A stretch of 64,000 bases of DNA, from assembly GCA_025056255.1 (NCBI GenBank), contig JANWVT010000001.1:124001-188000 (forward strand), read 5' to 3'. Below, piece after piece: positions 1-64,000 of the stretch. This DNA is from Bernardetiaceae bacterium. GTDB taxonomy: Bacteria; Bacteroidota; Bacteroidia; Cytophagales; Thermoflexibacteraceae. The translations under genes were made by a program, and so were the position numbers. Each line of letters opens with the position of its first letter. Positions within the stretch are counted from its first letter, which is position 1. The notes below the pieces were generated by a model, which was not told where the DNA came from, did not search any database, and saw only the letters and a program-made list of their open reading frames with translations.

Positions 1-476
1 GTTACGCGCAGGGCACATTGCAACAAGTCGGTTGCAGAGGTAGGCGGAAAAGCGGTTTGTTTTAACGAAGTTCGCCACACAAACTGGCTTACCTTGTAGC
101 AAAACTCCCAAAACGGACGTTGTCCTTCTTTGCCAAAAACACGCTCGGCTTCGGCAATCCATTCGTTCAGGTTTTGGTGACGCGTAATCGACTGTCCGTT
201 TGCCAAATGTACCTGCATAGGTACTTGTAGAGGTACTGCATCAATCCGAATACCAGTGCGTTGTAAAACAGCTTGCAGCGGCATCCCTTCGTCTAAACCG
301 ACTAAGGTAGTTGCACCGGCTTCAAAAACAAAACCTTTGCGCCAGTAGGCACTTGTACAGCCTCCCGGCAGCCAGTTTTGTTCCAATATGGCTACTTTTA
401 GTCCGTCAGCTGACAGAAGAGCCGCAGCGCTTAGCGCACCCATACCACTGCCAATAACGACTACATCAAATTGCAT
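1..476 (-). CDS. NAD(P)/FAD-dependent oxidoreductase, CrtI/carotenoid isomerase-like (3' end outside window)
   Basis: The reverse strand opens with ATG at 474-476 and reads without a stop to the window edge, about 158 residues. The N-terminus MQFDVVVIGSGMGALSAAAL carries the GxGxxG dinucleotide-binding motif with the following hydrophobic helix. It continues with LPGGCTSAYWRKGFVFEAGATTLVG, typical of the phytoene desaturase/carotene isomerase group of flavin amine oxidase-like proteins. The substrate cannot be told from this fragment. It is divergent from the PTPS gene across an 87-bp spacer. Family assignment is good; the specific reaction is not. Confidence 0.8.
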   Translation of the reverse strand, partial: MQFDVVVIGSGMGALSAAALLSADGLKVAILEQNWLPGGCTSAYWRKGFVFEAGATTLVGLDEGMPLQAVLQRTGIRIDAVPLQVPMQVHLANGQSITRHQNLNEWIAEAERVFGKEGQRPFWEFCYKVSQFVWRTSLKQTAFPPTSATDLLQCALRV

Positions 477-563
477 GAGAGACAGCTGTGTTGAATTTTA
501 TTTAGACAAAAGTTAAACAAAACGAATTGGAAAAGGTTTTTTGGTAAGAGCTTAAACTAAGAC

Positions 564-971
564 ATGAAAGTTGCTGTTTTTAGAAGAGAACATTTCAACG
601 CTGCTCATCGCCTGCACAATCCGGCATGGAGTGATGAAGAAAATAAAAAAATTTTTGGCAAATGTAATAATCCCCATTACCATGGACATAATTATGACCT
701 GATTGTTAAGGTAGTAGGCGAACCAGACCCCCAAACGGGTTATGTTATGGACATGAAAGTGCTATCAGACCTCATTCAAGAACATGTGATAAATCGTTTT
801 GACCACAAGAACTTAAATTTAGACGTAGATGACTTCAAAAATCTTAACCCAACAGCAGAGAATATTGCTGTGGTTATTTGGCATCTTCTAAGGAAACACA
901 TTGATCCATCACTCGAACTCAAAGTAACACTTTATGAAACAGAACGAAATTTTGTTGAATTTCCAGCCTAA
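564..971 (+). CDS. 6-pyruvoyl-tetrahydropterin synthase family protein (PTPS/QueD)
   Basis: 135 residues, the normal length for the T-fold PTPS/QueD family. Zinc ligands are visible as His15 (HFNAAHRLHNP) and His40/His42 (CNNPHYHGHNY), with the catalytic cysteine at Cys34. The motif CNNP-x-HGHNY resembles eukaryotic PTPS more than typical QueD, which usually reads C-x-LHGHSY. Family knowledge: the enzyme converts dihydroneopterin triphosphate to 6-pyruvoyl-tetrahydropterin, or to carboxytetrahydropterin for queuosine. The gene overlaps folE, which makes its substrate, and a phenylalanine hydroxylase lies at 30425-31168, so a biopterin role is more likely here than queuosine. That preference is inference. 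Confidence 0.9.
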   Translation: MKVAVFRREHFNAAHRLHNPAWSDEENKKIFGKCNNPHYHGHNYDLIVKVVGEPDPQTGYVMDMKVLSDLIQEHVINRFDHKNLNLDVDDFKNLNPTAENIAVVIWHLLRKHIDPSLELKVTLYETERNFVEFPA

Positions 972-1692
972 TGGCAATGGTCATACGCATAAAAATGGGC
1001 ATGCACACCATTGCGAACATCAACCCGACCACAGCATTGAAGCGCTCATAGACCAAATTGGCGACGAACATATTGCTACCTCTTGCGATACTCCCCTGCG
1101 AGCAGATGCTTTTGCAATAGACGATGCTACTAAAATTGCAAAAATTGAAGAGCATTTTCGCCAAATCATGGAAATACTCGGGCTTGACTTAACTGACGAC
1201 AGCCTAAGAGGAACACCGCATCGGGTAGCTAAGATGTACGTCAAAGAAATTTTCAGCGGTCTGAACCCTGTTAACAAACCTGCTGTAAAATTATTTGACA
1301 ATAAGTTCCAATACGGAGAAATGCTGGTGGAGCGTGATATTACTTTCTATTCTAATTGCGAGCACCATTTTGTACCTATTTTTGGGCGTGCTCATGTAGC
1401 TTACATCTCCAGCGGCAAAGTAATTGGCTTATCGAAACTCAATCGGATTGTGCAATATTTTGCGCGCCGCCCCCAAGTGCAAGAACGCTTGACTAATCAG
1501 ATAGCCATAGAACTACAACAGGTTCTTCAAACCGAAGATGTAGCTGTTTTAATAGATGCCACTCATATGTGCGTATGCTCGCGCGGCGTACAAGATGTTA
1601 ATTCAACTACAGTTACTTCTTTTTATGGTGGCAAGTTTCGCCAAGAGGCTGTGCGCAGCGAATTTTTGAAGTATGTTTATCAAAAAGCCTGA
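934..1692 (+). CDS. folE: GTP cyclohydrolase I
   Basis: 252 residues. Converts GTP to 7,8-dihydroneopterin triphosphate, the first step of folate and biopterin synthesis. Zinc-binding motifs are present: CEHHFVPIFGRAHVAYI and HMCVCSRGV near the C-terminus, with the RTPHRVAKMY-like segment GTPHRVAKMYVKEIF before them. The start at 934 lies inside the 3' end of the PTPS gene, giving a 38-nt overlap and suggesting translational coupling. No in-frame ATG closer to the conserved core is obvious. The first 38 residues are unusually rich in His, Asn and Gly (NGHTHKNGHAHHCEH). A perfect hairpin terminator follows at 1787-1821. Confidence 0.95.
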   Translation: MKQNEILLNFQPNGNGHTHKNGHAHHCEHQPDHSIEALIDQIGDEHIATSCDTPLRADAFAIDDATKIAKIEEHFRQIMEILGLDLTDDSLRGTPHRVAKMYVKEIFSGLNPVNKPAVKLFDNKFQYGEMLVERDITFYSNCEHHFVPIFGRAHVAYISSGKVIGLSKLNRIVQYFARRPQVQERLTNQIAIELQQVLQTEDVAVLIDATHMCVCSRGVQDVNSTTVTSFYGGKFRQEAVRSEFLKYVYQKA

Positions 1693-1786
1693 GCCTACAA
1701 CTTATCAGAATAACTGACAATTAGCTGTTGCCTATATTATTTGCTAAGGGCTAACACACACCAAAATGGTGTCAGCCGTACAGCCA

Positions 1787-1827
1787 AAGACCTTACAGTT
1801 GCCCTGACGCTGTAAGGTCTTAGTTTT
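1787..1827 (+). terminator. Hairpin terminator after folE
   Basis: Perfect 12-bp inverted repeat: aagaccttacag (1787-1798) and ctgtaaggtctt (1810-1821), with an 11-nt loop and a short T-rich tail (agtttt). It lies 95 nt after the folE stop and could also serve the convergent gene at 2218. Confidence 0.7.
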
Positions 1828-2022
1828 CCTTACCAATTGGCTTGGCTACAGCCTTGCTATCCAAATACAGCAACACTAATGTGTCATGATGTTGGCTACT
1901 TACCAATTTAAAAAAACAACCAATAGGGCAAGCCAAAAAAGCATGGCTTCATTTTTCGCTTTGGCTACTCCGCTGTGTTTGCAGTAAGCAATACTACAAA
2001 AAAACCTGTGCCGTTGTAGGAA

Positions 2023-2048
2023 CAACAGGCGCGGGCAACAGGCGCGGG
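2023..2048. repeat. Two tandem copies of a 13-mer
   Basis: The unit caacaggcgcggg occurs twice head to tail (2023-2035, 2036-2048). It is much more GC-rich than its surroundings. Confidence 0.7.
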
Positions 2049-2217
2049 CGATATCAGAATGAATTTTTCAATAATTCATTGCACTACTTGCGTTACAGAG
2101 CATCTTCAGCTCGGCGTGGCAAATGGAATGCTCGCATCTGTTTGAGTGAAGCCTGTGTTTTGTTGTAGTAAAACAAACACCGATTGAAGCCAAGCAGTAT
2201 TCTACTTATACAAGCGC

Positions 2218-3825
2218 TTAATAATCAGGACGGTAGCCTTTTCCACGTATCACCATACCGGGGCGTGCTCCCGTATGCTTGCCTTCTTCCACTACTACTT
2301 TGCCGTTGACAATAACATAGCGAAATCCTTGCGAGTAGGCATGTGGCTTTTCAAAAGTAGCGCGGTCAGCAACAGTAGCAGGGTCAAAAATGACAATATC
2401 TGCCTGATAACCTTGCCGAAGCAGTCCACGGTCTGTAATGCCAAAGCGCTGAGCAGGCATAGAGGTCATTTTGCGAATGGCTTCTTCCAAAGGAAACAAC
2501 TTTTGTTCGCGTACATAGCGCCCCAATACACGCGCATTGCTACCATAACCGCGCGGGTGAGGAACCTCTTTGCCAAATCGGTAAATGCCAGCATCGGAGG
2601 CTATCATAGTCAGTGGACTTGCCATAATGCGAGCCACATCTTCTTCGCTCATGCTGTGATAAATCATTTGCGCACCTCCGTTGAGCATCATTTCTATAAC
2701 AGTTTGAATTTCGTCTTTTAGCTTGGTTTTGCTTTTGCCAAGTCGTTTAGCAGTAATTTGGCTGATGTTCAATCCTTGATAGGTACTGTCTGGTACATAG
2801 CGAGCTACGTAAGCATAGTCCATACGTCCAGAGCGACTTCTCCAAGCCATGTTCTTGGCAATTTCTGCTTCAATTTGGGCACGTATGGTAGGATTGGTGA
2901 GTCTTGCTCGGATAGCAGAGTCTCCATCGGCAAGCGCCCAAGCAGGCAGCAACACCCCCAAATTGGTACTACTGGCAGGGTAAGGGTATTGGTCTAAATT
3001 AACGTCCAGCCCTTCGGCTCTTGCGCGTTCAACAGCCGCAAGCATCTCGCGGCTGCGTCCCCAGTTGTTATGTCCAGAGGCTTTAAAGTGGGAAATTTGT
3101 ATAGGGATACTGCTTTGCCGTCCTATTTCCAATGTTTCTCCAATAGCAGCCATCACCGAATCAGCCTCGTTGCGCATGTGAGTAGCATATACGCCACCAT
3201 AGCGCGCTGCCACTTTCGCCAATCCTGCAATTTCTTGTGTTTTAGAATATGCTCCCGGAATGTAAATCAATCCAGAAGAAAGCCCCAAAGCGCCTTCTAA
3301 CATCATGCGCTCCATGATGGCTTCCATTTTTGCTTGTTCTTCAGGAGTAGGGTCGCGGCGAGCAAGGCGCATTACTGCACGCCGGATAGCGTTATGTCCG
3401 GCTAATGTGCCTACGTTTGGCGAAATGCCGATACTGTCTAATTCCCGAAAAAACTTTTTTAAATCGGTGAAAGAACTACCACAATTGCCTGTAATAAGGG
3501 TAGTAACGCCGTCGTAAATAAAGTTCTCCGCCAAAGGTAGTTCTTGAATGCTGCCTTCTATGTGTGTGTGTACATCAATAAAGCCCGGGGCAACAATATG
3601 CCGTTGCGCATCTATCACTTTGGCAGCATGTGCTTCTCGGAGCCGACCGATAGCCGCAATTCTGCCATTTTTAATGGCAAGGTCTGCTTGGTACCATGGA
3701 TTACCTGTACCATCTACTAAGCGACCATTCAAAATAAGCAAATCGTATTGTGCATGGGTAATAGCAGGTGAAAGTAGGGATAACACCCACAAGGCAGCTA
3801 CCCGTAAAATAGTAATGGTTTTCAT
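2218..3825 (-). CDS. Secreted N-acyl-D-amino-acid deacylase-like amidohydrolase
   Basis: 535 residues from the chosen ATG at 3823-3825 (MKTITILRVAALWVL...). An upstream ATG at 3855 would add ten residues before the signal peptide. A signal peptide ending near SPAITHAQ predicts export. The amidohydrolase fold is shown by the metal motif GFIDVHTH near residue 95, GNCGSS (a motif with the conserved cysteine of D-aminoacylases), THMRNEAD, QISHFKA and the late ASDAGIYRFG. Family knowledge: zinc-dependent hydrolysis of N-acyl-D-amino acids or related dipeptides such as D-aminoacyl or isoaspartyl substrates; the exact substrate is not determined by sequence. Stands alone, convergent to folE and divergent from trmN6. 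Confidence 0.88.
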   Translation of the reverse strand: MKTITILRVAALWVLSLLSPAITHAQYDLLILNGRLVDGTGNPWYQADLAIKNGRIAAIGRLREAHAAKVIDAQRHIVAPGFIDVHTHIEGSIQELPLAENFIYDGVTTLITGNCGSSFTDLKKFFRELDSIGISPNVGTLAGHNAIRRAVMRLARRDPTPEEQAKMEAIMERMMLEGALGLSSGLIYIPGAYSKTQEIAGLAKVAARYGGVYATHMRNEADSVMAAIGETLEIGRQSSIPIQISHFKASGHNNWGRSREMLAAVERARAEGLDVNLDQYPYPASSTNLGVLLPAWALADGDSAIRARLTNPTIRAQIEAEIAKNMAWRSRSGRMDYAYVARYVPDSTYQGLNISQITAKRLGKSKTKLKDEIQTVIEMMLNGGAQMIYHSMSEEDVARIMASPLTMIASDAGIYRFGKEVPHPRGYGSNARVLGRYVREQKLFPLEEAIRKMTSMPAQRFGITDRGLLRQGYQADIVIFDPATVADRATFEKPHAYSQGFRYVIVNGKVVVEEGKHTGARPGMVIRGKGYRPDY

Positions 3826-4087
3826 AAGCAATGCTATTTTAGTAGCAATATACAACCGATTTGGACTACTAAGCTCTGAGCAAGTTATCTATTGTGTTAT
3901 ATGAAGCACCTAATACGCTCAACCTTGTGTGCCATGTAGCCAAAATACAAGCACAAAAGATACGCCCCAACAGGAGAGGCAACGCTTCGGTTAGATACAC
4001 CGCTTAATGATACCTCGACTCACCTGTTTAATTCATTTTAACGCTCCGCCTTCATGTTACAACTATCATTTGCGCTAATTTTGGGAA

Positions 4088-4816
4088 ATGCCTAAAAATG
4101 CCTTTTTTTCGTTCAAACAGTTTTGCATTGCACAAGACCGCTGCGCCATGAAAGTCAGTACAGATGGCTGCATTTTCGGGGCGTGGGTAGCCTCACAGCT
4201 ACAGTCCATCACTGGCACAGCGTTAGACGTGGGCACTGGCACTGGGCTGCTTGCATTAATGGTAGCCCAACAAGCTCCTCAGTTGCGTATTCATGCAGTA
4301 GAAATAGATATAGCTGCTGCCGAGCAGGCCGCAATAAATGTATCACAATCGCCTTTTGCCAAACAAATTGACGTATTCGCGCAGTCGGTACAAGACTTTT
4401 TGCACCATGCAGTTGGTTGTTATGATGCTATTTTTAGCAATCCGCCATTTTTTCAGTACAGCTTACACTCGCCAGTGGAGCAACGCAATAGGGCACGGCA
4501 TACCGTTGCACTTTCACACAGAGAACTGATAGCAATAGCAGCACGGCACTTGCTGCCCGAAGGGCATTTGTTTACACTGCTACCTGCTTGCAGTGCCAAC
4601 ACATTCATTTTAGAGGCAACCCAATATGGATTGCTGCTGCACGAACAGCAACACTGGGCAGCGCGCGAAGGAAAAGCACCACATATTGCTCTGCTGAAAT
4701 TTGGAAAACTACCTTGTGCAAACATGACAGTGGCACATCACTATATTCATTTGCCCGACGGCAGCTATTCACCTACTATGCGCCAGTTGCTAGCAAATTA
4801 TTATTTGTACTTTTAA
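4088..4816 (+). CDS. trmN6: tRNA1(Val) (adenine(37)-N6)-methyltransferase
   Basis: 242 residues. N6-methylates A37 of tRNA-Val using S-adenosylmethionine. The N-terminal FSFKQFCIAQDRCAMKVSTDG is the family signature. The SAM-binding motif I is ALDVGTGTGLLAL near residue 47, and the N6-adenine methyltransferase motif is NPPFF near residue 119. The start at 4088 is fixed by the conserved N-terminus. No Shine-Dalgarno sequence is seen, as usual in this phylum. The downstream DUF115 gene follows after 72 nt on the same strand. Confidence 0.9.
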   Translation: MPKNAFFSFKQFCIAQDRCAMKVSTDGCIFGAWVASQLQSITGTALDVGTGTGLLALMVAQQAPQLRIHAVEIDIAAAEQAAINVSQSPFAKQIDVFAQSVQDFLHHAVGCYDAIFSNPPFFQYSLHSPVEQRNRARHTVALSHRELIAIAARHLLPEGHLFTLLPACSANTFILEATQYGLLLHEQQHWAAREGKAPHIALLKFGKLPCANMTVAHHYIHLPDGSYSPTMRQLLANYYLYF

Positions 4817-4888
4817 GCCCTTAATCTGGCTAGGCTTAGCTAAGGTTTGCTCAGCCAAACGATATGTTCAACCCAAAGCGAGGATAGT

Positions 4889-5698
4889 ATGAACCAACAA
4901 GACATCCCGATATTTCGCGAGCGGGCGGTTGTAAACCCCTACTTCAAAGCAGCCAATTTAGTACTTAAACGCCTCAGCTGGGATTTAAACCCCGAGTCAT
5001 GGCGCTCTCGTGCGCGATTAGTTGCTCTGAAAGACCGTTATAAAGGCAAAAGTGCCGTGATTCTTTGCAACGGTCCGAGCTTACTCAAAACAGATTTTAA
5101 TGCACTAGCAGCAAGCGGTGTTTATACGTTTGGCTTGAATAAAATCAATTTACTTTTTGACAAAACCCCCTTCCGACCTTCCTGCATTGTGGCCGTAAAT
5201 CATTTAGTTATTGAACAAAATGCCGATTTCTTCAACCAAACTGATATTCCCTTGTTTTTAGACAGCCATGCACTTAAATACGTACCGCGGCGCAACAATA
5301 TTACCTATCTCAAACAGATTTACTACAAGGTATTTGCTCGAGACGTGCGCATGAGCTTATATTACGGGCATACGGTAACATTTGTGGCTATCCAGTTGGC
5401 TTTTCACATGGGCTTTCAAAGAGTTGCCTTAGTTGGTTGCGACCACCACTTTAGCCATCAAAAAGGTTTTGCCAACCAAACAGTTGTTTCTGGCAGTTAT
5501 GACCCCAACCACTTCGACCCGAACTATTTTGCGGGTGGCCTCAAGTGGCAACTGCCCGATTTATTTCAAAGCGAGGTAGCCTACCAAATGGCACGAGAAG
5601 TATTTGAGGCTTTTGGCAGAGAAATTTATAACTGCACCGAAGGCGGCAAACTAGAAATCTACGAGCGAAAGCCGCTGGCAGATTTTTTAAACAGTTGA
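4889..5698 (+). CDS. DUF115 / 6-hydroxymethylpterin pyrophosphokinase MptE-like domain protein
   Basis: 269 residues from ATG 4889 (MNQQDIPIFRERAVV); an upstream ATG at 4847 adds 14 unconserved residues. The Rossmann-like segment KGKSAVILCNGPSLLKTDFNAL and the later QRVALVGCDHHFSH match the DUF115/MptE-like fold, whose bacterial members are usually near surface polysaccharide or flagellin glycosylation genes and whose reaction is mostly unknown. No membrane segment. A GT9 glycosyltransferase lies about 1.2 kb downstream, which fits a cell-surface glycan role, but this is inference. The annotation 'pterin kinase' should not be taken from the domain name alone. Confidence 0.7.
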   Translation: MNQQDIPIFRERAVVNPYFKAANLVLKRLSWDLNPESWRSRARLVALKDRYKGKSAVILCNGPSLLKTDFNALAASGVYTFGLNKINLLFDKTPFRPSCIVAVNHLVIEQNADFFNQTDIPLFLDSHALKYVPRRNNITYLKQIYYKVFARDVRMSLYYGHTVTFVAIQLAFHMGFQRVALVGCDHHFSHQKGFANQTVVSGSYDPNHFDPNYFAGGLKWQLPDLFQSEVAYQMAREVFEAFGREIYNCTEGGKLEIYERKPLADFLNS

Positions 5699-6036
5699 AC
5701 AATTTGTATTTGAGCTGCTCCACATTGGTGAGGTGGTGAAAACACGCCGTACAGTTAAATAGTTGAAAAATTCAATTTTCCACATCTGCCGTTATTCCTG
5801 CTGCTGTTCGTGCTCTCAAGGGCAACTATTTGGTGCGAAATGTAGATGTGAGAATTTGGCATACAGGGTTTGGCATTTGGAGAACGAAGTTTTCTGTTTC
5901 CCGTGATACACGCATAACTGCACCACATCACCTCTGTTAATCCTGCCTCAAAAAACAGCATGCGGTAGCATGGCAGCCAGTATTTTGGCTGAAAATGCCA
6001 GATGAAGATGTCCTTTTACTCAGTTGCTTATTGTGC
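5699..6036. other. 338-bp convergent spacer
   Basis: Separates the DUF115 gene from the convergent hydrolase gene. No hairpin terminator, tRNA or conserved peptide was recognised. The only open frame (minus strand, about 68 codons) has no recognisable features. Confidence 0.5.
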
Positions 6037-6888
6037 TTAGAACAAATCGGGGCGGATATGGAAGCGGTCGTCAGATAGATGTTCTGCCTCGGTCAAGATT
6101 TTTTGTAGCGCATCGTGGTATTGTTTGAAAAGTGGTAAATTATTGTGTCCGCCGCCTTGGATGGCAAAAAGTTCTATTTGGTGAGGCATGAGTTTTTGCA
6201 AGTCGATACTTTGCCGAATGGGAATGAGGCGATCGCGCGTTCCGTGCAAAATTTTGATAGGGCACTTAACATATTTTATCCAAGTGTAAGTGCGTATGGG
6301 ATAGCGCAGAATCCAAGGAATAGGCAGAAAGGGCAAATAGCGCTTAGCAACGCGGCTCATACTGTAATAAGGGGCATCTAAAATGAGCATGCGCGGGTGG
6401 TTAGCAGAAGCCAGCTTAGTAGCAAAGCCCGAACCAATGGAGCGTCCATATACAATAATGCGACTTTCTGGATAGCCTGCTTTCAGTTGGTCGTAAACAA
6501 ATTGCGCGTCTTTTTTCAGGGCTTCTTCGCTGCGCCGTCCAATGCTTTTGCCAAAGCCTCGATAGTCAATCATCACCACATCGTAGCCGTGCTGGGTAAA
6601 ATCGGTAGAGTATTTGCCCCAACCTTTAATACTGCGGCTGTTGCCATGAAAGTACATAATCAAACCTTTGGGAAGTCCTTCTTGAAGAGAAAAAAATTTT
6701 AATCCATTGATGCGAACCCCCGGCTCTACGTCGAAGAATAGTTCTTCAAAAGGAAAATTATATTTGTATTTGAAATGCGGCGGCAATTTTTCAGGACGAA
6801 ACAATAGGCGCTCTTGGATGCGAAAGGCAATAATGTTGATGGAAATATAGCTCAACAGTATTAGCAATACGATTTGCCAAGTTTCCAT
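6037..6888 (-). CDS. Membrane-anchored alpha/beta hydrolase (BEM46/ABHD13-like)
   Basis: 283 residues. A single N-terminal membrane helix (WQIVLLILLSYISINIIAF) is followed by an alpha/beta-hydrolase domain. The oxyanion region is YFHGNSRSIKGWG near residue 80, the nucleophile elbow is YGRSIGSG with Ser150, an acidic residue lies in HGTRDRLIPI and the catalytic His in GGGHNN near residue 255. The arrangement matches the serine aminopeptidase S33/BEM46 group with an extracytoplasmic or membrane-facing hydrolase. Substrate unknown. Divergent from the GT9 gene with 54 bp between. Confidence 0.82.
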   Translation of the reverse strand: METWQIVLLILLSYISINIIAFRIQERLLFRPEKLPPHFKYKYNFPFEELFFDVEPGVRINGLKFFSLQEGLPKGLIMYFHGNSRSIKGWGKYSTDFTQHGYDVVMIDYRGFGKSIGRRSEEALKKDAQFVYDQLKAGYPESRIIVYGRSIGSGFATKLASANHPRMLILDAPYYSMSRVAKRYLPFLPIPWILRYPIRTYTWIKYVKCPIKILHGTRDRLIPIRQSIDLQKLMPHQIELFAIQGGGHNNLPLFKQYHDALQKILTEAEHLSDDRFHIRPDLF

Positions 6889-6892
6889 AGGC

Positions 6893-6900
6893 TACCTTTG
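6893..6900 (+). promoter_or_regulatory. Probable -7 element TACCTTTG upstream of the GT9 gene
   Basis: Matches the Bacteroidetes TAnnTTTG -7 consensus. A TTG at 6874-6876 lies 16 bp upstream, slightly under the usual 17-23. The start codon is at 6943. Confidence 0.45.
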
Positions 6901-6942
6901 CAGCAAGTATCTGCCAGATTATTTGCAAGATAAGTTTTCAAA

Positions 6943-7914
6943 ATGAAAATTGCCATTAGCCGCACCGATAATATTGGGGATGTTATACTGAGTTTGCCAA
7001 TGGCAGGCTTGGTGAAGCGCGAAATACCCAATGCAAAAATTATATGGATTGGCAAAGCCTATACCCGCGATATAGTAGCTGCTTGCCAACATGTAGATGC
7101 GTTTTATGAATTAGACGAATGGGAGAGCCAAGCGAAAGGTATGCAGCTGGATGCCATAGTACATGTGTTTCCGAACCGGCAAGTGGCAAAGGTAGCAGCC
7201 CAGTTGCACATTCCTTTGCGCATAGGGACCAGCCACCGTTGGTATCATTGGCTTTATTGTAACCGATTGGTTCACTTAGGGCGCCGAAACTCTCCTCTGC
7301 ACGAAGCACAGCTGAACATCAAGCTTTTAAAACCACTGTTAGGCAAAGACTGGCTAATACCTTTACATGAAATAGTAGATTTGTATGGCTTTCGTGCTCC
7401 TGAAATATTCATAGAGGGTTTGCCAGAGCAACCTTTTGTCATTTTACATCCCAAATCGCGAGGGAGCGCCCGCGAATGGGCAGCAGAAAACTACCTGCAG
7501 CTTGCTCAAATACTTGAAAAACAAAAACTTAGTTACATTATAACAGGAACTGCAGCAGAGGGTGCAGCTATACAACAAGCCTGCCCAGCCCTACTAACTC
7601 ATGCCAATGGGTATGATTTCACAGGTAAACTTACGCTTGCCCAGTTAATTACCCTGATTAACAAATCGGTGGGCTTGGTAGCATGCAGCACAGGACCGTT
7701 GCATATTGCTGCTGCTTTAAGCAAACCTACCGTCGGCATTTATCCGCCAGTGCGCCCGATTCATCCGGGAAGGTGGGCACCTGTTGGCAAGCGCGCCGAG
7801 GCATTGGTTATCAATCGCAACTGCCGAGCCTGTACAGCTAACGTTTGTGCCTGCATTGCCTCTATCACGCCTCAGATGGTTTGGCAGGCTTTACAACGCC
7901 AAATGGCTACATAG
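6943..7914 (+). CDS. Glycosyltransferase family 9 (LPS heptosyltransferase-like)
   Basis: 323 residues. The N-terminus MKIAISRTDNIGDVILSLPM is the GT9 signature. The C-terminal half has FVILHPKSRGSAREWAAENY, a GT9 nucleotide-sugar loop, and STGPLHIAAALSKPTVGIYPP with the ADP-heptose-binding pattern. Family knowledge: transfer of heptose or another sugar from an ADP-sugar to lipopolysaccharide core. The acceptor is not predictable. The gene is convergent with the aldolase gene and overlaps its 3' end by 8 bp (7907-7914). Confidence 0.87.
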   Translation: MKIAISRTDNIGDVILSLPMAGLVKREIPNAKIIWIGKAYTRDIVAACQHVDAFYELDEWESQAKGMQLDAIVHVFPNRQVAKVAAQLHIPLRIGTSHRWYHWLYCNRLVHLGRRNSPLHEAQLNIKLLKPLLGKDWLIPLHEIVDLYGFRAPEIFIEGLPEQPFVILHPKSRGSAREWAAENYLQLAQILEKQKLSYIITGTAAEGAAIQQACPALLTHANGYDFTGKLTLAQLITLINKSVGLVACSTGPLHIAAALSKPTVGIYPPVRPIHPGRWAPVGKRAEALVINRNCRACTANVCACIASITPQMVWQALQRQMAT

Positions 7915-8560
7915 TCTTTTTAGCATCGGCAAGGAATTTTTCCAAGCCAATGTCGGTAAGGGGATGCTTCAGCAGCCCGAGTATCACACTAAGCGGACAA
8001 GTAGCTACATCGGCACCAATTTCTGCACACCGAATCAGGTGTGGTACATGGCGAATAGAAGCAGCTAACACTTCGGTAGCAAAACCGTATGTGTTGTAAA
8101 TGCTAACAATTTGCTGAATCAGTTCCAAGCCATCGCCGCCTACATCGTCTATTCTGCCAATGAAAGGCGACACATACGTAGCCCCTGCCTTAGCTGCCAG
8201 TAGTGCTTGCCCAGCAGAGAAAACCAGTGTACAGTTAGTTTTGATATTGTTGTTGGCAAAGTATCGAATGGCTTTAACACCATCTTTAATCATAGGCACC
8301 TTTACTACGATTTTCTCGTCAATACTTGCCAGTAATTCTCCCTCTGCTACAATACCCTTAAAGTCGGTAGATACTACCTCGGCACTAACGTCACCATCTA
8401 CAATTTCACAAATAGCTTTGTAATGGCGTAAAATGTTGTCGCGCCCTTTGATGCCTTCTTTAGCCATTAAAGAGGGGTTGGTAGTGACGCCATCGAGCAC
8501 ACCCAAGTCATGTGCCTCGCGAATTTCATCGAGGTTGGCTGTATCAATAAAAAACTTCAT
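7907..8560 (-). CDS. Transaldolase-like fructose-6-phosphate aldolase (TalC/Fsa)
   Basis: 217 residues, the length of the small transaldolase subfamily. N-terminus MKFFIDTANLDEI and GVTTNPSLMAKEG are diagnostic. The Schiff-base lysine is Lys87 in VVKVPMIKDG, and the late AGATYVSPFIGRIDD motif is intact. Family knowledge: members act either as transaldolase in the pentose phosphate pathway or as fructose-6-phosphate aldolase; short Bacteroidetes enzymes are often true transaldolases. Sequence alone does not separate these here. The SRP RNA gene lies directly upstream on the same strand. Confidence 0.9.
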   Translation of the reverse strand: MKFFIDTANLDEIREAHDLGVLDGVTTNPSLMAKEGIKGRDNILRHYKAICEIVDGDVSAEVVSTDFKGIVAEGELLASIDEKIVVKVPMIKDGVKAIRYFANNNIKTNCTLVFSAGQALLAAKAGATYVSPFIGRIDDVGGDGLELIQQIVSIYNTYGFATEVLAASIRHVPHLIRCAEIGADVATCPLSVILGLLKHPLTDIGLEKFLADAKKTM

Positions 8561-8594
8561 CAGAGAAAGAAAAGAAAATTAGGTGAGGAAAAAA

Positions 8595-8683
8595 GCAAGC
8601 CAAGTATTGCACCGCTACAACCGCTTACCTTTGCTACCTTCCGGTCCTGGAGGGGTTTGCAGGAGCTGGTCATACCGGCTTGC
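8595..8683 (-). ncRNA. ffs: Signal recognition particle RNA, small bacterial (4.5S) type
   Basis: On the minus strand the core CAGGACCGGAAGGTAGCA is the SRP helix-8 signature with the GGAA tetraloop bound by Ffh. The ends close by pairing of gcaagcc (minus 5' end, plus 8677-8683) with ggcttgc (plus 8595-8601), giving an RNA near 89 nt. A run of six T follows on the minus strand, so this stem also acts as terminator. The promoter at 8688-8717 places transcription start at the predicted 5' end. Confidence 0.92.
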
Positions 8684-8687
8684 ACCA

Positions 8688-8717
8688 CAAAAATACGGAC
8701 AAATTTGTCAGTTCCAA
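8688..8717 (-). promoter_or_regulatory. Promoter of the SRP RNA gene
   Basis: On the minus strand: TTG (plus 8715-8717), 19 bp, then TATTTTTG (plus 8688-8695). This is a full Bacteroidetes TTG-N17..23-TAnnTTTG promoter, about 5 nt from the predicted RNA start. Confidence 0.75.
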
Positions 8718-8811
8718 ACGCACAAGCCGAAATATTCGGGCTAACTTTGCCATCATTCTGGTTTACCTGTTTAGCTCGTTTATTGGCTGCTCCACCAAAT
8801 TCTTGCTTACT

Positions 8812-10497
8812 ATGCTACAACTGACAAGAGCACAAGAGTCACGCGCTGCTATAGAAAAACTGTACATAGAAATGCGCCATTTGTTCAATCGCGGTTTTTA
8901 TAAACCTTTTGGCGTATCGGGTCGAGAAATCAACGAAGCACTTATTTCGCTGCGCCCAGAGATTTACGGCTCCATTAACGACAATAAAAAAGTAGAACTT
9001 GATGGCTTGGTGTATGTAATTGACCGACTGCCAAAGGGCATAGAAGAATGTCGGTTCATTAAGTTTGTTTCAGAAGAAGGCTACTATGCCTCTGGCTTTC
9101 CAACCATTGTGCCGCCCAAACGCAAGCGTAACTGTTACCGCATAGACGAGGAGCAGATGTTCATGGAAATTACGCGCGGACGCAGTGAAATTTACGATAC
9201 ACTCACCCATTTGACTTTTTTGTACAATGAAGCGGAAAAAATTCGCCGCCGAGCCATCAATGAAAAAGGACAATACAGCCGAGAATGGTTGCAATTGGAA
9301 GCCATTGTAACTGGGCACACCGAAGAACAAAACAAAGAAGTCGCTTTTACTTACCTGAGTACTTTACTGGGGCGTACTTTTGATGAAACCAAACGCGCTT
9401 GGCAAAGACTGGCAGAAAATCCAAAAGCCAACAACGGACTTTTTCACATCGTGTACTGGATAGGCAAACTTGCTATTGAAGAATTTTTGCATGGCAAAGA
9501 CCGCGAAATTAGTTTCTCACCAGCACTGCGCGAACGAATTGGGCATCATATTTACGGAGAGCGGTGGGCAAAAAACATTAAACAGTTTTTGGCTGACAAT
9601 CAGCTAATTGAACGTCCGTTGCACATTATCAGTGCCAATCCGCATAGTGTACTGAACAGTTTGTATGCCTATGCAGCACTGCCAAAGCATTTCAACGGAA
9701 TGGATTTGGAGGCAATGGCATTGGAAATCAGCAAGCCTGAAAATCAGGAGTTGCGCGACGAAATCGAGTTTTTTGCCGAACAAAACGGAGGTTCGTTTCT
9801 TTACGAAAATTCAGGCGCCAACATACCTGTGCAAATTTTTGATACTACCTATTTGCTGCGCATCCCATTGCATCCTGCCATTCGCCTCAATCGCGAATAC
9901 ATAGAAACCTACAAGCCGGTTATTTTAGTAATGGACTATGCTTTTGGCGAACAAGCCTATGAAACTATGGATGAGCTGCTCAAACCGCACCAAAGTCCAA
10001 AGGGAAGTATATTGCTCAATGTAGCCTCCATTTCTATCATGGGTAAAGCCGGTATTTTGGAAGGGGACAAAGGCGACTTAATGATTCCAACGGCACATGT
10101 TTTCGAGGGCACTGCCGACAACTACCCATTTGATAATGAATTCACTGCTGCCGATTTTGAAGGTTGTGGTTTGCGTGTATTTGAAGGGGCTATGATAACC
10201 GTATTGGGAACATCGCTGCAAAACAAAGATGTACTTTCCTATTTCAAAAATTCTTCTTGGCGTGCCATTGGCTTGGAAATGGAAGGTGCCCATTACCAAA
10301 AAGCCATTCAAGCAGCTGCTAAAATTCGCAAAAATATTCGCCAAGATGTAGTATTGCGCTATGCCTACTATGCCTCTGATAACCCATTGGTAACAGGCAG
10401 CACATTAGCCTCTGGCAGCTTGGGTGCCATTGGTGTAAAACCTACTTACCTCATCACAGTTAAAATATTGGATAAAATCATAAACAAGCAACTATGA
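8812..10497 (+). CDS. DUF6909-like protein with nucleoside-phosphorylase-like C-terminal region
   Basis: 561 residues from ATG 8812 (MLQLTRAQESRAAI); the longer frame from 8680 would run through the SRP promoter and add 44 unlikely residues. I place it from memory with the uncharacterised DUF6909 family of Bacteroidetes, with moderate certainty. The N-terminal half (to about residue 270) is mostly helical. The C-terminal half looks like a nucleoside phosphorylase/AMP nucleosidase fold: LLNVASISIMGKAG, LMIPTAHVFEGTADNYPF, and GLEMEGAHYQKAI, where a Glu-Met-Glu-Gly stretch resembles the ribose-binding Met-Glu of that superfamily. No signal peptide. Activity unknown. Confidence 0.6.
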   Translation: MLQLTRAQESRAAIEKLYIEMRHLFNRGFYKPFGVSGREINEALISLRPEIYGSINDNKKVELDGLVYVIDRLPKGIEECRFIKFVSEEGYYASGFPTIVPPKRKRNCYRIDEEQMFMEITRGRSEIYDTLTHLTFLYNEAEKIRRRAINEKGQYSREWLQLEAIVTGHTEEQNKEVAFTYLSTLLGRTFDETKRAWQRLAENPKANNGLFHIVYWIGKLAIEEFLHGKDREISFSPALRERIGHHIYGERWAKNIKQFLADNQLIERPLHIISANPHSVLNSLYAYAALPKHFNGMDLEAMALEISKPENQELRDEIEFFAEQNGGSFLYENSGANIPVQIFDTTYLLRIPLHPAIRLNREYIETYKPVILVMDYAFGEQAYETMDELLKPHQSPKGSILLNVASISIMGKAGILEGDKGDLMIPTAHVFEGTADNYPFDNEFTAADFEGCGLRVFEGAMITVLGTSLQNKDVLSYFKNSSWRAIGLEMEGAHYQKAIQAAAKIRKNIRQDVVLRYAYYASDNPLVTGSTLASGSLGAIGVKPTYLITVKILDKIINKQL

Positions 10498-10780
10498 TTG
10501 GCAAATGCGGCTCAATCAGTTGGCTGTTGTCTATAAAGTGGGCTTATCGCTTTATGTTTGCATGGCGAATTTGCTTGTACGGCAACAAGCCGAACAGTAC
10601 TGTGCCTGTTTGACAGGGGTATGATGCAGCACAGTTGCGCGTATTCTTACAGGGAAGAAAAAACGCTGCCCTCTGGCATCCTCTCTTCCTACCAAAAAGG
10701 CAATCGTGCAGATACGAACAATAGCTTTCTATGCTTGGGCACATGTCTGCATGCGCAGCAAAGCAGCATCAAGTAGCAAT

Positions 10781-13700
10781 TCATATCAACAAGCCCATGA
10801 GCAAAACATCATCTACTTGTTCTTCCTTGCCCATCCACGAGTTCAGGTGCTCGGCGAAAGCATTTTCCTGCTGAGCAATTGGCAGGGCACTAATTTGCTG
10901 GCAAAGCTCGCGAAAATTTTTCAGCATGAGCTTATTCCTGCTTTCACCTCCAGTTTGGTCTGCATACCCATCTGTAAACAAGTATAGCACATCACCTGGT
11001 TGTACATCAATCAAATGACTGGTAAACAGTCGCTTGTGCTCTTTCTGGAACCCGCCTATGGATTGGCGGTCTGCTTTGTATTCAGTCAACACACCATTAT
11101 GCACCAAATAGAGCGAGTTTTTTGCTCCGGAGAACTGTACGGTACTTGCTGAAGGGTCATAAACAATCACTGCCATATCCATACCGTCTCGATTGCTGCC
11201 CTTCTCTTGTTGGAGCGCTTCTCTGATTCGCCGATGCATTTCATCGAGTAGCAATGCTGTATCGGGGTAGGGCTGCTCGGCAAAAATGTCGTTGAGGAAA
11301 GAGGCAGCCAACATGCTCATCATGGCACCGGGTACACCGTGTCCGGTACAATCTACTACCGCCACCATAATCTTGCCGTGTTTTTCTGCCAGCCAGTAGA
11401 AGTCGCCGCTAACAATGTCTCGGGGGCGATTCAAAATGAAATAACCGGAGAAGAAGCGCAGCAATTCTTCTGGGTCGGGTAGTATGGCATCTTGAATGCG
11501 GCGCGCATAACGGATACTGCTTTCAATATTTTCCTTTTGTATGTGTATTTGGTCGCGCTGCTGTTCTATTTCTTTATTTTGTTGTTGCACTTGTGCCAAA
11601 GTACGGCTAAGCGCATTGTTGAGGTCAAATAGCTGTTCGTTGGCATGGGCAAGTTCAGCAGACTTTTGTTGAATGAGCTCGTTTTGAGATCTGACGCGTG
11701 CTAAGGTGGCTTCTAGTTCTTGATTGGCTCGGCTGAGCTCTTGTGTGCGCAGGTTTACCAAATGGCTCAGTCTGGCTTTTTCCTGAGCCATCGCTTGTAA
11801 GCGCCATTCGCCTACGAGCCAAATAGCCAAAATGGCTAGCAAGATGTAGAGCACGTAAGCTACCACAGTTCGGTACCAAGGGGCTTTAATAGCAAAATGA
11901 TAGGCAGACTCGGTGCTAAGATTGCCAAAAACATCACGGGCTTGTACGCGAAATACGTAATGTCCCTCGGAAAGATTTACATATTCTCTGTATCGGTTAT
12001 TGTTCCATTCACTCCATTGTGTCTCTAAACCTTCTAATTTGTATCGGAATTGAGTGGCATGAGGGGCATTGTAGGCAGTAGCCGTAAAATCGAAACGAAT
12101 GCGATTCCACTCATATGACAAATCTGGACTAAAAGCAGCCAGTTGCTCAGCAATAGCCAGTCCTTCTTTAGAAGCAAAGTTGCCGTAAAAAATAGTGGAA
12201 TCTTGCCCAATGCTGACTTGTCGAATTAAGCTTTGAAAGGAGAATTGGTTGGAAAGGTTGGCTCGAGGTTCATACCGATAGATACTGTTAATATCGCTAA
12301 GCCAAATGGCAGTGCTGTCGCCTGTATAAATGGCTTGTGCAGCGTGTAAATCATCTAAACGCGCCAACGAACCCAGTTGATAGGTGTAGCCATTGTTGTT
12401 TTTTTGGAAAAAACCTATTTCTGTTTTGCCGTTGTAAATAGAAAAGAGCCAGATATTGCCTTTGGAGTCGGGGGTTGGCAGCAATACTTTACGTGCTTGC
12501 TGATTAACGGGTATATCGAAAGCTGCATCGGGGACAAACTTAGTGCCTTCGTATTTGTAGATGCCGCGTTCAGTAGCCACGCGAATCTGTCCTTGAATAA
12601 GGAACAAATGGTTGTCAATAAGCGACGGCAAGCCATCTGCGGTTGTCAAATGGCGGATACGGGGCTGCATGTTAAACTGATAGCTACTGCCCTTAGCAAA
12701 ATCTATCAGATAGATGCCATTGTTGAGCGAAGCTGCCCATAAGTTGCCATCTTTGTCTTCCTTTATGTGGCGGATGTCGTCGCGCAGTCCTTCCAATTTG
12801 CCCTCATCTATCCAGTTGCCATTTTTGCGGTAAATGCTTCGGATGCTATATGCCGAACCTACAAACACACGGTCGGGATCAACATGAGAGCGTTCAAAAC
12901 AAAAAATATTAGGGGGAGTGTCTTCATTGCCAATATTGATTATTGTTTCGTCGCGAAGCAGTTTAACTCCCATGAAAGTACCAACCAGTAAATCTTTCTC
13001 TACTGAAAGCAACGCCCAGCAGTCTAATTTATAACCCGGTACAGCTTCAAATTGGGCATCGTAGAAACGTTTTGTGGCGGCAGCATGTGTGAGTTCGCGT
13101 GGTGCAAGCCGAAAAAGCCCGCTGAGTGTAGCTATATACAGGCGTCCTTGGTGTTTGGTAATGGCATTTACCATCCCCTTATGTTGCTGAAACTGTTCGG
13201 TGTACAACTGAAACTCGGAAGGATACTCCATGCGTGCAATTCCGTTGTACATCCCCATCCACAACCCGTTTTGTCCGTCTTCGGCAAATGACAATACAAA
13301 ATCATCTGCCAGTCCGTTTCGCTTGTTACAGATAGTTAGCAACTTCCCTTGTTGGTCAATAATAAGTACGCCTACTCCCAGCATGCCAATAGCTAAGGTT
13401 CGCCGTGTTTTATCGCCTTTGAGCCAACAAGCATTGTAGCTTCTAAAATCGCGCAGCAACTCGTCGGCTTCGGTGTTCCATTTCACTACTTTGCCTTGTT
13501 GGGTAACGTAGAGCCCCATGTTCTGCACGCAAATCAGCAACTCCTGCTCTTCCCAAGGCAATACTTGGCTAATGAGCGCCGCTGAGAAAGCCTCTGTGTC
13601 TTTCACGGGCACCAATCGGCTACCTACCCATTTCATGAGCCCTTGGTCGCTTTGCTGCACATAAAACTGGTCTCGGACTGCATAGCCAAATGTAAAAAAT

Positions 13701-14200
13701 GAATTAGCAGGAACTGTTTGTATGTAGGGCTGCCCTTTGTTTTGTTTAAGAATAAAAATGAATTCATCGGTTTGAAAAAATACCCCTTCGCTAATGCAGT
13801 TAACTGTCCATACTTCACCAAACTTGCGTTTGTCTGGTGGAAGCAGGTCTTGTAGTTGCTTGTAGCGCATTTGCCCTAATGAATCTACTTGCAAAAAGCC
13901 AAAATGCCCTGTGCCACCAGCATAGATGCGCCCTTGTTTGTCTTTCGCCAACGACCGCACTGCTCCGTTGGTTTTGATTAGTTTCCAGTAGCTGCCGTCG
14001 TATTCTAAAATGCCATAGTCGTTGCCAAAGTACAAAATGCCTCGGTTATCTTGCACGATTGCCCAGTTGGCTAAGCCGGCTTTGTATTCTTTGGGAAAGA
14101 AATTGCGGATAAATGGCATTCCACGTTCATTGATTTGTCCGTATATACTGCTGGTAATGCCTAACCAAATTACAAGTGCAATGAAAATGTGGTTTGTCAT
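10781..14200 (-). CDS. Two-component-type propeller / Y_Y_Y / SpoIIE (PP2C) sensor phosphatase
   Basis: 1139 residues from ATG at 14198-14200 (MTNHIFIALVIWLG, a signal peptide); a longer frame starts at 14233. Order of regions: signal peptide; periplasmic seven-bladed-type propeller repeats to about residue 710 (e.g. DNRGILYFGNDYGILEYDG, GLWMGMYNGIARM); a Y_Y_Y domain (FRYKLEGLETQWSEW, GHYVFRVQARD); one membrane helix (VVAYVLYILLAILAIWL); a long coiled coil; and a cytoplasmic SpoIIE/PP2C phosphatase (IVSGDFYWL, VVDCTGHGVPGAMMSML, LFTDGYADQTGG) with the metal-binding aspartates. Family knowledge: such proteins sense an external signal and dephosphorylate an anti-sigma antagonist. No partner gene lies next to it. 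Confidence 0.9.
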   Translation of the reverse strand: MTNHIFIALVIWLGITSSIYGQINERGMPFIRNFFPKEYKAGLANWAIVQDNRGILYFGNDYGILEYDGSYWKLIKTNGAVRSLAKDKQGRIYAGGTGHFGFLQVDSLGQMRYKQLQDLLPPDKRKFGEVWTVNCISEGVFFQTDEFIFILKQNKGQPYIQTVPANSFFTFGYAVRDQFYVQQSDQGLMKWVGSRLVPVKDTEAFSAALISQVLPWEEQELLICVQNMGLYVTQQGKVVKWNTEADELLRDFRSYNACWLKGDKTRRTLAIGMLGVGVLIIDQQGKLLTICNKRNGLADDFVLSFAEDGQNGLWMGMYNGIARMEYPSEFQLYTEQFQQHKGMVNAITKHQGRLYIATLSGLFRLAPRELTHAAATKRFYDAQFEAVPGYKLDCWALLSVEKDLLVGTFMGVKLLRDETIINIGNEDTPPNIFCFERSHVDPDRVFVGSAYSIRSIYRKNGNWIDEGKLEGLRDDIRHIKEDKDGNLWAASLNNGIYLIDFAKGSSYQFNMQPRIRHLTTADGLPSLIDNHLFLIQGQIRVATERGIYKYEGTKFVPDAAFDIPVNQQARKVLLPTPDSKGNIWLFSIYNGKTEIGFFQKNNNGYTYQLGSLARLDDLHAAQAIYTGDSTAIWLSDINSIYRYEPRANLSNQFSFQSLIRQVSIGQDSTIFYGNFASKEGLAIAEQLAAFSPDLSYEWNRIRFDFTATAYNAPHATQFRYKLEGLETQWSEWNNNRYREYVNLSEGHYVFRVQARDVFGNLSTESAYHFAIKAPWYRTVVAYVLYILLAILAIWLVGEWRLQAMAQEKARLSHLVNLRTQELSRANQELEATLARVRSQNELIQQKSAELAHANEQLFDLNNALSRTLAQVQQQNKEIEQQRDQIHIQKENIESSIRYARRIQDAILPDPEELLRFFSGYFILNRPRDIVSGDFYWLAEKHGKIMVAVVDCTGHGVPGAMMSMLAASFLNDIFAEQPYPDTALLLDEMHRRIREALQQEKGSNRDGMDMAVIVYDPSASTVQFSGAKNSLYLVHNGVLTEYKADRQSIGGFQKEHKRLFTSHLIDVQPGDVLYLFTDGYADQTGGESRNKLMLKNFRELCQQISALPIAQQENAFAEHLNSWMGKEEQVDDVLLMGLLI

Positions 14201-14583
14201 GCCTAAATTTAGCAGTAAAAAGTTGACCATCAAATTTACATTACAGATCGGCAGAAGTTTATTTTGCTAACTTTTAACAATCAAAAGCAGTGGCGCACAT
14301 ACATGTATTCTTTCCTCTCCGCCTATTGTTACAGTTTTCACAAATCTTTTGCAAGCAAGAACACACAAAAACAGTATCAAGAGTTAGTTTTCAGTCATCC
14401 AGTTATTGAGGTCGAGGCTATCAGCCGACCGCCCTTGTGCAGCCGCCGTTTTTTGTGTCCTCACAAGCAACTTTACTCAGCAAATTTGCAATGGCAATGA
14501 AAGCTCATTCTAAACTACTCAATTGCTTAACTTGCAGGTAAATTGATGCAATGTTTTTGTTTTACCGCTAACAATTAAATTTT
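14201..14583. other. 383-bp divergent spacer
   Basis: Lies between the start of the sensor phosphatase and the lipoprotein gene. It holds a short hairpin of the repeat family described at 22595-22650 (14453-14466, ttgtg-tcct-cacaa). Open frames in it look non-coding. No clear promoter. Confidence 0.5.
14453..14466. repeat. REP-like hairpin core, short copy
   Basis: 5-bp stem ttgtg/cacaa with the TCCT loop shared with the copies near 22595 and, more loosely, the spacer repeats near 34872, 39572, 41756 and 46556. Confidence 0.5.
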
Positions 14584-15258
14584 ATGAAACGCACATGGAA
14601 ATGCTCTCTGCTGATGCTAGCACTCATTTATTTGGAGGGAGCATGCAGCCATTCTAATACCGAAAACCAACAATCGATACAGGAAGCAGAACAAGTTGGG
14701 GTTACCAACTTGCTTGAAAAAGCATCAGACCTTGCAAAAGCAGCTGAGCAGTCTCAAAAAGCAGCTGATGATAGAGCAAAGCAGCGAATTGAACGCGGCG
14801 ATACTTTGGCAATGCCTTACACTGAGCTTGCCAAGTTTTTACCGAATGAACTAGATGGATTCAAGGCAGAAGGCGAACCGCAAGGTGAGTCGAGCAATAC
14901 CGCTGGTATGAGCGTTTCTTCTGCACGCAAGCGCCTACTTCGTGGAAAAGACTACCTCTACCTTGAAATAAGCGACTATAACGGTGGCGTCAATGTGGCA
15001 GCTCAAAATATATTAGCTATGTTTAGCATGGCTGCTGAAATTTCTATGGAAACTGGCGATATGCAACAGATTGGCTTTAAACAAGGCGAGGACATTAAGG
15101 GCTCTATTATATATCACAAAGGCAGGCAAGTAGCCGAACTGAGTGCCGTTATTGCCAACAGATTTCTGTTAAAAATGGAAGCCAACAACCAACAGGATGC
15201 AGAAAAATTAAAACAATACTTCCAGCAGTTGCCATTAGCCACTTTGGCCAGTCGTTAG
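14584..15258 (+). CDS. Putative lipoprotein of unknown function
   Basis: 224 residues. The N-terminal hydrophobic stretch WKCSLLMLALIYLEGAC followed by SHSNTENQQ suggests a lipoprotein signal with Cys21, although position -3 (Glu) is not ideal for a lipobox. A charged, helical middle (EKASDLAKAAEQSQKAADDRAKQR) is followed by a compact C-terminal domain of about 140 residues with no family I recognise. Its 3' end overlaps the convergent recN gene by 4 bp. Confidence 0.65.
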   Translation: MKRTWKCSLLMLALIYLEGACSHSNTENQQSIQEAEQVGVTNLLEKASDLAKAAEQSQKAADDRAKQRIERGDTLAMPYTELAKFLPNELDGFKAEGEPQGESSNTAGMSVSSARKRLLRGKDYLYLEISDYNGGVNVAAQNILAMFSMAAEISMETGDMQQIGFKQGEDIKGSIIYHKGRQVAELSAVIANRFLLKMEANNQQDAEKLKQYFQQLPLATLASR

Positions 15259-16913
15259 TGATACATGGCAAGCAGTTCTCGCGCACTTTGGTAGGCAGTT
15301 TCAGAAGGAGTGGCACCACCTATCATTTGGGCAATTTCACTAACGCGCTCCTCGTAGCTCAACTGGCGAATGCAGCTAACAGCTCGCTCAGCCGTGTTGT
15401 CTTTGTACACATAGTAATGCTGCTCGCCATTAGCCGCTGTTTGCGGTAGGTGGCTAATAACAAATAACTGATGCTTTTTAGACATCTGCCGCAACATTTT
15501 GCTGACTTTAATAGCAATTTCACCTGAAATACCAGTATCAATTTCATCAAAAATAATGGTAGGTAGGGCGGTTTTATCTGCCAGTATGTATTTGAGACAA
15601 AGCATCAAACGAGAGAACTCCCCGCCAGATGCTACATTTTTAAGTGGCTCGGGGCGAATACCCTTGTTGGCACTGAACAAGAAGTTTACTGCATCGGTGC
15701 CATGAGCAGCCGGAGCAATGCTATGTAACCGAATCTCTAAACGCGCATTAGGCATACCTAACTCGCCAAGCAAGTGGTTAGTTTGCTGAGCCATCGGTTC
15801 AGCAGCAGCGCGACGGCTTGCACTCAAAGCAGCAGCAGCAGCTTGCATAGCACTTTGGGCAGCCTGCAGCGCGCTGCGTGCATCGGCAATAGCCTCGTCT
15901 AAATGGTGTGTCAAGTTCAATTTCTCGGCAAGCTGGTTGCGAATAGCAATTAGCTCGTTTACTGTACTGACACCATGTTTTTTTTGTAGTGTGTAGAGCT
16001 TATCTAAATGCGTTTTCAAGTAATAAGCGCGCTCTTCGTCAAAAAATAGAGCATTGAGTTCGCTGTTAATTTCAGAGACTATGTCGCGTAATTCAATGAA
16101 CAGGCTTTCAAGCCGAGAAGCAATAGTTTGATAGTGCGATGAGTAGCCAACAATTTTTTTAGCTTCGCTCAAAGCAGTCCGCACCGTATTTTCAGCAGCA
16201 TTATCATCCTCGGCGAGCAGTTGCATCATTAGTGCCAGTTGATTGTTGATAGCTTCCATATTTTCTAACCGTTCGAGTTCCTGTTCCATATCTTCCTGTT
16301 GCATTTCCTCGAGCGGCAGCTGCTGTAGTTCTGCCAACAGATACTGGTGGTAGTCTGCCTCTTTGCGAAGGGTTTCTGCTTGGGCAAGTAGTTTTTGCAA
16401 ATGTTGCTCGGCGTTGCGCCACTGTTGGTAGGTTTGCGTGTAGGCTTGTATAAGCGGCTGATGTTGAGCAAAAGTATCTAACAATTGGCGTTGAAAATCG
16501 TCTGCTGCCAGTAGCAGCGTATCGTGCTGACTGTGAATATCTATCAAACGGCTGCCAATTCGGCGCAATATTTCTAATGTGACAGGTGTGTCGTTAATAA
16601 AAGCACGCGACTTACCAGTAGGACTAATCTCGCGCCTAATGGTACAGTGCCGGTCAAAATCAAGGTCGGCTTCTTCAAAAAGGGATTGCAGTTGATACTG
16701 CCCCACATCAAAATGTCCTTCTACAACACACTTTTCACCTGCATCTGAAAGAGTTTTAGAATCAGCGCGGTCGCCCAGCAGCAAGCCAATTGCCCCCAAC
16801 AGAATGGACTTGCCCGCTCCGGTTTCACCGGTGATGATGTTAAGATGCTCCGAAGGACTGATGGCTAATTGCCGAATCAGTACGTAATTTTTAATAATCA
16901 GGTGTTTCAGCAT
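15255..16913 (-). CDS. recN: DNA repair protein RecN
   Basis: 552 residues, normal RecN length. SMC-like ATPase acting in recombinational double-strand break repair. Walker A is GETGAGKSILLGAIGLLLGD near residue 30, followed by ISPTGKSRAFIND. A central coiled coil spans roughly residues 160-360. The C-terminal signature VASGGEFSRLMLCLKY and Walker B TIIFDEIDTGISGEIA are intact. Start at 16913 gives MLKHLIIKNYVLIRQL, the canonical N-terminus. Confidence 0.96.
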   Translation of the reverse strand: MLKHLIIKNYVLIRQLAISPSEHLNIITGETGAGKSILLGAIGLLLGDRADSKTLSDAGEKCVVEGHFDVGQYQLQSLFEEADLDFDRHCTIRREISPTGKSRAFINDTPVTLEILRRIGSRLIDIHSQHDTLLLAADDFQRQLLDTFAQHQPLIQAYTQTYQQWRNAEQHLQKLLAQAETLRKEADYHQYLLAELQQLPLEEMQQEDMEQELERLENMEAINNQLALMMQLLAEDDNAAENTVRTALSEAKKIVGYSSHYQTIASRLESLFIELRDIVSEINSELNALFFDEERAYYLKTHLDKLYTLQKKHGVSTVNELIAIRNQLAEKLNLTHHLDEAIADARSALQAAQSAMQAAAAALSASRRAAAEPMAQQTNHLLGELGMPNARLEIRLHSIAPAAHGTDAVNFLFSANKGIRPEPLKNVASGGEFSRLMLCLKYILADKTALPTIIFDEIDTGISGEIAIKVSKMLRQMSKKHQLFVISHLPQTAANGEQHYYVYKDNTAERAVSCIRQLSYEERVSEIAQMIGGATPSETAYQSARELLAMYH

Positions 16914-17016
16914 GGCTGTATTAGATGTGATGCCGATTGAAGCAAGCGCTGCACCTTTGTAGCCGGAAAAAGCTACTTAACAAAGTTAAACAAGCAAAAT
17001 CAATAAAAAATATATG

Positions 17017-17655
17017 CTACTTTTTGAATGTAGCAACATAAGCAGCTACTGCCCGAATATCCTGCTCGGAAAGAGCTTTTTTGTACTTGGGCATGGCATT
17101 TTTGCCATTGGTGATAATGTAAATGGTTTCTTGCAAAGAAAGCTGGCTGTTAGCCAAATTCTTAGCTCCTGCTGCTCCTAATGCTCCGTCGGCACCGTGG
17201 CAAGCTATACAATTGGCTTGGTAAATAGCCTTGCCGTGCAATTGTATGTCGTAGTTAGCTTGAGTAGCATCGGTGATAACATTTTCCGCCAAGGGTTTAG
17301 CCGGAGCGTTGCGGCTCATTTCTGCCAATCCGTACGAGGCAAGCAATAAGGCAAAAGACAAACTTGCCAACGCTTTATTGCTTCGCTTAAAACCGATTAC
17401 AGCCAAAGGAATGGAAGCAAAAACAGCCACTATTTTTATCCACACGTACGGATGAATTTCCGGCAACTGAAACAACATAACCGCGCCAGTAAGCAGAAAC
17501 AGTACACTAATGACTATTTCAGGAATGCGCATTATCGTCTTAAAACGCTCTAAAAGTTCAGTTTTATTTGCTAACAACAGCGCTGTTTTGCCCAGATAAA
17601 TCAATATGAACAAAATGACAACCAGTTTGTGTGTGTGCAATAGTCCGGTGAACAT
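17017..17655 (-). CDS. Membrane protein with C-terminal c-type cytochrome domain (SirB-like N-terminus)
   Basis: 212 residues from ATG at 17653-17655 (MFTGLLHTHKLVVILF); a frame extension to 17715 adds 20 doubtful residues. Four hydrophobic helices occupy residues 1-125 (LVVILFILIYLGKTALLL, ISVLFLLTGAVMLF, WIKIVAVFASIPLAVIG, ASLSFALLLASYGLA), resembling the SirB family. A c-type haem domain follows, with heme-binding CIACH and axial Met in NGKNAMPKYKKALSE. It should sit in the cytoplasmic membrane with the haem outside. Function is probably electron transfer. Upstream divergent SPFH gene starts 90 bp away. Confidence 0.8.
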   Translation of the reverse strand: MFTGLLHTHKLVVILFILIYLGKTALLLANKTELLERFKTIMRIPEIVISVLFLLTGAVMLFQLPEIHPYVWIKIVAVFASIPLAVIGFKRSNKALASLSFALLLASYGLAEMSRNAPAKPLAENVITDATQANYDIQLHGKAIYQANCIACHGADGALGAAGAKNLANSQLSLQETIYIITNGKNAMPKYKKALSEQDIRAVAAYVATFKK

Positions 17656-17744
17656 AACATGAAAGATTTTACAGGATTTCCCCAAAAATACGCCATCAAC
17701 TGTTAAATTGGGCATGAAAAATTTTATACATTAAATTCTGAAAA

Positions 17745-18605
17745 ATGAAAAGAGGTCTCATTTTTTTGGCTGTAGTGGCTCTTATAGCTACTGTTGGATT
17801 CTCCACCATTTCTTGCACACGGATTGATGCGGGATACGTAGGCATCAAAGTAAACCTATATGGACAAGATAAGGGCGTACAAGACATTACAGAAGTAACT
17901 GGAATGGTTTGGTACAACCCCATCACAACAGCTATTTATGAGTTTCCTACCTTTGTGCAGCACAAAGTTTGGTCAGCTGATATTACCGAAGACAGTCCTG
18001 TCAATGAAGAATTCACGGTTACTACGCGCGACGGTTTGAGCCTTTCGTTCGATGTTGGTTTAGACTACAAAGTGATTCCAGAGCGCGTGCCAGATATTTT
18101 TCGCACCTATCGCAAAGATTTGCGTCAAATTACCAACGAATTTATCCGTACAATGGTGCGCAATGCACATAACAGTGTTGCTTCCACCTACACAGCTGAG
18201 GATATGGTCTCTAAACGCGGTAGTTTTGAAGCAGAAGTAGAAAATATTCTGCGCCAAGAAATGCAAAAAGCCGGCTTTGAAGTGCAACAAGTAGGCATTA
18301 TCGGAAAAATAAGGATGCCACCTACACTGGAAGAAGCCGTGAACGCCAAAATTAAGGCTGTACAAGACGCCATTCGGGCAGAAAATGAAAAGCAACGCAT
18401 CATTGCCGAAGCACAAAAAAATATAGAACAAGCCAAAGGCGAGGCAGAAGCTATTCGCATTCGAGCAGAAGCAGAGGCAAATGCTAACAAGCTGATTACC
18501 AGCACCCTCTCTCCACTGCTGTTGCAAAAAATGTACATCGAGAAGTGGGATGGCAAACTTCCTGTGTATGGGCAAGCGCCTCAGTTATTTAAAAATATTG
18601 ATTAA
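17745..18605 (+). CDS. SPFH/prohibitin-family membrane protein
   Basis: 286 residues. The N-terminus KRGLIFLAVVALIATVGFSTISC is a membrane segment or lipoprotein signal ending at Cys24. The SPFH domain follows (YVGIKVNLYGQDKGVQ, ITEDSPVNEEFTVTTRDGLSLSFDVGLDYKV), and a helical, Ala/Glu-rich flotillin-like stretch lies at about residues 215-250 (ENEKQRIIAEAQKNIEQAKGE). Family knowledge: forms membrane-scaffold oligomers, often with FtsH-type proteases. The neighbouring beta-barrel gene follows after 80 bp. Confidence 0.9.
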   Translation: MKRGLIFLAVVALIATVGFSTISCTRIDAGYVGIKVNLYGQDKGVQDITEVTGMVWYNPITTAIYEFPTFVQHKVWSADITEDSPVNEEFTVTTRDGLSLSFDVGLDYKVIPERVPDIFRTYRKDLRQITNEFIRTMVRNAHNSVASTYTAEDMVSKRGSFEAEVENILRQEMQKAGFEVQQVGIIGKIRMPPTLEEAVNAKIKAVQDAIRAENEKQRIIAEAQKNIEQAKGEAEAIRIRAEAEANANKLITSTLSPLLLQKMYIEKWDGKLPVYGQAPQLFKNID

Positions 18606-18685
18606 AAAAACACTTTCCACCAAACAAATTGGGCAACCTTTTTGCAAAAAGATTGTCTGTCTGAACAAAATTCCACTCACAAATT

Positions 18686-19303
18686 ATGAAACAATTGCTC
18701 ATCATTTTTGGTCTGCTAACTGCTCCTACAGTAGCATTCTCTCAGTTAGACATAGGGGTAGGGTTGAAGTTAGGTGGCGGGGTGTCACAAATTAATTTTG
18801 CGCGTGTTACTAACCCCCAAGCGGGGGGAGCATTTGTTCCCGGCGATGCACGCGTGAGTTTTCACGGGGGTGGCTTTGTACAAGCCAAAGTTGCAGGTAT
18901 TATTTTGCGCCCAGAACTGTATTTTACTTCTATTGGCAGCCAAGCCATTTTTGAAAGCCAAAACGCGCAACAAGTGCAAACCCAAATTAAGAACTACAAC
19001 ATTAATCGGATAGACTTGCCTATTTTGGTTGGATTTGGCTTTGCAAAATTATTACGCATCAATGCCGGTCCGGTATTGAGCGCTACGGCTGGCAACAACA
19101 CAACTGTTAATCAGAAACTCAATAGCGCCACCGTAGGACTGCAAGCAGGCGTAGGATTAGACATCGGCAAATTAGGCATTGACGTGCGCTACGAAGGTAG
19201 TTTTAGCAACATCAGCAACGAACTAAATCTGGGTAACTTTAGTTTCCCCGCCGACCAGCGCATTAGGCAATACATGGTGAGCCTGAGTTATCGGTTGTTT
19301 TAG
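18686..19303 (+). CDS. Outer-membrane beta-barrel protein (PorT-like family)
   Basis: 205 residues with a signal peptide (MKQLLIIFGLLTAPTVAFSQ) and an alternating amphipathic pattern ending in YMVSLSYRLF, whose terminal phenylalanine is typical of outer-membrane barrels. The GVGLKLGGGVSQ start resembles the porin-family/PorT-like eight-strand barrels common in this phylum. No specific role can be assigned. Confidence 0.8.
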   Translation: MKQLLIIFGLLTAPTVAFSQLDIGVGLKLGGGVSQINFARVTNPQAGGAFVPGDARVSFHGGGFVQAKVAGIILRPELYFTSIGSQAIFESQNAQQVQTQIKNYNINRIDLPILVGFGFAKLLRINAGPVLSATAGNNTTVNQKLNSATVGLQAGVGLDIGKLGIDVRYEGSFSNISNELNLGNFSFPADQRIRQYMVSLSYRLF

Positions 19304-19338
19304 GCTTCTTTGCAGCCTGGTAAGTGCCAATTAGTGGT

Positions 19339-19369
19339 TGCGGTTGTTCGTGAGAGGCGAGCAACCGCA
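19339..19369. repeat. Hairpin with REP-like segment in the loop
   Basis: 8-bp stem tgcggttg (19339-19346) and caaccgca (19362-19369). The left arm and loop read ggttgttcgtgaga, close to the hairpin at 22627-22650. It lies 36 nt after the beta-barrel gene and could end its transcript. A second stem ggttttc/gaaaacc follows near 19432-19455. Nothing else is seen up to 19574. Confidence 0.45.
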
Positions 19370-19574
19370 TATTGTTTATCTCCCTTGCAGATAATTACTC
19401 GTAGTAGCACAAACACTACGCAATGGAAGTGGTTTTCAAAGGTTTGGAAAACCTTTAAGAGTGGAGCGTTGTTGTACTATGCGCGCATTGGCAGTGTAGA
19501 TGGCTTGTGAAAAAATGCACAACAGCAAGAGAAAGATAACCAAATAAACAATTAATGTTATTAACTATTAAAGT

Positions 19575-19599
19575 AAAAAAGACGCGCAAAGCGCGTCTT
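19575..19599 (-). terminator. Terminator of the tRNA-like transcription unit
   Basis: 9-bp GC-rich stem aagacgcgc/gcgcgtctt with loop aaa. On the minus strand it is followed by six T. It lies 48 nt after the 3' end of the first tRNA-like copy. Confidence 0.7.
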
Positions 19600-19647
19600 C
19601 TTTAAACCTTAACCAATAAACAACACATAAAATAAACACATGCTTTG

Positions 19648-19805
19648 CTGTAGGGGAAGGATTCGAACCTTCACGGGGTCGTTAGGCAACTACAAAGAAA
19701 ATAAGAGGAAGCGACTGTTCATGATTTTATTTTCTCTGTAGGCTTTATCCGAAACTCCCCACCCCCGAGACAGGAGGGCATGGCTGCCAGTTTCATCACC
19801 CTACA
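19648..19805 (-). tRNA. tRNA-like RNA, GUC anticodon, variable region about 89 nt (copy 1)
   Basis: Minus strand 158 nt. Acceptor TGTAGGG pairs with CCCTACA (7 bp), discriminator G. The D arm is ATG/CAT with loop AAACTGGCAGC, as in leucine tRNAs. The anticodon arm is CCCTC-CTGTCTC-GGGGG, with U33, G34 U35 C36 and C38. The T arm is GAAGG-TTCGAAT-CCTTC. Between the anticodon and T arms lies a variable region of about 89 nt, closed by GGGG/CCCC, containing a 15-bp hairpin with one G.U pair (CTACAGAGAAAATAA with TTATTTTCTTTGTAG). CCA is not encoded, as for the ordinary tRNAs here. U37 is unusual. Not a tmRNA (it has full D and anticodon arms) and not a standard isoacceptor. May be non-translational or a divergent aspartate-type tRNA; function unknown. 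Confidence 0.7.
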
Positions 19806-19892
19806 TTATAAAGTTTTTAATGAATACGACTTATATTAAAAACTTTTGAATTATTTTGCCCCTAAAAGGCTAAAATCAAAGAACTTTCAAAG

Positions 19893-20036
19893 CTGTAGGG
19901 GAAGGATTCGAACCTTCACGGGGTTGTTAGGCACAGAAGAAAGTGAAGCAAGTGATTGTTTCACACTCTCAGGCTTTATCCGAAACTCCCCACCCCCGAG
20001 ACAGGAGGGCATGGCTGCCAGTTTCATCACCCTACA
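19893..20036 (-). tRNA. tRNA-like RNA, GUC anticodon, variable region about 75 nt (copy 2)
   Basis: Minus strand 144 nt, paralogue of copy 1. The first 66 nt (5' half through the anticodon arm and variable-arm base) are identical in both copies, and the last 41 nt differ at one position. The middle differs completely in sequence, yet still pairs: GAGA(gt)GTGAA with TTCAC-TTTC, 9 bp with a 2-nt bulge. Acceptor, D, anticodon and T arms are as in copy 1. It lies first in the unit, directly behind a good promoter, with 87 nt to copy 1. I infer co-transcription and processing of both from one transcript. Confidence 0.7.
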
Positions 20037-20055
20037 TGGTAGTTGTTTGATGTAG

Positions 20056-20088
20056 CAAAATTACAATAAACGAAAACAATATTGCAAA
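20056..20088 (-). promoter_or_regulatory. Promoter of the tRNA-like unit
   Basis: On the minus strand TTTG (plus 20085-20088), 21 bp after its TTG, then TAATTTTG (plus 20056-20063), matching the Bacteroidetes consensus. Predicted start is near 20049, 13 nt before the first tRNA-like RNA. The region also separates it from the divergent Lrp/AsnC gene. Confidence 0.7.
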
Positions 20089-20170
20089 TTTCGCAACGAT
20101 ATTTGTTGAAATTTCGTGAATTCGCAATAATAAAAGGGTTTTATTATAAAAATCGTTTTTTAGGTGCCTT

Positions 20171-20653
20171 ATGAACGATAAAAATTTAGAAATTGACAAT
20201 ATCGACATCAAGATATTGTCTGAACTAATGAAAGATGCCAAAACACCATATACTGAAATTGCAGAAAAGGTGTGTGTTTCTGGTGGCACAGTTCATGTGC
20301 GCATGAAAAAACTCGAGAAAATGGGCATTGTGCGAGGAGCCTCGCTCATTATTGATTTTAGTAAGTTAGGTTATGACATCACTGCTTTTTTAGGAATTTA
20401 TCTTCAACGAAGTTCCATGTATGAAGCGGTTTGTAATGAGTTGGCAAAAATTCCCGAGATTCTCACCCTGAACTACACAACAGGGGCTTACAGCATCTTT
20501 GCCAAACTTACTTGCCGCGATACCAACCACTTGCGTGAAGTTTTGTACGAAAAAATTCAAAAAATAAGGGGCATTGAACGAACTGAAACGTTTATTTCAT
20601 TAGAAGAGCGCATCAATCGCCCCTTGCAAATTGACCAGAGTTTATACAAGTAA
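20171..20653 (+). CDS. Lrp/AsnC family transcriptional regulator
   Basis: 160 residues. N-terminal AsnC-type helix-turn-helix (NIDIKILSELMKDAKTPYTEIAEKVCVSGGTVHVRMKKLEKMGIV) and C-terminal RAM ligand-binding domain (AFLGIYLQRSS, EILTLNYTTGAYSIFAKLTCRD). Family knowledge: octameric regulators responding to amino acids. Divergent from the tRNA-like unit and convergent with ribBA (5 bp between stops). The regulated genes are unknown. Confidence 0.92.
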   Translation: MNDKNLEIDNIDIKILSELMKDAKTPYTEIAEKVCVSGGTVHVRMKKLEKMGIVRGASLIIDFSKLGYDITAFLGIYLQRSSMYEAVCNELAKIPEILTLNYTTGAYSIFAKLTCRDTNHLREVLYEKIQKIRGIERTETFISLEERINRPLQIDQSLYK

Positions 20654-20658
20654 AAAAA

Positions 20659-21891
20659 CTACTCGTCAATTAAGATTTTATGTCCCATTTTGTCGCGTTT
20701 GGTTCGCAAATACTTCGCATTGTGCGGGTTTGCTGGGAACTGAATAGGCACTGTTTCTACAATTTCCAACCCGTAGCCTATCAAACCCGCACGCTTTTTA
20801 GGATTGTTGGAGATAAGCCGGATTTTACTGATTCCCAAGTCGCGAAGAATTTGTGCCCCCACGCCGTAGTCTCGGGCGTCCATTGGCAAGCCCAGCCTCA
20901 GATTTGCCTCTACGGTGTCTAAACCCTGCTCTTGCAGTTTGTATGCTTTTAATTTATTAATCAGCCCAATGCCACGCCCTTCTTGGTTCATGTACAATAC
21001 AACCCCCTTTCCGGCTTTCTCTACCATTTGCATAGCTCCGTGCAGTTGCTTGCCGCAATCGCAGCGGCAAGAGCCAAAAATGTCGCCAGTTACACAAGAG
21101 GAATGAACGCGGACTAATATGGGCTCGTCTTTCTCCCATGTACCTTTAATGAGTGCCATATGGATAGCCCCTGTATTAGTTTGCCGATAGGCTGCCAGTT
21201 CAAAGTTGCCGTAGTCGGTAGGCATGTGCACGCGCTCTTCCATCACAATGAGCGACTCTCTTTTGAGGCGATATGAGATAAGATCTTTAATAGCTACTAA
21301 TTTCAGTCCTTTTTCATCAGCAAATTGGCGCAGTTCAGGCAGCCGAGCTGGCTCCCCAGATTCATTCAGCACTTCAATAATAACCCCCGCTGGGTATAAT
21401 CCTGCCAATCTTGCCAAATCTACGCTCGCCTCGGTATGACCAGCACGACGCAAAACCCCTCCATTAATGGCTTTGAGCGGGAAAATATGTCCCGGACGGC
21501 GAAAATCGTCGGGTCGAGAATTACTATCGGTAAGGGCTTTAATCGTTTTGGCGCGGTCGGTTGCCGAAATGCCTGTTGTTACGCCATGTCCTTTTAAATC
21601 TACTGTAACGGTAAATGCCGTTTGGTGCATGTCTGTATTTTTGCCGACCATGAGGTCTAAACCCAACTGTTCACAGCGCTCTTCGGTTAGCGCGCAGCAC
21701 AACATACCGCGCGAGGAAAGCATAAAATTAACCGTTTCGGGAGTAATCAGTTCAGCAGCGCATACTAAATCGCCCTCATTTTCACGGTCTTCATCATCTA
21801 CCACTATCACCACTTCGCCACGCCGGATGGCTTCAATAGCTTCTTCTATGGTGTCTAAGCGAATAGATTCTTGCGAGTTTTTGTTCATCAT
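20659..21891 (-). CDS. ribBA: Bifunctional 3,4-dihydroxy-2-butanone-4-phosphate synthase / GTP cyclohydrolase II
   Basis: 410 residues from ATG 21889-21891 (the next ATG, 21886-21888, is equally possible). A longer frame to 22053 reads into the neighbouring gene and is not used. The RibB half (residues 1-205) has [14 protein letters not shown] and [16 protein letters not shown]. The RibA half has the zinc-cysteine motif [17 protein letters not shown] and [16 protein letters not shown], and [10 protein letters not shown] near the end. It supplies two entry reactions of riboflavin synthesis. No FMN riboswitch is possible in the 43-bp gap upstream. Confidence 0.96.
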
Positions 21892-21934
21892 AAAAGTTCT
21901 TGCCGCGTTTTTCCATCGGCTTATTAATAAAACC

Positions 21935-23242
21935 TCAAAAAAATGCTTTGAGTTTTGCCATATGCAAAGTTCGCAAAAAACGATTGCCTGAACAAACCAA
22001 GAGCCAAAGTATTGGTAAATAACTGACTTTGTAACGCGCCAGCGCACCGACATTGGGCGAGCTGAGCGTGAGTATCACCGCCAGTGTTGCCGCAAATACT
22101 ATGGCAGCTATAATTTCTGCAAGGTGTTGGGTGTGGTTTGGCAGGCGAATGCCCAAGGCAAGTGCTAGTAGCAGCAGATTTTCCATGCCCACCCACTTGC
22201 GCAGCAGATTTCCGCCTTCCCAAGGCATCGGGGCAAGCAGAGTAGCTTTTAGTGCAAAGGGAATTTGGCCGACAAGGCTGAAAAAATCGGGTTGCAGGTC
22301 TAACCAAATCAGGTTGTCTGCATCGCTAATGGCAACCATGCGCTCATAGTTGCGATGTACGGCTATTGCCAGCCCATCAAGCGAAAGGTTCGGATGCAAC
22401 TGACCCATTGCCCACAACAAAAGCGGCAGCAGCACAACAGCCACAGCCAAGGTCAGCCATAAGTGTTTTTGCCATTTGAGCAGCATATATACCGCAAGGG
22501 TAAGCATGGCAACGGCGAAAATGTAATATTTCACCTCAAAGAGTATCCATGCGGCAAAAGCGGCGGTTGTGATGAGTAAGCATACAATCACCATGGTTTG
22601 TGTCCTCACAAACCACTTGCAGGAGGGTTGTTCGTGAGGACACGAACAACGGCAGTAGTGTGCAACCAGCAGCAGCACTGCCCAAAAGAGCAGCCCCATA
22701 GCCCCCCAGAGCAGCGTTTCTTTCAGCAGCCCCGCCGACCAAAACACAACCGAAGGCACAAGAAAAAAGGCAATGACTACGGGTATTTTCAGGTTATCAT
22801 TGCGGCGGCAAAGCTCATTACCCAGCAGCCAGAAGCCCGCAAAGGCAAAAGCCGAAAACCAAGCACTGATGAGCCAAATGTTTTCGCCCGTCAGTAAACT
22901 TATCAATGCTGTTGCTTTGCACAGGAAAATGAAAGAAGGCGAAAGGTCAGGAAAGCCGTTCAAGTAGTAAAAATCGCCTTGCGGCATGTCGTAGGGGAAC
23001 TGCCAAAATCGCCACAGCGACTCCATCAGGATTTCGCGCAGCAACAGGCTTTGCTGAAAAGTATGCACCACATCGCCGCCATTGTAATAACGCTGAAAAA
23101 TACCAACCACTGCCCACCCTGCCGCTATTTTGAGCAACAGCCCCGGCAAAAAAATGCTGCCCAGCGGCTGTGAACGCAGTTTGCGGACAAGCCCATACAG
23201 CGCGGGCAGTACAATCAACACGTGAAACAAAGCATAGAACAT
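21935..23242 (-). CDS. Multispan membrane protein of unknown function
   Basis: 435 residues with about ten hydrophobic helices, such as [35 protein letters not shown] and LIWLDLQ. The architecture recalls membrane glycosyltransferase-like proteins encoded beside polysaccharide genes, but I find no catalytic motif. One soluble, Cys-rich insertion ([20 protein letters not shown], about residues 198-217) is encoded by a pair of DNA hairpins (22595-22650), so it looks like an inserted repeat tolerated in frame. GC content is visibly higher than in the flanking genes. Confidence 0.75.
22595..22650. repeat. Pair of palindromic hairpins inside a coding sequence
   Basis: First hairpin 22595-22614: 8-bp stem ggtttgtg/cacaaacc with loop TCCT. 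Second hairpin 22627-22650: 10-bp stem gttgttcgtg/cacgaacaac with loop AGGA. Loops and neighbouring stem bases are reverse complements, as in paired REP elements. Related cores occur in several spacers of this window. Confidence 0.75.
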
Positions 23243-23252
23243 ACATTAGCAA

Positions 23253-23921
23253 ATGACAGTACACAAGGCAGATGCCGAAATTACAGAGATGCTGGCAGAT
23301 GTTTTCAGCTTAGGATATAATTTTACAACGGAAGCTCTACCAAAACACATGGATATGAACCCGAGCGAAATTCTCAACAAGTTGCGAGGCGGCGCAACGA
23401 TTCATCCCCATAGCCCTGAGTTTGCCTTCATCAATCAGATAGTACCGCAGACGCACCGATTGATAGCCCAACTTAATAATCTTTCCGATAGCAATGACAT
23501 CAGAGCCTGTCTGAGTGAAATTACAGGCAGCGAAATAGATGCTTCAACCGTCATTTTTCCGCCTTTCTATACCAATTTTGGGCGACTGATTCGCATCGGC
23601 AAGGGCGTGTTTATCAACCATGCCTGCTCATTTCTGGATATTGGCGGCATTACGATAGAAGATGAAGTAATGATAGCCCCGCGTGTCAATCTGACCACTG
23701 AAAACCACCCGCTGAACCCCAATGAGCGGCGAACGCTGCTCACTGCACCAATTGTCATCAAACGTCGCGCATGGATAGGCGCGGGCGCAACCATTTTGCC
23801 CGGGGTTACAATTGGCGAAAATTCAGTAGTAGCAGCAGGGGCAGTTGTTACCAAAGATGTACCCGCCAACACAGTTGTAGCGGGTGTGCCGGCAAAGCCC
23901 GTCAAGCGGATTGACGAATGA
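23253..23921 (+). CDS. Sugar O-acetyltransferase, left-handed beta-helix (maltose/galactoside acetyltransferase-like)
   Basis: 222 residues. The C-terminal 130 residues carry hexapeptide repeats (IGKGVFINHACSFLDIGG, IGAGATILPGVTIGENSVVAAGAVVTKDVP) and the NHPLNPNERR substrate loop with the catalytic His. The N-terminal 70 residues are helical. The chosen ATG leaves only 10 bp to the divergent gene, so a later ATG near 23349 (MDMNPSEIL) could be the real start. Acetyl-CoA-dependent acetylation of a sugar or nodulation-type substrate is likely; substrate unknown. Confidence 0.82.
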   Translation: MTVHKADAEITEMLADVFSLGYNFTTEALPKHMDMNPSEILNKLRGGATIHPHSPEFAFINQIVPQTHRLIAQLNNLSDSNDIRACLSEITGSEIDASTVIFPPFYTNFGRLIRIGKGVFINHACSFLDIGGITIEDEVMIAPRVNLTTENHPLNPNERRTLLTAPIVIKRRAWIGAGATILPGVTIGENSVVAAGAVVTKDVPANTVVAGVPAKPVKRIDE

Positions 23922-24006
23922 CCCAAACAACGGCAAATGTTTCGGACATTGACAGGATTTTCCGATATTGCCAATCAGGTATTTGACATTTCTAATCTAA
24001 TCTTCC

Positions 24007-26574
24007 ATGAAGCGATTTCTTCTCATGTTTTTGTGCCTGTTGATGTTTACAGCGGGCGCAAGGGCACAAGCCAATTATTTCTACCCCAATAGCGGGCAGA
24101 TGAATCCCGCCATTCCTACGCCCGAGCAGTTTTTGGGCTACCCGATAGGCAGCCACCACACGCGCTACGACCGCATAGTTGCCTATTTTCAGGAATTAGC
24201 GCGGCTTTCCGACAAGGCAACTTTTGAGGTATTCGGGCAGACCTACGAGCATCGCCCACTGGTAGCTTTGACCATCACCAGCCCTGCCAATCACAGCCGC
24301 TTAGAAGACATTCGCCAGAAGCACTTGCAGCGCAACACCTCTACTGCCTACGACAATGAGCCAATAGTAGTGCAAATTGCTGCCAATGTTCACGGCAACG
24401 AGGCTTCGGGTGGCGAAAGCACCCTGCTAACCGCCTACTACCTGTTGGCTTCGGAAAGCGACGAAGTGAAAAATTGGCTCAATAACATGGTCATCATCAT
24501 TGAGCCGGTGCAAAATCCCGACGGGCGCGACCGCTTCAATACGTGGGTCAATATGCACAAAGCAAGCCCCTTGGTGGCTGACCCCTTAGACCGCGAGCAT
24601 ACCGAAGTATGGCCTGGCGGCAGAATGAACCACTACTGGTTCGACCCCAACCGCGATTGGTTCCTGCTGGTGCATCCCGAAGCGCAGGCACGCGCCCGAT
24701 TCATCCACAAGTGGCGCCCTTACGTATTTGTTGACCACCATGAAATGGGCACCAACAGTACCTTTTATTTTGACCCGGGCAAACCCAGCAGCGACAACCC
24801 CCTTGTACCCGACCGCCTCTACAAGCAAGTGTACCCCAAATTCAGCAAGTACTTTGAGCAAGCCATGAACGGCATCGGGTCGCAATATTTCACCCGCGAA
24901 GTATTTGACAAACTCTACCCGGGCTACGGTTCCAGCTATATCAACTTTTACGGAGGCGCGGGCTTCCTCTTTGAGCAGGCAAGTTCACGCGGGCATGTGC
25001 AAGAAACCCCGACAGGCGAAATCACTTTTGCTTTTACTATTCGCAACCAGTTCCTTTCCGCTTTGGCGACCCTGCGAGCAGCACAAGCCGAGCGCAGCGA
25101 ACTGTTGAACATGCGCCGCGACTTTTTCCGCGTCAGCCGCGAGCAAGCAGCCCGCAGCCCGATTAAAGGCTATGTATTCGGCGATGCAGCCGACCCGACG
25201 CGCACCAATGCTTTTGTCAATCTGTGCTTACAGCACGAAGTGGAAGTTTACGAGGTAGAAACCCCGCTCAACTTAGCGGGCAACCGCTTTGAGAAAGGCA
25301 GTGCATACATTGTGCCGACTGAACAGCCCAACTACATCATGGTGCGCTCGCTGTTTGAAAAATCCATCCCCTATGCCGACAGTTTGTTTTATGATGCCTC
25401 TGCATGGTCGCTTATCCACGCCTTTAACTTGCCCTATGCCGAAATCAGAACAGCAGTTACAAAGGGGGCAAAAGTAACCGCACCGAAAGTTGCCACGCCG
25501 CCTGCCGTTGAAAAAGCACCTTACGGCTACCTCATCCGCTGGACAGACTACAACGCGGCGCAAGCGGTTTATCATCTGTTAGACGGCGGTGCAGTGGTGC
25601 AATCCGCTTTCCGTCCGTTCAGCATCAATATCAACGGCAAAACCGAAAACTTCGGCTATGGAACTGTTTTCCTGCCCGTTCAACAGCAAAAAATCGGAGC
25701 CGATTCGCTGTTTAACTTGCTCAAAAAAGTACAGGCAAGGGCAAAAATCGCCATTCAGGGTATCAGCAGCGGCAGAAGCACCGAGGGCATAGACTTAGGC
25801 AGCAACTACATCCGCACCCTGAAAAAGCCCGAAGTGCTGATGATTGTTGGGCAGGGCGTAAGTCCTTATGAAGCAGGTGAAGTTTGGCACTTGCTCGACC
25901 AGCGCGTAGGAATGCCCGTCAGCAAGGTAGAAATTGGCAACCTAAATCGGGTAAATTTAAACCGCTACAATACTATCATCATGGTAAACGGCACGTACAA
26001 CCTTGACAAGACCTTCACCGACCGCCTGAAAATGTGGGTACAAAACGGCGGCACACTCATTGCCCAAAAAACAGCTGTTGAATGGGTCATTAAGAACGGG
26101 CTGACCAAAGAGAAACTCATGCCTGCCGATACAGCAAGAAATGCCAAACCGGTTCGCTATGACTACGATAATGCGGTGTACATAGAAGGGGCAAAATCCA
26201 TAGGCGGCGTCATTCTGGAAATGGACGTGGACACTACGCACCCCATCGGATTTGGTTTCCACAGCCGCAAAGTGTCGGTTTTCCGCAACGGGACAACTTT
26301 CCTCAAACCTTCGGAAAGCCCTTACAATACCATTGGTCAATACACAGCCAATCCGCTCATTGGCGGCTATGTATCAACCCCTAATCTGAAAAAAATGCAA
26401 AATGCAGCTGCCATTATTGTCAGCGGCGAGGGGGCAGGACGCGTAGTGCTTTTTGCCGATAATCCCAATTTCAGGGGTATTTGGTACGGCTCTAACCGTC
26501 TGTTTCTCAATGCTGTTATTTTCGGCAGCAACATTACTGTACCAACAGTGGTCAGCAGCCAAGAAGAAGACTAA
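24007..26574 (+). CDS. Secreted M14-family zinc carboxypeptidase
   Basis: 855 residues with a signal peptide (MKRFLLMFLCLLMFTAGARAQ). The peptidase M14 domain spans about residues 40-380: zinc ligands in NVHGNEASGG, substrate-binding NPDGRDRF, a third ligand in FVDHHEMG. A C-terminal domain of about 400 residues resembles the GATase/immunoglobulin-like extension found in large secreted Bacteroidetes M14 proteins. Likely acts on peptides outside the cell or in the periplasm. GC content is clearly higher than in the flanking genes. Confidence 0.88.
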   Translation: MKRFLLMFLCLLMFTAGARAQANYFYPNSGQMNPAIPTPEQFLGYPIGSHHTRYDRIVAYFQELARLSDKATFEVFGQTYEHRPLVALTITSPANHSRLEDIRQKHLQRNTSTAYDNEPIVVQIAANVHGNEASGGESTLLTAYYLLASESDEVKNWLNNMVIIIEPVQNPDGRDRFNTWVNMHKASPLVADPLDREHTEVWPGGRMNHYWFDPNRDWFLLVHPEAQARARFIHKWRPYVFVDHHEMGTNSTFYFDPGKPSSDNPLVPDRLYKQVYPKFSKYFEQAMNGIGSQYFTREVFDKLYPGYGSSYINFYGGAGFLFEQASSRGHVQETPTGEITFAFTIRNQFLSALATLRAAQAERSELLNMRRDFFRVSREQAARSPIKGYVFGDAADPTRTNAFVNLCLQHEVEVYEVETPLNLAGNRFEKGSAYIVPTEQPNYIMVRSLFEKSIPYADSLFYDASAWSLIHAFNLPYAEIRTAVTKGAKVTAPKVATPPAVEKAPYGYLIRWTDYNAAQAVYHLLDGGAVVQSAFRPFSININGKTENFGYGTVFLPVQQQKIGADSLFNLLKKVQARAKIAIQGISSGRSTEGIDLGSNYIRTLKKPEVLMIVGQGVSPYEAGEVWHLLDQRVGMPVSKVEIGNLNRVNLNRYNTIIMVNGTYNLDKTFTDRLKMWVQNGGTLIAQKTAVEWVIKNGLTKEKLMPADTARNAKPVRYDYDNAVYIEGAKSIGGVILEMDVDTTHPIGFGFHSRKVSVFRNGTTFLKPSESPYNTIGQYTANPLIGGYVSTPNLKKMQNAAAIIVSGEGAGRVVLFADNPNFRGIWYGSNRLFLNAVIFGSNITVPTVVSSQEED

Positions 26575-26720
26575 CGATACGTTGGAGTAGTTTTTCTTGG
26601 TTAAACTATGCAACTCGTTGCCGCTAGTGAGGACTCACGCACAATGGCGTGATGCGCATGGCAACTCTTTTATAATCTGCCGAACTAGTTAGCTTTGTGG
26701 GCATCGTACCTTATGTTCAT

Positions 26721-27215
26721 ATGTCAGTTATTATTCGCAAAGGAACAGCAGCAGACTTGCCGGCGGCTCATCGGCTCATTGTGGAATTAGCCATTTACGA
26801 AAAAGCTGAACACGAGGTGATTACTACTCCTGAGCAAATGTTGCAAGATGGTTTTGGCGACCGCCCTGCATATGGTTTTTATGTGGCAGCACTTACCCCA
26901 ACCAACCAGATTGTAGGCATGGCGCTTTATTATACGCGCTACTCTACTTGGAAAGGGCGCTGTTTGTATTTGGAAGACCTTATTGTTACCCAAGATTGGC
27001 GCGGCAAGGGCATCGGCAAGTTGCTTTTTGACGCCATAGTACGAGAGTGTTTAGAGCAAAACATGCACATGCTCACTTGGCAAGTGTTGGATTGGAACAC
27101 GCCAGCTATTGAGTTTTATAAGCGACTGGGAGCACACTTAGATGCCGAATGGCTCAATGGCAAACTTTTCCGGCATCAACTCGAACAGTGGACGTTTGGT
27201 CATCCACGCGCTTAA
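26721..27215 (+). CDS. GNAT family N-acetyltransferase (diamine/SSAT-like)
   Basis: 164 residues from ATG 26721 (MSVIIRKGTAADLPAAHRLI); an upstream ATG at 26697 would add eight residues. The acetyl-CoA loop is VTQDWRGKGIGKLLFDAIV. The motif GMALYYTRYSTWKGRCLYLEDL resembles spermidine/spermine or diamine N-acetyltransferases. Substrate is inference. Confidence 0.85.
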   Translation: MSVIIRKGTAADLPAAHRLIVELAIYEKAEHEVITTPEQMLQDGFGDRPAYGFYVAALTPTNQIVGMALYYTRYSTWKGRCLYLEDLIVTQDWRGKGIGKLLFDAIVRECLEQNMHMLTWQVLDWNTPAIEFYKRLGAHLDAEWLNGKLFRHQLEQWTFGHPRA

Positions 27216-27228
27216 ATTTCCAAAGGTA

Positions 27229-27259
27229 TTGCAAATGAAAAAAGGCAACTCTAAATTTG
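27229..27259 (+). promoter_or_regulatory. Promoter of the HU gene
   Basis: TTG at 27229-27231, 20 bp, TAAATTTG at 27252-27259: a complete Bacteroidetes promoter, giving a leader of about 60 nt before the GTG start at 27327. Confidence 0.65.
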
Positions 27260-27326
27260 CAGCCCTAAAATCGCTTGATTTATAGGATTTTATATTATTT
27301 CAGAAAAACAGCAAATCTTTTTACCG

Positions 27327-27635
27327 GTGACAAAAGCAGACGTAATCGCAGAAGTTGCGGAAAAGACAGGAATAGATAGAGGCGACGTAACGGCTACTAT
27401 TGAGGCCTTTTTGAACGTCATTCGCCAAAGCATGGCCGAAGGGCACAACATCTACATCAGAGGTTTTGGCTCTTTTATCAACAAAAAACGCGCAAGGAAA
27501 ATCGGGCGTCATATTTCCAAGAATATTCCCATGGAAATAGGGGAACACTATGTTCCTAGCTTTAAGCCGGCTAAAACCTTCGTAGAAAAAATTAAAAACA
27601 GCGAAAAAGTGCGGCTGGCGCACGAGTCGCAATAA
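27327..27635 (+). CDS. HU/IHF family DNA-binding protein
   Basis: 102 residues, starting with GTG at 27327. The core is typical: TKADVIAEVAEKTGI, IRGFGSFINKKR, then a longer C-terminal tail (KIKNSEKVRLAHESQ). Compacts and bends DNA. The TPR gene follows after 11 bp and probably shares the transcript. Confidence 0.93.
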   Translation: MTKADVIAEVAEKTGIDRGDVTATIEAFLNVIRQSMAEGHNIYIRGFGSFINKKRARKIGRHISKNIPMEIGEHYVPSFKPAKTFVEKIKNSEKVRLAHESQ

Positions 27636-27646
27636 CTCTCGGCTTT

Positions 27647-28474
27647 ATGCACAAGCATCAGTGGATTGTAGCAGGAGTGGCGCTACTGGCTATTGCAGGG
27701 CTTTCTGTGTTGCCCAAGTCGGTTGTAGAGACCGACGTGAAAGACATGAAAGCAACAGCCACTGCATTGCCCAATGCCGATTCAATGGTGCAGCAAACAC
27801 ATTCGGTTCCGTTAAGCAATGCCCAACAGCGTCGCCTGCTGCAATTACAAGCCACTTTTCAAGACCCCAGTGCCAGCAAAGACCGCTTGATAGCTGTGTT
27901 AGATTCCATGTCGGCGATTTATCGAAGTGTAAATCGGCTAGACAGTATTGCCTATTACAGCGGACTGCTGGCTGACCGCTATCCGTCGGTAAGTTTGCAA
28001 ATGCGGGCTGCTGATGCTTACTACGAAGCGTTTGGTTTTGCGCTTAGCCCTGAAAAAAGCAAGCAACTGAGCGAACGTGCGCGTGGCTACTACAAACAGG
28101 TGCTGGCAGCCGACCCCTCGCGCTTAGATGCCAAAACTAAAATGGGCATGACCTACGTAGTGTCCGATGCGCCTATGCAGGGCATCGCCCTTATTAGGGA
28201 AGTATTGGAAGAAGATCCGCAAAACCAGTTTGCTCTGTTTAACTTGGGTTTGCTTTCTATGCAATCGGGGCAGTACGACAAAGCCATTTCCCGTTTTGAG
28301 CAACTACTATCGCTCTATCCACAGGATACCAAAGCACAATTCTACTTGGCAGTGTCGCTGGCAGAAGCAGGCAAAAAACAGCAAGCTATCAAGTGGTTCG
28401 AGGCAGTGCAAAAAGCTGACCCCGACCCAGCCATTCAAGCAGCTGTTAGCGACTACCTGCAAAAATTGAAATAA
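27647..28474 (+). CDS. TPR-repeat protein with N-terminal membrane anchor
   Basis: 275 residues. An N-terminal helix (WIVAGVALLAIAGLSVLP) anchors it. TPR motifs fill residues 130-275 (RLDAKTKMGMTYVVSDAPMQGIALIREVLEEDPQNQFALFNLGLL, DKAISRFEQLLSLYP). Family knowledge: protein-interaction scaffold. No catalytic motif. Located between HU and the rng region. Confidence 0.8.
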   Translation: MHKHQWIVAGVALLAIAGLSVLPKSVVETDVKDMKATATALPNADSMVQQTHSVPLSNAQQRRLLQLQATFQDPSASKDRLIAVLDSMSAIYRSVNRLDSIAYYSGLLADRYPSVSLQMRAADAYYEAFGFALSPEKSKQLSERARGYYKQVLAADPSRLDAKTKMGMTYVVSDAPMQGIALIREVLEEDPQNQFALFNLGLLSMQSGQYDKAISRFEQLLSLYPQDTKAQFYLAVSLAEAGKKQQAIKWFEAVQKADPDPAIQAAVSDYLQKLK

Positions 28475-28505
28475 ACTATTGTTCCACCTTTTAACCGTGT
28501 AAACT

Positions 28506-28595
28506 ATGCCTTGCGGAAGAAAAAGAAAAAGACACAAAATTGCCACACACAAGCGCAAAAAGCGCCTCAGAAAAAACAGACACAAGAAAAAATAA
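28506..28595 (+). CDS. AURKAIP1/COX24 domain small basic protein (bS22/mS38-like)
   Basis: 29 residues: MPCGRKRKRHKIATHKRKKR and a lysine-rich tail to KNRHKKK. This is the small basic peptide that Bacteroidetes carry next to ribonuclease G genes. From memory it belongs to the AURKAIP1/COX24 domain, related to mitoribosomal mS38 and mycobacterial bS22, which bind the small ribosomal subunit. The reading frame runs ATG 28506 to TAA 28595. It is too short for automatic long-frame lists. It lies 28 bp upstream of rng. Confidence 0.85.
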   Translation: MPCGRKRKRHKIATHKRKKRLRKNRHKKK

Positions 28596-28623
28596 TCACC
28601 TGTAACTTTTCCCCGAGCCGTCT

Positions 28624-30174
28624 ATGAGTAACGAACTGGTTATTAATGCAACTCAAAACGGCGGTCGGATAGCGCTTCTACGAGACAAAAGTTTGGTAGA
28701 GTTTCACTATGAAAACAATAGTGCAAACTTTGTTGTAGGTGACATTTTTCTGGGAATTGTTCGGCGGGTGGTACCGGGGCTGAACGCAGCGTTCATTGAC
28801 ATCGGATACGAAAAAGATGCTTTCTTGCACTATCTGGACCTAGGTCTGAACTTTCGCTCCATGCAAAAGTTCGTGAAGATGGTGCAAAACAACAAGTACG
28901 ACAATTTCCGCCTCAACGGGTTTAAAATGGAGCCGCCCTTAGACAAATTAGGAAAAATTAGCGATGTACTGAAAGTTAACCAGCAAGTGTTAGTACAAGT
29001 AGTGAAAGAACCTATCTCTACCAAAGGTCCGCGGCTTTCATGCGAACTCTCCTTAGCAGGTCGGCATATCGTACTTGTACCCTTTGCCAACTCGGTCAAT
29101 GTTTCCAAAAAGGTAACCGACAATGCGGAAAGAAAGCGGCTGATTCGGCTGCTTTCTTCTGTTAAGCCGGAAAATTTTGGCATCATTATCCGAACAGTCG
29201 CCGAAGGCAAAGACATTACCGAACTGAACAAAGACCTTGATGAACTGTTGGCTATTTGGCAAAAAGGAATTGAAAAATTACAAACAGCCAAGCCTCGCGA
29301 AAAAATCATCGGCGAAGTGAGTCGGGCAAACTCGATGCTCCGCGATATGCTCAACGAAACCTTCGACAGCATTACGGTGGATGATCGCGACATGTACGAA
29401 GACATCAAGGCATTTATTCGGAACATTGCGCCCGAAAAAGAAAAAATCGTAAAGCTCTACACCGGCAAAGCCAAAATTTTTGAGGCTTTCGGTATCGAAA
29501 AGCAAGTTAAACTACTTTTCGGTCCAACTGTAAGCCTTCCCAGTGGCGGCTACATTGTGATTGAGCACACCGAAGCGCTTCATGTAATAGATGTAAACAG
29601 CGGCAATAAATCGAATGCGGAAAGTACCCAAGAAAGTACCGCTTTTGCCGTTAATATGGAAGCTGCTACGGAAATTGCCCGGCAACTTCGGCTGCGCGAC
29701 ATGGGTGGCATCATTGTTATCGACTTTATTGACATGAAGTCTGCCGAACACAAGCGCATGCTCTATGAGCACATCAAAGCCGAAATGAAAGCTGACCGTG
29801 CTAAGTTTACTGTGTTGCCGCTTACTAAATTTGGTCTGATGCAAATTACCCGACAGCGAGTAAGACCTGAGCTTAACATTTCTACACTGGAAAAATGTCC
29901 TACTTGCAACGGAACAGGCAAAATAAGTGCCTCTATATCGGTAGCAGACCAAATAGAAAGCAAGTTAGACTATATCCTGACCCGACAAAACGAAAGTAAA
30001 ATTGTCCTCATTGTTCATCCTTATTTGTATGCCTACTTTACAGCTGGCTGGCCTTCTATTCGGCTAAGTTGGTTCTTCAAATACAAAAAATGGGTCCGGA
30101 TAGAGAAAGATTCTTCCTTGGGGGTTACGGAGTTCTACTTCAAAAACCAACAAGACCAATTCATTGAGCTCTAA
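28624..30174 (+). CDS. rng: Ribonuclease G/E family protein
   Basis: 516 residues. The S1-like N-terminus (GDIFLGIVRRVVPGLNAAFIDIGYEKDAFLHYLDL) and the catalytic RNase domain (HVIDVNSGNKS, DMGGIIVIDFIDM, RPELNISTLEKCPTCNGTGK with the zinc-link cysteines) are complete. The short length with no long C-terminal scaffold region favours RNase G over RNase E. Processes 5' ends of rRNA and mRNA turnover products. Downstream terminator at 30186-30221. Confidence 0.94.
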   Translation: MSNELVINATQNGGRIALLRDKSLVEFHYENNSANFVVGDIFLGIVRRVVPGLNAAFIDIGYEKDAFLHYLDLGLNFRSMQKFVKMVQNNKYDNFRLNGFKMEPPLDKLGKISDVLKVNQQVLVQVVKEPISTKGPRLSCELSLAGRHIVLVPFANSVNVSKKVTDNAERKRLIRLLSSVKPENFGIIIRTVAEGKDITELNKDLDELLAIWQKGIEKLQTAKPREKIIGEVSRANSMLRDMLNETFDSITVDDRDMYEDIKAFIRNIAPEKEKIVKLYTGKAKIFEAFGIEKQVKLLFGPTVSLPSGGYIVIEHTEALHVIDVNSGNKSNAESTQESTAFAVNMEAATEIARQLRLRDMGGIIVIDFIDMKSAEHKRMLYEHIKAEMKADRAKFTVLPLTKFGLMQITRQRVRPELNISTLEKCPTCNGTGKISASISVADQIESKLDYILTRQNESKIVLIVHPYLYAYFTAGWPSIRLSWFFKYKKWVRIEKDSSLGVTEFYFKNQQDQFIEL

Positions 30175-30185
30175 CAAAGCCCAGT

Positions 30186-30221
30186 AAAGTCATCCTTGCA
30201 AAATAGCAGGATGACTTTTTT
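30186..30221. terminator. Terminator between rng and phenylalanine hydroxylase
   Basis: Stem AAAGTCATCCT(T)GC and GCAGGATGACTTT, with one bulged T, loop AAAATA, then T-run on the plus strand. Suits rng, and the A-run upstream could serve the convergent gene. Confidence 0.75.
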
Positions 30222-30424
30222 GGTTTGTAAGTAATTGGGACAAAGATTGGAGCATAGAAGGCATAAGGTGGGAAATTCCCCAGTCCAAATTCCAAACTCC
30301 AAACACAAAGCAGAACGACATAAGTAAAGGGCAGGTAAATAAGGCAAGAAATAAGCCCAATTGTGCTATAAGCAACAACTGGGCAAACAATTTAACGCTT
30401 CACAGTTAAACAGTATAGAAAAGG

Positions 30425-31168
30425 CTACACTACACCCATTGGTACATGCTTTTTAAGCACGCTTGCAACCTCTGGCAGTGAATCGTACAACTGGCGGTAG
30501 GAGTCTATCACAAAATATTTTTCTTGAAACTTGTCTTTAATGTAGGGGGTATTGATAATGTGTTCCACATCGAAGGGTACACGCAAAGGTTTTTCGCTGT
30601 ATAAACTATATACCGATTCTCCGCTTGATGAGAGAATACCAGCGCCGTAAATGCGCAAACCTTCTACTGCATCCTGAATCAGCCCAAATTCTACTGTGTA
30701 CCAATACAAACGGGAAATTAACTCAATAGCCCATTCGTTGTCTATGTATGCCAAAGCAATATTACTGAGCCCGCTAAGGAAATTACAAAAGTCCGGATTG
30801 GTCAGCAAGGGCACGTGCCCAAATACGTCGTGGAACATATCGGGTTCTTCTAAATAGTCTAATTCCGAAAGTTTGCGAAACCATGTAGTAGCTGGAAACT
30901 TTTTGTTGAGTAAGAGTTCAAAAAATGGTTTGTTGTCAATAAGTCCGGGGACTACTACAATCTGCCAACCAGTATGTTTGGCAAGGGCTTCGTTCACCTC
31001 ATCAAAGTGCGGGATGCGGTCGCGCCGAAAGCCTACTTTTTGGATGCCTTCTAAGTAGGCACTTGAAGCAAGACCGGGCAACTGTGCCATTTGTCGGTCA
31101 AACAGTAATTGCCACACCTGTCTGTCTTCGTCCGTGTAGCGGTTATAATCCTGCTTGGCTTCTGTCAT
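30425..31168 (-). CDS. phhA: Phenylalanine 4-monooxygenase
   Basis: 247 residues, the length of bacterial catalytic-domain-only aromatic amino acid hydroxylases. The pterin/iron active site is seen in FRKLSELDYLEEPDMFHDVFGHVPLL (iron ligands HDVFGH), with a third ligand in the YWYTVEFGLI segment, and a late IYGAGILSSSGES. Hydroxylates phenylalanine to tyrosine with a tetrahydropterin cofactor and O2. In this window folE and a PTPS could supply that cofactor. The terminator at 31257-31285 lies upstream of its start, so it is not the gene's own end. Confidence 0.93.
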   Translation of the reverse strand: MTEAKQDYNRYTDEDRQVWQLLFDRQMAQLPGLASSAYLEGIQKVGFRRDRIPHFDEVNEALAKHTGWQIVVVPGLIDNKPFFELLLNKKFPATTWFRKLSELDYLEEPDMFHDVFGHVPLLTNPDFCNFLSGLSNIALAYIDNEWAIELISRLYWYTVEFGLIQDAVEGLRIYGAGILSSSGESVYSLYSEKPLRVPFDVEHIINTPYIKDKFQEKYFVIDSYRQLYDSLPEVASVLKKHVPMGVV

Positions 31169-31468
31169 GGTATTATCGCAATTTATTTAGTAGAGCAATT
31201 ATTGGCAAGTTAATTAATTATCTTTAATTTTCCCATATTGTGTTACTCAAAAATTAAAAAACCGCCTTCAAAGAGGGCGGTTTTTCTTCATCGTCAAATT
31301 AATTTGTATAAAAACTTAAACTTTATCACATCGCTTCTTAGAAAAGAGTATGTGCTTCAGCCATACAAAGGTAATCATTGTGCAACAATATGGCAAACAT
31401 ATGGCTCGCGCAGGGTTGGGAGACACCCTTTGCAGAGCATTTTTTGGCAAAAAATGACGAGTTTCTAT
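31169..31468. other. 300-bp spacer between phhA and miaA
   Basis: Contains the hairpin at 31257-31285. No TAnnTTTG element was found for phhA. The rest, including a short inverted ttttttggcaaaaaa near 31440, has no recognised function. Confidence 0.5.
31257..31290. terminator. Hairpin terminator upstream of phhA / after miaA
   Basis: 10-bp stem aaaaaccgcc/ggcggttttt with 9-nt loop. Symmetric A and T runs make it usable in both directions. It lies on the miaA-downstream side, so most likely ends miaA. Confidence 0.7.
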
Positions 31469-32377
31469 CTACTTGAAGCAACAATGTTGCTCTGCATAGT
31501 CAATTATGCCGCGCCAATCTGTTGGGGCAAACCACTGCATATTTTCCCGGCGAAACCAAGTTAGCTGGCGTTTGGCGTAGTTGCGCGTATGTTGCTGAAT
31601 GAGTGCTACGGCTTGGGAAAGAGTTATCTTCCCGTCGAAATAGTCAAATAACTCTGTGTAGCCAACGGTTTGCAGGGCATTGTAATGCCGATAAGGCAAT
31701 AGCGAGCGGGCTTCTTGTTCCAAACCTTGCTGCATCATCAACTCTACGCGCCGATTGATACGGCAATAAAGCTCTTCGCGTGGCAGCGACAACCCTATCC
31801 AAACTGAACGAAAAGGGCGCGCTACCAACTGGTTCTTACGAAAAGCAGAGTAGGGCTTCCCAGTAGCATAGATTACTTCCACTGCCCGCTTTACTCGTGC
31901 CGGATTAGCTTTATCCACTTGCTGGTAGTAAACTGCATCGTATTGTTGCAGTTCTGCTAACAGAAAAGGCAGTCCTTTTGCACGAAAAACCGCCTCTACA
32001 TGGCTACGTATTTGGGCGGGTACAGCAGGTATTTCATCTATGCCGTAGCAAAGCGTGCGCAAGTACAACCCCGACCCTCCTACGGCAACTGCTACATCTT
32101 TGGTTTGAAATATTCGCGATAATATAGCAAGCGCATCTTGTTCAAAGGCGCCTACATGGTAGGACTGCCACACGTCCAAATGCCCAACCAAGTGATGTGG
32201 CACAGCAGCCAATTCTTCGGGCGAAGGTTTAGCAGTACCAATAGACATTTGGCGGTAGAATTGCCGCGCATCGGCAGAAACGATTTCTGTACCAAAGTGT
32301 TGTGCTAAGGCAATAGCTGCAGCAGTTTTGCCCGATGCCGTAGGTCCGCCTACAACAAGGAGTGTTTTTTGGCTCAT
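31469..32377 (-). CDS. miaA: tRNA dimethylallyltransferase
   Basis: 302 residues from ATG 32375-32377 (MSQKTLLVVGGPTASGKT); a longer frame to 32404 would read into the divergent promoter region. The P-loop GGPTASGKT, the DARQFYRQMSIGTAKP substrate motif and GGSGLYLRTL are intact. Adds dimethylallyl to A37 of tRNAs reading UNN codons. Divergent E2 gene starts 153 bp away. Confidence 0.95.
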   Translation of the reverse strand: MSQKTLLVVGGPTASGKTAAAIALAQHFGTEIVSADARQFYRQMSIGTAKPSPEELAAVPHHLVGHLDVWQSYHVGAFEQDALAILSRIFQTKDVAVAVGGSGLYLRTLCYGIDEIPAVPAQIRSHVEAVFRAKGLPFLLAELQQYDAVYYQQVDKANPARVKRAVEVIYATGKPYSAFRKNQLVARPFRSVWIGLSLPREELYCRINRRVELMMQQGLEQEARSLLPYRHYNALQTVGYTELFDYFDGKITLSQAVALIQQHTRNYAKRQLTWFRRENMQWFAPTDWRGIIDYAEQHCCFK

Positions 32378-32483
32378 AAATGCAGTTTGCCGTTCTGGAA
32401 TCATTTAGTAGCAATTTTACAGGAAACTTTTTAAAGTTTTATTTGTGGCAAGTAGCTCTACCATCTTTCCTCCAAACTTGCGC

Positions 32484-32491
32484 TATCTTTG
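32484..32491 (+). promoter_or_regulatory. Probable -7 element TATCTTTG of the E2 gene
   Basis: Matches TAnnTTTG; no TTG at the right upstream spacing. It lies 38 bp before the chosen start 32530, and inside the longer frame that begins at 32380, which argues against that longer start. Confidence 0.4.
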
Positions 32492-32529
32492 CTTTGCGTT
32501 TTAAAATTCAACACAACACATACTTCAAT

Positions 32530-33870
32530 ATGGCTCTTGTAGAAATGGTCATGCCCAAAATGGGCGAAAGCGTAATGGAAGGCACTATCCTGAACTGGCT
32601 CAAAAAGCCCGGAGACCGCATAGCACAGGATGAAGCCGTTTTAGAAGTAGCAACTGACAAAGTAGATACTGAAATTCCTTCTGCTCATGCAGGTATACTG
32701 AAAGAAATTTTAGCAGAGGTCGGTCAGGTGGTACAGATAGGCAAACCAATTGCCATTATCGAAACAGAAGACGATACTCCTGTGCCATCTACTGGTCAGC
32801 CTCCTCAGGCGGCAACCCACGCCCCTAACACCGCTGTATCATCGCCAGTTGTTACAGTTGCCCCGCCTACAGAAGAACCCGTAAGTCCTTCTTCAGGTCG
32901 TTTCTACTCGCCGTTGGTGTTGAATATGGCGCGCACCGAAAATATCTCTATGGAAGAATTAGAGCGTATTCCCGGCACAGGCAAAGATGGGCGCGTAACT
33001 AAAAACGATATGTTAAACTACATAGAACAGCGCAAACAGCAACAGCCTTCCATGAGTGCCCCTCCGCCTACTACTGCGCCGCCACCTGTAAAAGAGCAGC
33101 CCGCTACTGTCCGAGAAGAGCGTCCACTGGAACAAGTAAAGCCAGCTACCTCTGTAAGCGGCAATGTGGAAATTATTGAAATGGACAGAATGCGTAAAAT
33201 AATTGCCCAACGCATGGTTGAGTCTAAGCGTATTTCGCCCCACGTAACCTCTTTCGTAGAGGCTGATGTTACTAACGTGGTGAACTGGCGTAATGCACAC
33301 GTTCGCTCTTTCAAGGAACGAGAGGGGCAAACTCTTACTTACACGCCAATATTTCTTTGGGCAGTGGCAAAAGCTTTGCGAGACTTCCCCATGGTTAACT
33401 CTTCGGTAGAGGGCGATAACATCATTGTTAAAAAAGATATTAACATAGGTATGGCAGTGGCACTGCCCAGTGGCAACCTGATTGTGCCAGTAATCAAAAA
33501 TGCTGACCAGTTAAATATCCGCGGCTTAGCTTACCGAGTAAACGACTTGGCAAAACGCGCCCGCGAAAACAAGCTCACAGCCGATGATTTGAGCGGCGGC
33601 ACTTACACTGTTTCTAACATTGGCTCATTTGGCAATATGTTAGGAACCCCCATCATTATGCAACCCCAAGTAGCTATTCTATCGGTGGGGGCTATTGTGA
33701 AAAAGCCTGCTGTTATTGAAACTGAACAAGGAGACTTTATTGGCATCCGCCATATGATGTTCCTTTCTCATTCTTATGACCATCGGATTATAGATGGTGC
33801 ACTGGGCGGCATGTTCGTACGTCGCGTAGCTGATTATCTGGAAAAATTCGACGTGAAAACCGAACTATGA
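32530..33870 (+). CDS. Dihydrolipoamide acyltransferase, E2 component of a 2-oxo acid dehydrogenase
   Basis: 446 residues from ATG 32530 (MALVEMVMPKMGESVMEG). Lipoyl domain with Lys44 in EVATDKVDTEIPS; Pro/Ala/Thr-rich linkers around residues 80-115 and 175-215; an E1/E3-binding domain (FYSPLVLNMARTENISMEELERIPGTGKDGRVTK); and the catalytic acyltransferase domain with SHSYDHRIIDGALGG near the end. Substrate may be branched-chain 2-oxo acids, pyruvate or 2-oxoglutarate; one lipoyl domain and the MGESV start fit branched-chain or 2-oxoglutarate types. E1 and E3 are not adjacent. Confidence 0.92.
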   Translation: MALVEMVMPKMGESVMEGTILNWLKKPGDRIAQDEAVLEVATDKVDTEIPSAHAGILKEILAEVGQVVQIGKPIAIIETEDDTPVPSTGQPPQAATHAPNTAVSSPVVTVAPPTEEPVSPSSGRFYSPLVLNMARTENISMEELERIPGTGKDGRVTKNDMLNYIEQRKQQQPSMSAPPPTTAPPPVKEQPATVREERPLEQVKPATSVSGNVEIIEMDRMRKIIAQRMVESKRISPHVTSFVEADVTNVVNWRNAHVRSFKEREGQTLTYTPIFLWAVAKALRDFPMVNSSVEGDNIIVKKDINIGMAVALPSGNLIVPVIKNADQLNIRGLAYRVNDLAKRARENKLTADDLSGGTYTVSNIGSFGNMLGTPIIMQPQVAILSVGAIVKKPAVIETEQGDFIGIRHMMFLSHSYDHRIIDGALGGMFVRRVADYLEKFDVKTEL

Positions 33871-34326
33871 TGTAGCCATTTGCCGAATGTTTCTTGCTGT
33901 TTACCTCCCAAAAACAGCAACTAACCGAAACTGAAAAATCGATATGCAAGTTAAGTAGTATCTTTACTTTGCATAGGTTGTGGAGTACTTACTCCTCATA
34001 GCCCTTGAATGATTGAAAATTATAGTTTTGGTTAGAAATGATGAGGACTGAAAAGAGGCATTGGCTCAATGCCTCTTTTATTTTTTTCGCTTTCTTGTTG
34101 CCTGACTACTAACCGATACAGCCGCACCCACAGCACTATACAATTGTGTAAAAACCGGTAACACACCCCAATTTCCTTTCGGGTGATTGAACACATGAGA
34201 AGTTGCAAAGCTTCTTCTTGCACATTTCCGAAAGGGCTACTCTCATGGAAGCATCACCCACAACTTACTCAGGTTGCCTATCAGTTATCTGTTGCAAACA
34301 GTATAGGGTGCGGGGCAAGGCTCGAC
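33871..34326. other. 456-bp spacer between the E2 and gcvH genes
   Basis: Contains the terminator at 34051-34079. Open frames inside have no recognisable features. A short mirrored pair (tttcctttcgggt, tttccgaaagggc) near 34170-34240 has no clear meaning. Confidence 0.5.
34051..34079. terminator. Bidirectional terminator between E2 and gcvH genes
   Basis: 13-bp perfect stem aaaagaggcattg/caatgcctctttt with a 3-nt loop, flanked by A and T runs. The two genes converge on it. Confidence 0.85.
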
Positions 34327-34704
34327 CTACGCTCCTACCAATGCGCCGTAAGCCGATGCATCAATCAGATGCTCTTTGCCGCCACCTGTCGGGCGAATTT
34401 TTACAATCCAACCGCTGCCATAGGGGTCATTATTTACTTGCTCAGGGTGGCTGTTAAGACTTGGATTCACTTCCAACACCTCGCCATCTACCGGCATAAA
34501 TAAGTCAGAAGTGGTTTTTACAGCTTCTACAGTACCGAATACTTCGCCAGCTTTTACTGTGGTTCCTACGGTATTCACATCAACATAAACAATATCGCCC
34601 AGTTCGCCCTGCGCAAAATCGGTAATACCAACAAAGGCAATGTCGCCTTCGTAGCGAATCCATTCGTGGTCTTTAGTGTAGAGAAGGTCTTGTGGAATGT
34701 TCAT
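34327..34704 (-). CDS. gcvH: Glycine cleavage system H protein
   Basis: 125 residues, normal length. The lipoyl-lysine is Lys63 in [20 protein letters not shown]. The N-terminus [16 protein letters not shown] is canonical. Shuttles methylamine between the P, T and L proteins, which are not nearby. A -7 TATTTTTG element lies at plus 34741-34748. Confidence 0.96.
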
Positions 34705-35131
34705 GACGTTGGGAAGCTAAAATCATTTTTCTGATGAGGGCAAAAATAGGGATTTATACAGTTTTGCCTGATATGCGAGGCTGATGCATAAAAAAATTTG
34801 ATTCAATTATTGAAAGATTGTTTTGTAGGGTTGATTTTGCCACATGCATATTCATGCGGGTAAACTCGCCTTTGTTCGGTCCTCACAAGTATTGCAGGTA
34901 GGCGCTACAACATAGCAAAGTTATTTGCAGCCACTTATTTGCAGCCACTCCATACTGAAATCCTGTTCATACTGCCATTCTGTTTTAAGCGGTTTTTATG
35001 CATCATTTTCGCCCTTGCAAAGCTTTAAACATGTTCTAATGCGATCCATCCCATCAGTCTTTTGCCAATGATGAGCGCCAAAATTTGCCTGCCAAAGCCT
35101 AACTTTGCCTGCTCAAAAAAGTCCAATACAC
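34705..35131. other. 427-bp spacer with a dispersed repeat
   Basis: Separates gcvH and prfB, which are divergent. Contains a gcvH-side -7 element, one diverged copy of the spacer repeat (34849-35039), and the prfB -7 element at 35100-35107 (TAACTTTG). Confidence 0.55.
34849..35039 (+). repeat. Diverged copy of the dispersed spacer repeat
   Basis: Starts with tattcatgcgggtaaactc and a core gttcggtcctcacaag, and shares later segments (cctgttcat, aaacatgttcta) with the copies at 39547 and 41731. Same orientation. Confidence 0.6.
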
Positions 35132-36209
35132 ATGACAATCACACAGTTAGAAGATTTGAAGGCAAGAGTAGCTGCCTTAAGGAGGTATCTTTGACTATGA
35201 CGGCAAACGCAAAGAAATAGCCGAACTGGAAGCTAAAACCACTGCTGCCGACTTTTGGGACAATCCACAGGCTGCCCAACAAACCATGAAAGAAATCCAA
35301 CAGCGCAAAAATTGGACAAGCGATTTTGAACAAGCACAAAAAGCGGTGGACGATTTGGAAGTACTCTACGAGTTTTACACCGCCGAAGAAATTGGTGAGA
35401 AGGAAATAGAAGCAGAAAAAGCAAAAGCCGAGAAAATAGTGGCAGCGCTGGAGCTGAAAAAAATGTTGGACAAAGAAGAAGACCAACTTGGTGCTATTTT
35501 AGAAATCAACCCCGGCGCAGGTGGCACCGAAAGCCAAGATTGGGCAGAGATGCTGATGCGCATGTACATTATGTGGGGCGAAAAACACGGCTACAAGGTA
35601 TCGGAACTCAACTATCAGCCGGGCGAGGGTGCCGGTATCAAATCGGCTACCTTAGAAATAGACGGACCTTTTGCCTATGGCTACTTACAAGCCGAAATAG
35701 GTGTGCATCGCTTGGTGCGCATTTCGCCGTTTGACGCCAACGCCCGCCGCCACACCTCGTTTGCATCGGTTTTTGCTTACCCTATCGTAGACGACTCAAT
35801 CAACATTGAAATTAATCCGGCAGATATTACATGGGAAACCTTCCGTTCCGGCGGCAAAGGTGGACAAAACGTGAATAAGGTAGAAACAGCCGTGCGGCTG
35901 CGCCATGCCCCCTCAGGGCTGATTATTGAATGTCAGCAAGAGCGCTCTCAAATTCAAAACAAGGAAAAAGCGCTGAAAATGCTCAAATCGCGCCTTTATC
36001 AGTTGGAAATAGAAAAACGCAACGAAGCGCGTGCTCAATTGGAAAACACTAAAAAACGAATAGATTTTGGTTCGCAAATTCGCAATTATGTGTTTCATCC
36101 GTATAAATTGGTCAAAGACCTCCGCACAGGAGTAGAAACTTCTGATGTACAAGCAGTTATGGATGGCGAGATTGACGAATTTATCAAAGCATTTTTAATG
36201 CAACATTGA
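35132..36209 (+). CDS. prfB: Peptide chain release factor 2 (with programmed +1 frameshift)
   Basis: 358 residues after frameshifting. The first 20 codons from ATG 35132 end at CTT 35189-35191, followed by in-frame TGA 35192-35194. Reading then resumes +1 at GAC 35193. The shift site AGG-AGG-TAT-CTT-TGA-C is the classical prfB site, with the AGGAGG stimulator 3 nt before CTT. The RF2-specific SPF tripeptide ([14 protein letters not shown]) and the GGQ motif ([14 protein letters not shown]) are intact. A -7 TAACTTTG element lies at 35100-35107. Autoregulated by RF2 level through TGA readthrough into the shift. Confidence 0.95.
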
Positions 36210-36212
36210 GCC

Positions 36213-37133
36213 ATGATTGAGTCGGTTTTTAAAAACAAAACTACCGGTTTTGAGTGGACAAGCCTGATAGACCCTTCGCTGCGCGAGCTTTCACAAGTAG
36301 CAGTGCAATACGATTTGCACCCTACTTCGGTGCAGGATTGCTTAGAACCCGAACACTTGCCCAAGTATGAAAAAATAGGTGATGTGTCGTTTATCATTGT
36401 ACGCATGTTTGATGAAAGCTCCACACCCGAGTGCGATACAGTGCGAAAAATGACCAACAAACTTGCTTTTTTCATTGGTGACAACTTTTTGGTTTCTATC
36501 CATCGGCACGACCACGAAAATTTGAAAGTTATCCGCAACAAATGGCGCATCTATCACAAAAGCGAAACCGACCTGAGTTTTTTGATTATGCTAGACGTGT
36601 ATGCCTCAGTAGTGCAAACTTATGAGCCGCCGCTCAATGCGGCTGCCGAAGACTTAGACCGTTACGAAGCGCTCATTTTCAGCGATAATGCCCCTGCTGC
36701 ATCCATTATTGCCAAACTGTACCTGTTGCGTCGCCGCGCTTCGGTGATTAAAAGCATGCTTGCCACGCTCAACGATATTATCAATAAAACAGGGCTTGCC
36801 TATGCCAACAAGTCGCCCTACTTGCAGGATGTGATAGACAATGCCTCACGCCTGCACTATCAGGCAAGCCAACTCTATGAAGATGCCAACAACTTGTTAA
36901 GTATTCACCTGTCGCTGGCTTCGCACCGCACCAACGAAGTCATGCGTATCCTAACCATTTTCTCGGTGTTTTTTATGCCGCTTACCTTTATTGTTGGTGT
37001 GTATGGCATGAACTTCAAGTACATGCCCGAACTGGAAATGGAATGGGGGTATGGGCTTACTTGGTTGTTCATGATTGGCGTTGTGGTGCTGATATATTTT
37101 TGGTTTAGGCGCAAAGGCTGGCTGCGCGATTAA
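36213..37133 (+). CDS. corA: CorA family magnesium/cobalt transporter
   Basis: 306 residues. The large N-terminal cytoplasmic domain is followed by two membrane helices near the C-terminus, with the signature YGMNFKYMPE. Forms a pentameric divalent-cation channel. Starts 3 bp after prfB, so probably translated from the same message. Confidence 0.93.
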   Translation: MIESVFKNKTTGFEWTSLIDPSLRELSQVAVQYDLHPTSVQDCLEPEHLPKYEKIGDVSFIIVRMFDESSTPECDTVRKMTNKLAFFIGDNFLVSIHRHDHENLKVIRNKWRIYHKSETDLSFLIMLDVYASVVQTYEPPLNAAAEDLDRYEALIFSDNAPAASIIAKLYLLRRRASVIKSMLATLNDIINKTGLAYANKSPYLQDVIDNASRLHYQASQLYEDANNLLSIHLSLASHRTNEVMRILTIFSVFFMPLTFIVGVYGMNFKYMPELEMEWGYGLTWLFMIGVVVLIYFWFRRKGWLRD

Positions 37134-37137
37134 GACT

Positions 37138-37350
37138 TTGCCAAATTTGAATTTTGGATTTTGGATTGCGGATTCCAGAGTTTTCCGCATTCCCTCCTCC
37201 ACATTCCACATTCGTAATTCCGCCCTCCGCATTCCTAATTCTGCATTCCGAATTTGGATTTTGAAGTGCGGATTTCGGAATTTTCCACACTCCGCATTCC
37301 ACATTCCTAATTCCACACTCTGCCCTCCGCCCTCCGCATTCTCTCCCATA
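37138..37350. repeat. Degenerate low-complexity spacer of TTCC/GGATT units
   Basis: About 210 bp of imperfect, tandem-like units such as gcattccacattc, cctaattc, and ggattttggattgcggatt. Pieces of both strands' versions are joined. No hairpin terminator for corA is distinguishable. Similar short words appear near 30285, 39645 and 51585. Confidence 0.7.
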
Positions 37351-37373
37351 TTCCTATATTTACAAGAAAAAAC

Positions 37374-39437
37374 ATGAAAAAACTGACAACGATTCTCTGC
37401 TGCCTGTTATGGAGTTGGTACACACAGGCACAGCAAAATTTAGCCGATTCTCCTTGGCACATTCAGGCGCGACAAATTGACCCTAACAGATACTTCGGCA
37501 TTACCGTAGCCAACGGTATGATTGGCATTGTCTCCTCACCCAACCCTATGAAAGTCAGCGAAGTAGTGCTGAATGGAGCATTTGATACCTATGGGCGCGG
37601 ACGCGTGAGCAACATCATGAAAGTGTTTGAGTTTGCCAATATGGACTTGGACATAGACGGCAGAAGACTGGGGCACAACAACATCAGCAACTACGCCCAA
37701 ACGCTGGATATGAAGCGGGCAGCCTTCACCACCACGTTTGACCATGCCGACAAAGCAAGCGTTACACATACGGTAATGGCACTGCGCCATTTGCCACATA
37801 CGGCACTTATAGAAGTTACGATTCAGGCAAAAAAAGACCTTTCGTTTACGGCACACAGCGTGATGCAAGCCCCCGACGTGCTACGCGATGTCAAAAACAG
37901 CTATCACCTCATAGACCGCCCTCATGCCTTGATTCCGCTGATGACTTCCGTTGCCAAAAGCCCGACGGGCAAGCACACCGTAGCGGCAAGCAACAGCTTT
38001 TTGTTTGAAGAACACCGCGGCGAAGAACCGCAACTCGTCCATGAAGAATGGGACTACGGGATGCATCGCCTCAAATTCACTAAGCAATTGAAGGCAGGTG
38101 AAAGCTATCGCTTTGCCGTAGTCGGTTCGGTGATTGCTAGCGAACACGTAGCCGATCCGCACAACGAAGCTGAACGCCTGACCATTTTTGCTGCATTGGA
38201 AAAGCGCGAACGCCTCATCAAACGCCACACCGAAGCATGGGAAAAACTTTGGCAAAGTGACATTGAAATAGAAGGCGAACTTTCCGTGCAGCGGGCAGTG
38301 CGCTCGGCGTTGTACCATTTGTACAGTTTTGCCCGCGAAGGTACGGCATACAGCCTTTCCCCAATGGGACTTTCCGGCTTAGGCTATAACGGGCATGTAT
38401 TTTGGGATACTGAACTGTGGATGTTCCCGCCGCTGCTGATTTTGCAGCCCGAAATGGCAAAGTCATTGCTGGAATATCGTTTTCAACGCTTGGAAGCTGC
38501 CAAACAAAACGCCCGCAATCACGGCTATCAAGGGGCGATGTTCCCTTGGGAATCGGACGATACTGGGCAAGAAGCCACACCTGTTTGGGCTTTGACCGGT
38601 CCGTTTCAGCACCACATTACAGGCTGTGTGGGGTTTGCTTTCTGGAAATACTACCAAGTAACACAAGACAAAACCTGGCTACGTGAACGCGGCTACCCCG
38701 TGCTGAAAGAAGTGGCAGACTTCTGGGCAAGTCGCGCTGAAAAAGGAAGCGATGGCAAGTATCACATCATCAACGTAGTATGTGCCGACGAGTGGGCAGA
38801 GAACGTAGATGACAATGCCTTTACCAACGGCATAGCAAAAGAAGTTTTGGGCTATGCCAATGCGGCGGCGCGGGCGTTGGGGCTGCCTGAAAATCCGAAG
38901 TGGAAAGAAGTAGCAGACGGGTTGGTCATTCTCAAATTTCCTGACGGCACTACCCGCGAACATGCCACCTACAATGGTGAGCCCATCAAACAAGCTGATG
39001 TAAATTTACTGGCATATCCGCTCAAACAAATCACCGACCCGGCTACTATTCGCAAAGATTTGGATTACTACTGGAAAGTTTTAGGCGATAACATTCCCGG
39101 CAGAAAAGGCGACAGTCCGGCAATGGCTCATGCCATTTTCAGCATATTAAATACACGCATGGGCGACCCGCAAAAAGGCTATGAACAGTTTTTAGACAGT
39201 TTTCAACCCAACGAAGCACCTCCTTTTGGCGTATTGGCAGAAACAGCAGGCGGCACCAATCCTTACTTTGCCACCGGTGCAGGTGGCATGTTGCAGGTAG
39301 TACTGAACGGCTTCGGTGGTTTAGACATTACCGACCAAGGCATCATCCAACTGAAAACTAAATTGCCCGCGCAAATCAAGTCGCTGACTATCAAGGGCGT
39401 AGGCAAAGAGCGTCGAACATTTTCCGTAAAACAATAG
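37374..39437 (+). CDS. Secreted glycoside hydrolase family 65 protein
   Basis: 687 residues with a signal peptide (MKKLTTILCCLLWSWYTQAQ). The (alpha/alpha)6 barrel has WDTELWMFPPLLILQPEMAKSLLEYR, the substrate-binding GAMFPWESDDTGQEATPVW, and VVCADEWAENVDDNAFTN with the general-acid Glu. GH65 includes disaccharide phosphorylases and hydrolases acting on alpha-glucosides such as trehalose, maltose or kojibiose; export fits a hydrolase more than a phosphorylase (inference). A terminator follows at 39488. Confidence 0.88.
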   Translation: MKKLTTILCCLLWSWYTQAQQNLADSPWHIQARQIDPNRYFGITVANGMIGIVSSPNPMKVSEVVLNGAFDTYGRGRVSNIMKVFEFANMDLDIDGRRLGHNNISNYAQTLDMKRAAFTTTFDHADKASVTHTVMALRHLPHTALIEVTIQAKKDLSFTAHSVMQAPDVLRDVKNSYHLIDRPHALIPLMTSVAKSPTGKHTVAASNSFLFEEHRGEEPQLVHEEWDYGMHRLKFTKQLKAGESYRFAVVGSVIASEHVADPHNEAERLTIFAALEKRERLIKRHTEAWEKLWQSDIEIEGELSVQRAVRSALYHLYSFAREGTAYSLSPMGLSGLGYNGHVFWDTELWMFPPLLILQPEMAKSLLEYRFQRLEAAKQNARNHGYQGAMFPWESDDTGQEATPVWALTGPFQHHITGCVGFAFWKYYQVTQDKTWLRERGYPVLKEVADFWASRAEKGSDGKYHIINVVCADEWAENVDDNAFTNGIAKEVLGYANAAARALGLPENPKWKEVADGLVILKFPDGTTREHATYNGEPIKQADVNLLAYPLKQITDPATIRKDLDYYWKVLGDNIPGRKGDSPAMAHAIFSILNTRMGDPQKGYEQFLDSFQPNEAPPFGVLAETAGGTNPYFATGAGGMLQVVLNGFGGLDITDQGIIQLKTKLPAQIKSLTIKGVGKERRTFSVKQ

Positions 39438-39487
39438 AGGAGGCTAATGCCCTCTCTCATTATCAGTTGCAAAGATAATTACCCACT

Positions 39488-39525
39488 AAATCCGACGGGC
39501 TTTAAAAGCCTCGTCGGATTTTTAG
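39488..39525 (+). terminator. Terminator after the GH65 gene
   Basis: 10-bp stem aaatccgacg/cgtcggattt with an inner ggc/gcc pair, followed by a T-run. Confidence 0.8.
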
Positions 39526-39546
39526 TAAGATTCATTTTACCAAATT

Positions 39547-39780
39547 CCTATTCATAAAGGCAAACTCGCCATTGTTCTTGTCCCTGTGAACAACCCGCGC
39601 GTGGAAACGCATGCAACAGCAAAAAGATTTTGGAGTGTAAATTCCGAAACTCGAAATCCTCAATCCAAACTCCCATAGCAAGGTGGTTTTTCAGCTACAC
39701 AACCCTGTTCATCCCGCTATCCAGTCTAAGGAGTGATTGAGGGGTTCATGTTTCCCCTGCAAAACCTAAACATGCTCTTA
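39547..39780 (+). repeat. Dispersed spacer repeat, copy upstream of the sensor gene
   Basis: The first 167 bp (39547-39713) match 41731-41896 at nearly all positions; five or so differences were counted. The core ttgttcttgtccctgtgaa at 39572-39590 resembles the palindrome at 22627-22650. The last part (to 39780) resembles the repeat at 34849. Confidence 0.8.
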
Positions 39781-39960
39781 CGTTTTAGCAGAGGTTGTTT
39801 TGAGAAAGCCGTTATAAAGACTAAGCCACGCTGGTAACAAGAAGCGCAAAACAAAAATTTTGTTAGCTACTAATGTTTTGCCAAAACCAGCCCTAAAGAG
39901 TCGGAAAGAAGTCAAAAAATTGTTTAACTTCTTGCTGAATATTGTCCAACCCTCACAGCG

Positions 39961-41649
39961 ATGGAATCGAAGCAACAAATAGCTTTTTTTCACCGCCTTC
40001 AAACCCGCATATCTATGCTGTTTGTAGGGTTGCTGCTGCTCATATTTGCGGTGTTGGGCTTTGCCATTTTACAAACGCAACGAAAATCTTTCGAAAGCTA
40101 TCTGAACGAACGCATGGAAGCCCAAACTAAAGACATGGTGATGTTGGTAGAGCAGCACTACCACAACCGAATGCGGCAATTCGAGCAAGGTATGAATGCT
40201 GCCTCTGCCATAGCAGCCGCTGAGATGAGGATAGACAGTGCGCTATTGTATCAAATGGCTGCTCTTTCTCACTTGCAGCTAACGCTTTACTATCCAACCG
40301 CCGACAATCGCTGGCAGGCCGCTGTGGTTGCCGACAGCAGCCGAATAACCCCTTTGACAAGCGCACCCACAATTGATGAAACGCTTATTGGCAAGGGTGT
40401 AAAGCGGGTGAAAACAACCAATGGTTGGGCATTTGAAGAATATCGCTACTTGCGCAACCGAAAGGGAGATGTTATCAATGTATTACAGGCAGTGTTTCCT
40501 GAAAAAGACTTATTCGAATTGCGTAACATTTTCAAGTCACGCACCTATTTTAATGGAGCGGGTTTTGCCTATGCAGTAGCCGAAGAAGACTCTATTTTAC
40601 TGATACATCCTAATCCAGATTTAGAAGGCGGAAAAATTAGCAAGGGCGCCTCTGCATGGATGTGGAAAATTCGCAATGGCAGCCATTTTTACATTGACCG
40701 ATTCGGAAAAGAAAAGTACCAATACTTCGACTATTTTGCTCCATACCAAATGTTTGTAGCAATTAGCATATCAGTAGCCGAAGCCATTGCCAAACCTTTG
40801 CGCTTCATTCAGCAAACTATTATCCTCAGTTTAATAGGAGGCATTTTGCTGGCTTTTGCCGGAGCATACTGGCTTATTAAAGGTTTTGCAACTGAAATCA
40901 ATCAGTTAGCAGCAAGCATCGAACAAATGGCACAAGGCGACTTTTCCATGCGGTTTGCCACTAAGCGCCGCGACGAGATCCGCCTAATTGTAGAAGCACT
41001 CAACCAACTGGTCTGTCATTTGCAAAAAGCTGTTCAATTTGTGCAACAAATTAGCAAACGAGAGTACGATAAGGCTGTTCTACATGTGGTAAACCCTAAC
41101 GATGTGCTCAGTTATCAGCTACTTGCTATGCGAGACAGCCTCAGGCAATACGAAATATCGGAAAAAGAACAACAAAAAATCACTCAAATAATTGCTCGCT
41201 TGAGCGAACGCTTGGCTCAGTTGCAAGATGCTACCCCAGAACAGATTGGGCGCGAAGGACTCAGGGAGGTTACTCAAGTAACCCAAGCCTTGCAAGGCTG
41301 TTTGTTTATCGCCAAATCAGGAAACTTGCACCTTGTCGCTACCTTTGCACACAGCCGAGAGCGCTTTGCAGGCAAAAGAATTCTTGCCCCCGGCGAAGGA
41401 CTCATTGGGCAAGTTTTTCTCGAACAGCAACCGCAATGGATTGCCAACATGCCAGCAAGTTATACCTCGGTAGTTACAGGACTCCATGAAATAAAGCCGG
41501 CATCGCTGCTAATTGTACCGCTCAAAAGTGCCGGACACACTGTGGGGGTAATGGAAATTGGATTTATGAAAAGTTTATCTTCGCTTCATCATGATTTCGT
41601 GTTGAAAGCAGCAGAAATCATTGGAACAGCCATTCGCAACAGCCAATAA
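39961..41649 (+). CDS. Sensor protein: Cache-like periplasmic domain, HAMP and GAF
   Basis: 562 residues. A first membrane helix (ISMLFVGLLLLIFAVLGFAIL) is followed by a periplasmic Cache-like domain (about residues 45-265), a second helix (IILSLIGGILLAFAGAYWLI), a HAMP segment (EINQLAASIEQMAQGDFSMRF), a coiled region and a C-terminal GAF domain (LREVTQVTQALQGCLFIA, EGLIGQVFLEQQPQWI). No histidine kinase, cyclase or phosphatase domain follows, so output must come from a partner or from the GAF. The gene lies between two near-identical direct repeats. Confidence 0.82.
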   Translation: MESKQQIAFFHRLQTRISMLFVGLLLLIFAVLGFAILQTQRKSFESYLNERMEAQTKDMVMLVEQHYHNRMRQFEQGMNAASAIAAAEMRIDSALLYQMAALSHLQLTLYYPTADNRWQAAVVADSSRITPLTSAPTIDETLIGKGVKRVKTTNGWAFEEYRYLRNRKGDVINVLQAVFPEKDLFELRNIFKSRTYFNGAGFAYAVAEEDSILLIHPNPDLEGGKISKGASAWMWKIRNGSHFYIDRFGKEKYQYFDYFAPYQMFVAISISVAEAIAKPLRFIQQTIILSLIGGILLAFAGAYWLIKGFATEINQLAASIEQMAQGDFSMRFATKRRDEIRLIVEALNQLVCHLQKAVQFVQQISKREYDKAVLHVVNPNDVLSYQLLAMRDSLRQYEISEKEQQKITQIIARLSERLAQLQDATPEQIGREGLREVTQVTQALQGCLFIAKSGNLHLVATFAHSRERFAGKRILAPGEGLIGQVFLEQQPQWIANMPASYTSVVTGLHEIKPASLLIVPLKSAGHTVGVMEIGFMKSLSSLHHDFVLKAAEIIGTAIRNSQ

Positions 41650-42128
41650 GCAGGTGTCGTAAACATTGAGAACCGGACGTGATAGAGCGCCAATGATGAA
41701 AATATCTCTGATGCTTTTGTAATCCAAATGCCTATTCATAAAGGCAAACCCGCCCTTGTTCTTGTCCCTGTGAACAACCCGCGCGTGGAAACGCATGCAA
41801 CGCAAAAAGATTTTGGAGTGTAAATTCCGAAACTCGAAATCTTCAATCCAAACTCCCATAGCAAGGTTGTTTTTCAGCTACACAATCCTGTTCATCAGGA
41901 ACAAGAATTAGCTGAAAAAGTGTTTTTACCTCCTAAGGAAAAAACTTTTTGCCATACTACTGAGTCAACAGCAGGCAATAGTAAGTTTGTAGTGGCAGCC
42001 CACTCCTACGCTATTAGTTTTTGCATCTTACAAACTGCAATAGCAACATGTAACAGCGGCGTGCAACGATACATGGAAATTGAATTTTCTGGCACTTAAT
42101 CCACAAATCACACCATGCGCGGGCACTA
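41650..42128. other. 479-bp convergent spacer
   Basis: Between the sensor gene and tatC. Contains the 41731-41896 repeat. No clear terminator seen. Confidence 0.5.
41731..41896 (+). repeat. Dispersed spacer repeat, copy downstream of the sensor gene
   Basis: About 166 bp, near-identical to 39547-39713 in direct orientation 2.2 kb apart. Its match stops at ttcatc, whereas the upstream copy continues. Confidence 0.85.
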
Positions 42129-42995
42129 TTATTGTTCGTTAGGTAGTTGGTCAAGCGGGGTAGCCGGATAGCTGTTAGCTGGTTGGTTTCGAGTTGCCTG
42201 TTCTAGTAGTTCCGATTCGCGGTTGCGCTTTTCAACAATACCTACCACCCAAATGCTGATTTCATAGAGTAGCATCAGCGGCAAAGAAATCAAAATTTGG
42301 CTGATAACGTCGGGCGGAGTAATCACAGCAGCCACCACTAGCACAATCACAATAGCATGCCGACGATACTCGCGCATGAAAGCAGCAGAGAGCAATCCCA
42401 CTTTGGCAAAGAAAAACGCTACCATTGGCAACTGAAACATTAGCCCTGTTGCCAGTACCAAGGTGGTGAGTGTAGAGATGTAGGAGACAATGTCAAATTC
42501 GTTGGAAATAGAAGGGTCTAGCTGATAGTTTGCCAAAAACTGGATAGAAAGCGGGGAAACGACGTAGTAGCCAAATAAAATACCCAGCATAAACAGCAAC
42601 GAAACAAAAAAAGTAGCACCACGAGCTGCCTTGCGCTCATTAGGGTATAGTCCGGGCTTTACAAACCGCCAGATTTCCCAAAACGCATAAGGGAAGGCAC
42701 AAACGATACCTATGACCAGCGAAGAAAGCAAGTGCATAGTAAACTGCCCAGTCATCAGGCGGCTCTGCAATTTGAAGTTGATTTTATCAATACAGGTAGC
42801 TTCGGAAAGCGCACACAGCATGCGATATGTCCAAAAATCAGTTTTGGAAGGTCCTAAGATAATTGTTCCGTAAACAAAATCTTTGGACAAAAAAGCAATC
42901 ACCGAAAAAACAGCCACCGAGGAAATAGCGCGGATTAAATGCCAACGCAATTCCTCCAAGTGGTCTAAAAATGACATTTCTTTTTCGTCTGTCAT
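42129..42995 (-). CDS. tatC: Twin-arginine translocase subunit TatC
   Basis: 288 residues with six membrane helices. N-terminal signature EMSFLDHLEELRWHLIRA with the conserved Glu of the Tat signal-binding site. Extended loop between helices 1 and 2 (about residues 40-80). Its start overlaps the ileS stop by 4 bp (ATGA), so it is translated from the ileS message. Confidence 0.95.
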   Translation of the reverse strand: MTDEKEMSFLDHLEELRWHLIRAISSVAVFSVIAFLSKDFVYGTIILGPSKTDFWTYRMLCALSEATCIDKINFKLQSRLMTGQFTMHLLSSLVIGIVCAFPYAFWEIWRFVKPGLYPNERKAARGATFFVSLLFMLGILFGYYVVSPLSIQFLANYQLDPSISNEFDIVSYISTLTTLVLATGLMFQLPMVAFFFAKVGLLSAAFMREYRRHAIVIVLVVAAVITPPDVISQILISLPLMLLYEISIWVVGIVEKRNRESELLEQATRNQPANSYPATPLDQLPNEQ

Positions 42996-45900
42996 GCTTT
43001 AGCTATTCGAATAGGCACCATGAACTCGTCTATTTCGTAGGCTTCTGTACCATTCAAGTCGTTGCAGATTGCCAACTCAACTGCCTGTGTTTCAGAGCAA
43101 ATATAGTCGGAAAAATCTTTGGCTGCCTCAGCTACTGGCGCTTGAGTGGCAGCAATGACAATACTGATTTTGTCTTGAACGTCTAAGTTCTGGTCTTTGC
43201 GAAGGTTTTGGATGCGGTTTACTAAGTCGCGGGCAATACCTTCTTTGCGCAACTCAGGCGTTACGGTAATATCTAAGGCAACGGTAATACCGCCATCGGT
43301 AGCCGATGCCCAGCCGGGAATATCGAATGCTTCAATCAGCACATCGTCGGTGGTTAACAACAAGTTGCCGCTATCGGTTGGTACATTCATTTGTCCTGCT
43401 TTTTGAAAAGCAATAATATCAGCGGTTTGCATTTGTCCCAAATGTGCCTGAATGGCTTTTATTTGTTTACCCATTCCTTTTTGCGCCAATACTGGGAAGT
43501 TTGGCTTGATTTTCTTTGTTACTAGCCCTTCGGTATCTTCTATAAACTCAATGTTTTTTACATTGGTTTCGCTCATAATTAGGTCACTCACTTGGCGCAC
43601 ATAGTTTTTAAAGGTTTCACTCAGCGCTGGAATCATCATCTTTTGCAGTGGCAATCGCACACGGAGTTTCTTTTCTTTGCGAATAGAGTGGGCTAAGGAA
43701 CAAATGGCTCTTGCTAAGTGCATTTTTTCTTCCAGTACTGGATTGCTTGCTGCTGGATGGCAGGTTGGATAGGTGGTCAGATGCACCGACTCGGCGTTTT
43801 CCTTGCCTGTAATAGTGTTCAAATCGCGGAACAGCATATCTGTGTAGAACGGAGCAATCGGCGAAGCCAGTTTGGCAACTGTTACTAAACAGGTGTAGAG
43901 TGTTTGATAGGCTGCCAGTTTGTCGGTGTTGTATTCGCCTTTCCAGAAACGCTTGCGGTTCAGGCGCACATACCAATTGCTCAGGTCGTCGTTTACGAAA
44001 TTGAGAATGATGCGTGCAGCGCGAGTAGCGTCGTAGTCGGAATATGCCTCATCGGTTTCTTTGATAAGGGCATTTAAGCGCGAAAGAATCCAGCGGTCGC
44101 TCTCGGTGCGCTCTTCTAATGGTACATCTGCTTCCTGATAGCGGAATTGGTCTAAGTTGGCATACAGCGCAAAGAAATTATAAGTACTTTGAAGTGTTCC
44201 AAAGAATTTGCGCTGCATTTCTGCCAGTCCGTCTAAGCTGAACTTGAGGTTTTCCCAGGGTGCTGCATTTGCAACCATGTACCAACGAATGGCGTCGGGT
44301 CCATATTTTTCTACGGTTTCAAATGGATTGATAATGTTGCCCAGTCGCTTGCTCATTTTGTTGCCGTTGGCATCTAACACCAAGCCCGTAGAAATTACGT
44401 TTTTGAAGGCTACGCTATCGAACACCAATCCAGCGATAACATGCAGGGTAAAGAACCAGCCACGTGTTTGGTCAACACCTTCGGAGATAAAATCTGCCGG
44501 GAAGGTTTGGCGTTGGTCTATCAAATCTGCATTTTCAAAAGGGTAATGCCACTGGGCGTAGGGCATGGCACCGCTGTCGAACCAAACGTCAATCAGGTCA
44601 GGCTCGCGCTTCATGGGCTTGCCCGAAGGCGAAACTAGTATTATCTCATCTACATATGGGCGATGCAAGTCGGTCAGTGTGGTGGGTTGTTGCAAGCCCA
44701 GTTGTGCATTGGCTTTGGCAATTTCGTTAGCCAGTTCTTCGGTAGAGCCAATGCAAATTTCTTCTGTACCGTCTTCGGTGCGCCAAATGGGTAATGGCGT
44801 TCCCCAGTAGCGGCTGCGGCTCAGGTTCCAGTCTACTAAGTTTTCCAACCAGTTACCAAAACGACCTGTACCGGTGCTTTCAGGTTTCCAGTTAATAGTT
44901 TTGTTAAGTTCAACCAATCGGTTTTTGAGTGCTGTGGTGCGTACAAACCAGCTTTCTATTGGATAATACAGCAGGGGTTTGTCGGTTCGCCAGCAATGAG
45001 GATAGGGGTGTTCGTACTTTTCTACTTTAAATGCCTTATTCTGTTCTTTGAGAATAATGGAGATAATGACGTCGGTTGATTTGTAGTCGGGATGCGACTC
45101 GTCTTCGTCGGTATAGTTTTTCACATAAAAATCATCCTCGCCCAGTGCTTTATGGGTTTTAATGCCATACTGCTGTGTAAGAGCTGCTAGTTGTGCGCCA
45201 ATAGCGCTTACAAATTTGCCTTTTTTATCTACTGTGGGTTGGTAGCGTCCTTGTTCGTCGGCAACCAGCAGGGCGGGGATGTGATATTGTTTTGCCAGTT
45301 TTGCGTCGTCTGCTCCAAAAGTAGGCGAAATATGCACAATACCAGAGCCATCTTCGGTAGTAACAAAGTCGGCAGCATACACTTTAAAGGCATTTGCTTG
45401 GTTTTCGTGTGGTTGTACAAACGGCAGTAGCTGTTCGTATTCCGTGCCTACTAAAAATTCGCCTTTAAACTCTTCTACAATCACATAAGGGATTTTACCC
45501 GCATGTTTACTCTCCACAAAATCGTTCCGGTTCACGTATTGGCTACTCAGTACATAGCTCATGCGGTCTTTAGCAAAAATGATGTTTACTGGCTGCTTAG
45601 TGTATTGGTTATGTGTTTTTACCTTCAGGTAGGTAATATCTTTGCCAACAGCTAAGGCTGTATTAGAGGGCAAGGTCCAAGGAGTAGTAGTCCAAGCCAG
45701 TAGGTAGTCGTTGTCTGTTCCTTTTATTTTGAATTGAGCAATTACAGAAGTGTCCTTTACGTTTTGGTAACATCCGGGCTGATTGACTTCGTGCGAGCTC
45801 AGCCCTGTGCCAGCAGCAGGCGAGTAAGGTTGAATGGTGTAGCCTTTGTAGAGTAAACCTTTTTGATAGAGCTGTTTAAGCAGCCACCAACAAGACTCGA

Positions 45901-46375
45901 TGTAGCGGTTGTCGAAGGTAATATAAGGATTATCTAAATCTACCCAAAAGCCAATGCGCTCGGTCAGTTCATCCCACTGGGCTTTGTATTTCATTACTGC
46001 CTCGCGACACTTTTGGTTGTATTCTACAATGCTAATTTTTTTACCAATATCTTCTTTGGTAATGCCCAGTTCTTTTTCTACTTGTAACTCTATGGGCAAG
46101 CCATGTGTATCCCACCCACCTTTTCGCTCTACGCGAAAGCCCTTTAAGGTTTTATAACGACAAAAGACATCTTTAATGGTACGCGCCATTACGTGGTGAA
46201 TACCAGGGCTTCCATTAGCAGAAGGCGGACCTTCATAAAACACAAAAGGGCGGTCAGCGGGGCGCGACTCCACTGATTTTTGAAAAATGTGATTTGCTTT
46301 CCAGTAAGCAAGCATCTGTTCGCTAGCTTGTTTTCCAAGCTCGACCACAGATTGTTTGTATTCGTTGTATTTCAT
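42992..46375 (-). CDS. ileS: Isoleucyl-tRNA synthetase (long, eukaryote-like type)
   Basis: 1127 residues. Class I signatures: HIGH-like motif in PPSANGSPGIHH and KMSKR in NGNKMSKRLGN. Editing domain with GWDTHGLPIE and the later TTPWTLPSN. The C-terminal region after the anticodon-binding domain lacks the zinc-finger tail of the E. coli type and is long, as in the type that tolerates mupirocin (family knowledge). Attaches isoleucine to tRNA. A -7 element TAACTTTG lies on the minus strand at 46412-46419, 37 bp upstream. Confidence 0.95.
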   Translation of the reverse strand: MKYNEYKQSVVELGKQASEQMLAYWKANHIFQKSVESRPADRPFVFYEGPPSANGSPGIHHVMARTIKDVFCRYKTLKGFRVERKGGWDTHGLPIELQVEKELGITKEDIGKKISIVEYNQKCREAVMKYKAQWDELTERIGFWVDLDNPYITFDNRYIESCWWLLKQLYQKGLLYKGYTIQPYSPAAGTGLSSHEVNQPGCYQNVKDTSVIAQFKIKGTDNDYLLAWTTTPWTLPSNTALAVGKDITYLKVKTHNQYTKQPVNIIFAKDRMSYVLSSQYVNRNDFVESKHAGKIPYVIVEEFKGEFLVGTEYEQLLPFVQPHENQANAFKVYAADFVTTEDGSGIVHISPTFGADDAKLAKQYHIPALLVADEQGRYQPTVDKKGKFVSAIGAQLAALTQQYGIKTHKALGEDDFYVKNYTDEDESHPDYKSTDVIISIILKEQNKAFKVEKYEHPYPHCWRTDKPLLYYPIESWFVRTTALKNRLVELNKTINWKPESTGTGRFGNWLENLVDWNLSRSRYWGTPLPIWRTEDGTEEICIGSTEELANEIAKANAQLGLQQPTTLTDLHRPYVDEIILVSPSGKPMKREPDLIDVWFDSGAMPYAQWHYPFENADLIDQRQTFPADFISEGVDQTRGWFFTLHVIAGLVFDSVAFKNVISTGLVLDANGNKMSKRLGNIINPFETVEKYGPDAIRWYMVANAAPWENLKFSLDGLAEMQRKFFGTLQSTYNFFALYANLDQFRYQEADVPLEERTESDRWILSRLNALIKETDEAYSDYDATRAARIILNFVNDDLSNWYVRLNRKRFWKGEYNTDKLAAYQTLYTCLVTVAKLASPIAPFYTDMLFRDLNTITGKENAESVHLTTYPTCHPAASNPVLEEKMHLARAICSLAHSIRKEKKLRVRLPLQKMMIPALSETFKNYVRQVSDLIMSETNVKNIEFIEDTEGLVTKKIKPNFPVLAQKGMGKQIKAIQAHLGQMQTADIIAFQKAGQMNVPTDSGNLLLTTDDVLIEAFDIPGWASATDGGITVALDITVTPELRKEGIARDLVNRIQNLRKDQNLDVQDKISIVIAATQAPVAEAAKDFSDYICSETQAVELAICNDLNGTEAYEIDEFMVPIRIAKA

Positions 46376-46530
46376 AAACCTTGTTCTATGCGCCTACAAA
46401 AAGCGCAAGAGCAAAGTTAGCTTTTTTCGCTTCAACTTGTATTCAATTGAACAGTTCCTAACATTTCGCCCACTTTGGCAGCACAACTAAATGGTTGTTT
46501 AGGTTTTTATCAGGGTATATGCTGCCAAAT

Positions 46531-46640
46531 GCACATTCATGAAGGCAAACTTGCTGTTGCTTGTGTCCTCATTGGCTACTCAATACTGAAATTCTGACCT
46601 GCGGTCTAAGTATTGCACCACTGAACGCCTGTTCTGCTTA
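46531..46640 (+). repeat. Diverged copy of the dispersed spacer repeat
   Basis: cacattcatgaaggcaaac matches the repeat start at 39547; a core gcttgtgtcctcattgg and tactgaaattctg follow, as in the copy at 34849. Confidence 0.55.
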
Positions 46641-46908
46641 TTTTACTACCCTTTTCAGGCATGTTTTGCGTTGACGACCCTTATCACCACGGCTTGATAC
46701 ACTCCTATTGGGAATTGGTGAAGAGATTGATGAGGTTGTTGCCAATCTGTTGCAATTAAGGTTAGCCGATTGCTAAACATGAAAAGTGGAAAACGAGATT
46801 GAATTAGGCAGTAAGTATAAAAGTGGCTGTTGCTGATTTTATTAATCCCAACCCAAATATTGCCCTTTATGTAAAAAATTTCAATTGCAGCGTTTTTTTA
46901 CTTATTGA

Positions 46909-46943
46909 AAAAGAGGCAGCTAGCCCATAGCTAACTGCCTCTT
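46909..46943 (-). terminator. Terminator of the protease gene
   Basis: 14-bp stem aagaggcagctagc/gctaactgcctctt with one mismatch, loop ccata; on the minus strand followed by T-run. Confidence 0.8.
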
Positions 46944-46968
46944 CATTTGCTACTTGTTTTAACTGTGT

Positions 46969-47646
46969 TTAGTCATCATTTCTGCCACCGAAGAGCATCA
47001 TCACATAGTAGAGTAGCGTAGCTATGGAACCAATTGCAGCAACTACGTAGGTCATGGCTGCCCACCAGAGCGCATCCTTAGCCATGCCATACTCTTCGCG
47101 GTTGACAACGCGGGCGCGTTCTAACCACTGTACAGCGCGCCGACTTGCATCAAACTCTACTGGCAACGTAATGAGGCTAAACAAGGTAATCATGGCAAAC
47201 AGTCCCACGCCAATTAAAAGCGGCAGAGGCGTTACTTCTAATAGGAACACACCCGCCAACAAAATCCACGTTACCCAGTTAGATGCAACGCTGACCACTG
47301 GCACTAACGCGGAGCGCATTTGCAAGAAGCTATAAGCAGTAGCATGCTGCACTGCGTGCCCTGTTTCATGAGCAGCTACGGCGGCAGCAGCAGCATTGCG
47401 TCCGTAGAATACTTCTTCACTCAGGTTGATGGTTTTATCGGCAGGGTTGTAATGGTCAGTCAATTGACCAGGCACACAAGTGATTTCAACGTCATAAATG
47501 CGGTTATCTCTAAGCATTTGTAGAGCAACTTCGGCACCTGTCATACCAGAGCTGAGCGGGGTCATGGAGTAAGTGCGGAAACGACTCCTCAGGGTTGCCT
47601 GCACTGCCCAACTAACCGCCATAATTATCAACGAAAGTATGAGCAT
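46969..47646 (-). CDS. Membrane zinc metallopeptidase, YugP family
   Basis: 225 residues. Zinc motif HETGHAVQH at about residue 95, with membrane helices before and after (MLILSLIIMAVSWAVQA, WILLAGVFLLEVTPLPLLIGVGLFAMITLFSLITLP, AMTYVVAAIGSIATLLYYVMMLF). The YugP-like proteins are membrane-embedded proteases of unknown substrate. Confidence 0.9.
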   Translation of the reverse strand: MLILSLIIMAVSWAVQATLRSRFRTYSMTPLSSGMTGAEVALQMLRDNRIYDVEITCVPGQLTDHYNPADKTINLSEEVFYGRNAAAAAVAAHETGHAVQHATAYSFLQMRSALVPVVSVASNWVTWILLAGVFLLEVTPLPLLIGVGLFAMITLFSLITLPVEFDASRRAVQWLERARVVNREEYGMAKDALWWAAMTYVVAAIGSIATLLYYVMMLFGGRNDD

Positions 47647-47704
47647 ACTATTTCAATTTTTTTGGTTTTCCGTAATAATACTATATGCAAACGAAATGCG
47701 CAAG

Positions 47705-48721
47705 TTAGGAATCTGCCACTTTGTCGCTGTAAGGCATTGGCTTAAACAATAGGCTTAGTCCCAATGCTAATACACCAAAAAACACATAAGAGAACAGTTG
47801 GGAACTATGTGCCATAAAGGCAAATTCCTGCGCTGCACTTTGCACAATACCATATGCTGACAAGGTGGCAGTAATAAACAAATGATACACGCCAATACCG
47901 CCTTGTACGGGCGCTACAATACTAATGCCACTCATCATCAGAATAGCAAGTGCACAATGCCAATCCAGATTTTCCGTAGCAGGCATAGCGAAAAACAACA
48001 CATAAGAAGTAAAATAGTAACACGTCCATATAAGCAAAGTATGTAGCAAAAAGTAAATGCGCTGAGCAACCGATAATTGTAGGATAGACAGTAGGCCGTC
48101 TTTCAATCCTTTAAGAAAGCCTATAACTTTTTGAGCCCAAAGCAGTTGCAGCCAATAGGAACGAGTAACGTACACAACCGCGATGCCACCAATAGCTACT
48201 AATGCAGTTGCGCCAAGCATCAAACTTTTATCGGTACTGCTTTGTGCTCTGCTGCCAAAAACTTGCGTAAGAAAATGGCTGAGGCGATCAAACTCAAGCC
48301 ACAATGCGCCCAGTGTAAACAAGGCAAGCATAAACAAGTCAAAAATGCGTTCGGCAATTACTGCCCCAAACGATACCTGAAAGGGAATACCTCTCATGCG
48401 TTGTAGCATAGCACTGCGGCTTACTTCGCCCATGCGCGGCACAATCAGATTAGCTAAATAGCCAACTAATACAGCAATAAAAGCAGGCATGGCACCCGCA
48501 TGGTAGCCCAACGTTCTAAGCATGATTGACCACCGAACGCCTCTGCTCCAATGTGCCACTAAGGAAAGCACCAAAGAAAACAATATCCACTCCCAACGTG
48601 CTTGCCTGAGGTTGTGCCAAAGTTCTTCAAAGTCTTGGTTGCGGTATAGCATCCAAAACAAACCTACTGCAACAACCAAAGTAAGAATATACTTCAATAC
48701 CGAAAGGGCTCTACGACGCAT
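47705..48721 (-). CDS. Flippase-like / lysylphosphatidylglycerol synthase transmembrane (UPF0104) family
   Basis: 338 residues, about eight membrane helices. The family is membrane glycosyltransferase/flippase-like; the pattern VGYLANLIVPRMGEVSRSAML is its signature. No C-terminal aminoacyl-transfer domain, so it is not a full MprF. Ligand unknown. Confidence 0.82.
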   Translation of the reverse strand: MRRRALSVLKYILTLVVAVGLFWMLYRNQDFEELWHNLRQARWEWILFSLVLSLVAHWSRGVRWSIMLRTLGYHAGAMPAFIAVLVGYLANLIVPRMGEVSRSAMLQRMRGIPFQVSFGAVIAERIFDLFMLALFTLGALWLEFDRLSHFLTQVFGSRAQSSTDKSLMLGATALVAIGGIAVVYVTRSYWLQLLWAQKVIGFLKGLKDGLLSILQLSVAQRIYFLLHTLLIWTCYYFTSYVLFFAMPATENLDWHCALAILMMSGISIVAPVQGGIGVYHLFITATLSAYGIVQSAAQEFAFMAHSSQLFSYVFFGVLALGLSLLFKPMPYSDKVADS

Positions 48722-48903
48722 GGATAAGTAAAGTTTTGCAACGCATCAAATTTGTGCAGATGTCTCATTAAAAAAACAAAGCCAAAGTTAGCTTTTTATT
48801 GTTTTTATTCGTAATTTATTAGCAAGAGAGTAGTTACCTAACTGCCCGTTGCAAGCCAATAATTTTACTCAATTTTTTATAACAGTTTCACTGAACATTT
48901 AGT

Positions 48904-49410
48904 ATGGACTCGTTTTACTTTTCCTTGTCTCCTTTATTGTGGATGGCACTCTCAGGACTGCTAGGTGCAGCGATTGTGTACTTTTTCATGCACAGGAAAA
49001 TTATAAAACTCAAAGCCAACTGTACACAGCTGCAAATGGAATTAAATGAAGTAGCAAGTAGTACTGAGCGAAAAATGCGAGATGCTACCCAACAAATATC
49101 TGTGTTAGGACGCAGGTTAGAAGAAAGCCAGCGAGATTTGCTAATGAACAACATCTCTTTCTCTCAGGAGAGAGAAAACTTGATAAATGAAATCAAGCAA
49201 CTCAACATGCAGATAGCTGCTGGGGAGAATGAATTAGAAGTATTGCGCCTGTACTGGGCTCGCAAAGAGCAAGAATGGCAGGCAGTTCATGAAGGTTTAG
49301 AAGCCCTACTGGCTGAAAAAGACCAAGCTATTGCTGAGTTACATACTGCCTTAGCTAAATTAGCTGCCGGAGAGACCCTCAGCAAAATTTATGCAAGAAC
49401 AAAGGAATAG
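48904..49410 (+). CDS. Membrane-anchored coiled-coil protein of unknown function
   Basis: 168 residues: N-terminal helix (LLWMALSGLLGAAIVYFFMH) followed by a charged coiled coil over residues 35-160 (KLKANCTQLQMELNEVASS, EIKQLNMQIAAGENELEVL). No family recognised. Stands alone, with a hairpin at 49455-49485 after it. Confidence 0.65.
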   Translation: MDSFYFSLSPLLWMALSGLLGAAIVYFFMHRKIIKLKANCTQLQMELNEVASSTERKMRDATQQISVLGRRLEESQRDLLMNNISFSQERENLINEIKQLNMQIAAGENELEVLRLYWARKEQEWQAVHEGLEALLAEKDQAIAELHTALAKLAAGETLSKIYARTKE

Positions 49411-49454
49411 TTGTAAGATTCCTGTATTCATAAAACCTACAACAGTTATGCAGC

Positions 49455-49485
49455 AACCCAACAGGTTTTGAAAATCTGTTGGGTT
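49455..49485 (+). terminator. Hairpin after the coiled-coil gene
   Basis: 10-bp stem aacccaacag/ctgttgggtt with 11-nt loop; only a weak T-rich tail. Confidence 0.6.
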
Positions 49486-49670
49486 ATGCTTTAATGCAAA
49501 TACCTGCACAGTACATAGATGATAATCACCCCAGCAGTAAATTGTTTGACAGCAAGCAGCCCTTGAAGATGTTCAGAACCTTCAAAGGCTGAGAGTGGCT
49601 GGACTGTTGCGTGGGGGCATACATGTGGCACCACCTAGAAGACACAAGTAGCCAAAAGTCGATTCGCACT

Positions 49671-49705
49671 AAAAACAAACAGCTACCCTCTAAATTAGGG
49701 TAGCT
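49671..49705 (-). terminator. Terminator of tRNA-Leu
   Basis: 9-bp stem agctaccct/agggtagct; on the minus strand followed by gtttgttttt. Confidence 0.75.
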
Positions 49706-49713
49706 GCTTTTTG

Positions 49714-49797
49714 TACCCGAGGCCGGAGTCGAACCGGCACGGCATTGCTGCCACTGGTTTTTGAGACCAGCGCGTCTACCGATTCCGCCACCCGGGC
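49714..49797 (-). tRNA. tRNA-Leu(CAA)
   Basis: Minus strand 84 nt. Acceptor GCCCGGG; D arm with GGCGGAATCGGTAGACGC; anticodon arm CTGGT-CTCAAAA-ACCAG with anticodon CAA, reading UUG; a class II variable arm; and T arm GCCGG-TTCGACT-CCGGC. CCA is not encoded. A U72 opposite G1 is noted. Confidence 0.95.
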
Positions 49798-49877
49798 AAA
49801 ATAGTGGCACAAATCAAAGCGTAAATTGTGTTTAATGCAAGTGCTGAATAAAATTTTTTTTTGCGGCTAATTGCTTT

Positions 49878-49885
49878 TAGATTTG
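49878..49885 (+). promoter_or_regulatory. Probable -7 element TAGATTTG of accC
   Basis: Matches TAnnTTTG and lies 17 bp before the accC start chosen at 49903, which argues against the longer TTG start at 49861. The nearest TTG lies 14 bp upstream, short of the usual spacing. Confidence 0.45.
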
Positions 49886-49902
49886 TCCGTGTTCATACTG
49901 AT

Positions 49903-51402
49903 ATGCGCAAAATTCGTAAAATTTTAGTTGCCAATCGCGGAGAAATAGCGCTGCGCGTAATGCGTACTGCTCGGGAAATGGGCATTCAAACCGTGGCAGT
50001 TTACAGCGAAGCCGACCGCTTTGCTCCTCACGTGCGTTTTGCCGATGAAGCAGTGTGCATTGGTCCGCCTCCTTCTGCTCAATCTTATTTGCAAATGGAT
50101 AAGCTCATTGAGGTCTGCTTGCAAAAAGGGGCGGATGCCATTCACCCGGGCTATGGCTTTCTTTCTGAGAACGCCATCTTTTCACGAAAAGTCAGCCAAG
50201 CAGGGCTTATTTTTATCGGTCCTTCACCCGAGTCTATTGAAATAATGGGCAGCAAACTGTCTGCTAAGTTGGCTGCTAAAAAATACAACATTCCACTGGT
50301 GCCCGGTACAGAAGAAGCTATTAGCGATGTAGCAGCAGCTAAAAAACGGGCGGCAGAAATTGGCTACCCCGTGCTCATTAAAGCCAGTGCAGGCGGTGGC
50401 GGCAAAGGTATGCGTTTAGTGCACACCGAAGAAGAGTTTGAAGAACAAATGAACCGCGCTATTAGCGAAGCACAAGCAGCTTTTGGCGACGGCTCGGTGT
50501 TTATAGAGAAGTTTGTAACCGCACCGCGACACATCGAAATTCAAATATTGGGCGATAAGCATGGCAATATCATTCATTTGTTCGAGCGCGAGTGCTCCAT
50601 TCAACGCCGCCATCAAAAAGTAATAGAAGAAGCGCCGTCTGCTATCCTTACGCCAGAAATCCGCCAAGCAATGGGTAAGTGCGCCATCGATGTAGCCCGC
50701 GCTTGTCATTACTATGGCGCCGGTACGGTTGAGTTTATTGTCAATGACAAACTAGAATTTTACTTCCTTGAAATGAACACGCGCTTGCAAGTAGAACATC
50801 CAGTAACAGAAATGATTACGGGTATCGACTTGGTGCGTCAACAGATTCTTATTGCCGAAGGACATCCGCTCGAAATTCGCCAAGAAGACTTGCAAATAAG
50901 AGGACATGCCATAGAGGTACGCATATGTGCTGAAGACCCTGCTAACAACTTCCTACCCGATATTGGAACGCTACAAACTTATGTGCGTCCTCAAGGACCG
51001 GGTGTACGCGTAGACGATGGCTTCGAACAAGGCATGGATATTCCTATCTACTACGACCCTATGATAGCCAAGCTCATCGTTCATGCAGAAGACCGCAACA
51101 AAGCCATTGCCAAAATGTTGCGTGCTATTGAGGAATATCAAATTACAGGCATCCAAACCACATTGGGGTTTTGCAGTTATGTTCTCCGACACGAAGCCTT
51201 TGTCAGTGGGCAGTTTGATACCAAATTTGTAGAAAAATATTTCAAGCCAGAGGTGCTACAAAGTAAACCACAGGCAGAAGAAGAACGTGTAGCTGCTGCT
51301 TTAACAGCTTTTTTGCTCGAGCAGCACGTCGACCAACCTATTACCCCTGCTACACAACCTGCCGCCCAATCTTCCGCATGGAAAAAGCGCGCAAAATGGT
51401 AA
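49903..51402 (+). CDS. accC: Acetyl/propionyl-CoA carboxylase biotin carboxylase subunit
   Basis: 499 residues from ATG 49903 (MRKIRKILVANRGEIALRV). ATP-grasp biotin carboxylase: KASAGGGGKGMRLV, HIEIQILGDKHGN, FLEMNTRLQVEHPVTE. A C-terminal tail of about 45 residues beyond the usual AccC end is rich in Gln/Ala/Pro. The tail is common in carboxylases that act with propionyl-type partners; the partner subunits are not here. Carboxylates biotin for fatty-acid or propionate metabolism. Confidence 0.92.
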   Translation: MRKIRKILVANRGEIALRVMRTAREMGIQTVAVYSEADRFAPHVRFADEAVCIGPPPSAQSYLQMDKLIEVCLQKGADAIHPGYGFLSENAIFSRKVSQAGLIFIGPSPESIEIMGSKLSAKLAAKKYNIPLVPGTEEAISDVAAAKKRAAEIGYPVLIKASAGGGGKGMRLVHTEEEFEEQMNRAISEAQAAFGDGSVFIEKFVTAPRHIEIQILGDKHGNIIHLFERECSIQRRHQKVIEEAPSAILTPEIRQAMGKCAIDVARACHYYGAGTVEFIVNDKLEFYFLEMNTRLQVEHPVTEMITGIDLVRQQILIAEGHPLEIRQEDLQIRGHAIEVRICAEDPANNFLPDIGTLQTYVRPQGPGVRVDDGFEQGMDIPIYYDPMIAKLIVHAEDRNKAIAKMLRAIEEYQITGIQTTLGFCSYVLRHEAFVSGQFDTKFVEKYFKPEVLQSKPQAEEERVAAALTAFLLEQHVDQPITPATQPAAQSSAWKKRAKW

Positions 51403-51826
51403 TACTGAAAAGTGCTTGATGTGCATTACATAATGCAATTGACCATTTGAAAAATGCCGTTGCACGCCGCCGTTGCACGCCGCCGTTGCACGCGCCGTTG
51501 CACGCGCCGTTATTCGCGTCTTACGAATAACCTTTTGGTGCAAAATTATGGATGTTTGGAGAGTGGATTGGCGGGGCAGAGTTTGAAATGTGGAGTTTGG
51601 AATTTGGATTGCGGAGGTTTGCCTCGGCAACCAGTACTGTGTAAAAGCCAATCAAGGCAAGTTTGGAGTTTACAATGCAGCATTTCGTTCCTTGTAGAGA
51701 CACCTCAACCGCACTGTATCATACTGTCAAACAGCAAGAGAAATCAATTTTTTTAACAAATGGCATAATTAGCGCAAAAAAGTAACGAGAGGCAATGTGT
51801 GCCTCCCGTTAGCAAGCTGTATATTT
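51403..51826. other. 424-bp convergent spacer
   Basis: Between accC and serS. Contains the GC-rich tandem repeat at 51456-51511 and a stretch of ggagtttggaatttggatt words like those at 37138-37350. No other feature seen. Confidence 0.5.
51456..51511. repeat. GC-rich tandem 12/13-mer repeat
   Basis: Two copies of gccgttgcacgcc (13 bp) followed by two of gccgttgcacgc (12 bp) and a partial gccgtt. No spacer between units, so not a CRISPR array. Confidence 0.85.
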
Positions 51827-53101
51827 TCAAATGGTTTCAAAACCTGTGTACGGTATCAATACTTTGGGGATGCGAATTTCTGCTCCTGCCTGCTGATTAT
51901 TTTCTAAAATAGCCGCTACGATGCGAGGAAAGGCAAGCGCACTACCATTCAAGGTATGAAGCAACTGTGTTTTGTTATTCTCGTCGCGATAGCGCAGTTT
52001 AAGGCGGTTTGCCTGAAAGGTTTCAAAATTGCTTACAGAGCTTACTTCTAACCAGCGTTGTTGTGCTGCAGCATATACCTCAAAGTCGTAGGTCAGGGCA
52101 GAGGTAAAGCCCATGTCGCCACCACACAGTTTGACTATTCGGAATGGCAGTTCCAAGGCAATGAGTAGGCTTTTTACATATTCGCACATTTCTTGCAGGG
52201 CTTCATAAGACTTGTCTGGTGTTTGAATCTGCACAATTTCTACTTTTTCAAATTGATGTAAGCGATTCAATCCCCTCACATGAGCTCCCCACGAACCAGC
52301 TTCCCTGCGAAAACAAGGCGTAAAACCTACGTTTTTGATAGGTAGGTCTTCCTTGCGCAAAATCATGTCCCGATACAGATTGGTAATAGGTACCTCAGCT
52401 GTTGGGATGAGATATAAGCCATCAGCAGCGACATAGTACATCTGTCCTTCTTTATCGGGTAGCTGTCCTGTACCATATCCAGAGGCTTCGTTGACTACTA
52501 CCGGCGGCTGAATTTCATGATAGCCAGCCTGAGTAGCACGGTCTAAAAAGAAGTTCATTAAGGCACGTTGCAGCTTTGCACCTTTGCCCTTGTAAACTGG
52601 AAAGCCCGCCCCACTGATTTTATTACCCAATTCGAAATCTATAATGTCAAATTTCTTAATCAAATCCCAATGAGGCAAAGCGGTGCTGTCTAATGTTGGT
52701 ATCTCGCCGTGTTGAAAAACAACGATGTTGTCTTCTGCCGAGCGTCCATGCGGAACACTTTCATGCGGAATATTGGGAATAGTATATAGCCGGCGGGTAA
52801 GTTCTTCTTCCAAAGCTGTCATTTTTTCGCTCAACTCCTTAGAACGTGTTTTGAGTCCTGCTGTTTCGGCTTTGGCAGCTTCTGCGGCTTGCTGGTCGCC
52901 TGCTTTCATCAGGGCGCCTATTTCTTTTGAGAGCGCATTGATGCGAGCATTCACTTTGTCCAGTTCAGCTTGAGTTTGTTTGCGCAGGTCATCGGTAGCA
53001 AGCACCTCGTCTATAAGTTGCTCTGCATTAGCTAGGTTGCGCTTGCTCAATCCTGCAAGTGCTTTTTGCTTATGTTCGCGCAAAAAAGTTACCTGTAACA
53101 T
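51827..53101 (-). CDS. serS: Seryl-tRNA synthetase
   Basis: 424 residues. N-terminal coiled-coil arm (residues 30-105) that reads the long variable arm of serine tRNAs. Class II catalytic core with TAEVPITNLYRD and FRREAGSWGAHVRGLNRLHQFEKVE, and ENNKTQLLHTLNGSALAFPRI near the end. Preceded by ytxJ with 12 bp between, so they form an operon. Confidence 0.97.
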   Translation of the reverse strand: MLQVTFLREHKQKALAGLSKRNLANAEQLIDEVLATDDLRKQTQAELDKVNARINALSKEIGALMKAGDQQAAEAAKAETAGLKTRSKELSEKMTALEEELTRRLYTIPNIPHESVPHGRSAEDNIVVFQHGEIPTLDSTALPHWDLIKKFDIIDFELGNKISGAGFPVYKGKGAKLQRALMNFFLDRATQAGYHEIQPPVVVNEASGYGTGQLPDKEGQMYYVAADGLYLIPTAEVPITNLYRDMILRKEDLPIKNVGFTPCFRREAGSWGAHVRGLNRLHQFEKVEIVQIQTPDKSYEALQEMCEYVKSLLIALELPFRIVKLCGGDMGFTSALTYDFEVYAAAQQRWLEVSSVSNFETFQANRLKLRYRDENNKTQLLHTLNGSALAFPRIVAAILENNQQAGAEIRIPKVLIPYTGFETI

Positions 53102-53113
53102 CAGTCAAAAACG

Positions 53114-53470
53114 TTATGCAATTTGTTGAGTGGAAGTATGCTTTATAATGTCGTCTAAAAAAATCGCCCAATGAGAAGCATGGTAAATGCACTTCCCTTG
53201 TTGAATCAGTAACACTTGTGGCGACTCATGTCGAACGCCAAACCTTTCTGCAATGTGGTTAGAAACCTCTCGGTATGCAATCAGGTCGAGCAAATAGGGC
53301 ACCATGTTATTATGGCTATTGGCTGCATCCCAATGCCGCTCTAAGCGGTGAAGCGCAGTTGCACTGATAGAACAACGCGTGCTATGTTTAAAAATAAGAA
53401 CAGGCTGTTGATAGGAAAGCTGTACGATATTATCTAATTCAGCAAGGGAGGAGAGACAGTTCCACTGCAT
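53114..53470 (-). CDS. ytxJ: Bacillithiol system redox-active protein YtxJ-like
   Basis: 118 residues from ATG 53468-53470 (MQWNCLSSLAELDN); an upstream TTG at 53494 is less likely because a -7 TAACTTTG element overlaps it at plus 53492-53499. The thioredoxin-like fold is indicated by VLIFKHSTRCSISATALHRL with a single conserved cysteine, typical of YtxJ/DUF2847. Family knowledge: linked to bacillithiol, the low-molecular-weight thiol of many Bacteroidetes. Operonic with serS. Confidence 0.85.
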   Translation of the reverse strand: MQWNCLSSLAELDNIVQLSYQQPVLIFKHSTRCSISATALHRLERHWDAANSHNNMVPYLLDLIAYREVSNHIAERFGVRHESPQVLLIQQGKCIYHASHWAIFLDDIIKHTSTQQIA

Positions 53471-53816
53471 AATAAACAACGGATAACAGGGCAAAGTTAG
53501 GTCGAATTATCGAGCGGAAAAACCGGTTGACGCATAAAGCGAAGGGATTTTTGCAAAAAAACAGCAGGTATACTTTGCCATCAGTGATTGCACAATACCA
53601 AACAGCACAACAGGAGTCTATCGCGAATTTGCTCAAAATGCAAATGGGTACGCAACTATATTGAAAATCAATTCTTTACAAGCAAAGAAGCCGCATACAT
53701 GCCAACAAGCAGCACCAAAGTTGTACTGTTGAGCCATCCGCCCAGCAAACCTTCTTGCACCCAATAGGATAAAAAACGATTTCCTTCGTAATTTCACCCG
53801 CAACAAACTTGATTTT
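53471..53816. other. 346-bp divergent spacer
   Basis: Between ytxJ and the GH31 gene. Apart from the ytxJ -7 element nothing was recognised; the minus-strand frame within has no recognisable features. Confidence 0.5.
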
Positions 53817-56225
53817 ATGCGCAGCAAATCACTTGGCAAACTGCTACATACAGAGCACACCGAACAGGGTGCCGTACTTACTACCGACTTTGGCACGCTG
53901 GCTCTTTCTTTCCATACCCCCGACACCGTGCGCGTGCAGGCATGGCAAGCCGACACCGTGCGCGAAACATTTTCCTATGCCATTGCAGCCAAACCAACCG
54001 CGCCTTTCAAAGTGCAGTGGGAAGAGCAAGCAGAAACAATACAATTCAAAAGCGATGTGCTCACGGTGCGCATCCATAAAAACCCCGTGCGCCTGCAATT
54101 TTTTGACGCAACAGGTGCGCTGCTCAACGAAGATGAGCCCGCTTTCGGTATTTCTTGGATAGGGCATCAGGCAACTACTTACAAAACCCTGCAACCCGAC
54201 GAGCGATTTATTGGCATGGGCGAAAAAACTGGCAACTTAGACCGCAGAGGCAGCGGCTTTTCGCATTGGAATACCGACTTTTTTGGCTATGGTACAGAAA
54301 GCGACCCGATTTATGCCTCTTTGCCCTTCTACATAGGCATATTGCCGCGCAGCCAACGTTGCTACGGCATTTTTATGGACAGCCCTGTAAAGTCGCACTT
54401 CAATTTTGGTGCTTCCAACGACCGTTTCGCGTCGTTTACGGTAGAAGAGGGCGAAATGAACTACTACTTCTTTGCTGGAACGACCGTTGCCGATATTGTC
54501 AAGGCATACAGCCGCCTCACAGGCACAATGCCGCTGCCGCCTAAGTGGAGCTTAGGCTTTCACCAAAGCCGTTACAGCTACTACCCGCACTACGAAGTGC
54601 GCACACTGGCGCAGACTTTCCGCGACAAGCAAATTCCGGCGGATGTCATTCACTTAGACATCCACTACATGGACAAATACAAAATTTTCAGTTGGGACAA
54701 AGAGCGTTTCCCAACGCACCGCCAACTGATTGCCGATTTGAAAGAAATGGGCTTTCAGGTAGTGGTTATTTGCGACCCGGGTATCAAAATAGAAGAGGGC
54801 TACGAACCACACGACGATGGCGTAGCAAAAGATGTGTTCATTAAATACCCCGATGGCAGCTACTACCGCGGGCAGGTATGGCCCGGCTGGTGCTACTTCC
54901 CCGATTTTACCGATGAAAAAGCCCGCCAATGGTGGGGCGAAAAATTCGCCGAGTACGTCCAAAGCGGCATAGAAGGCTTTTGGAACGACATGAACGAACC
55001 CGCCACATGGGGGCAAAAGTTTCCCGATTTGGTGGAATTCAGCTACGAGGGGCAAACGGCAACCGCCCGCAAAGCCCGCAACGTATATGGGATGCAAATG
55101 GCGCGGGCAACCTACGAAGGCACCAAAAAACTGATGAACGGCAAGCGTCCTTTTGTGCTGACAAGGGCTGCCTATGCAGGCGCACAGCGCTACACCGCCC
55201 TCTGGACAGGCGACAACACCTCATCGGATGAGCACATGTTGCTCGGTGCACGTTTGGTCAGCAGCATCGGGCTTACGGGCATTCCCTTTGCGGGCTACGA
55301 CGTGGGCGGCTTCGTAGGCGAACCTTCCGCCGCACTATTTGCCCGATGGATTGCACAAGGAGCATTCGCACCCTTCTTCCGCTGCCACAGCATGATTAAT
55401 ACCCGCGACCAAGAGCCATGGAGCTTTGGCGAAGAAGTGGAAGCTATTTCGCGCAACTATATCAGCCTGCGCTATCGCCTGATGCCTTATATCTATTCGG
55501 TTTTCTATGAAGCTGCACAAAGTGGGCTGCCCGTAGCGCGTTCGCTGGCATTAGACCACCCTTACGACGACCGCGTTTATAACGGCAATTATCAGAATGA
55601 ATACCTCTTTGGTCCCGGCTTGCTGGTTTGCCCAACCGAAAGCACCCGCACCATCACCAAAGTATTCCTGCCCGAGGGGAAATGGTATTACCTCTACAAC
55701 AATCAGCCTTACGAGGGCAACAGCGAAGTGCTGGTAGAAAGCCCCATGGAGTTTCTGCCCGTGTTTGCCAAAGCAGGTGCAATTATCCCGATGCAAAGTT
55801 TGGTGCAATCTACGCAAGAGGCGCACGATGGCACACTTTACCTGCACGTGTACCACCACAACGGCAGTTCCGATTTTGTACTGTACGAAGACGACGGACA
55901 AAGCTACGACTACGAACGGGGCGTTTATTATCGCCGTGTCATTGTGTATCAGGGCGCATCGCGTGAGTTGATGCTGGAAGCTGCCGAAGGAAGTTTTGCA
56001 AGCACTTTTACCAACCTGAAACTCATCTTGCACGGTTTTGAAGAGGAAATCGGCGATGAGGTGTTGCTCAACAGTCAGCCGCTGCCGGTTGCCGATGAAT
56101 CATTGACACTCTTAGACCCGCTGCCTAATTTTGACCCCTTAGGCAAACCGATTTTGCAGGTTGTGCAACAAAATAAAACAATCACTTGCCCGTTGGTGAA
56201 CCAACGGATGGTGTTCAAATGGTAA
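53817..56225 (+). CDS. Glycoside hydrolase family 31 alpha-glucosidase
   Basis: 802 residues, no signal peptide, so probably cytoplasmic or periplasmic by another route. N-terminal beta-sandwich to about residue 230, then the TIM barrel with the nucleophile Asp in GFWNDMNEPATWG (near residue 392) and the acid/base Asp in LWTGDNTSSDEHM; the substrate His in CHSMINTRDQEPW. C-terminal beta domains follow. Hydrolyses terminal alpha-glucosyl residues. The stop overlaps the next gene's ATG by 7 bp. Confidence 0.95.
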   Translation: MRSKSLGKLLHTEHTEQGAVLTTDFGTLALSFHTPDTVRVQAWQADTVRETFSYAIAAKPTAPFKVQWEEQAETIQFKSDVLTVRIHKNPVRLQFFDATGALLNEDEPAFGISWIGHQATTYKTLQPDERFIGMGEKTGNLDRRGSGFSHWNTDFFGYGTESDPIYASLPFYIGILPRSQRCYGIFMDSPVKSHFNFGASNDRFASFTVEEGEMNYYFFAGTTVADIVKAYSRLTGTMPLPPKWSLGFHQSRYSYYPHYEVRTLAQTFRDKQIPADVIHLDIHYMDKYKIFSWDKERFPTHRQLIADLKEMGFQVVVICDPGIKIEEGYEPHDDGVAKDVFIKYPDGSYYRGQVWPGWCYFPDFTDEKARQWWGEKFAEYVQSGIEGFWNDMNEPATWGQKFPDLVEFSYEGQTATARKARNVYGMQMARATYEGTKKLMNGKRPFVLTRAAYAGAQRYTALWTGDNTSSDEHMLLGARLVSSIGLTGIPFAGYDVGGFVGEPSAALFARWIAQGAFAPFFRCHSMINTRDQEPWSFGEEVEAISRNYISLRYRLMPYIYSVFYEAAQSGLPVARSLALDHPYDDRVYNGNYQNEYLFGPGLLVCPTESTRTITKVFLPEGKWYYLYNNQPYEGNSEVLVESPMEFLPVFAKAGAIIPMQSLVQSTQEAHDGTLYLHVYHHNGSSDFVLYEDDGQSYDYERGVYYRRVIVYQGASRELMLEAAEGSFASTFTNLKLILHGFEEEIGDEVLLNSQPLPVADESLTLLDPLPNFDPLGKPILQVVQQNKTITCPLVNQRMVFKW

Positions 56226-58102
56226 AAAAACGGCTTCGCCAATACATCAACCGCGCTGCATTCAACAAATTGCTGCTGCTGGCAACCGACCTTTTGCTGG
56301 GAGCAGTCGCCTTTGTATTGTCCTTGCTTTTGTTTGAAGAGCAAGCCCCTGTTGCCTTAGGGCAAACAGCAGCGCTCACCCTTGCTTTTCGCTTAGCAGC
56401 CTTTTTCGGATTTAAGACCTATGCCGTTGTCATTCGCTTTATCCACCTGCGCGATGTTGTAAAACTTGCCTTAGCACTTTTACTGGCTGACGTAACCTTA
56501 GCCACATTTTCCTATGTAGTTTGGGGCAAATTTTCGGCAGCCATTGGCATTACCTATTTCACTTTGTCGCTGATGGCAATGGCAGGCTATCGGGCTTTGG
56601 TGCGCTATTTCAGCGTAGAGCATGAGGCTACCGACGAGCATCCGCCGATTCGCTTGCTCATTTTCGGAGCAGGCAGCGCGGGACTTATCACCAAACACGT
56701 ATTGGAACACGCCCCCGGACTTTCCTACAAAGTCGTTGCCTTTTTTGACGACGACCCTCTGAAAAGCGGCAAAACCATTGAAGGCGTGCGCGTGTTCAAC
56801 GTAGCCGAACATTTCAAAGACATTATCCGAAAAAACGGCGTGCAAAAAGCCGTTATCGCCATTCATCAACTCTTGCCCGAACGCAGGCAGCAGTTTATAG
56901 AATGGTGTTTGGAAGCGGAAGTTCCCGTGATGAAAGTGCCGCCTTTGAGCCAATGGTACGAAGGCGGATTCAACCCCGCACAGTTGGAAAACGTGCGCAT
57001 AGAAGACCTTTTGGAGCGCGAACCCATCCGCATGGAGTCGCCGCACGTGCGCGAAACATTCAGCGGTAAAATTGTGCTGGTTACGGGTGCTGCGGGCTCT
57101 ATCGGGCGCGAACTCTGTCGCCAACTGGCACATTGCCAGCCTAAACAATTGCTTTTGTTAGACAAAGCAGAGTCTGCCCTGCACGAGCTACACCTCTCGC
57201 TTGTAGAAGAAGAACATTGCCATCAGGCGTTACCTATTTTGGCAGATATTACCGATGCGGCAAGTATTGCGCAAATATTTGAACGGTATCGCCCGCAGGT
57301 AGTGCTGCACGCCGCTGCCTACAAGCACGTGCCCATGTTGGAAAATTATCCGCAGCAAGCAGTTAAAGTCAATATTTTCGGGACAAAGCACGTGGCAGAT
57401 GCTGCCGTTCGTTACGGTGCGGAAAAGTTCATTCTGGTATCTACCGATAAAGCCGTAAATCCCACCAACGTAATGGGGGCATCCAAGCGCATTGCCGAGC
57501 TATATGTGCAGGCATTGCATGCACAGGGCAGTACAACCGCCTTTGCCATTACGCGCTTCGGAAATGTGTTGGGGTCAGACGGTTCGGTAATTCCGCGTTT
57601 CAAAAAGCAAATTCAGGCGGGAGGTCCTGTAACAGTAACATCGCCCGAAATTGTGCGCTATTTCATGACCATCCCCGAAGCGGCACAGCTCATTTTGGAA
57701 GCGGGTGCCATGGGCAGGCAAGCCGAAATTTTCCTGTTTGACATGGGGCAGCCCGTGCGCATTGTGGATTTAGCCCGCAAAATGATACGATTGGCAGGTT
57801 TACAACCCGACAAAGACATCGCCATCCAATTTACAGGTTTGCGCCCCGGTGAAAAACTCATAGAAGAACTCCTGCTGCAACAGGAAAATACACAACCCAC
57901 CTACCACGCTAAAATTCGCATTGCCAAAAACATTCCTCAACTTGCCATGCAGGATTTAGATTTTTCATTACAAGAATTTCAACACATGATTGCAGAAAAC
58001 GCCGACGATGCGGAAATTGTTCGGCTAATGATGCGCTTAGTACCCGAATTTCAGAGTACAAATCCTAAGTTTGCAGACATTTTTGCTCAAAAAAATTTGT
58101 AA
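56219..58102 (+). CDS. WbpM/FlaA1-type UDP-sugar 4,6-dehydratase, membrane-bound
   Basis: 627 residues from ATG 56219 (MVKKRLRQYINRAAF), overlapping the GH31 stop; an earlier TTG start at 56186 is less likely. Four N-terminal membrane helices (residues 15-125), a nucleotide-binding CoA-binding-like domain (LIFGAGSAGLITKHVLE), then the SDR domain with VTGAAGSIGRELCRQL, VLHAAAYKHVPMLE and STDKAVNPTNVMGASKRIAE, where the usual Tyr of SDRs is replaced by Met as in WbpM/FlaA1. Makes a 4-keto-6-deoxy UDP-sugar for surface polysaccharides. Confidence 0.93.
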   Translation: MVKKRLRQYINRAAFNKLLLLATDLLLGAVAFVLSLLLFEEQAPVALGQTAALTLAFRLAAFFGFKTYAVVIRFIHLRDVVKLALALLLADVTLATFSYVVWGKFSAAIGITYFTLSLMAMAGYRALVRYFSVEHEATDEHPPIRLLIFGAGSAGLITKHVLEHAPGLSYKVVAFFDDDPLKSGKTIEGVRVFNVAEHFKDIIRKNGVQKAVIAIHQLLPERRQQFIEWCLEAEVPVMKVPPLSQWYEGGFNPAQLENVRIEDLLEREPIRMESPHVRETFSGKIVLVTGAAGSIGRELCRQLAHCQPKQLLLLDKAESALHELHLSLVEEEHCHQALPILADITDAASIAQIFERYRPQVVLHAAAYKHVPMLENYPQQAVKVNIFGTKHVADAAVRYGAEKFILVSTDKAVNPTNVMGASKRIAELYVQALHAQGSTTAFAITRFGNVLGSDGSVIPRFKKQIQAGGPVTVTSPEIVRYFMTIPEAAQLILEAGAMGRQAEIFLFDMGQPVRIVDLARKMIRLAGLQPDKDIAIQFTGLRPGEKLIEELLLQQENTQPTYHAKIRIAKNIPQLAMQDLDFSLQEFQHMIAENADDAEIVRLMMRLVPEFQSTNPKFADIFAQKNL

Positions 58103-58227
58103 CAATCGGAACTTTTCTGCGTTTGGTAATTAATAGCAATCAGCCATGTTTGCATAGCACACGGCGCTGCATGTTTGCACATATGAAAAACATATAACCA
58201 AACTGAACCATCAACCTTGAATGACTG

Positions 58228-60786
58228 ATGCCAAAGAATCTTGTCATAGTAGAGTCGCCTGCCAAGGCAAAAACTATTGAAGGCTACTTAGGTAAAGATT
58301 ATATCGTCAAATCAAGCTATGGACACGTTCGCGACTTGCCCAAAACCGACGATGCGATTGACATTAAAAACAACTTCACGCCGCGCTACGAAATTTCGGA
58401 AGACAAGCGTGAAATTGTTTCACAACTGGCGAAACTTGCCAAAGAGTCCGATGTAGTGTGGCTGGCAACCGATGACGACCGCGAAGGAGAAGCCATTTCT
58501 TGGCATTTATATGAAGCTTTGCATTTAGACCGCAAGGATACGCGTCGCATTGTTTTTCGTGAAATCACCAAGTCAGCTATTCAGAAAGCCATTCAGCAGC
58601 CACGCGGTATAGATATCGACCTTGTTAATGCGCAGCAGGCGCGTCGGATTTTAGACCGCTTAGTTGGCTTTGAGCTCTCGCCAATTTTGTGGAAAAAAGT
58701 GAAAGGCGGGCTTTCAGCAGGGCGCGTGCAGTCGGTTGCTGTGCGGCTCATTGTAGAGCGCGAGCGCGAAATCATCCGCTTTACGCCCGAATCAGACTAT
58801 AAAATCACCGCTGTTTTCACCTTAGATAAAGGCAAGGAACTGCAAGCAGAGCTGCCCAAACGCTTCAAAACCGAAGCAGAAGCGGAAGCATTTCTGCAAC
58901 GCTGCATAGGAGCCAACTTCTTCATTACCAACTTAGAGAAAAAACCCGCCAAAAAATCACCTGCACCGCCTTTTACTACTTCTACCTTGCAGCAGGAAGC
59001 AAGTACCAAATTGCGTTTTGGCGTATCGCAAACTATGCGGCTGGCACAAAAGCTCTACGAAGCGGGGCACATTTCCTACATGCGTACCGATTCGGTCAAC
59101 CTATCCGATGAGGCGATGGAAGCAGCAGCCAACACCATTAAAAAAGAATATGGCGAAGAATACCATCAGCCGCGCCGCTACAAAACCAAGTCTGAAAGTG
59201 CGCAGGAAGCCCATGAAGCCATCCGCCCTACCGATTTTTCGCGCAAAATTGCAGGCGAAGACCGCAACGAACAGCGACTTTACGAACTGATATGGAAACG
59301 CGCCATTGCCTCACAAATGGCAGATGCCAAATTAGAGCGCACCACAGCAAGTATTGGCATTTCCACTACGCCTGAAATATTAGAAGCAACAGGGGAGGTA
59401 GTGCTTTTCGATGGTTTCTTGAAAGTGTACATGGAGTTTAACGACAATGAAGAAGATGAAGAGCAAAAAGGCATGTTGCCACCGTTGCAAGTGGGTCAGA
59501 TATTAGACTTGAAACACCTAAAGGCAACGGAACGCTTCAGCCGCCCACCCGCACGCTATACAGAAGCAAGCTTAGTAAAAAAACTGGAAGAACTGGGCAT
59601 TGGCAGGCCTTCTACCTACGCCCCAACCATTACCACTATTCAAGAACGCGGCTACGTAGTCAAAGAATCGCGCGAAGGAAAGGAACGCACCTACAAGGAG
59701 CTTACTCTACAACAAAACACCATTAGCAAAACACATAAAACAGAAAACACCGGTGCGGAGCACATGAAGCTCTTCCCTACTGATTTGGCTATGCAAGTCA
59801 ATGATTTTCTGGTGGCGCACTTCCCTAACATTATTGATTACTCATTTACAGCCAAAGTAGAAGAAGAGTTCGACCACATTGCCGAAGGAAAAACACAATG
59901 GCAAAAAATGATAGAAAACTTCTACAAAGGTTTTCATAAGCAAGTGGAAGATACAGAACACAACGCCGACCGTGCATCAACAGTGCGTAAACTTGGTGTT
60001 GACCCCGTTACCGGTAGAGAAGTGATTGCCCGATTAGGCAAGTACGGTCCTTATGTGCAGTTGGGCAGCGAGGAAGATGGAAAAGAAAAACCACAATTTG
60101 CAAGTTTGCGAAAAGGACAATTCATAGAAACAATTACCCTACAAGAAGCCTTAGAGCTTTTGTCAACCCCTCGTGAAGGTCGTTTACTGGGCTATCACCC
60201 TGAAAACGGCAAAGAGTTGATTGTGCGAGTAGGCAAATACGGACCTTATGTGCAACTGGGCGGCGAGGAAGACGGAAGCAAACCCCAATATGCAAGCCTA
60301 CGCAAGGGACAATCTCCCGAAAAAATTACACTGGAAGAAGCTCTGGAGCTGTTTAAATTGCCACGTGAAGTAGGTCAGATAGAGGGCAAGCCCGTAGTAG
60401 CTGCTGTTGGTAGGTTTGGTCCGTATGTGAGCTATGACAAGCAATTTTTCTCTTTGCCCAAAGATTTAGACCCTCTTACCATCACAATAGAACAAGCCAA
60501 AGAGGTTATAGAAAAAAAACAAAAAGCAGCTGCAGAAAAAGTTATCAAAGTTTTTCCCGAAGATCCTTCTGTGCGCATCATGAATGGACGTTGGGGTGCT
60601 TACATTGAAGCAGGTAAACAAAACATTAGGCTGCCCAAAGGGGTGGAGCCTACCCTTTTGTCGCTAGATGAAGTAAAGTCGCTAATAGCCGCCGAAGCCC
60701 CCAAATCGGAAAACAAATCTGCTACCAAATCGGCATTTAAAAAAGTTACTGCCTCCCCCAAAAACACTTCAACCAAAAAAAAATGA
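58228..60786 (+). CDS. topA: DNA topoisomerase I
   Basis: 852 residues. Toprim domain VESPAKAKTIEGYLGKDYIVKSSYGHVRDLP and ATDDDREGEAISWH. The catalytic Tyr lies in SYMRTDSVNLS. The C-terminal region has no zinc fingers but four repeat units (RLGKYGPYVQLG, RVGKYGPYVQLG, AVGRFGPYVSY, MNGRWGAYIEAG), then a lysine-rich tail. Relaxes negatively supercoiled DNA. Its stop overlaps the next ATG by 4 bp. Confidence 0.96.
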   Translation: MPKNLVIVESPAKAKTIEGYLGKDYIVKSSYGHVRDLPKTDDAIDIKNNFTPRYEISEDKREIVSQLAKLAKESDVVWLATDDDREGEAISWHLYEALHLDRKDTRRIVFREITKSAIQKAIQQPRGIDIDLVNAQQARRILDRLVGFELSPILWKKVKGGLSAGRVQSVAVRLIVEREREIIRFTPESDYKITAVFTLDKGKELQAELPKRFKTEAEAEAFLQRCIGANFFITNLEKKPAKKSPAPPFTTSTLQQEASTKLRFGVSQTMRLAQKLYEAGHISYMRTDSVNLSDEAMEAAANTIKKEYGEEYHQPRRYKTKSESAQEAHEAIRPTDFSRKIAGEDRNEQRLYELIWKRAIASQMADAKLERTTASIGISTTPEILEATGEVVLFDGFLKVYMEFNDNEEDEEQKGMLPPLQVGQILDLKHLKATERFSRPPARYTEASLVKKLEELGIGRPSTYAPTITTIQERGYVVKESREGKERTYKELTLQQNTISKTHKTENTGAEHMKLFPTDLAMQVNDFLVAHFPNIIDYSFTAKVEEEFDHIAEGKTQWQKMIENFYKGFHKQVEDTEHNADRASTVRKLGVDPVTGREVIARLGKYGPYVQLGSEEDGKEKPQFASLRKGQFIETITLQEALELLSTPREGRLLGYHPENGKELIVRVGKYGPYVQLGGEEDGSKPQYASLRKGQSPEKITLEEALELFKLPREVGQIEGKPVVAAVGRFGPYVSYDKQFFSLPKDLDPLTITIEQAKEVIEKKQKAAAEKVIKVFPEDPSVRIMNGRWGAYIEAGKQNIRLPKGVEPTLLSLDEVKSLIAAEAPKSENKSATKSAFKKVTASPKNTSTKKK

Positions 60787-61511
60787 AACGCCTTGCTCAC
60801 TTTTTTTTACTATTTTCTACCTTTTTATGTAGCGCTTGTCAAAAAAACGACCAACATGTAGCAAGCAAAGCTCGCGAACTGCTAAACCGGCAAGACTACC
60901 AAGCAGTGGTTGCCTTACTTGCCCCTAAGAAAGCATCTTTGCAAGATGCAGATGCAGTTAATATGTTGGGCTATGCCTACATGGAACTGCGACAAACCGA
61001 CTCAGCTATGGCTTGTTTTAATCAGGCAATCAAGCTAAATAATCAAAATTACAAGTATTTCTACAATCGCGGGAATGCCTTTTGGCAAATGGGAATGCCC
61101 GAAGAAGCACTCAAAGACTTTGACCGCGCATTGGAATTAGACCAGACCGTATATGAATTGTACCTCAACCGCGGGGCAATGCTAGCAGCCATGGGTCGGC
61201 ATAAAGAAGCGCTCGCCGACTTCAACCATGCTGCCAGCATGAACCCCAAAGACCGCAACATCTATTTCAATCGCGCACAAAGCTATTTAGCTCTCAAAGA
61301 ATTTGATAAGGCTACCGAAGACCTGCTATATTGCACCGAAATAGCTCCTGATTTTGCTCGTGCCTATTACATGCTTGGCTTAATTATTTATTCCCAACTG
61401 CCTACTGGTGCCAAAAATGACCCTAAGGCTTGTGAATATCTGCAAAAAGCCCTTAGCCTTGGCATGCCCGAAGCCCGCGATTTGCTCTACGAAAAGTGTG
61501 CAAGTGAATAA
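60783..61511 (+). CDS. TPR lipoprotein
   Basis: 242 residues. Lipobox FLCSAC after a hydrophobic stretch, then at least five tetratricopeptide units (e.g. YFYNRGNAFWQMGMPEEALKDFDRALELD, DFNHAASMNPKDRNIYFNRAQSY). Exported scaffold protein; partner unknown. Overlaps topA by 4 bp and is thus co-translated. Confidence 0.85.
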   Translation: MKRLAHFFLLFSTFLCSACQKNDQHVASKARELLNRQDYQAVVALLAPKKASLQDADAVNMLGYAYMELRQTDSAMACFNQAIKLNNQNYKYFYNRGNAFWQMGMPEEALKDFDRALELDQTVYELYLNRGAMLAAMGRHKEALADFNHAASMNPKDRNIYFNRAQSYLALKEFDKATEDLLYCTEIAPDFARAYYMLGLIIYSQLPTGAKNDPKACEYLQKALSLGMPEARDLLYEKCASE

Positions 61512-61679
61512 ATAAACCCAGCTGCTACCTACCACTCCACCAATCAAAGCGCATTTGCTAAAATACAGGAGTTGCTTTTCCAACAAACTCTTCAAAGGGT
61601 TCAAAAAAACTGATGATGCTTTGCCTTTTGCGGGTGCATGGCAAACAAAACCATCAAGATTATGAGCGTTTAAATTCGC

Positions 61680-62276
61680 TCAATCATTTATATTTTGGCT
61701 ACGCAAAAAATCTAACAATTGCTGCATGGCGCGAGCCCGATGGCTGATACGCGTTTTGAGACTTGTTTCCATTTCTCCAAAAGTAATGCCGTAGCCATCG
61801 GGTTGGAAAATAGGGTCGTAGCCAAAACCATTGCTTCCTCTCGGGGCTTCGGTAATAACACCTGTAATAATGCCTGTGAATGTACGAACCTTACCATTGG
61901 GCAGCGCAAGAGCAATTACAGTTTTGAACTGAGCTCTTCGGTCGCAGATGCCTTTTAGTTCTTGCAATACCCGCTCGTAATTAGCCTTAAAATCGCGCGC
62001 CTTACCTGCATAATAAGCAGAGTGCACCCCCGGCGCACCATTTAGGGCAAATACTTCTAGCCCGCTGTCATCGGCAAAACAAGGAATTTGGTAGCGCTCG
62101 CATACGTAACGGGCTTTGTAAATAGCATTGCCTTCAATAGTATCCTCTGGTTCAGGTATTTCCTCTGTGCAACCCATTTCATCCAAGGTTAACAGTTGGC
62201 ATACATTACCCAACTGGGCGGCAATTTCTTCCCGCTTATGGGCATTGCGCGTAACAAAACAAAGGGTAGGAATCAT
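61680..62276 (-). CDS. rdgB: XTP/dITP diphosphatase
   Basis: 198 residues. Signatures FVTRNAHKREEI, FADDSGLEVFALNGAPGVHSA and GSNGFGYDPIF. Hydrolyses non-canonical purine nucleoside triphosphates (dITP, XTP) to keep them out of DNA. Start overlaps the stop of the FKBP gene by 4 bp. Confidence 0.95.
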   Translation of the reverse strand: MIPTLCFVTRNAHKREEIAAQLGNVCQLLTLDEMGCTEEIPEPEDTIEGNAIYKARYVCERYQIPCFADDSGLEVFALNGAPGVHSAYYAGKARDFKANYERVLQELKGICDRRAQFKTVIALALPNGKVRTFTGIITGVITEAPRGSNGFGYDPIFQPDGYGITFGEMETSLKTRISHRARAMQQLLDFLRSQNIND

Positions 62277-62788
62277 TGCTGCCTTACCATATTGAGTACC
62301 TCAATATCAAACTGCAAAATAGCATTGGGCGGAATGATAATCTCTCCAGTTTGTTGGTTGGTTTGGCTGCGCGAACCATATGCCAAATTAGATGGAATAA
62401 TAAGTGTAGCTCGTTCGCCCGAACGCATCAGTTGTAGTCCCTCTGTCCAGCCGGCTATCACTTGTGTGCGTCCGATGCGTACCCCGAAAGGCTGATTGCG
62501 AAAGCGACTGCTGTCAAAAACCTTTCCATACAACACGTTACCTGTGTAATGTACCGTAACCGAATCACCCAGCCGAGCTCGCTCCCCTACGCCACTTACT
62601 TTGGGAATATAGACCAGACCAGAGGAAGTACGCTGAAAGTTAGTAATGCCGTTTTCAGCAAGCCAATCGTTAATAATGCGTGTTTCTCTTTCACGCAGCG
62701 CTTCTGCATCAATCGTGCTTTGTCTTCTACATGCACACAAAGCAACAACCAGCCCCAGCGCAAGCACATACCGACCTATTTTTGACAT
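62273..62788 (-). CDS. FKBP-type peptidyl-prolyl isomerase lipoprotein
   Basis: 171 residues from ATG 62786-62788 (MSKIGRYVLALGLVVALCAC); a longer frame to 62854 overlaps the tRNA-Asp terminator, so it is rejected. Lipobox ALCAC. The FKBP domain is complete: VTVHYTGNVLYGKVFDSSR, GWTEGLQLMRSGERATLIIPSNLAYG, and the C-terminal FDIEVLNM. Assists protein folding outside the cytoplasm. Confidence 0.93.
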   Translation of the reverse strand: MSKIGRYVLALGLVVALCACRRQSTIDAEALRERETRIINDWLAENGITNFQRTSSGLVYIPKVSGVGERARLGDSVTVHYTGNVLYGKVFDSSRFRNQPFGVRIGRTQVIAGWTEGLQLMRSGERATLIIPSNLAYGSRSQTNQQTGEIIIPPNAILQFDIEVLNMVRQQ

Positions 62789-62821
62789 GTAGGATAGTAT
62801 TGAAAACTGAAAAGCTACCAA

Positions 62822-62853
62822 ACAAAAATGCTTGCATGGGTTGCATGCAAGCA
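62822..62853 (-). terminator. Terminator of tRNA-Asp
   Basis: 9-bp stem tgcttgcat/atgcaagca with 7-nt loop; on the minus strand followed by tttttgttt. Confidence 0.8.
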
Positions 62854-62857
62854 TCAG

Positions 62858-62931
62858 CGGAATGGACGGGACTCGAACCCGCGACCTCCTGCGTGACAGG
62901 CAGGCATTCTAACCGGCTGAACTACCACTCC
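62858..62931 (-). tRNA. tRNA-Asp(GUC)
   Basis: Minus strand 74 nt: acceptor GGAGTGG/CCATTCC, D arm with GTTCAGCCGGTTAGAATGC, anticodon arm CCTGC-CTGTCAC-GCAGG, T arm CGCGG-GTTCGAG-TCCCG region, discriminator G. CCA not encoded. Its promoter lies at 62950-62980. This ordinary tRNA-Asp makes the tRNA-like pair at 19648-20036 surplus to normal decoding. Confidence 0.96.
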
Positions 62932-62949
62932 GTCGTCATTTTGACACCA

Positions 62950-62980
62950 CAAAAATAGAGCCCAGTATTGATTCATGCAA
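62950..62980 (-). promoter_or_regulatory. Promoter of tRNA-Asp
   Basis: On the minus strand TTG (plus 62978-62980), 20 bp, TATTTTTG (plus 62950-62957): the same -7 sequence as the SRP RNA promoter. Confidence 0.75.
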
Positions 62981-63008
62981 TACCCTTTGAAAAAAATCAT
63001 GAACTTTT

Positions 63009-64000
63009 TTAGCCTGATACTTTCCGCTGGCTTAACAAAGGTCGGATTTCGCGTACAAAAATGATAGCTACAAAACCTGCTGAAAGCAAAAAATTAAAAG
63101 CTTGATTTAGAACAAAATGTTGGAAATCAGCAGTTTGCACAACATAAATAATTACAGTTCCTATCAGGGCATATTGCAAACTGCGTTGCCAGCGATAAGG
63201 TATTGGGTAAAATTGCTGTCCGTAGTAAAGGCAAACAGCGCTCATCACGGCATAACAAATCAGGTGCATAAGCGCCGCCCCCATGTAGCCCATAACAGGA
63301 ATAAGCAAATAGTTGCCAATGAGGGTAACCACAGCACCCAACATGGCAAACCAAGTGCCGTAGTAAGTGCGGTCAGTAATTTTGAACCAAACAGTTAGGT
63401 TATAGTAAATGCCTAATAGGCAATTTGCTAACAGCAATACCGGAACGACGGCAAGCCCTTCTCGATATGCTTCACTGCCTAACAGTAAGTATTGTATCCA
63501 CTCAACATTTGCCCCAATTCCCACATACATGAGCAGACAGGCTAAAACGAAATAGTGCATCACGCGGGCAAACAGTTCGGGAGAATTTTTATCGGCAGCT
63601 TGCGCAAAGAAAAATGGCTCAGCAGCATAGCGAAATGCTTGCACCGCCAGTGTGATAAATACCCCAAACTTAAAACAGGCACTGTAGATACCAATGGCTC
63701 CGTCGGTACTGATGCCCGGATAGAATCCTTCGGGCAACAGCCATTTGAGCATTTGGCGGTCTATCACCTCATTTACAATTCCTGCCAACCCCATAAATAG
63801 TAGCGGATAGGCATAGCGCAACATGGGTTGTAACATATGCCAGTGCCACTGCGGGCGAAAACCTCTAAACACAAATGCAAAGGCAGGTAATTGCGCTGCA
63901 TTGGCAATCAAGTTAGCAAGGAAAATATACCCCACTGCCCACTGAGGCTTGAAAATCTGTTGGGCAACGCTCTGCATAAACACAAAGCGCTCGCCGGCAA
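63009..64000 (-). CDS. Polysaccharide (O-antigen-type) flippase, Wzx/oligosaccharide transporter (5' end outside window)
   Basis: At least 330 residues in the window; the frame continues across the right edge (AGERFVFMQSV before the apparent GTG start at 63983), so the true start is outside. About eight membrane helices are visible (e.g. PLLFMGLAGIVNEVIDRQMLKWLL, FVLACLLMYVGIGANVEW, LAVVPVLLLANCLLGIYYNL, ALIGTVIIYVVQT). It matches the MATE/Wzx lipid-linked oligosaccharide flippases. Fits the other polysaccharide genes in the window. Confidence 0.85.
   Translation of the reverse strand, partial: AGERFVFMQSVAQQIFKPQWAVGYIFLANLIANAAQLPAFAFVFRGFRPQWHWHMLQPMLRYAYPLLFMGLAGIVNEVIDRQMLKWLLPEGFYPGISTDGAIGIYSACFKFGVFITLAVQAFRYAAEPFFFAQAADKNSPELFARVMHYFVLACLLMYVGIGANVEWIQYLLLGSEAYREGLAVVPVLLLANCLLGIYYNLTVWFKITDRTYYGTWFAMLGAVVTLIGNYLLIPVMGYMGAALMHLICYAVMSAVCLYYGQQFYPIPYRWQRSLQYALIGTVIIYVVQTADFQHFVLNQAFNFLLSAGFVAIIFVREIRPLLSQRKVSG

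Follow-up and report, generated by a model that had tools for sequence, protein, structure and literature searches.

Two adjacent RNA genes of a Bernardetiaceae bacterium have all the arms of a tRNA, and the question they raise is what such RNAs are used for. The genes lie on the minus strand of the window, by which the whole analysed stretch of 64,000 nucleotides is meant (contig JANWVT010000001.1, positions 124,001 to 188,000). A sequence-only reading had described two RNAs of 144 and 158 nt with acceptor, D, anticodon-type and T arms, which is confirmed in the sequence, and the variable regions of 75 and 89 nt are as it stated. It had left the function unknown; because the RNA co-occurs with gatB and with an AsnC-like regulator, the function can now be narrowed.

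Two tRNA-like genes in one unit

The arms consist of an acceptor stem of 7 bp, a D stem of 3 bp, an anticodon-type stem of 5 bp with a 7-nt loop and a T stem of 5 bp. Both copies form one unit between a promoter-like site of the Bacteroidota type and a terminator-like hairpin (Table 1). We take TTTG - 21 nt - TAATTTTG to be a candidate promoter of this type. The promoter and terminator proposed earlier are visible in the sequence but were reported by neither automated scan: the terminator scan gave 0 terminators, and the promoter scan, which covers sigma-70 sites only, gave one site elsewhere, against 1.7 in shuffles.

Table 1. Features of the tRNA-like RNA locus, in window positions
Feature	Position	Strand	Remark
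tRNA-like RNA copy A, 144 nt	19893-20036	minus	G73 at 19893, C74 at 19892; 141.7 bits, model R1
tRNA-like RNA copy B, 158 nt	19648-19805	minus	G73 at 19648, C74 at 19647; 135.7 bits, model R1
Anticodon-type loop of copy A, CUGUCUC, positions 32-38	19998-20004	minus	
Anticodon-type loop of copy B, CUGUCUC	19767-19773	minus	
Variable domain of copy A, 75 nt	19918-19992	minus	
Variable domain of copy B, 89 nt	19673-19761	minus	
Promoter-like site, TTTG - 21 nt - TAATTTTG	20056-20088	minus	read by eye in the sequence
Terminator-like hairpin, then T's	19575-19599	minus	read by eye in the sequence
Divergent Lrp/AsnC-family regulator gene, 160 aa	20171-20653	plus	134 bp from the RNA 5' end

ARAGORN calls neither copy as a tRNA, and Rfam has no match over threshold at either, its tRNA model reaching 14 bits in a partial match against a cut-off of 29. 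An ordinary tRNA-Asp gene is found in the window by ARAGORN. Rfam also places a small SRP RNA of the Bacteroidales type on the minus strand (8589-8692, 71.1 bits). Folding of the single sequences is modestly better than that of shuffles (z -1.3 for copy A and -2.4 for copy B); 21 of 200 shuffles fold as well as copy A and 6 of 200 as well as copy B.

Structure and conserved bases of the RNA class

Compensatory pairing in homologues, on which the sequence-only reading had been staked beforehand, was found: in 33 aligned relatives (824 cells, 99.4% paired) 15 of the 25 pairs are changed on both sides. None of 500 shuffled alignments scored as high on any of five measures, and the observed values are also far above slid controls, a comparison that leans in favour of the structure because it was drawn from the same 33 sequences. 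Beside the cloverleaf, the alignment supports a basal stem of 4 bp in the variable domain. The earlier description as a processed, structured RNA class holds for the structure, but the processing we infer.

Bases were counted in 217 instances, which represent 204 distinct RNAs from 153 loci, in a loop frame set by stem pairing alone. The set excludes hits cut by a contig end (L055, L066 and L175), hits below 60 bits and duplicate entries for one place (L071, L073, L081, L089, L090, L092, L094, L099 and L277). At the acceptor end G2-C71, G73 and C74 are found in all 204 distinct RNAs and U1-A72 in 203; the remaining one has A1-A72, hence the AspRS-type pair G1-C72 is absent. The loop bases U35, C36 and C38 are each invariant (204/204). 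Position 34 is G in 174, A in 25, C in 3 and U in 2 of these RNAs, and position 32 is C in 176 and U in 28. Position 33 is U in 160, G in 27, A in 9 and C in 8, so that U33 is missing in 44, and position 37 is U in 185, C in 14 and G in 5, never A and a purine in only 5 of 204. The pattern of the scan that found 79 of the 153 loci contained loop letters; the other 74 loci give a like result. In the 111 distinct RNAs from these pattern-free loci, U35, C36, C38, G73, C74 and U1-A72 are all present in 111 of 111, G34 in 93 and U33 in 81.

All 37 ordinary tRNAs of the window genome have U33 and a purine at 37; their genes include C74 in 36 of 37 and the full CCA in only 4, and the first base is U in tRNA-Asn and tRNA-Gln only. 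The RNA class shares with tRNAs the cloverleaf arms, the GG of the D loop, a UUCRA-type T loop and a C74 usually lacking the full CCA; its D arm is like that of tRNA-Leu, its loop like that of tRNA-Asp and its acceptor end like that of tRNA-Asn. Across the 33 aligned sequences the 7-bp acceptor, the 5-bp anticodon stem with 7-nt loop and the 5-bp T stem are those of an elongator tRNA. Unlike in elongator tRNAs, U33 and a purine at 37 are not kept and the variable region can be as short as 7 nt or as long as 130 nt (median 75), and the window copies are missed by the tRNA searches given above. The 3' hallmark of tRNA genes is thus retained in the RNA, whereas features that a tRNA needs for work on the ribosome are lost, and the anticodon-type loop is not a decoding loop. 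The invariant C74 suggests a tRNA-type maturation.

The main aspartate determinants are G34, U35, C36, C38 and G73 in the available part of PMC9976931, which also gives bacterial tRNA-Asp as strictly G1-C72 and describes that pair as crucial for identity. U1-A72 is the pair recognised by bacterial GatCAB, according to the available parts of PMC9976931 and PMC4206432. The bases of the RNA are kept where AspRS and GatCAB read a tRNA, and not where the ribosome does.

The long variable arm had been regarded as the hallmark of these RNAs; its size was given correctly, but the invariant bases sit in the anticodon-type loop and the acceptor end. In genome G023 a 76-nt form (71.9 bits) has almost no variable region and a changed anticodon-type stem, and it retains the loop CUAUCUC, G73, C74 and U1-A72. 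We take this form to be a natural deletion, from which it follows that the variable arm is not the core of the RNA.

Several further features were observed. CUAA is found near the basal stem of the variable region in 195 of 204 distinct RNAs. A C at position -1 occurs in 80 of 182, and an extra C-1:G73 pair is possible in some. The motif GUUGACCAC is present in 40 of 182 distinct RNAs (for example in L005, L015 and L020) and lies in the variable domain in those aligned. The variable domain also has an internal-loop motif, ANAAA / CUAAC (alignment A1, columns 58-64 and 131-136), with a covarying closing pair (C-G 16, G-C 7, U-A 5); it looks like a binding or tertiary-contact site. The T stem has an insertion of one or two bases, unusual for a tRNA, in L048, L053, L060 and L064. 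A pseudoknot between loop positions 34-38 and GGGAU in the arm was rejected, since position 34 and the arm base show no convincing covariation and the arm is missing in G023.

Distribution and comparison with known RNAs

With copy A as blastn query a match was obtained in 41 of 59 genomes, its own included. The covariance-model search over Bacteroidota that had been suggested found the RNA in 40 of 395 phylum genomes (model R1; 87-142 bits, at least 108 nt). A second group of R1 hits has at most 66 bits and about 82-87 nt and resembles ordinary class II tRNAs; five low-scoring hits checked with ARAGORN are tRNA-Leu, and the raw tally of 372 of 395 genomes is not counted as positive. The threshold of at least 85 bits was set after the gap had been seen (87.6 is the lowest kept, followed by 71.9 in G023 and then 64.6), and absences refer to an R1 search in which 8 candidates were scored in each genome. 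Of 119 genomes from another class of the phylum, 4 have the RNA. A pattern scan of titled genomes gave at least 119 stretches, and the 80 listed comprise Cytophagales, including Hymenobacter, Dyadobacter, Algoriphagus, Cyclobacterium, Pontibacter and Spirosoma, as well as Saprospiraceae, Chitinophaga and MAGs that are unclassified or carry other labels. Multiple copies, from two to six, occur at 51 of the 153 loci. Six tandem copies, four of them nearly identical, are found in genome G044 (L045, 8831-9935). Phages and plasmids gave no match to the RNA.

YrlA, a bacterial Y RNA, is a tRNA mimic and like the present class a non-coding RNA with a tRNA-like fold. A YrlA/Ro60 system was rejected, with 0 TROVE matches in the window's own genome and no Rfam match. 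The tmRNA has a T arm and a tRNA-like acceptor end in common with the class; it was rejected as the D stem and anticodon-type arm are complete here, ARAGORN finds no tmRNA in the window and Rfam none. Allo-tRNA and tRNA-Sec are likewise non-standard tRNAs with longer variable arms. Acceptor and T stems are 8/4 or 9/3 in allo-tRNAs. They are 7/5 in the RNA described here, which has no UCA anticodon, and both identities were rejected; the acceptor-T branch of tRNA-Sec is 13 bp in the available part of PMC7609411. The earlier judgement that tmRNA, tRNA-Sec and allo-tRNA do not fit is borne out by the arm lengths, ARAGORN and Rfam.

The class is absent from Rfam and seemingly undescribed; no description was found in the open-access literature among the matches listed. 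No described RNA combining these features was found, and tRNA mimicry itself is a known theme.

The AsnC-like regulator

The divergent gene in the window encodes a protein with AsnC_trans_reg and HTH_AsnC-type domains (Pfam). Its best PDB relative is E. coli AsnC (2cg4, E 1.5e-31), and its best NCBIfam model is AsnC with 157.3 bits, below the equivalog cut-off of 227 bits. Among the first context loci an Lrp/AsnC-family regulator was found in 28 of 40, head-to-head in all 22 that were measurable. In the extended set it is head-to-head with the RNA in 82 of 139 loci at 121-346 bp, 51 loci having none and 6 no room; four locus pairs are the same place in two collections, and without the repeats the count is 81 of 135. 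The regulator subfamily (at least 177.9 bits, the next best being 157.8) is present in 44 of 395 genomes, including 40 of the 40 with the RNA, also where the two are unlinked (for example G045). The neighbours of unlinked RNAs vary. Genomes G060, G177 and G411 keep the regulator, with RNA and gatB absent and no RNA near the regulator; G411 was counted as lacking gatB because the list of 332 positives does not include it.

A SufB gene (identified in one member of a cluster found in 31 loci) lies beside the AsnC-like regulator, for example in L042 (6053-8304), and so does a SufC-like ABC ATPase gene (cluster in 16 loci). Counting words upstream of the RNAs, in 82 linked and 56 unlinked regions, turned up nothing but AT-rich words, the most notable being the palindrome AAATATTT. 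It was found in 26 of 82 linked regions against 7.1 in shuffles and in 22 of 56 unlinked regions against 3.4 (4- to 6-fold). The palindrome may be an operator, but no claim is made, because the counts of other AT words in shuffles were higher.

Co-occurrence with gatB

A search for gatB was prompted by the agreement of the loop and acceptor bases with the aspartate identity set and with the acceptor pair of GatCAB. GatCAB was scored by gatB alone, at E below 1e-140, a cut-off chosen afterwards. In the window's class (98 of the 395 genomes) 38 genomes have RNA and gatB, 0 the RNA only, 1 gatB only and 59 neither, G023 being counted as positive for the RNA. The association has a Fisher p of 1.8e-26 with phylogeny ignored, and phylogeny inflates co-occurrence. 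With the curated gatB cut-off the table becomes 38/0/3/57 (Fisher 4.9e-24), G209 and G255 being RNA-negative with a divergent gatB (E about 1e-105) above that cut-off. The sole gatB-only genome at E below 1e-140, G099, falls below the GlnRS cut-off and would therefore need GatCAB for Gln-tRNA.

Among the 39 tested class genomes with GlnRS, gatB is present in 34 of 34 with the RNA and in 0 of 5 without it. Ten genomes with the RNA are below the GlnRS cut-off, where GatCAB has an ordinary use. The families f23 and f24 hold both states, and RNA and gatB change together in them, the joint absences being only few events. The RNA, gatB and the regulator are all absent from G075 and G170. Four relatives, G007, G013, G014 and G017, have gatB, no blastn hit to the RNA and no GlnRS over cut-off, a pattern that fits the link between GatCAB and the RNA. 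G005, with the RNA by blastn and no gatB hit in an assembly 89% complete, does not fit it. Outside the window's class gatB is almost ubiquitous among the sampled genomes of the phylum, which leaves the co-occurrence test with little power.

The window genome has GlnRS (755.6 bits), AsnRS (617 bits) and gatB (523 bits), and its AspRS is of the bacterial type with a GAD domain. Having both GlnRS and AsnRS, it should therefore not need GatCAB. AsnRS is over the cut-off in 17 of 19 relatives tested. The AsnB family has a match in 394 of 395 genomes, 229 of them over cut-off, and is present in the window genome; the RNA is therefore not needed to supply asparagine there, and a role as substitute for asparagine synthetase was ruled out for this genome. 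According to the available part of PMC4206432, GatCAB may persist in bacteria that have AsnRS, GlnRS and an asparagine synthetase, and its retention is called 'maybe vestigial'.

The gatB neighbourhoods of 14 loci have no neighbour common to more than 3, and in the 8 of these loci that were scanned for the RNA none was found. A protein of about 380 aa adjoins gatB in G014, G015 and G017. In G007 (contig C6; L286, 4635-9424) gatA is followed by one ORF of 1112 aa that fuses GatB to a bacterial-type AspRS, with the Pfam domains GatB_N, GatB_Yqey, tRNA-synt_2 and GAD. Judged by its domains, the fusion would be an enzyme with aspartyl transamidation built in; L286, like the whole genome by blastn, has no hit to the RNA. 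G209 and G255 have a gatB score similar to that of the fusion, and their family is otherwise without gatB in its sampled members; their divergent gatB genes are possibly further fusions.

Discussion

The RNA class with its structure and conserved bases, its synteny and its co-occurrence with gatB and the regulator are established. We propose that the RNA is a non-decoding tRNA-like RNA that is charged by AspRS and amidated to asparagine by GatCAB off the ribosome, under an AsnC-like regulator, and give the whole proposal a probability of about 0.5. The RNA would be cut and tailed like a tRNA, with C74 in the gene and the CCA completed afterwards. AspRS would recognise it via G73, U35, C36, C38 and mostly G34 and load aspartate, which GatCAB, guided by U1-A72, would amidate to asparagine on the RNA. 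Up to leaving the synthetase the RNA would work like a tRNA. The charged RNA would then stay off the ribosome because the loop has no conserved U33 or purine at 37, and might serve asparagine or aspartate metabolism or sensing. This use is a guess, and sensing of the asparagine supply is suggested because the regulator is AsnC-like. The regulator, usually head-to-head, would set the RNA level. The nearest known chemistry is tRNA-dependent asparagine synthesis, in which AspRS and GatCAB act on tRNA-Asn (PMC4206432, available part) and U1-A72 is likewise required, but the proposed acceptor is a non-decoding RNA and not tRNA-Asn.

The weak point of the proposal is the missing G1-C72, and charging may be weak or absent. 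With this pair lacking, the RNA might be charged slowly, be served by an AspRS adapted to it, or act as a decoy. G34, found in 174 of 204, is not universal, a further point against the proposal.

A decoy or regulator that binds AspRS, GatCAB or both via the mimicked elements, stays uncharged and tunes their activity is rather unlikely. The same conserved elements would explain it, and with U1-A72 in place of G1-C72 the RNA would be more apt to bind than to be charged efficiently. Precedents are the tRNA-like leaders of the thrS and yeast AspRS mRNAs (PMC9976931, available part), in which an anticodon-loop mimic is likewise read by a synthetase; unlike these, the RNAs described here are free genes, often arrayed, with acceptor and T arms. 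However, the C74 and tRNA-type 3' end, found in 204 of 204, suggest some importance of the CCA end, and a decoy for AspRS alone would not need a GatCAB-type acceptor pair. It is unlikely that the co-occurrence reflects shared ancestry only, GatCAB serving tRNA-Asn via a non-discriminating AspRS and the RNA having another role. Bdellovibrio does so with AsnRS, GlnRS and one AspRS (PMC4206432, available part), the tRNA-Asn of the window begins with U and the distribution is clade-structured, but RNA, gatB and regulator are all missing from two genomes of an otherwise positive family (G075 and G170), and RNA and gatB are missing together from three f23 genomes.

The variable arm gives rise to two other explanations. 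The tRNA fold might be a stable chassis for a base-pairing small RNA that targets mRNAs with its long arm and is controlled by the neighbouring regulator, which is very unlikely: the regulator gene is divergent, the arm differs between the paralogues and 51 of 153 loci hold 2-6 copies, but the invariant bases are outside the arm, and the nearly armless form in G023 keeps its loop and acceptor end. GcvA and GcvB are reportedly an analogous case of a regulator controlling a small RNA. The same armless form stands against the idea that SerRS or LeuRS charges the RNA, as a class II tRNA, by way of its long arm. SerRS and LeuRS ignore the anticodon, yet the loop bases are invariant, and G73 argues against charging by LeuRS, the five tRNA-Leu of the window genome having A73. 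This explanation is highly improbable, although the arm is long, the D arm is of the leucine type by eye in comparison with the window-genome tRNAs and G73 is found in three tRNA-Ser of that genome. That the RNA reads Asp codons or a recoding signal as a decoding tRNA is barely conceivable; the triplet has U35 and C36 in all and G34 in 174 of 204, but U33 is missing in 44 of 204, A37 is never found, the variable region reaches 130 nt and a normal tRNA-Asp is already present in the window.

The proposal of AspRS charging and GatCAB amidation can be extended to the phylum: many Bacteroidota would use a dedicated non-decoding RNA for asparagine formation by these two enzymes, under an AsnC-like regulator, a statement that we hold tentatively, as quite possible and short of probable. 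The class is a widespread one without an Rfam entry that was missed by ARAGORN in the window. If the proposal is true, the RNA would be a third class of GatCAB substrate beside tRNA-Asn and tRNA-Gln, and would explain why GatCAB is kept despite GlnRS and AsnRS, the latter demonstrated in the window genome. The proposal gives a definite reason for the retention of GatCAB in bacteria with AsnRS, GlnRS and asparagine synthetase. Should charging be confirmed, a non-coding RNA dedicated to aminoacyl chemistry would represent a new mode of amino-acid metabolism or sensing.
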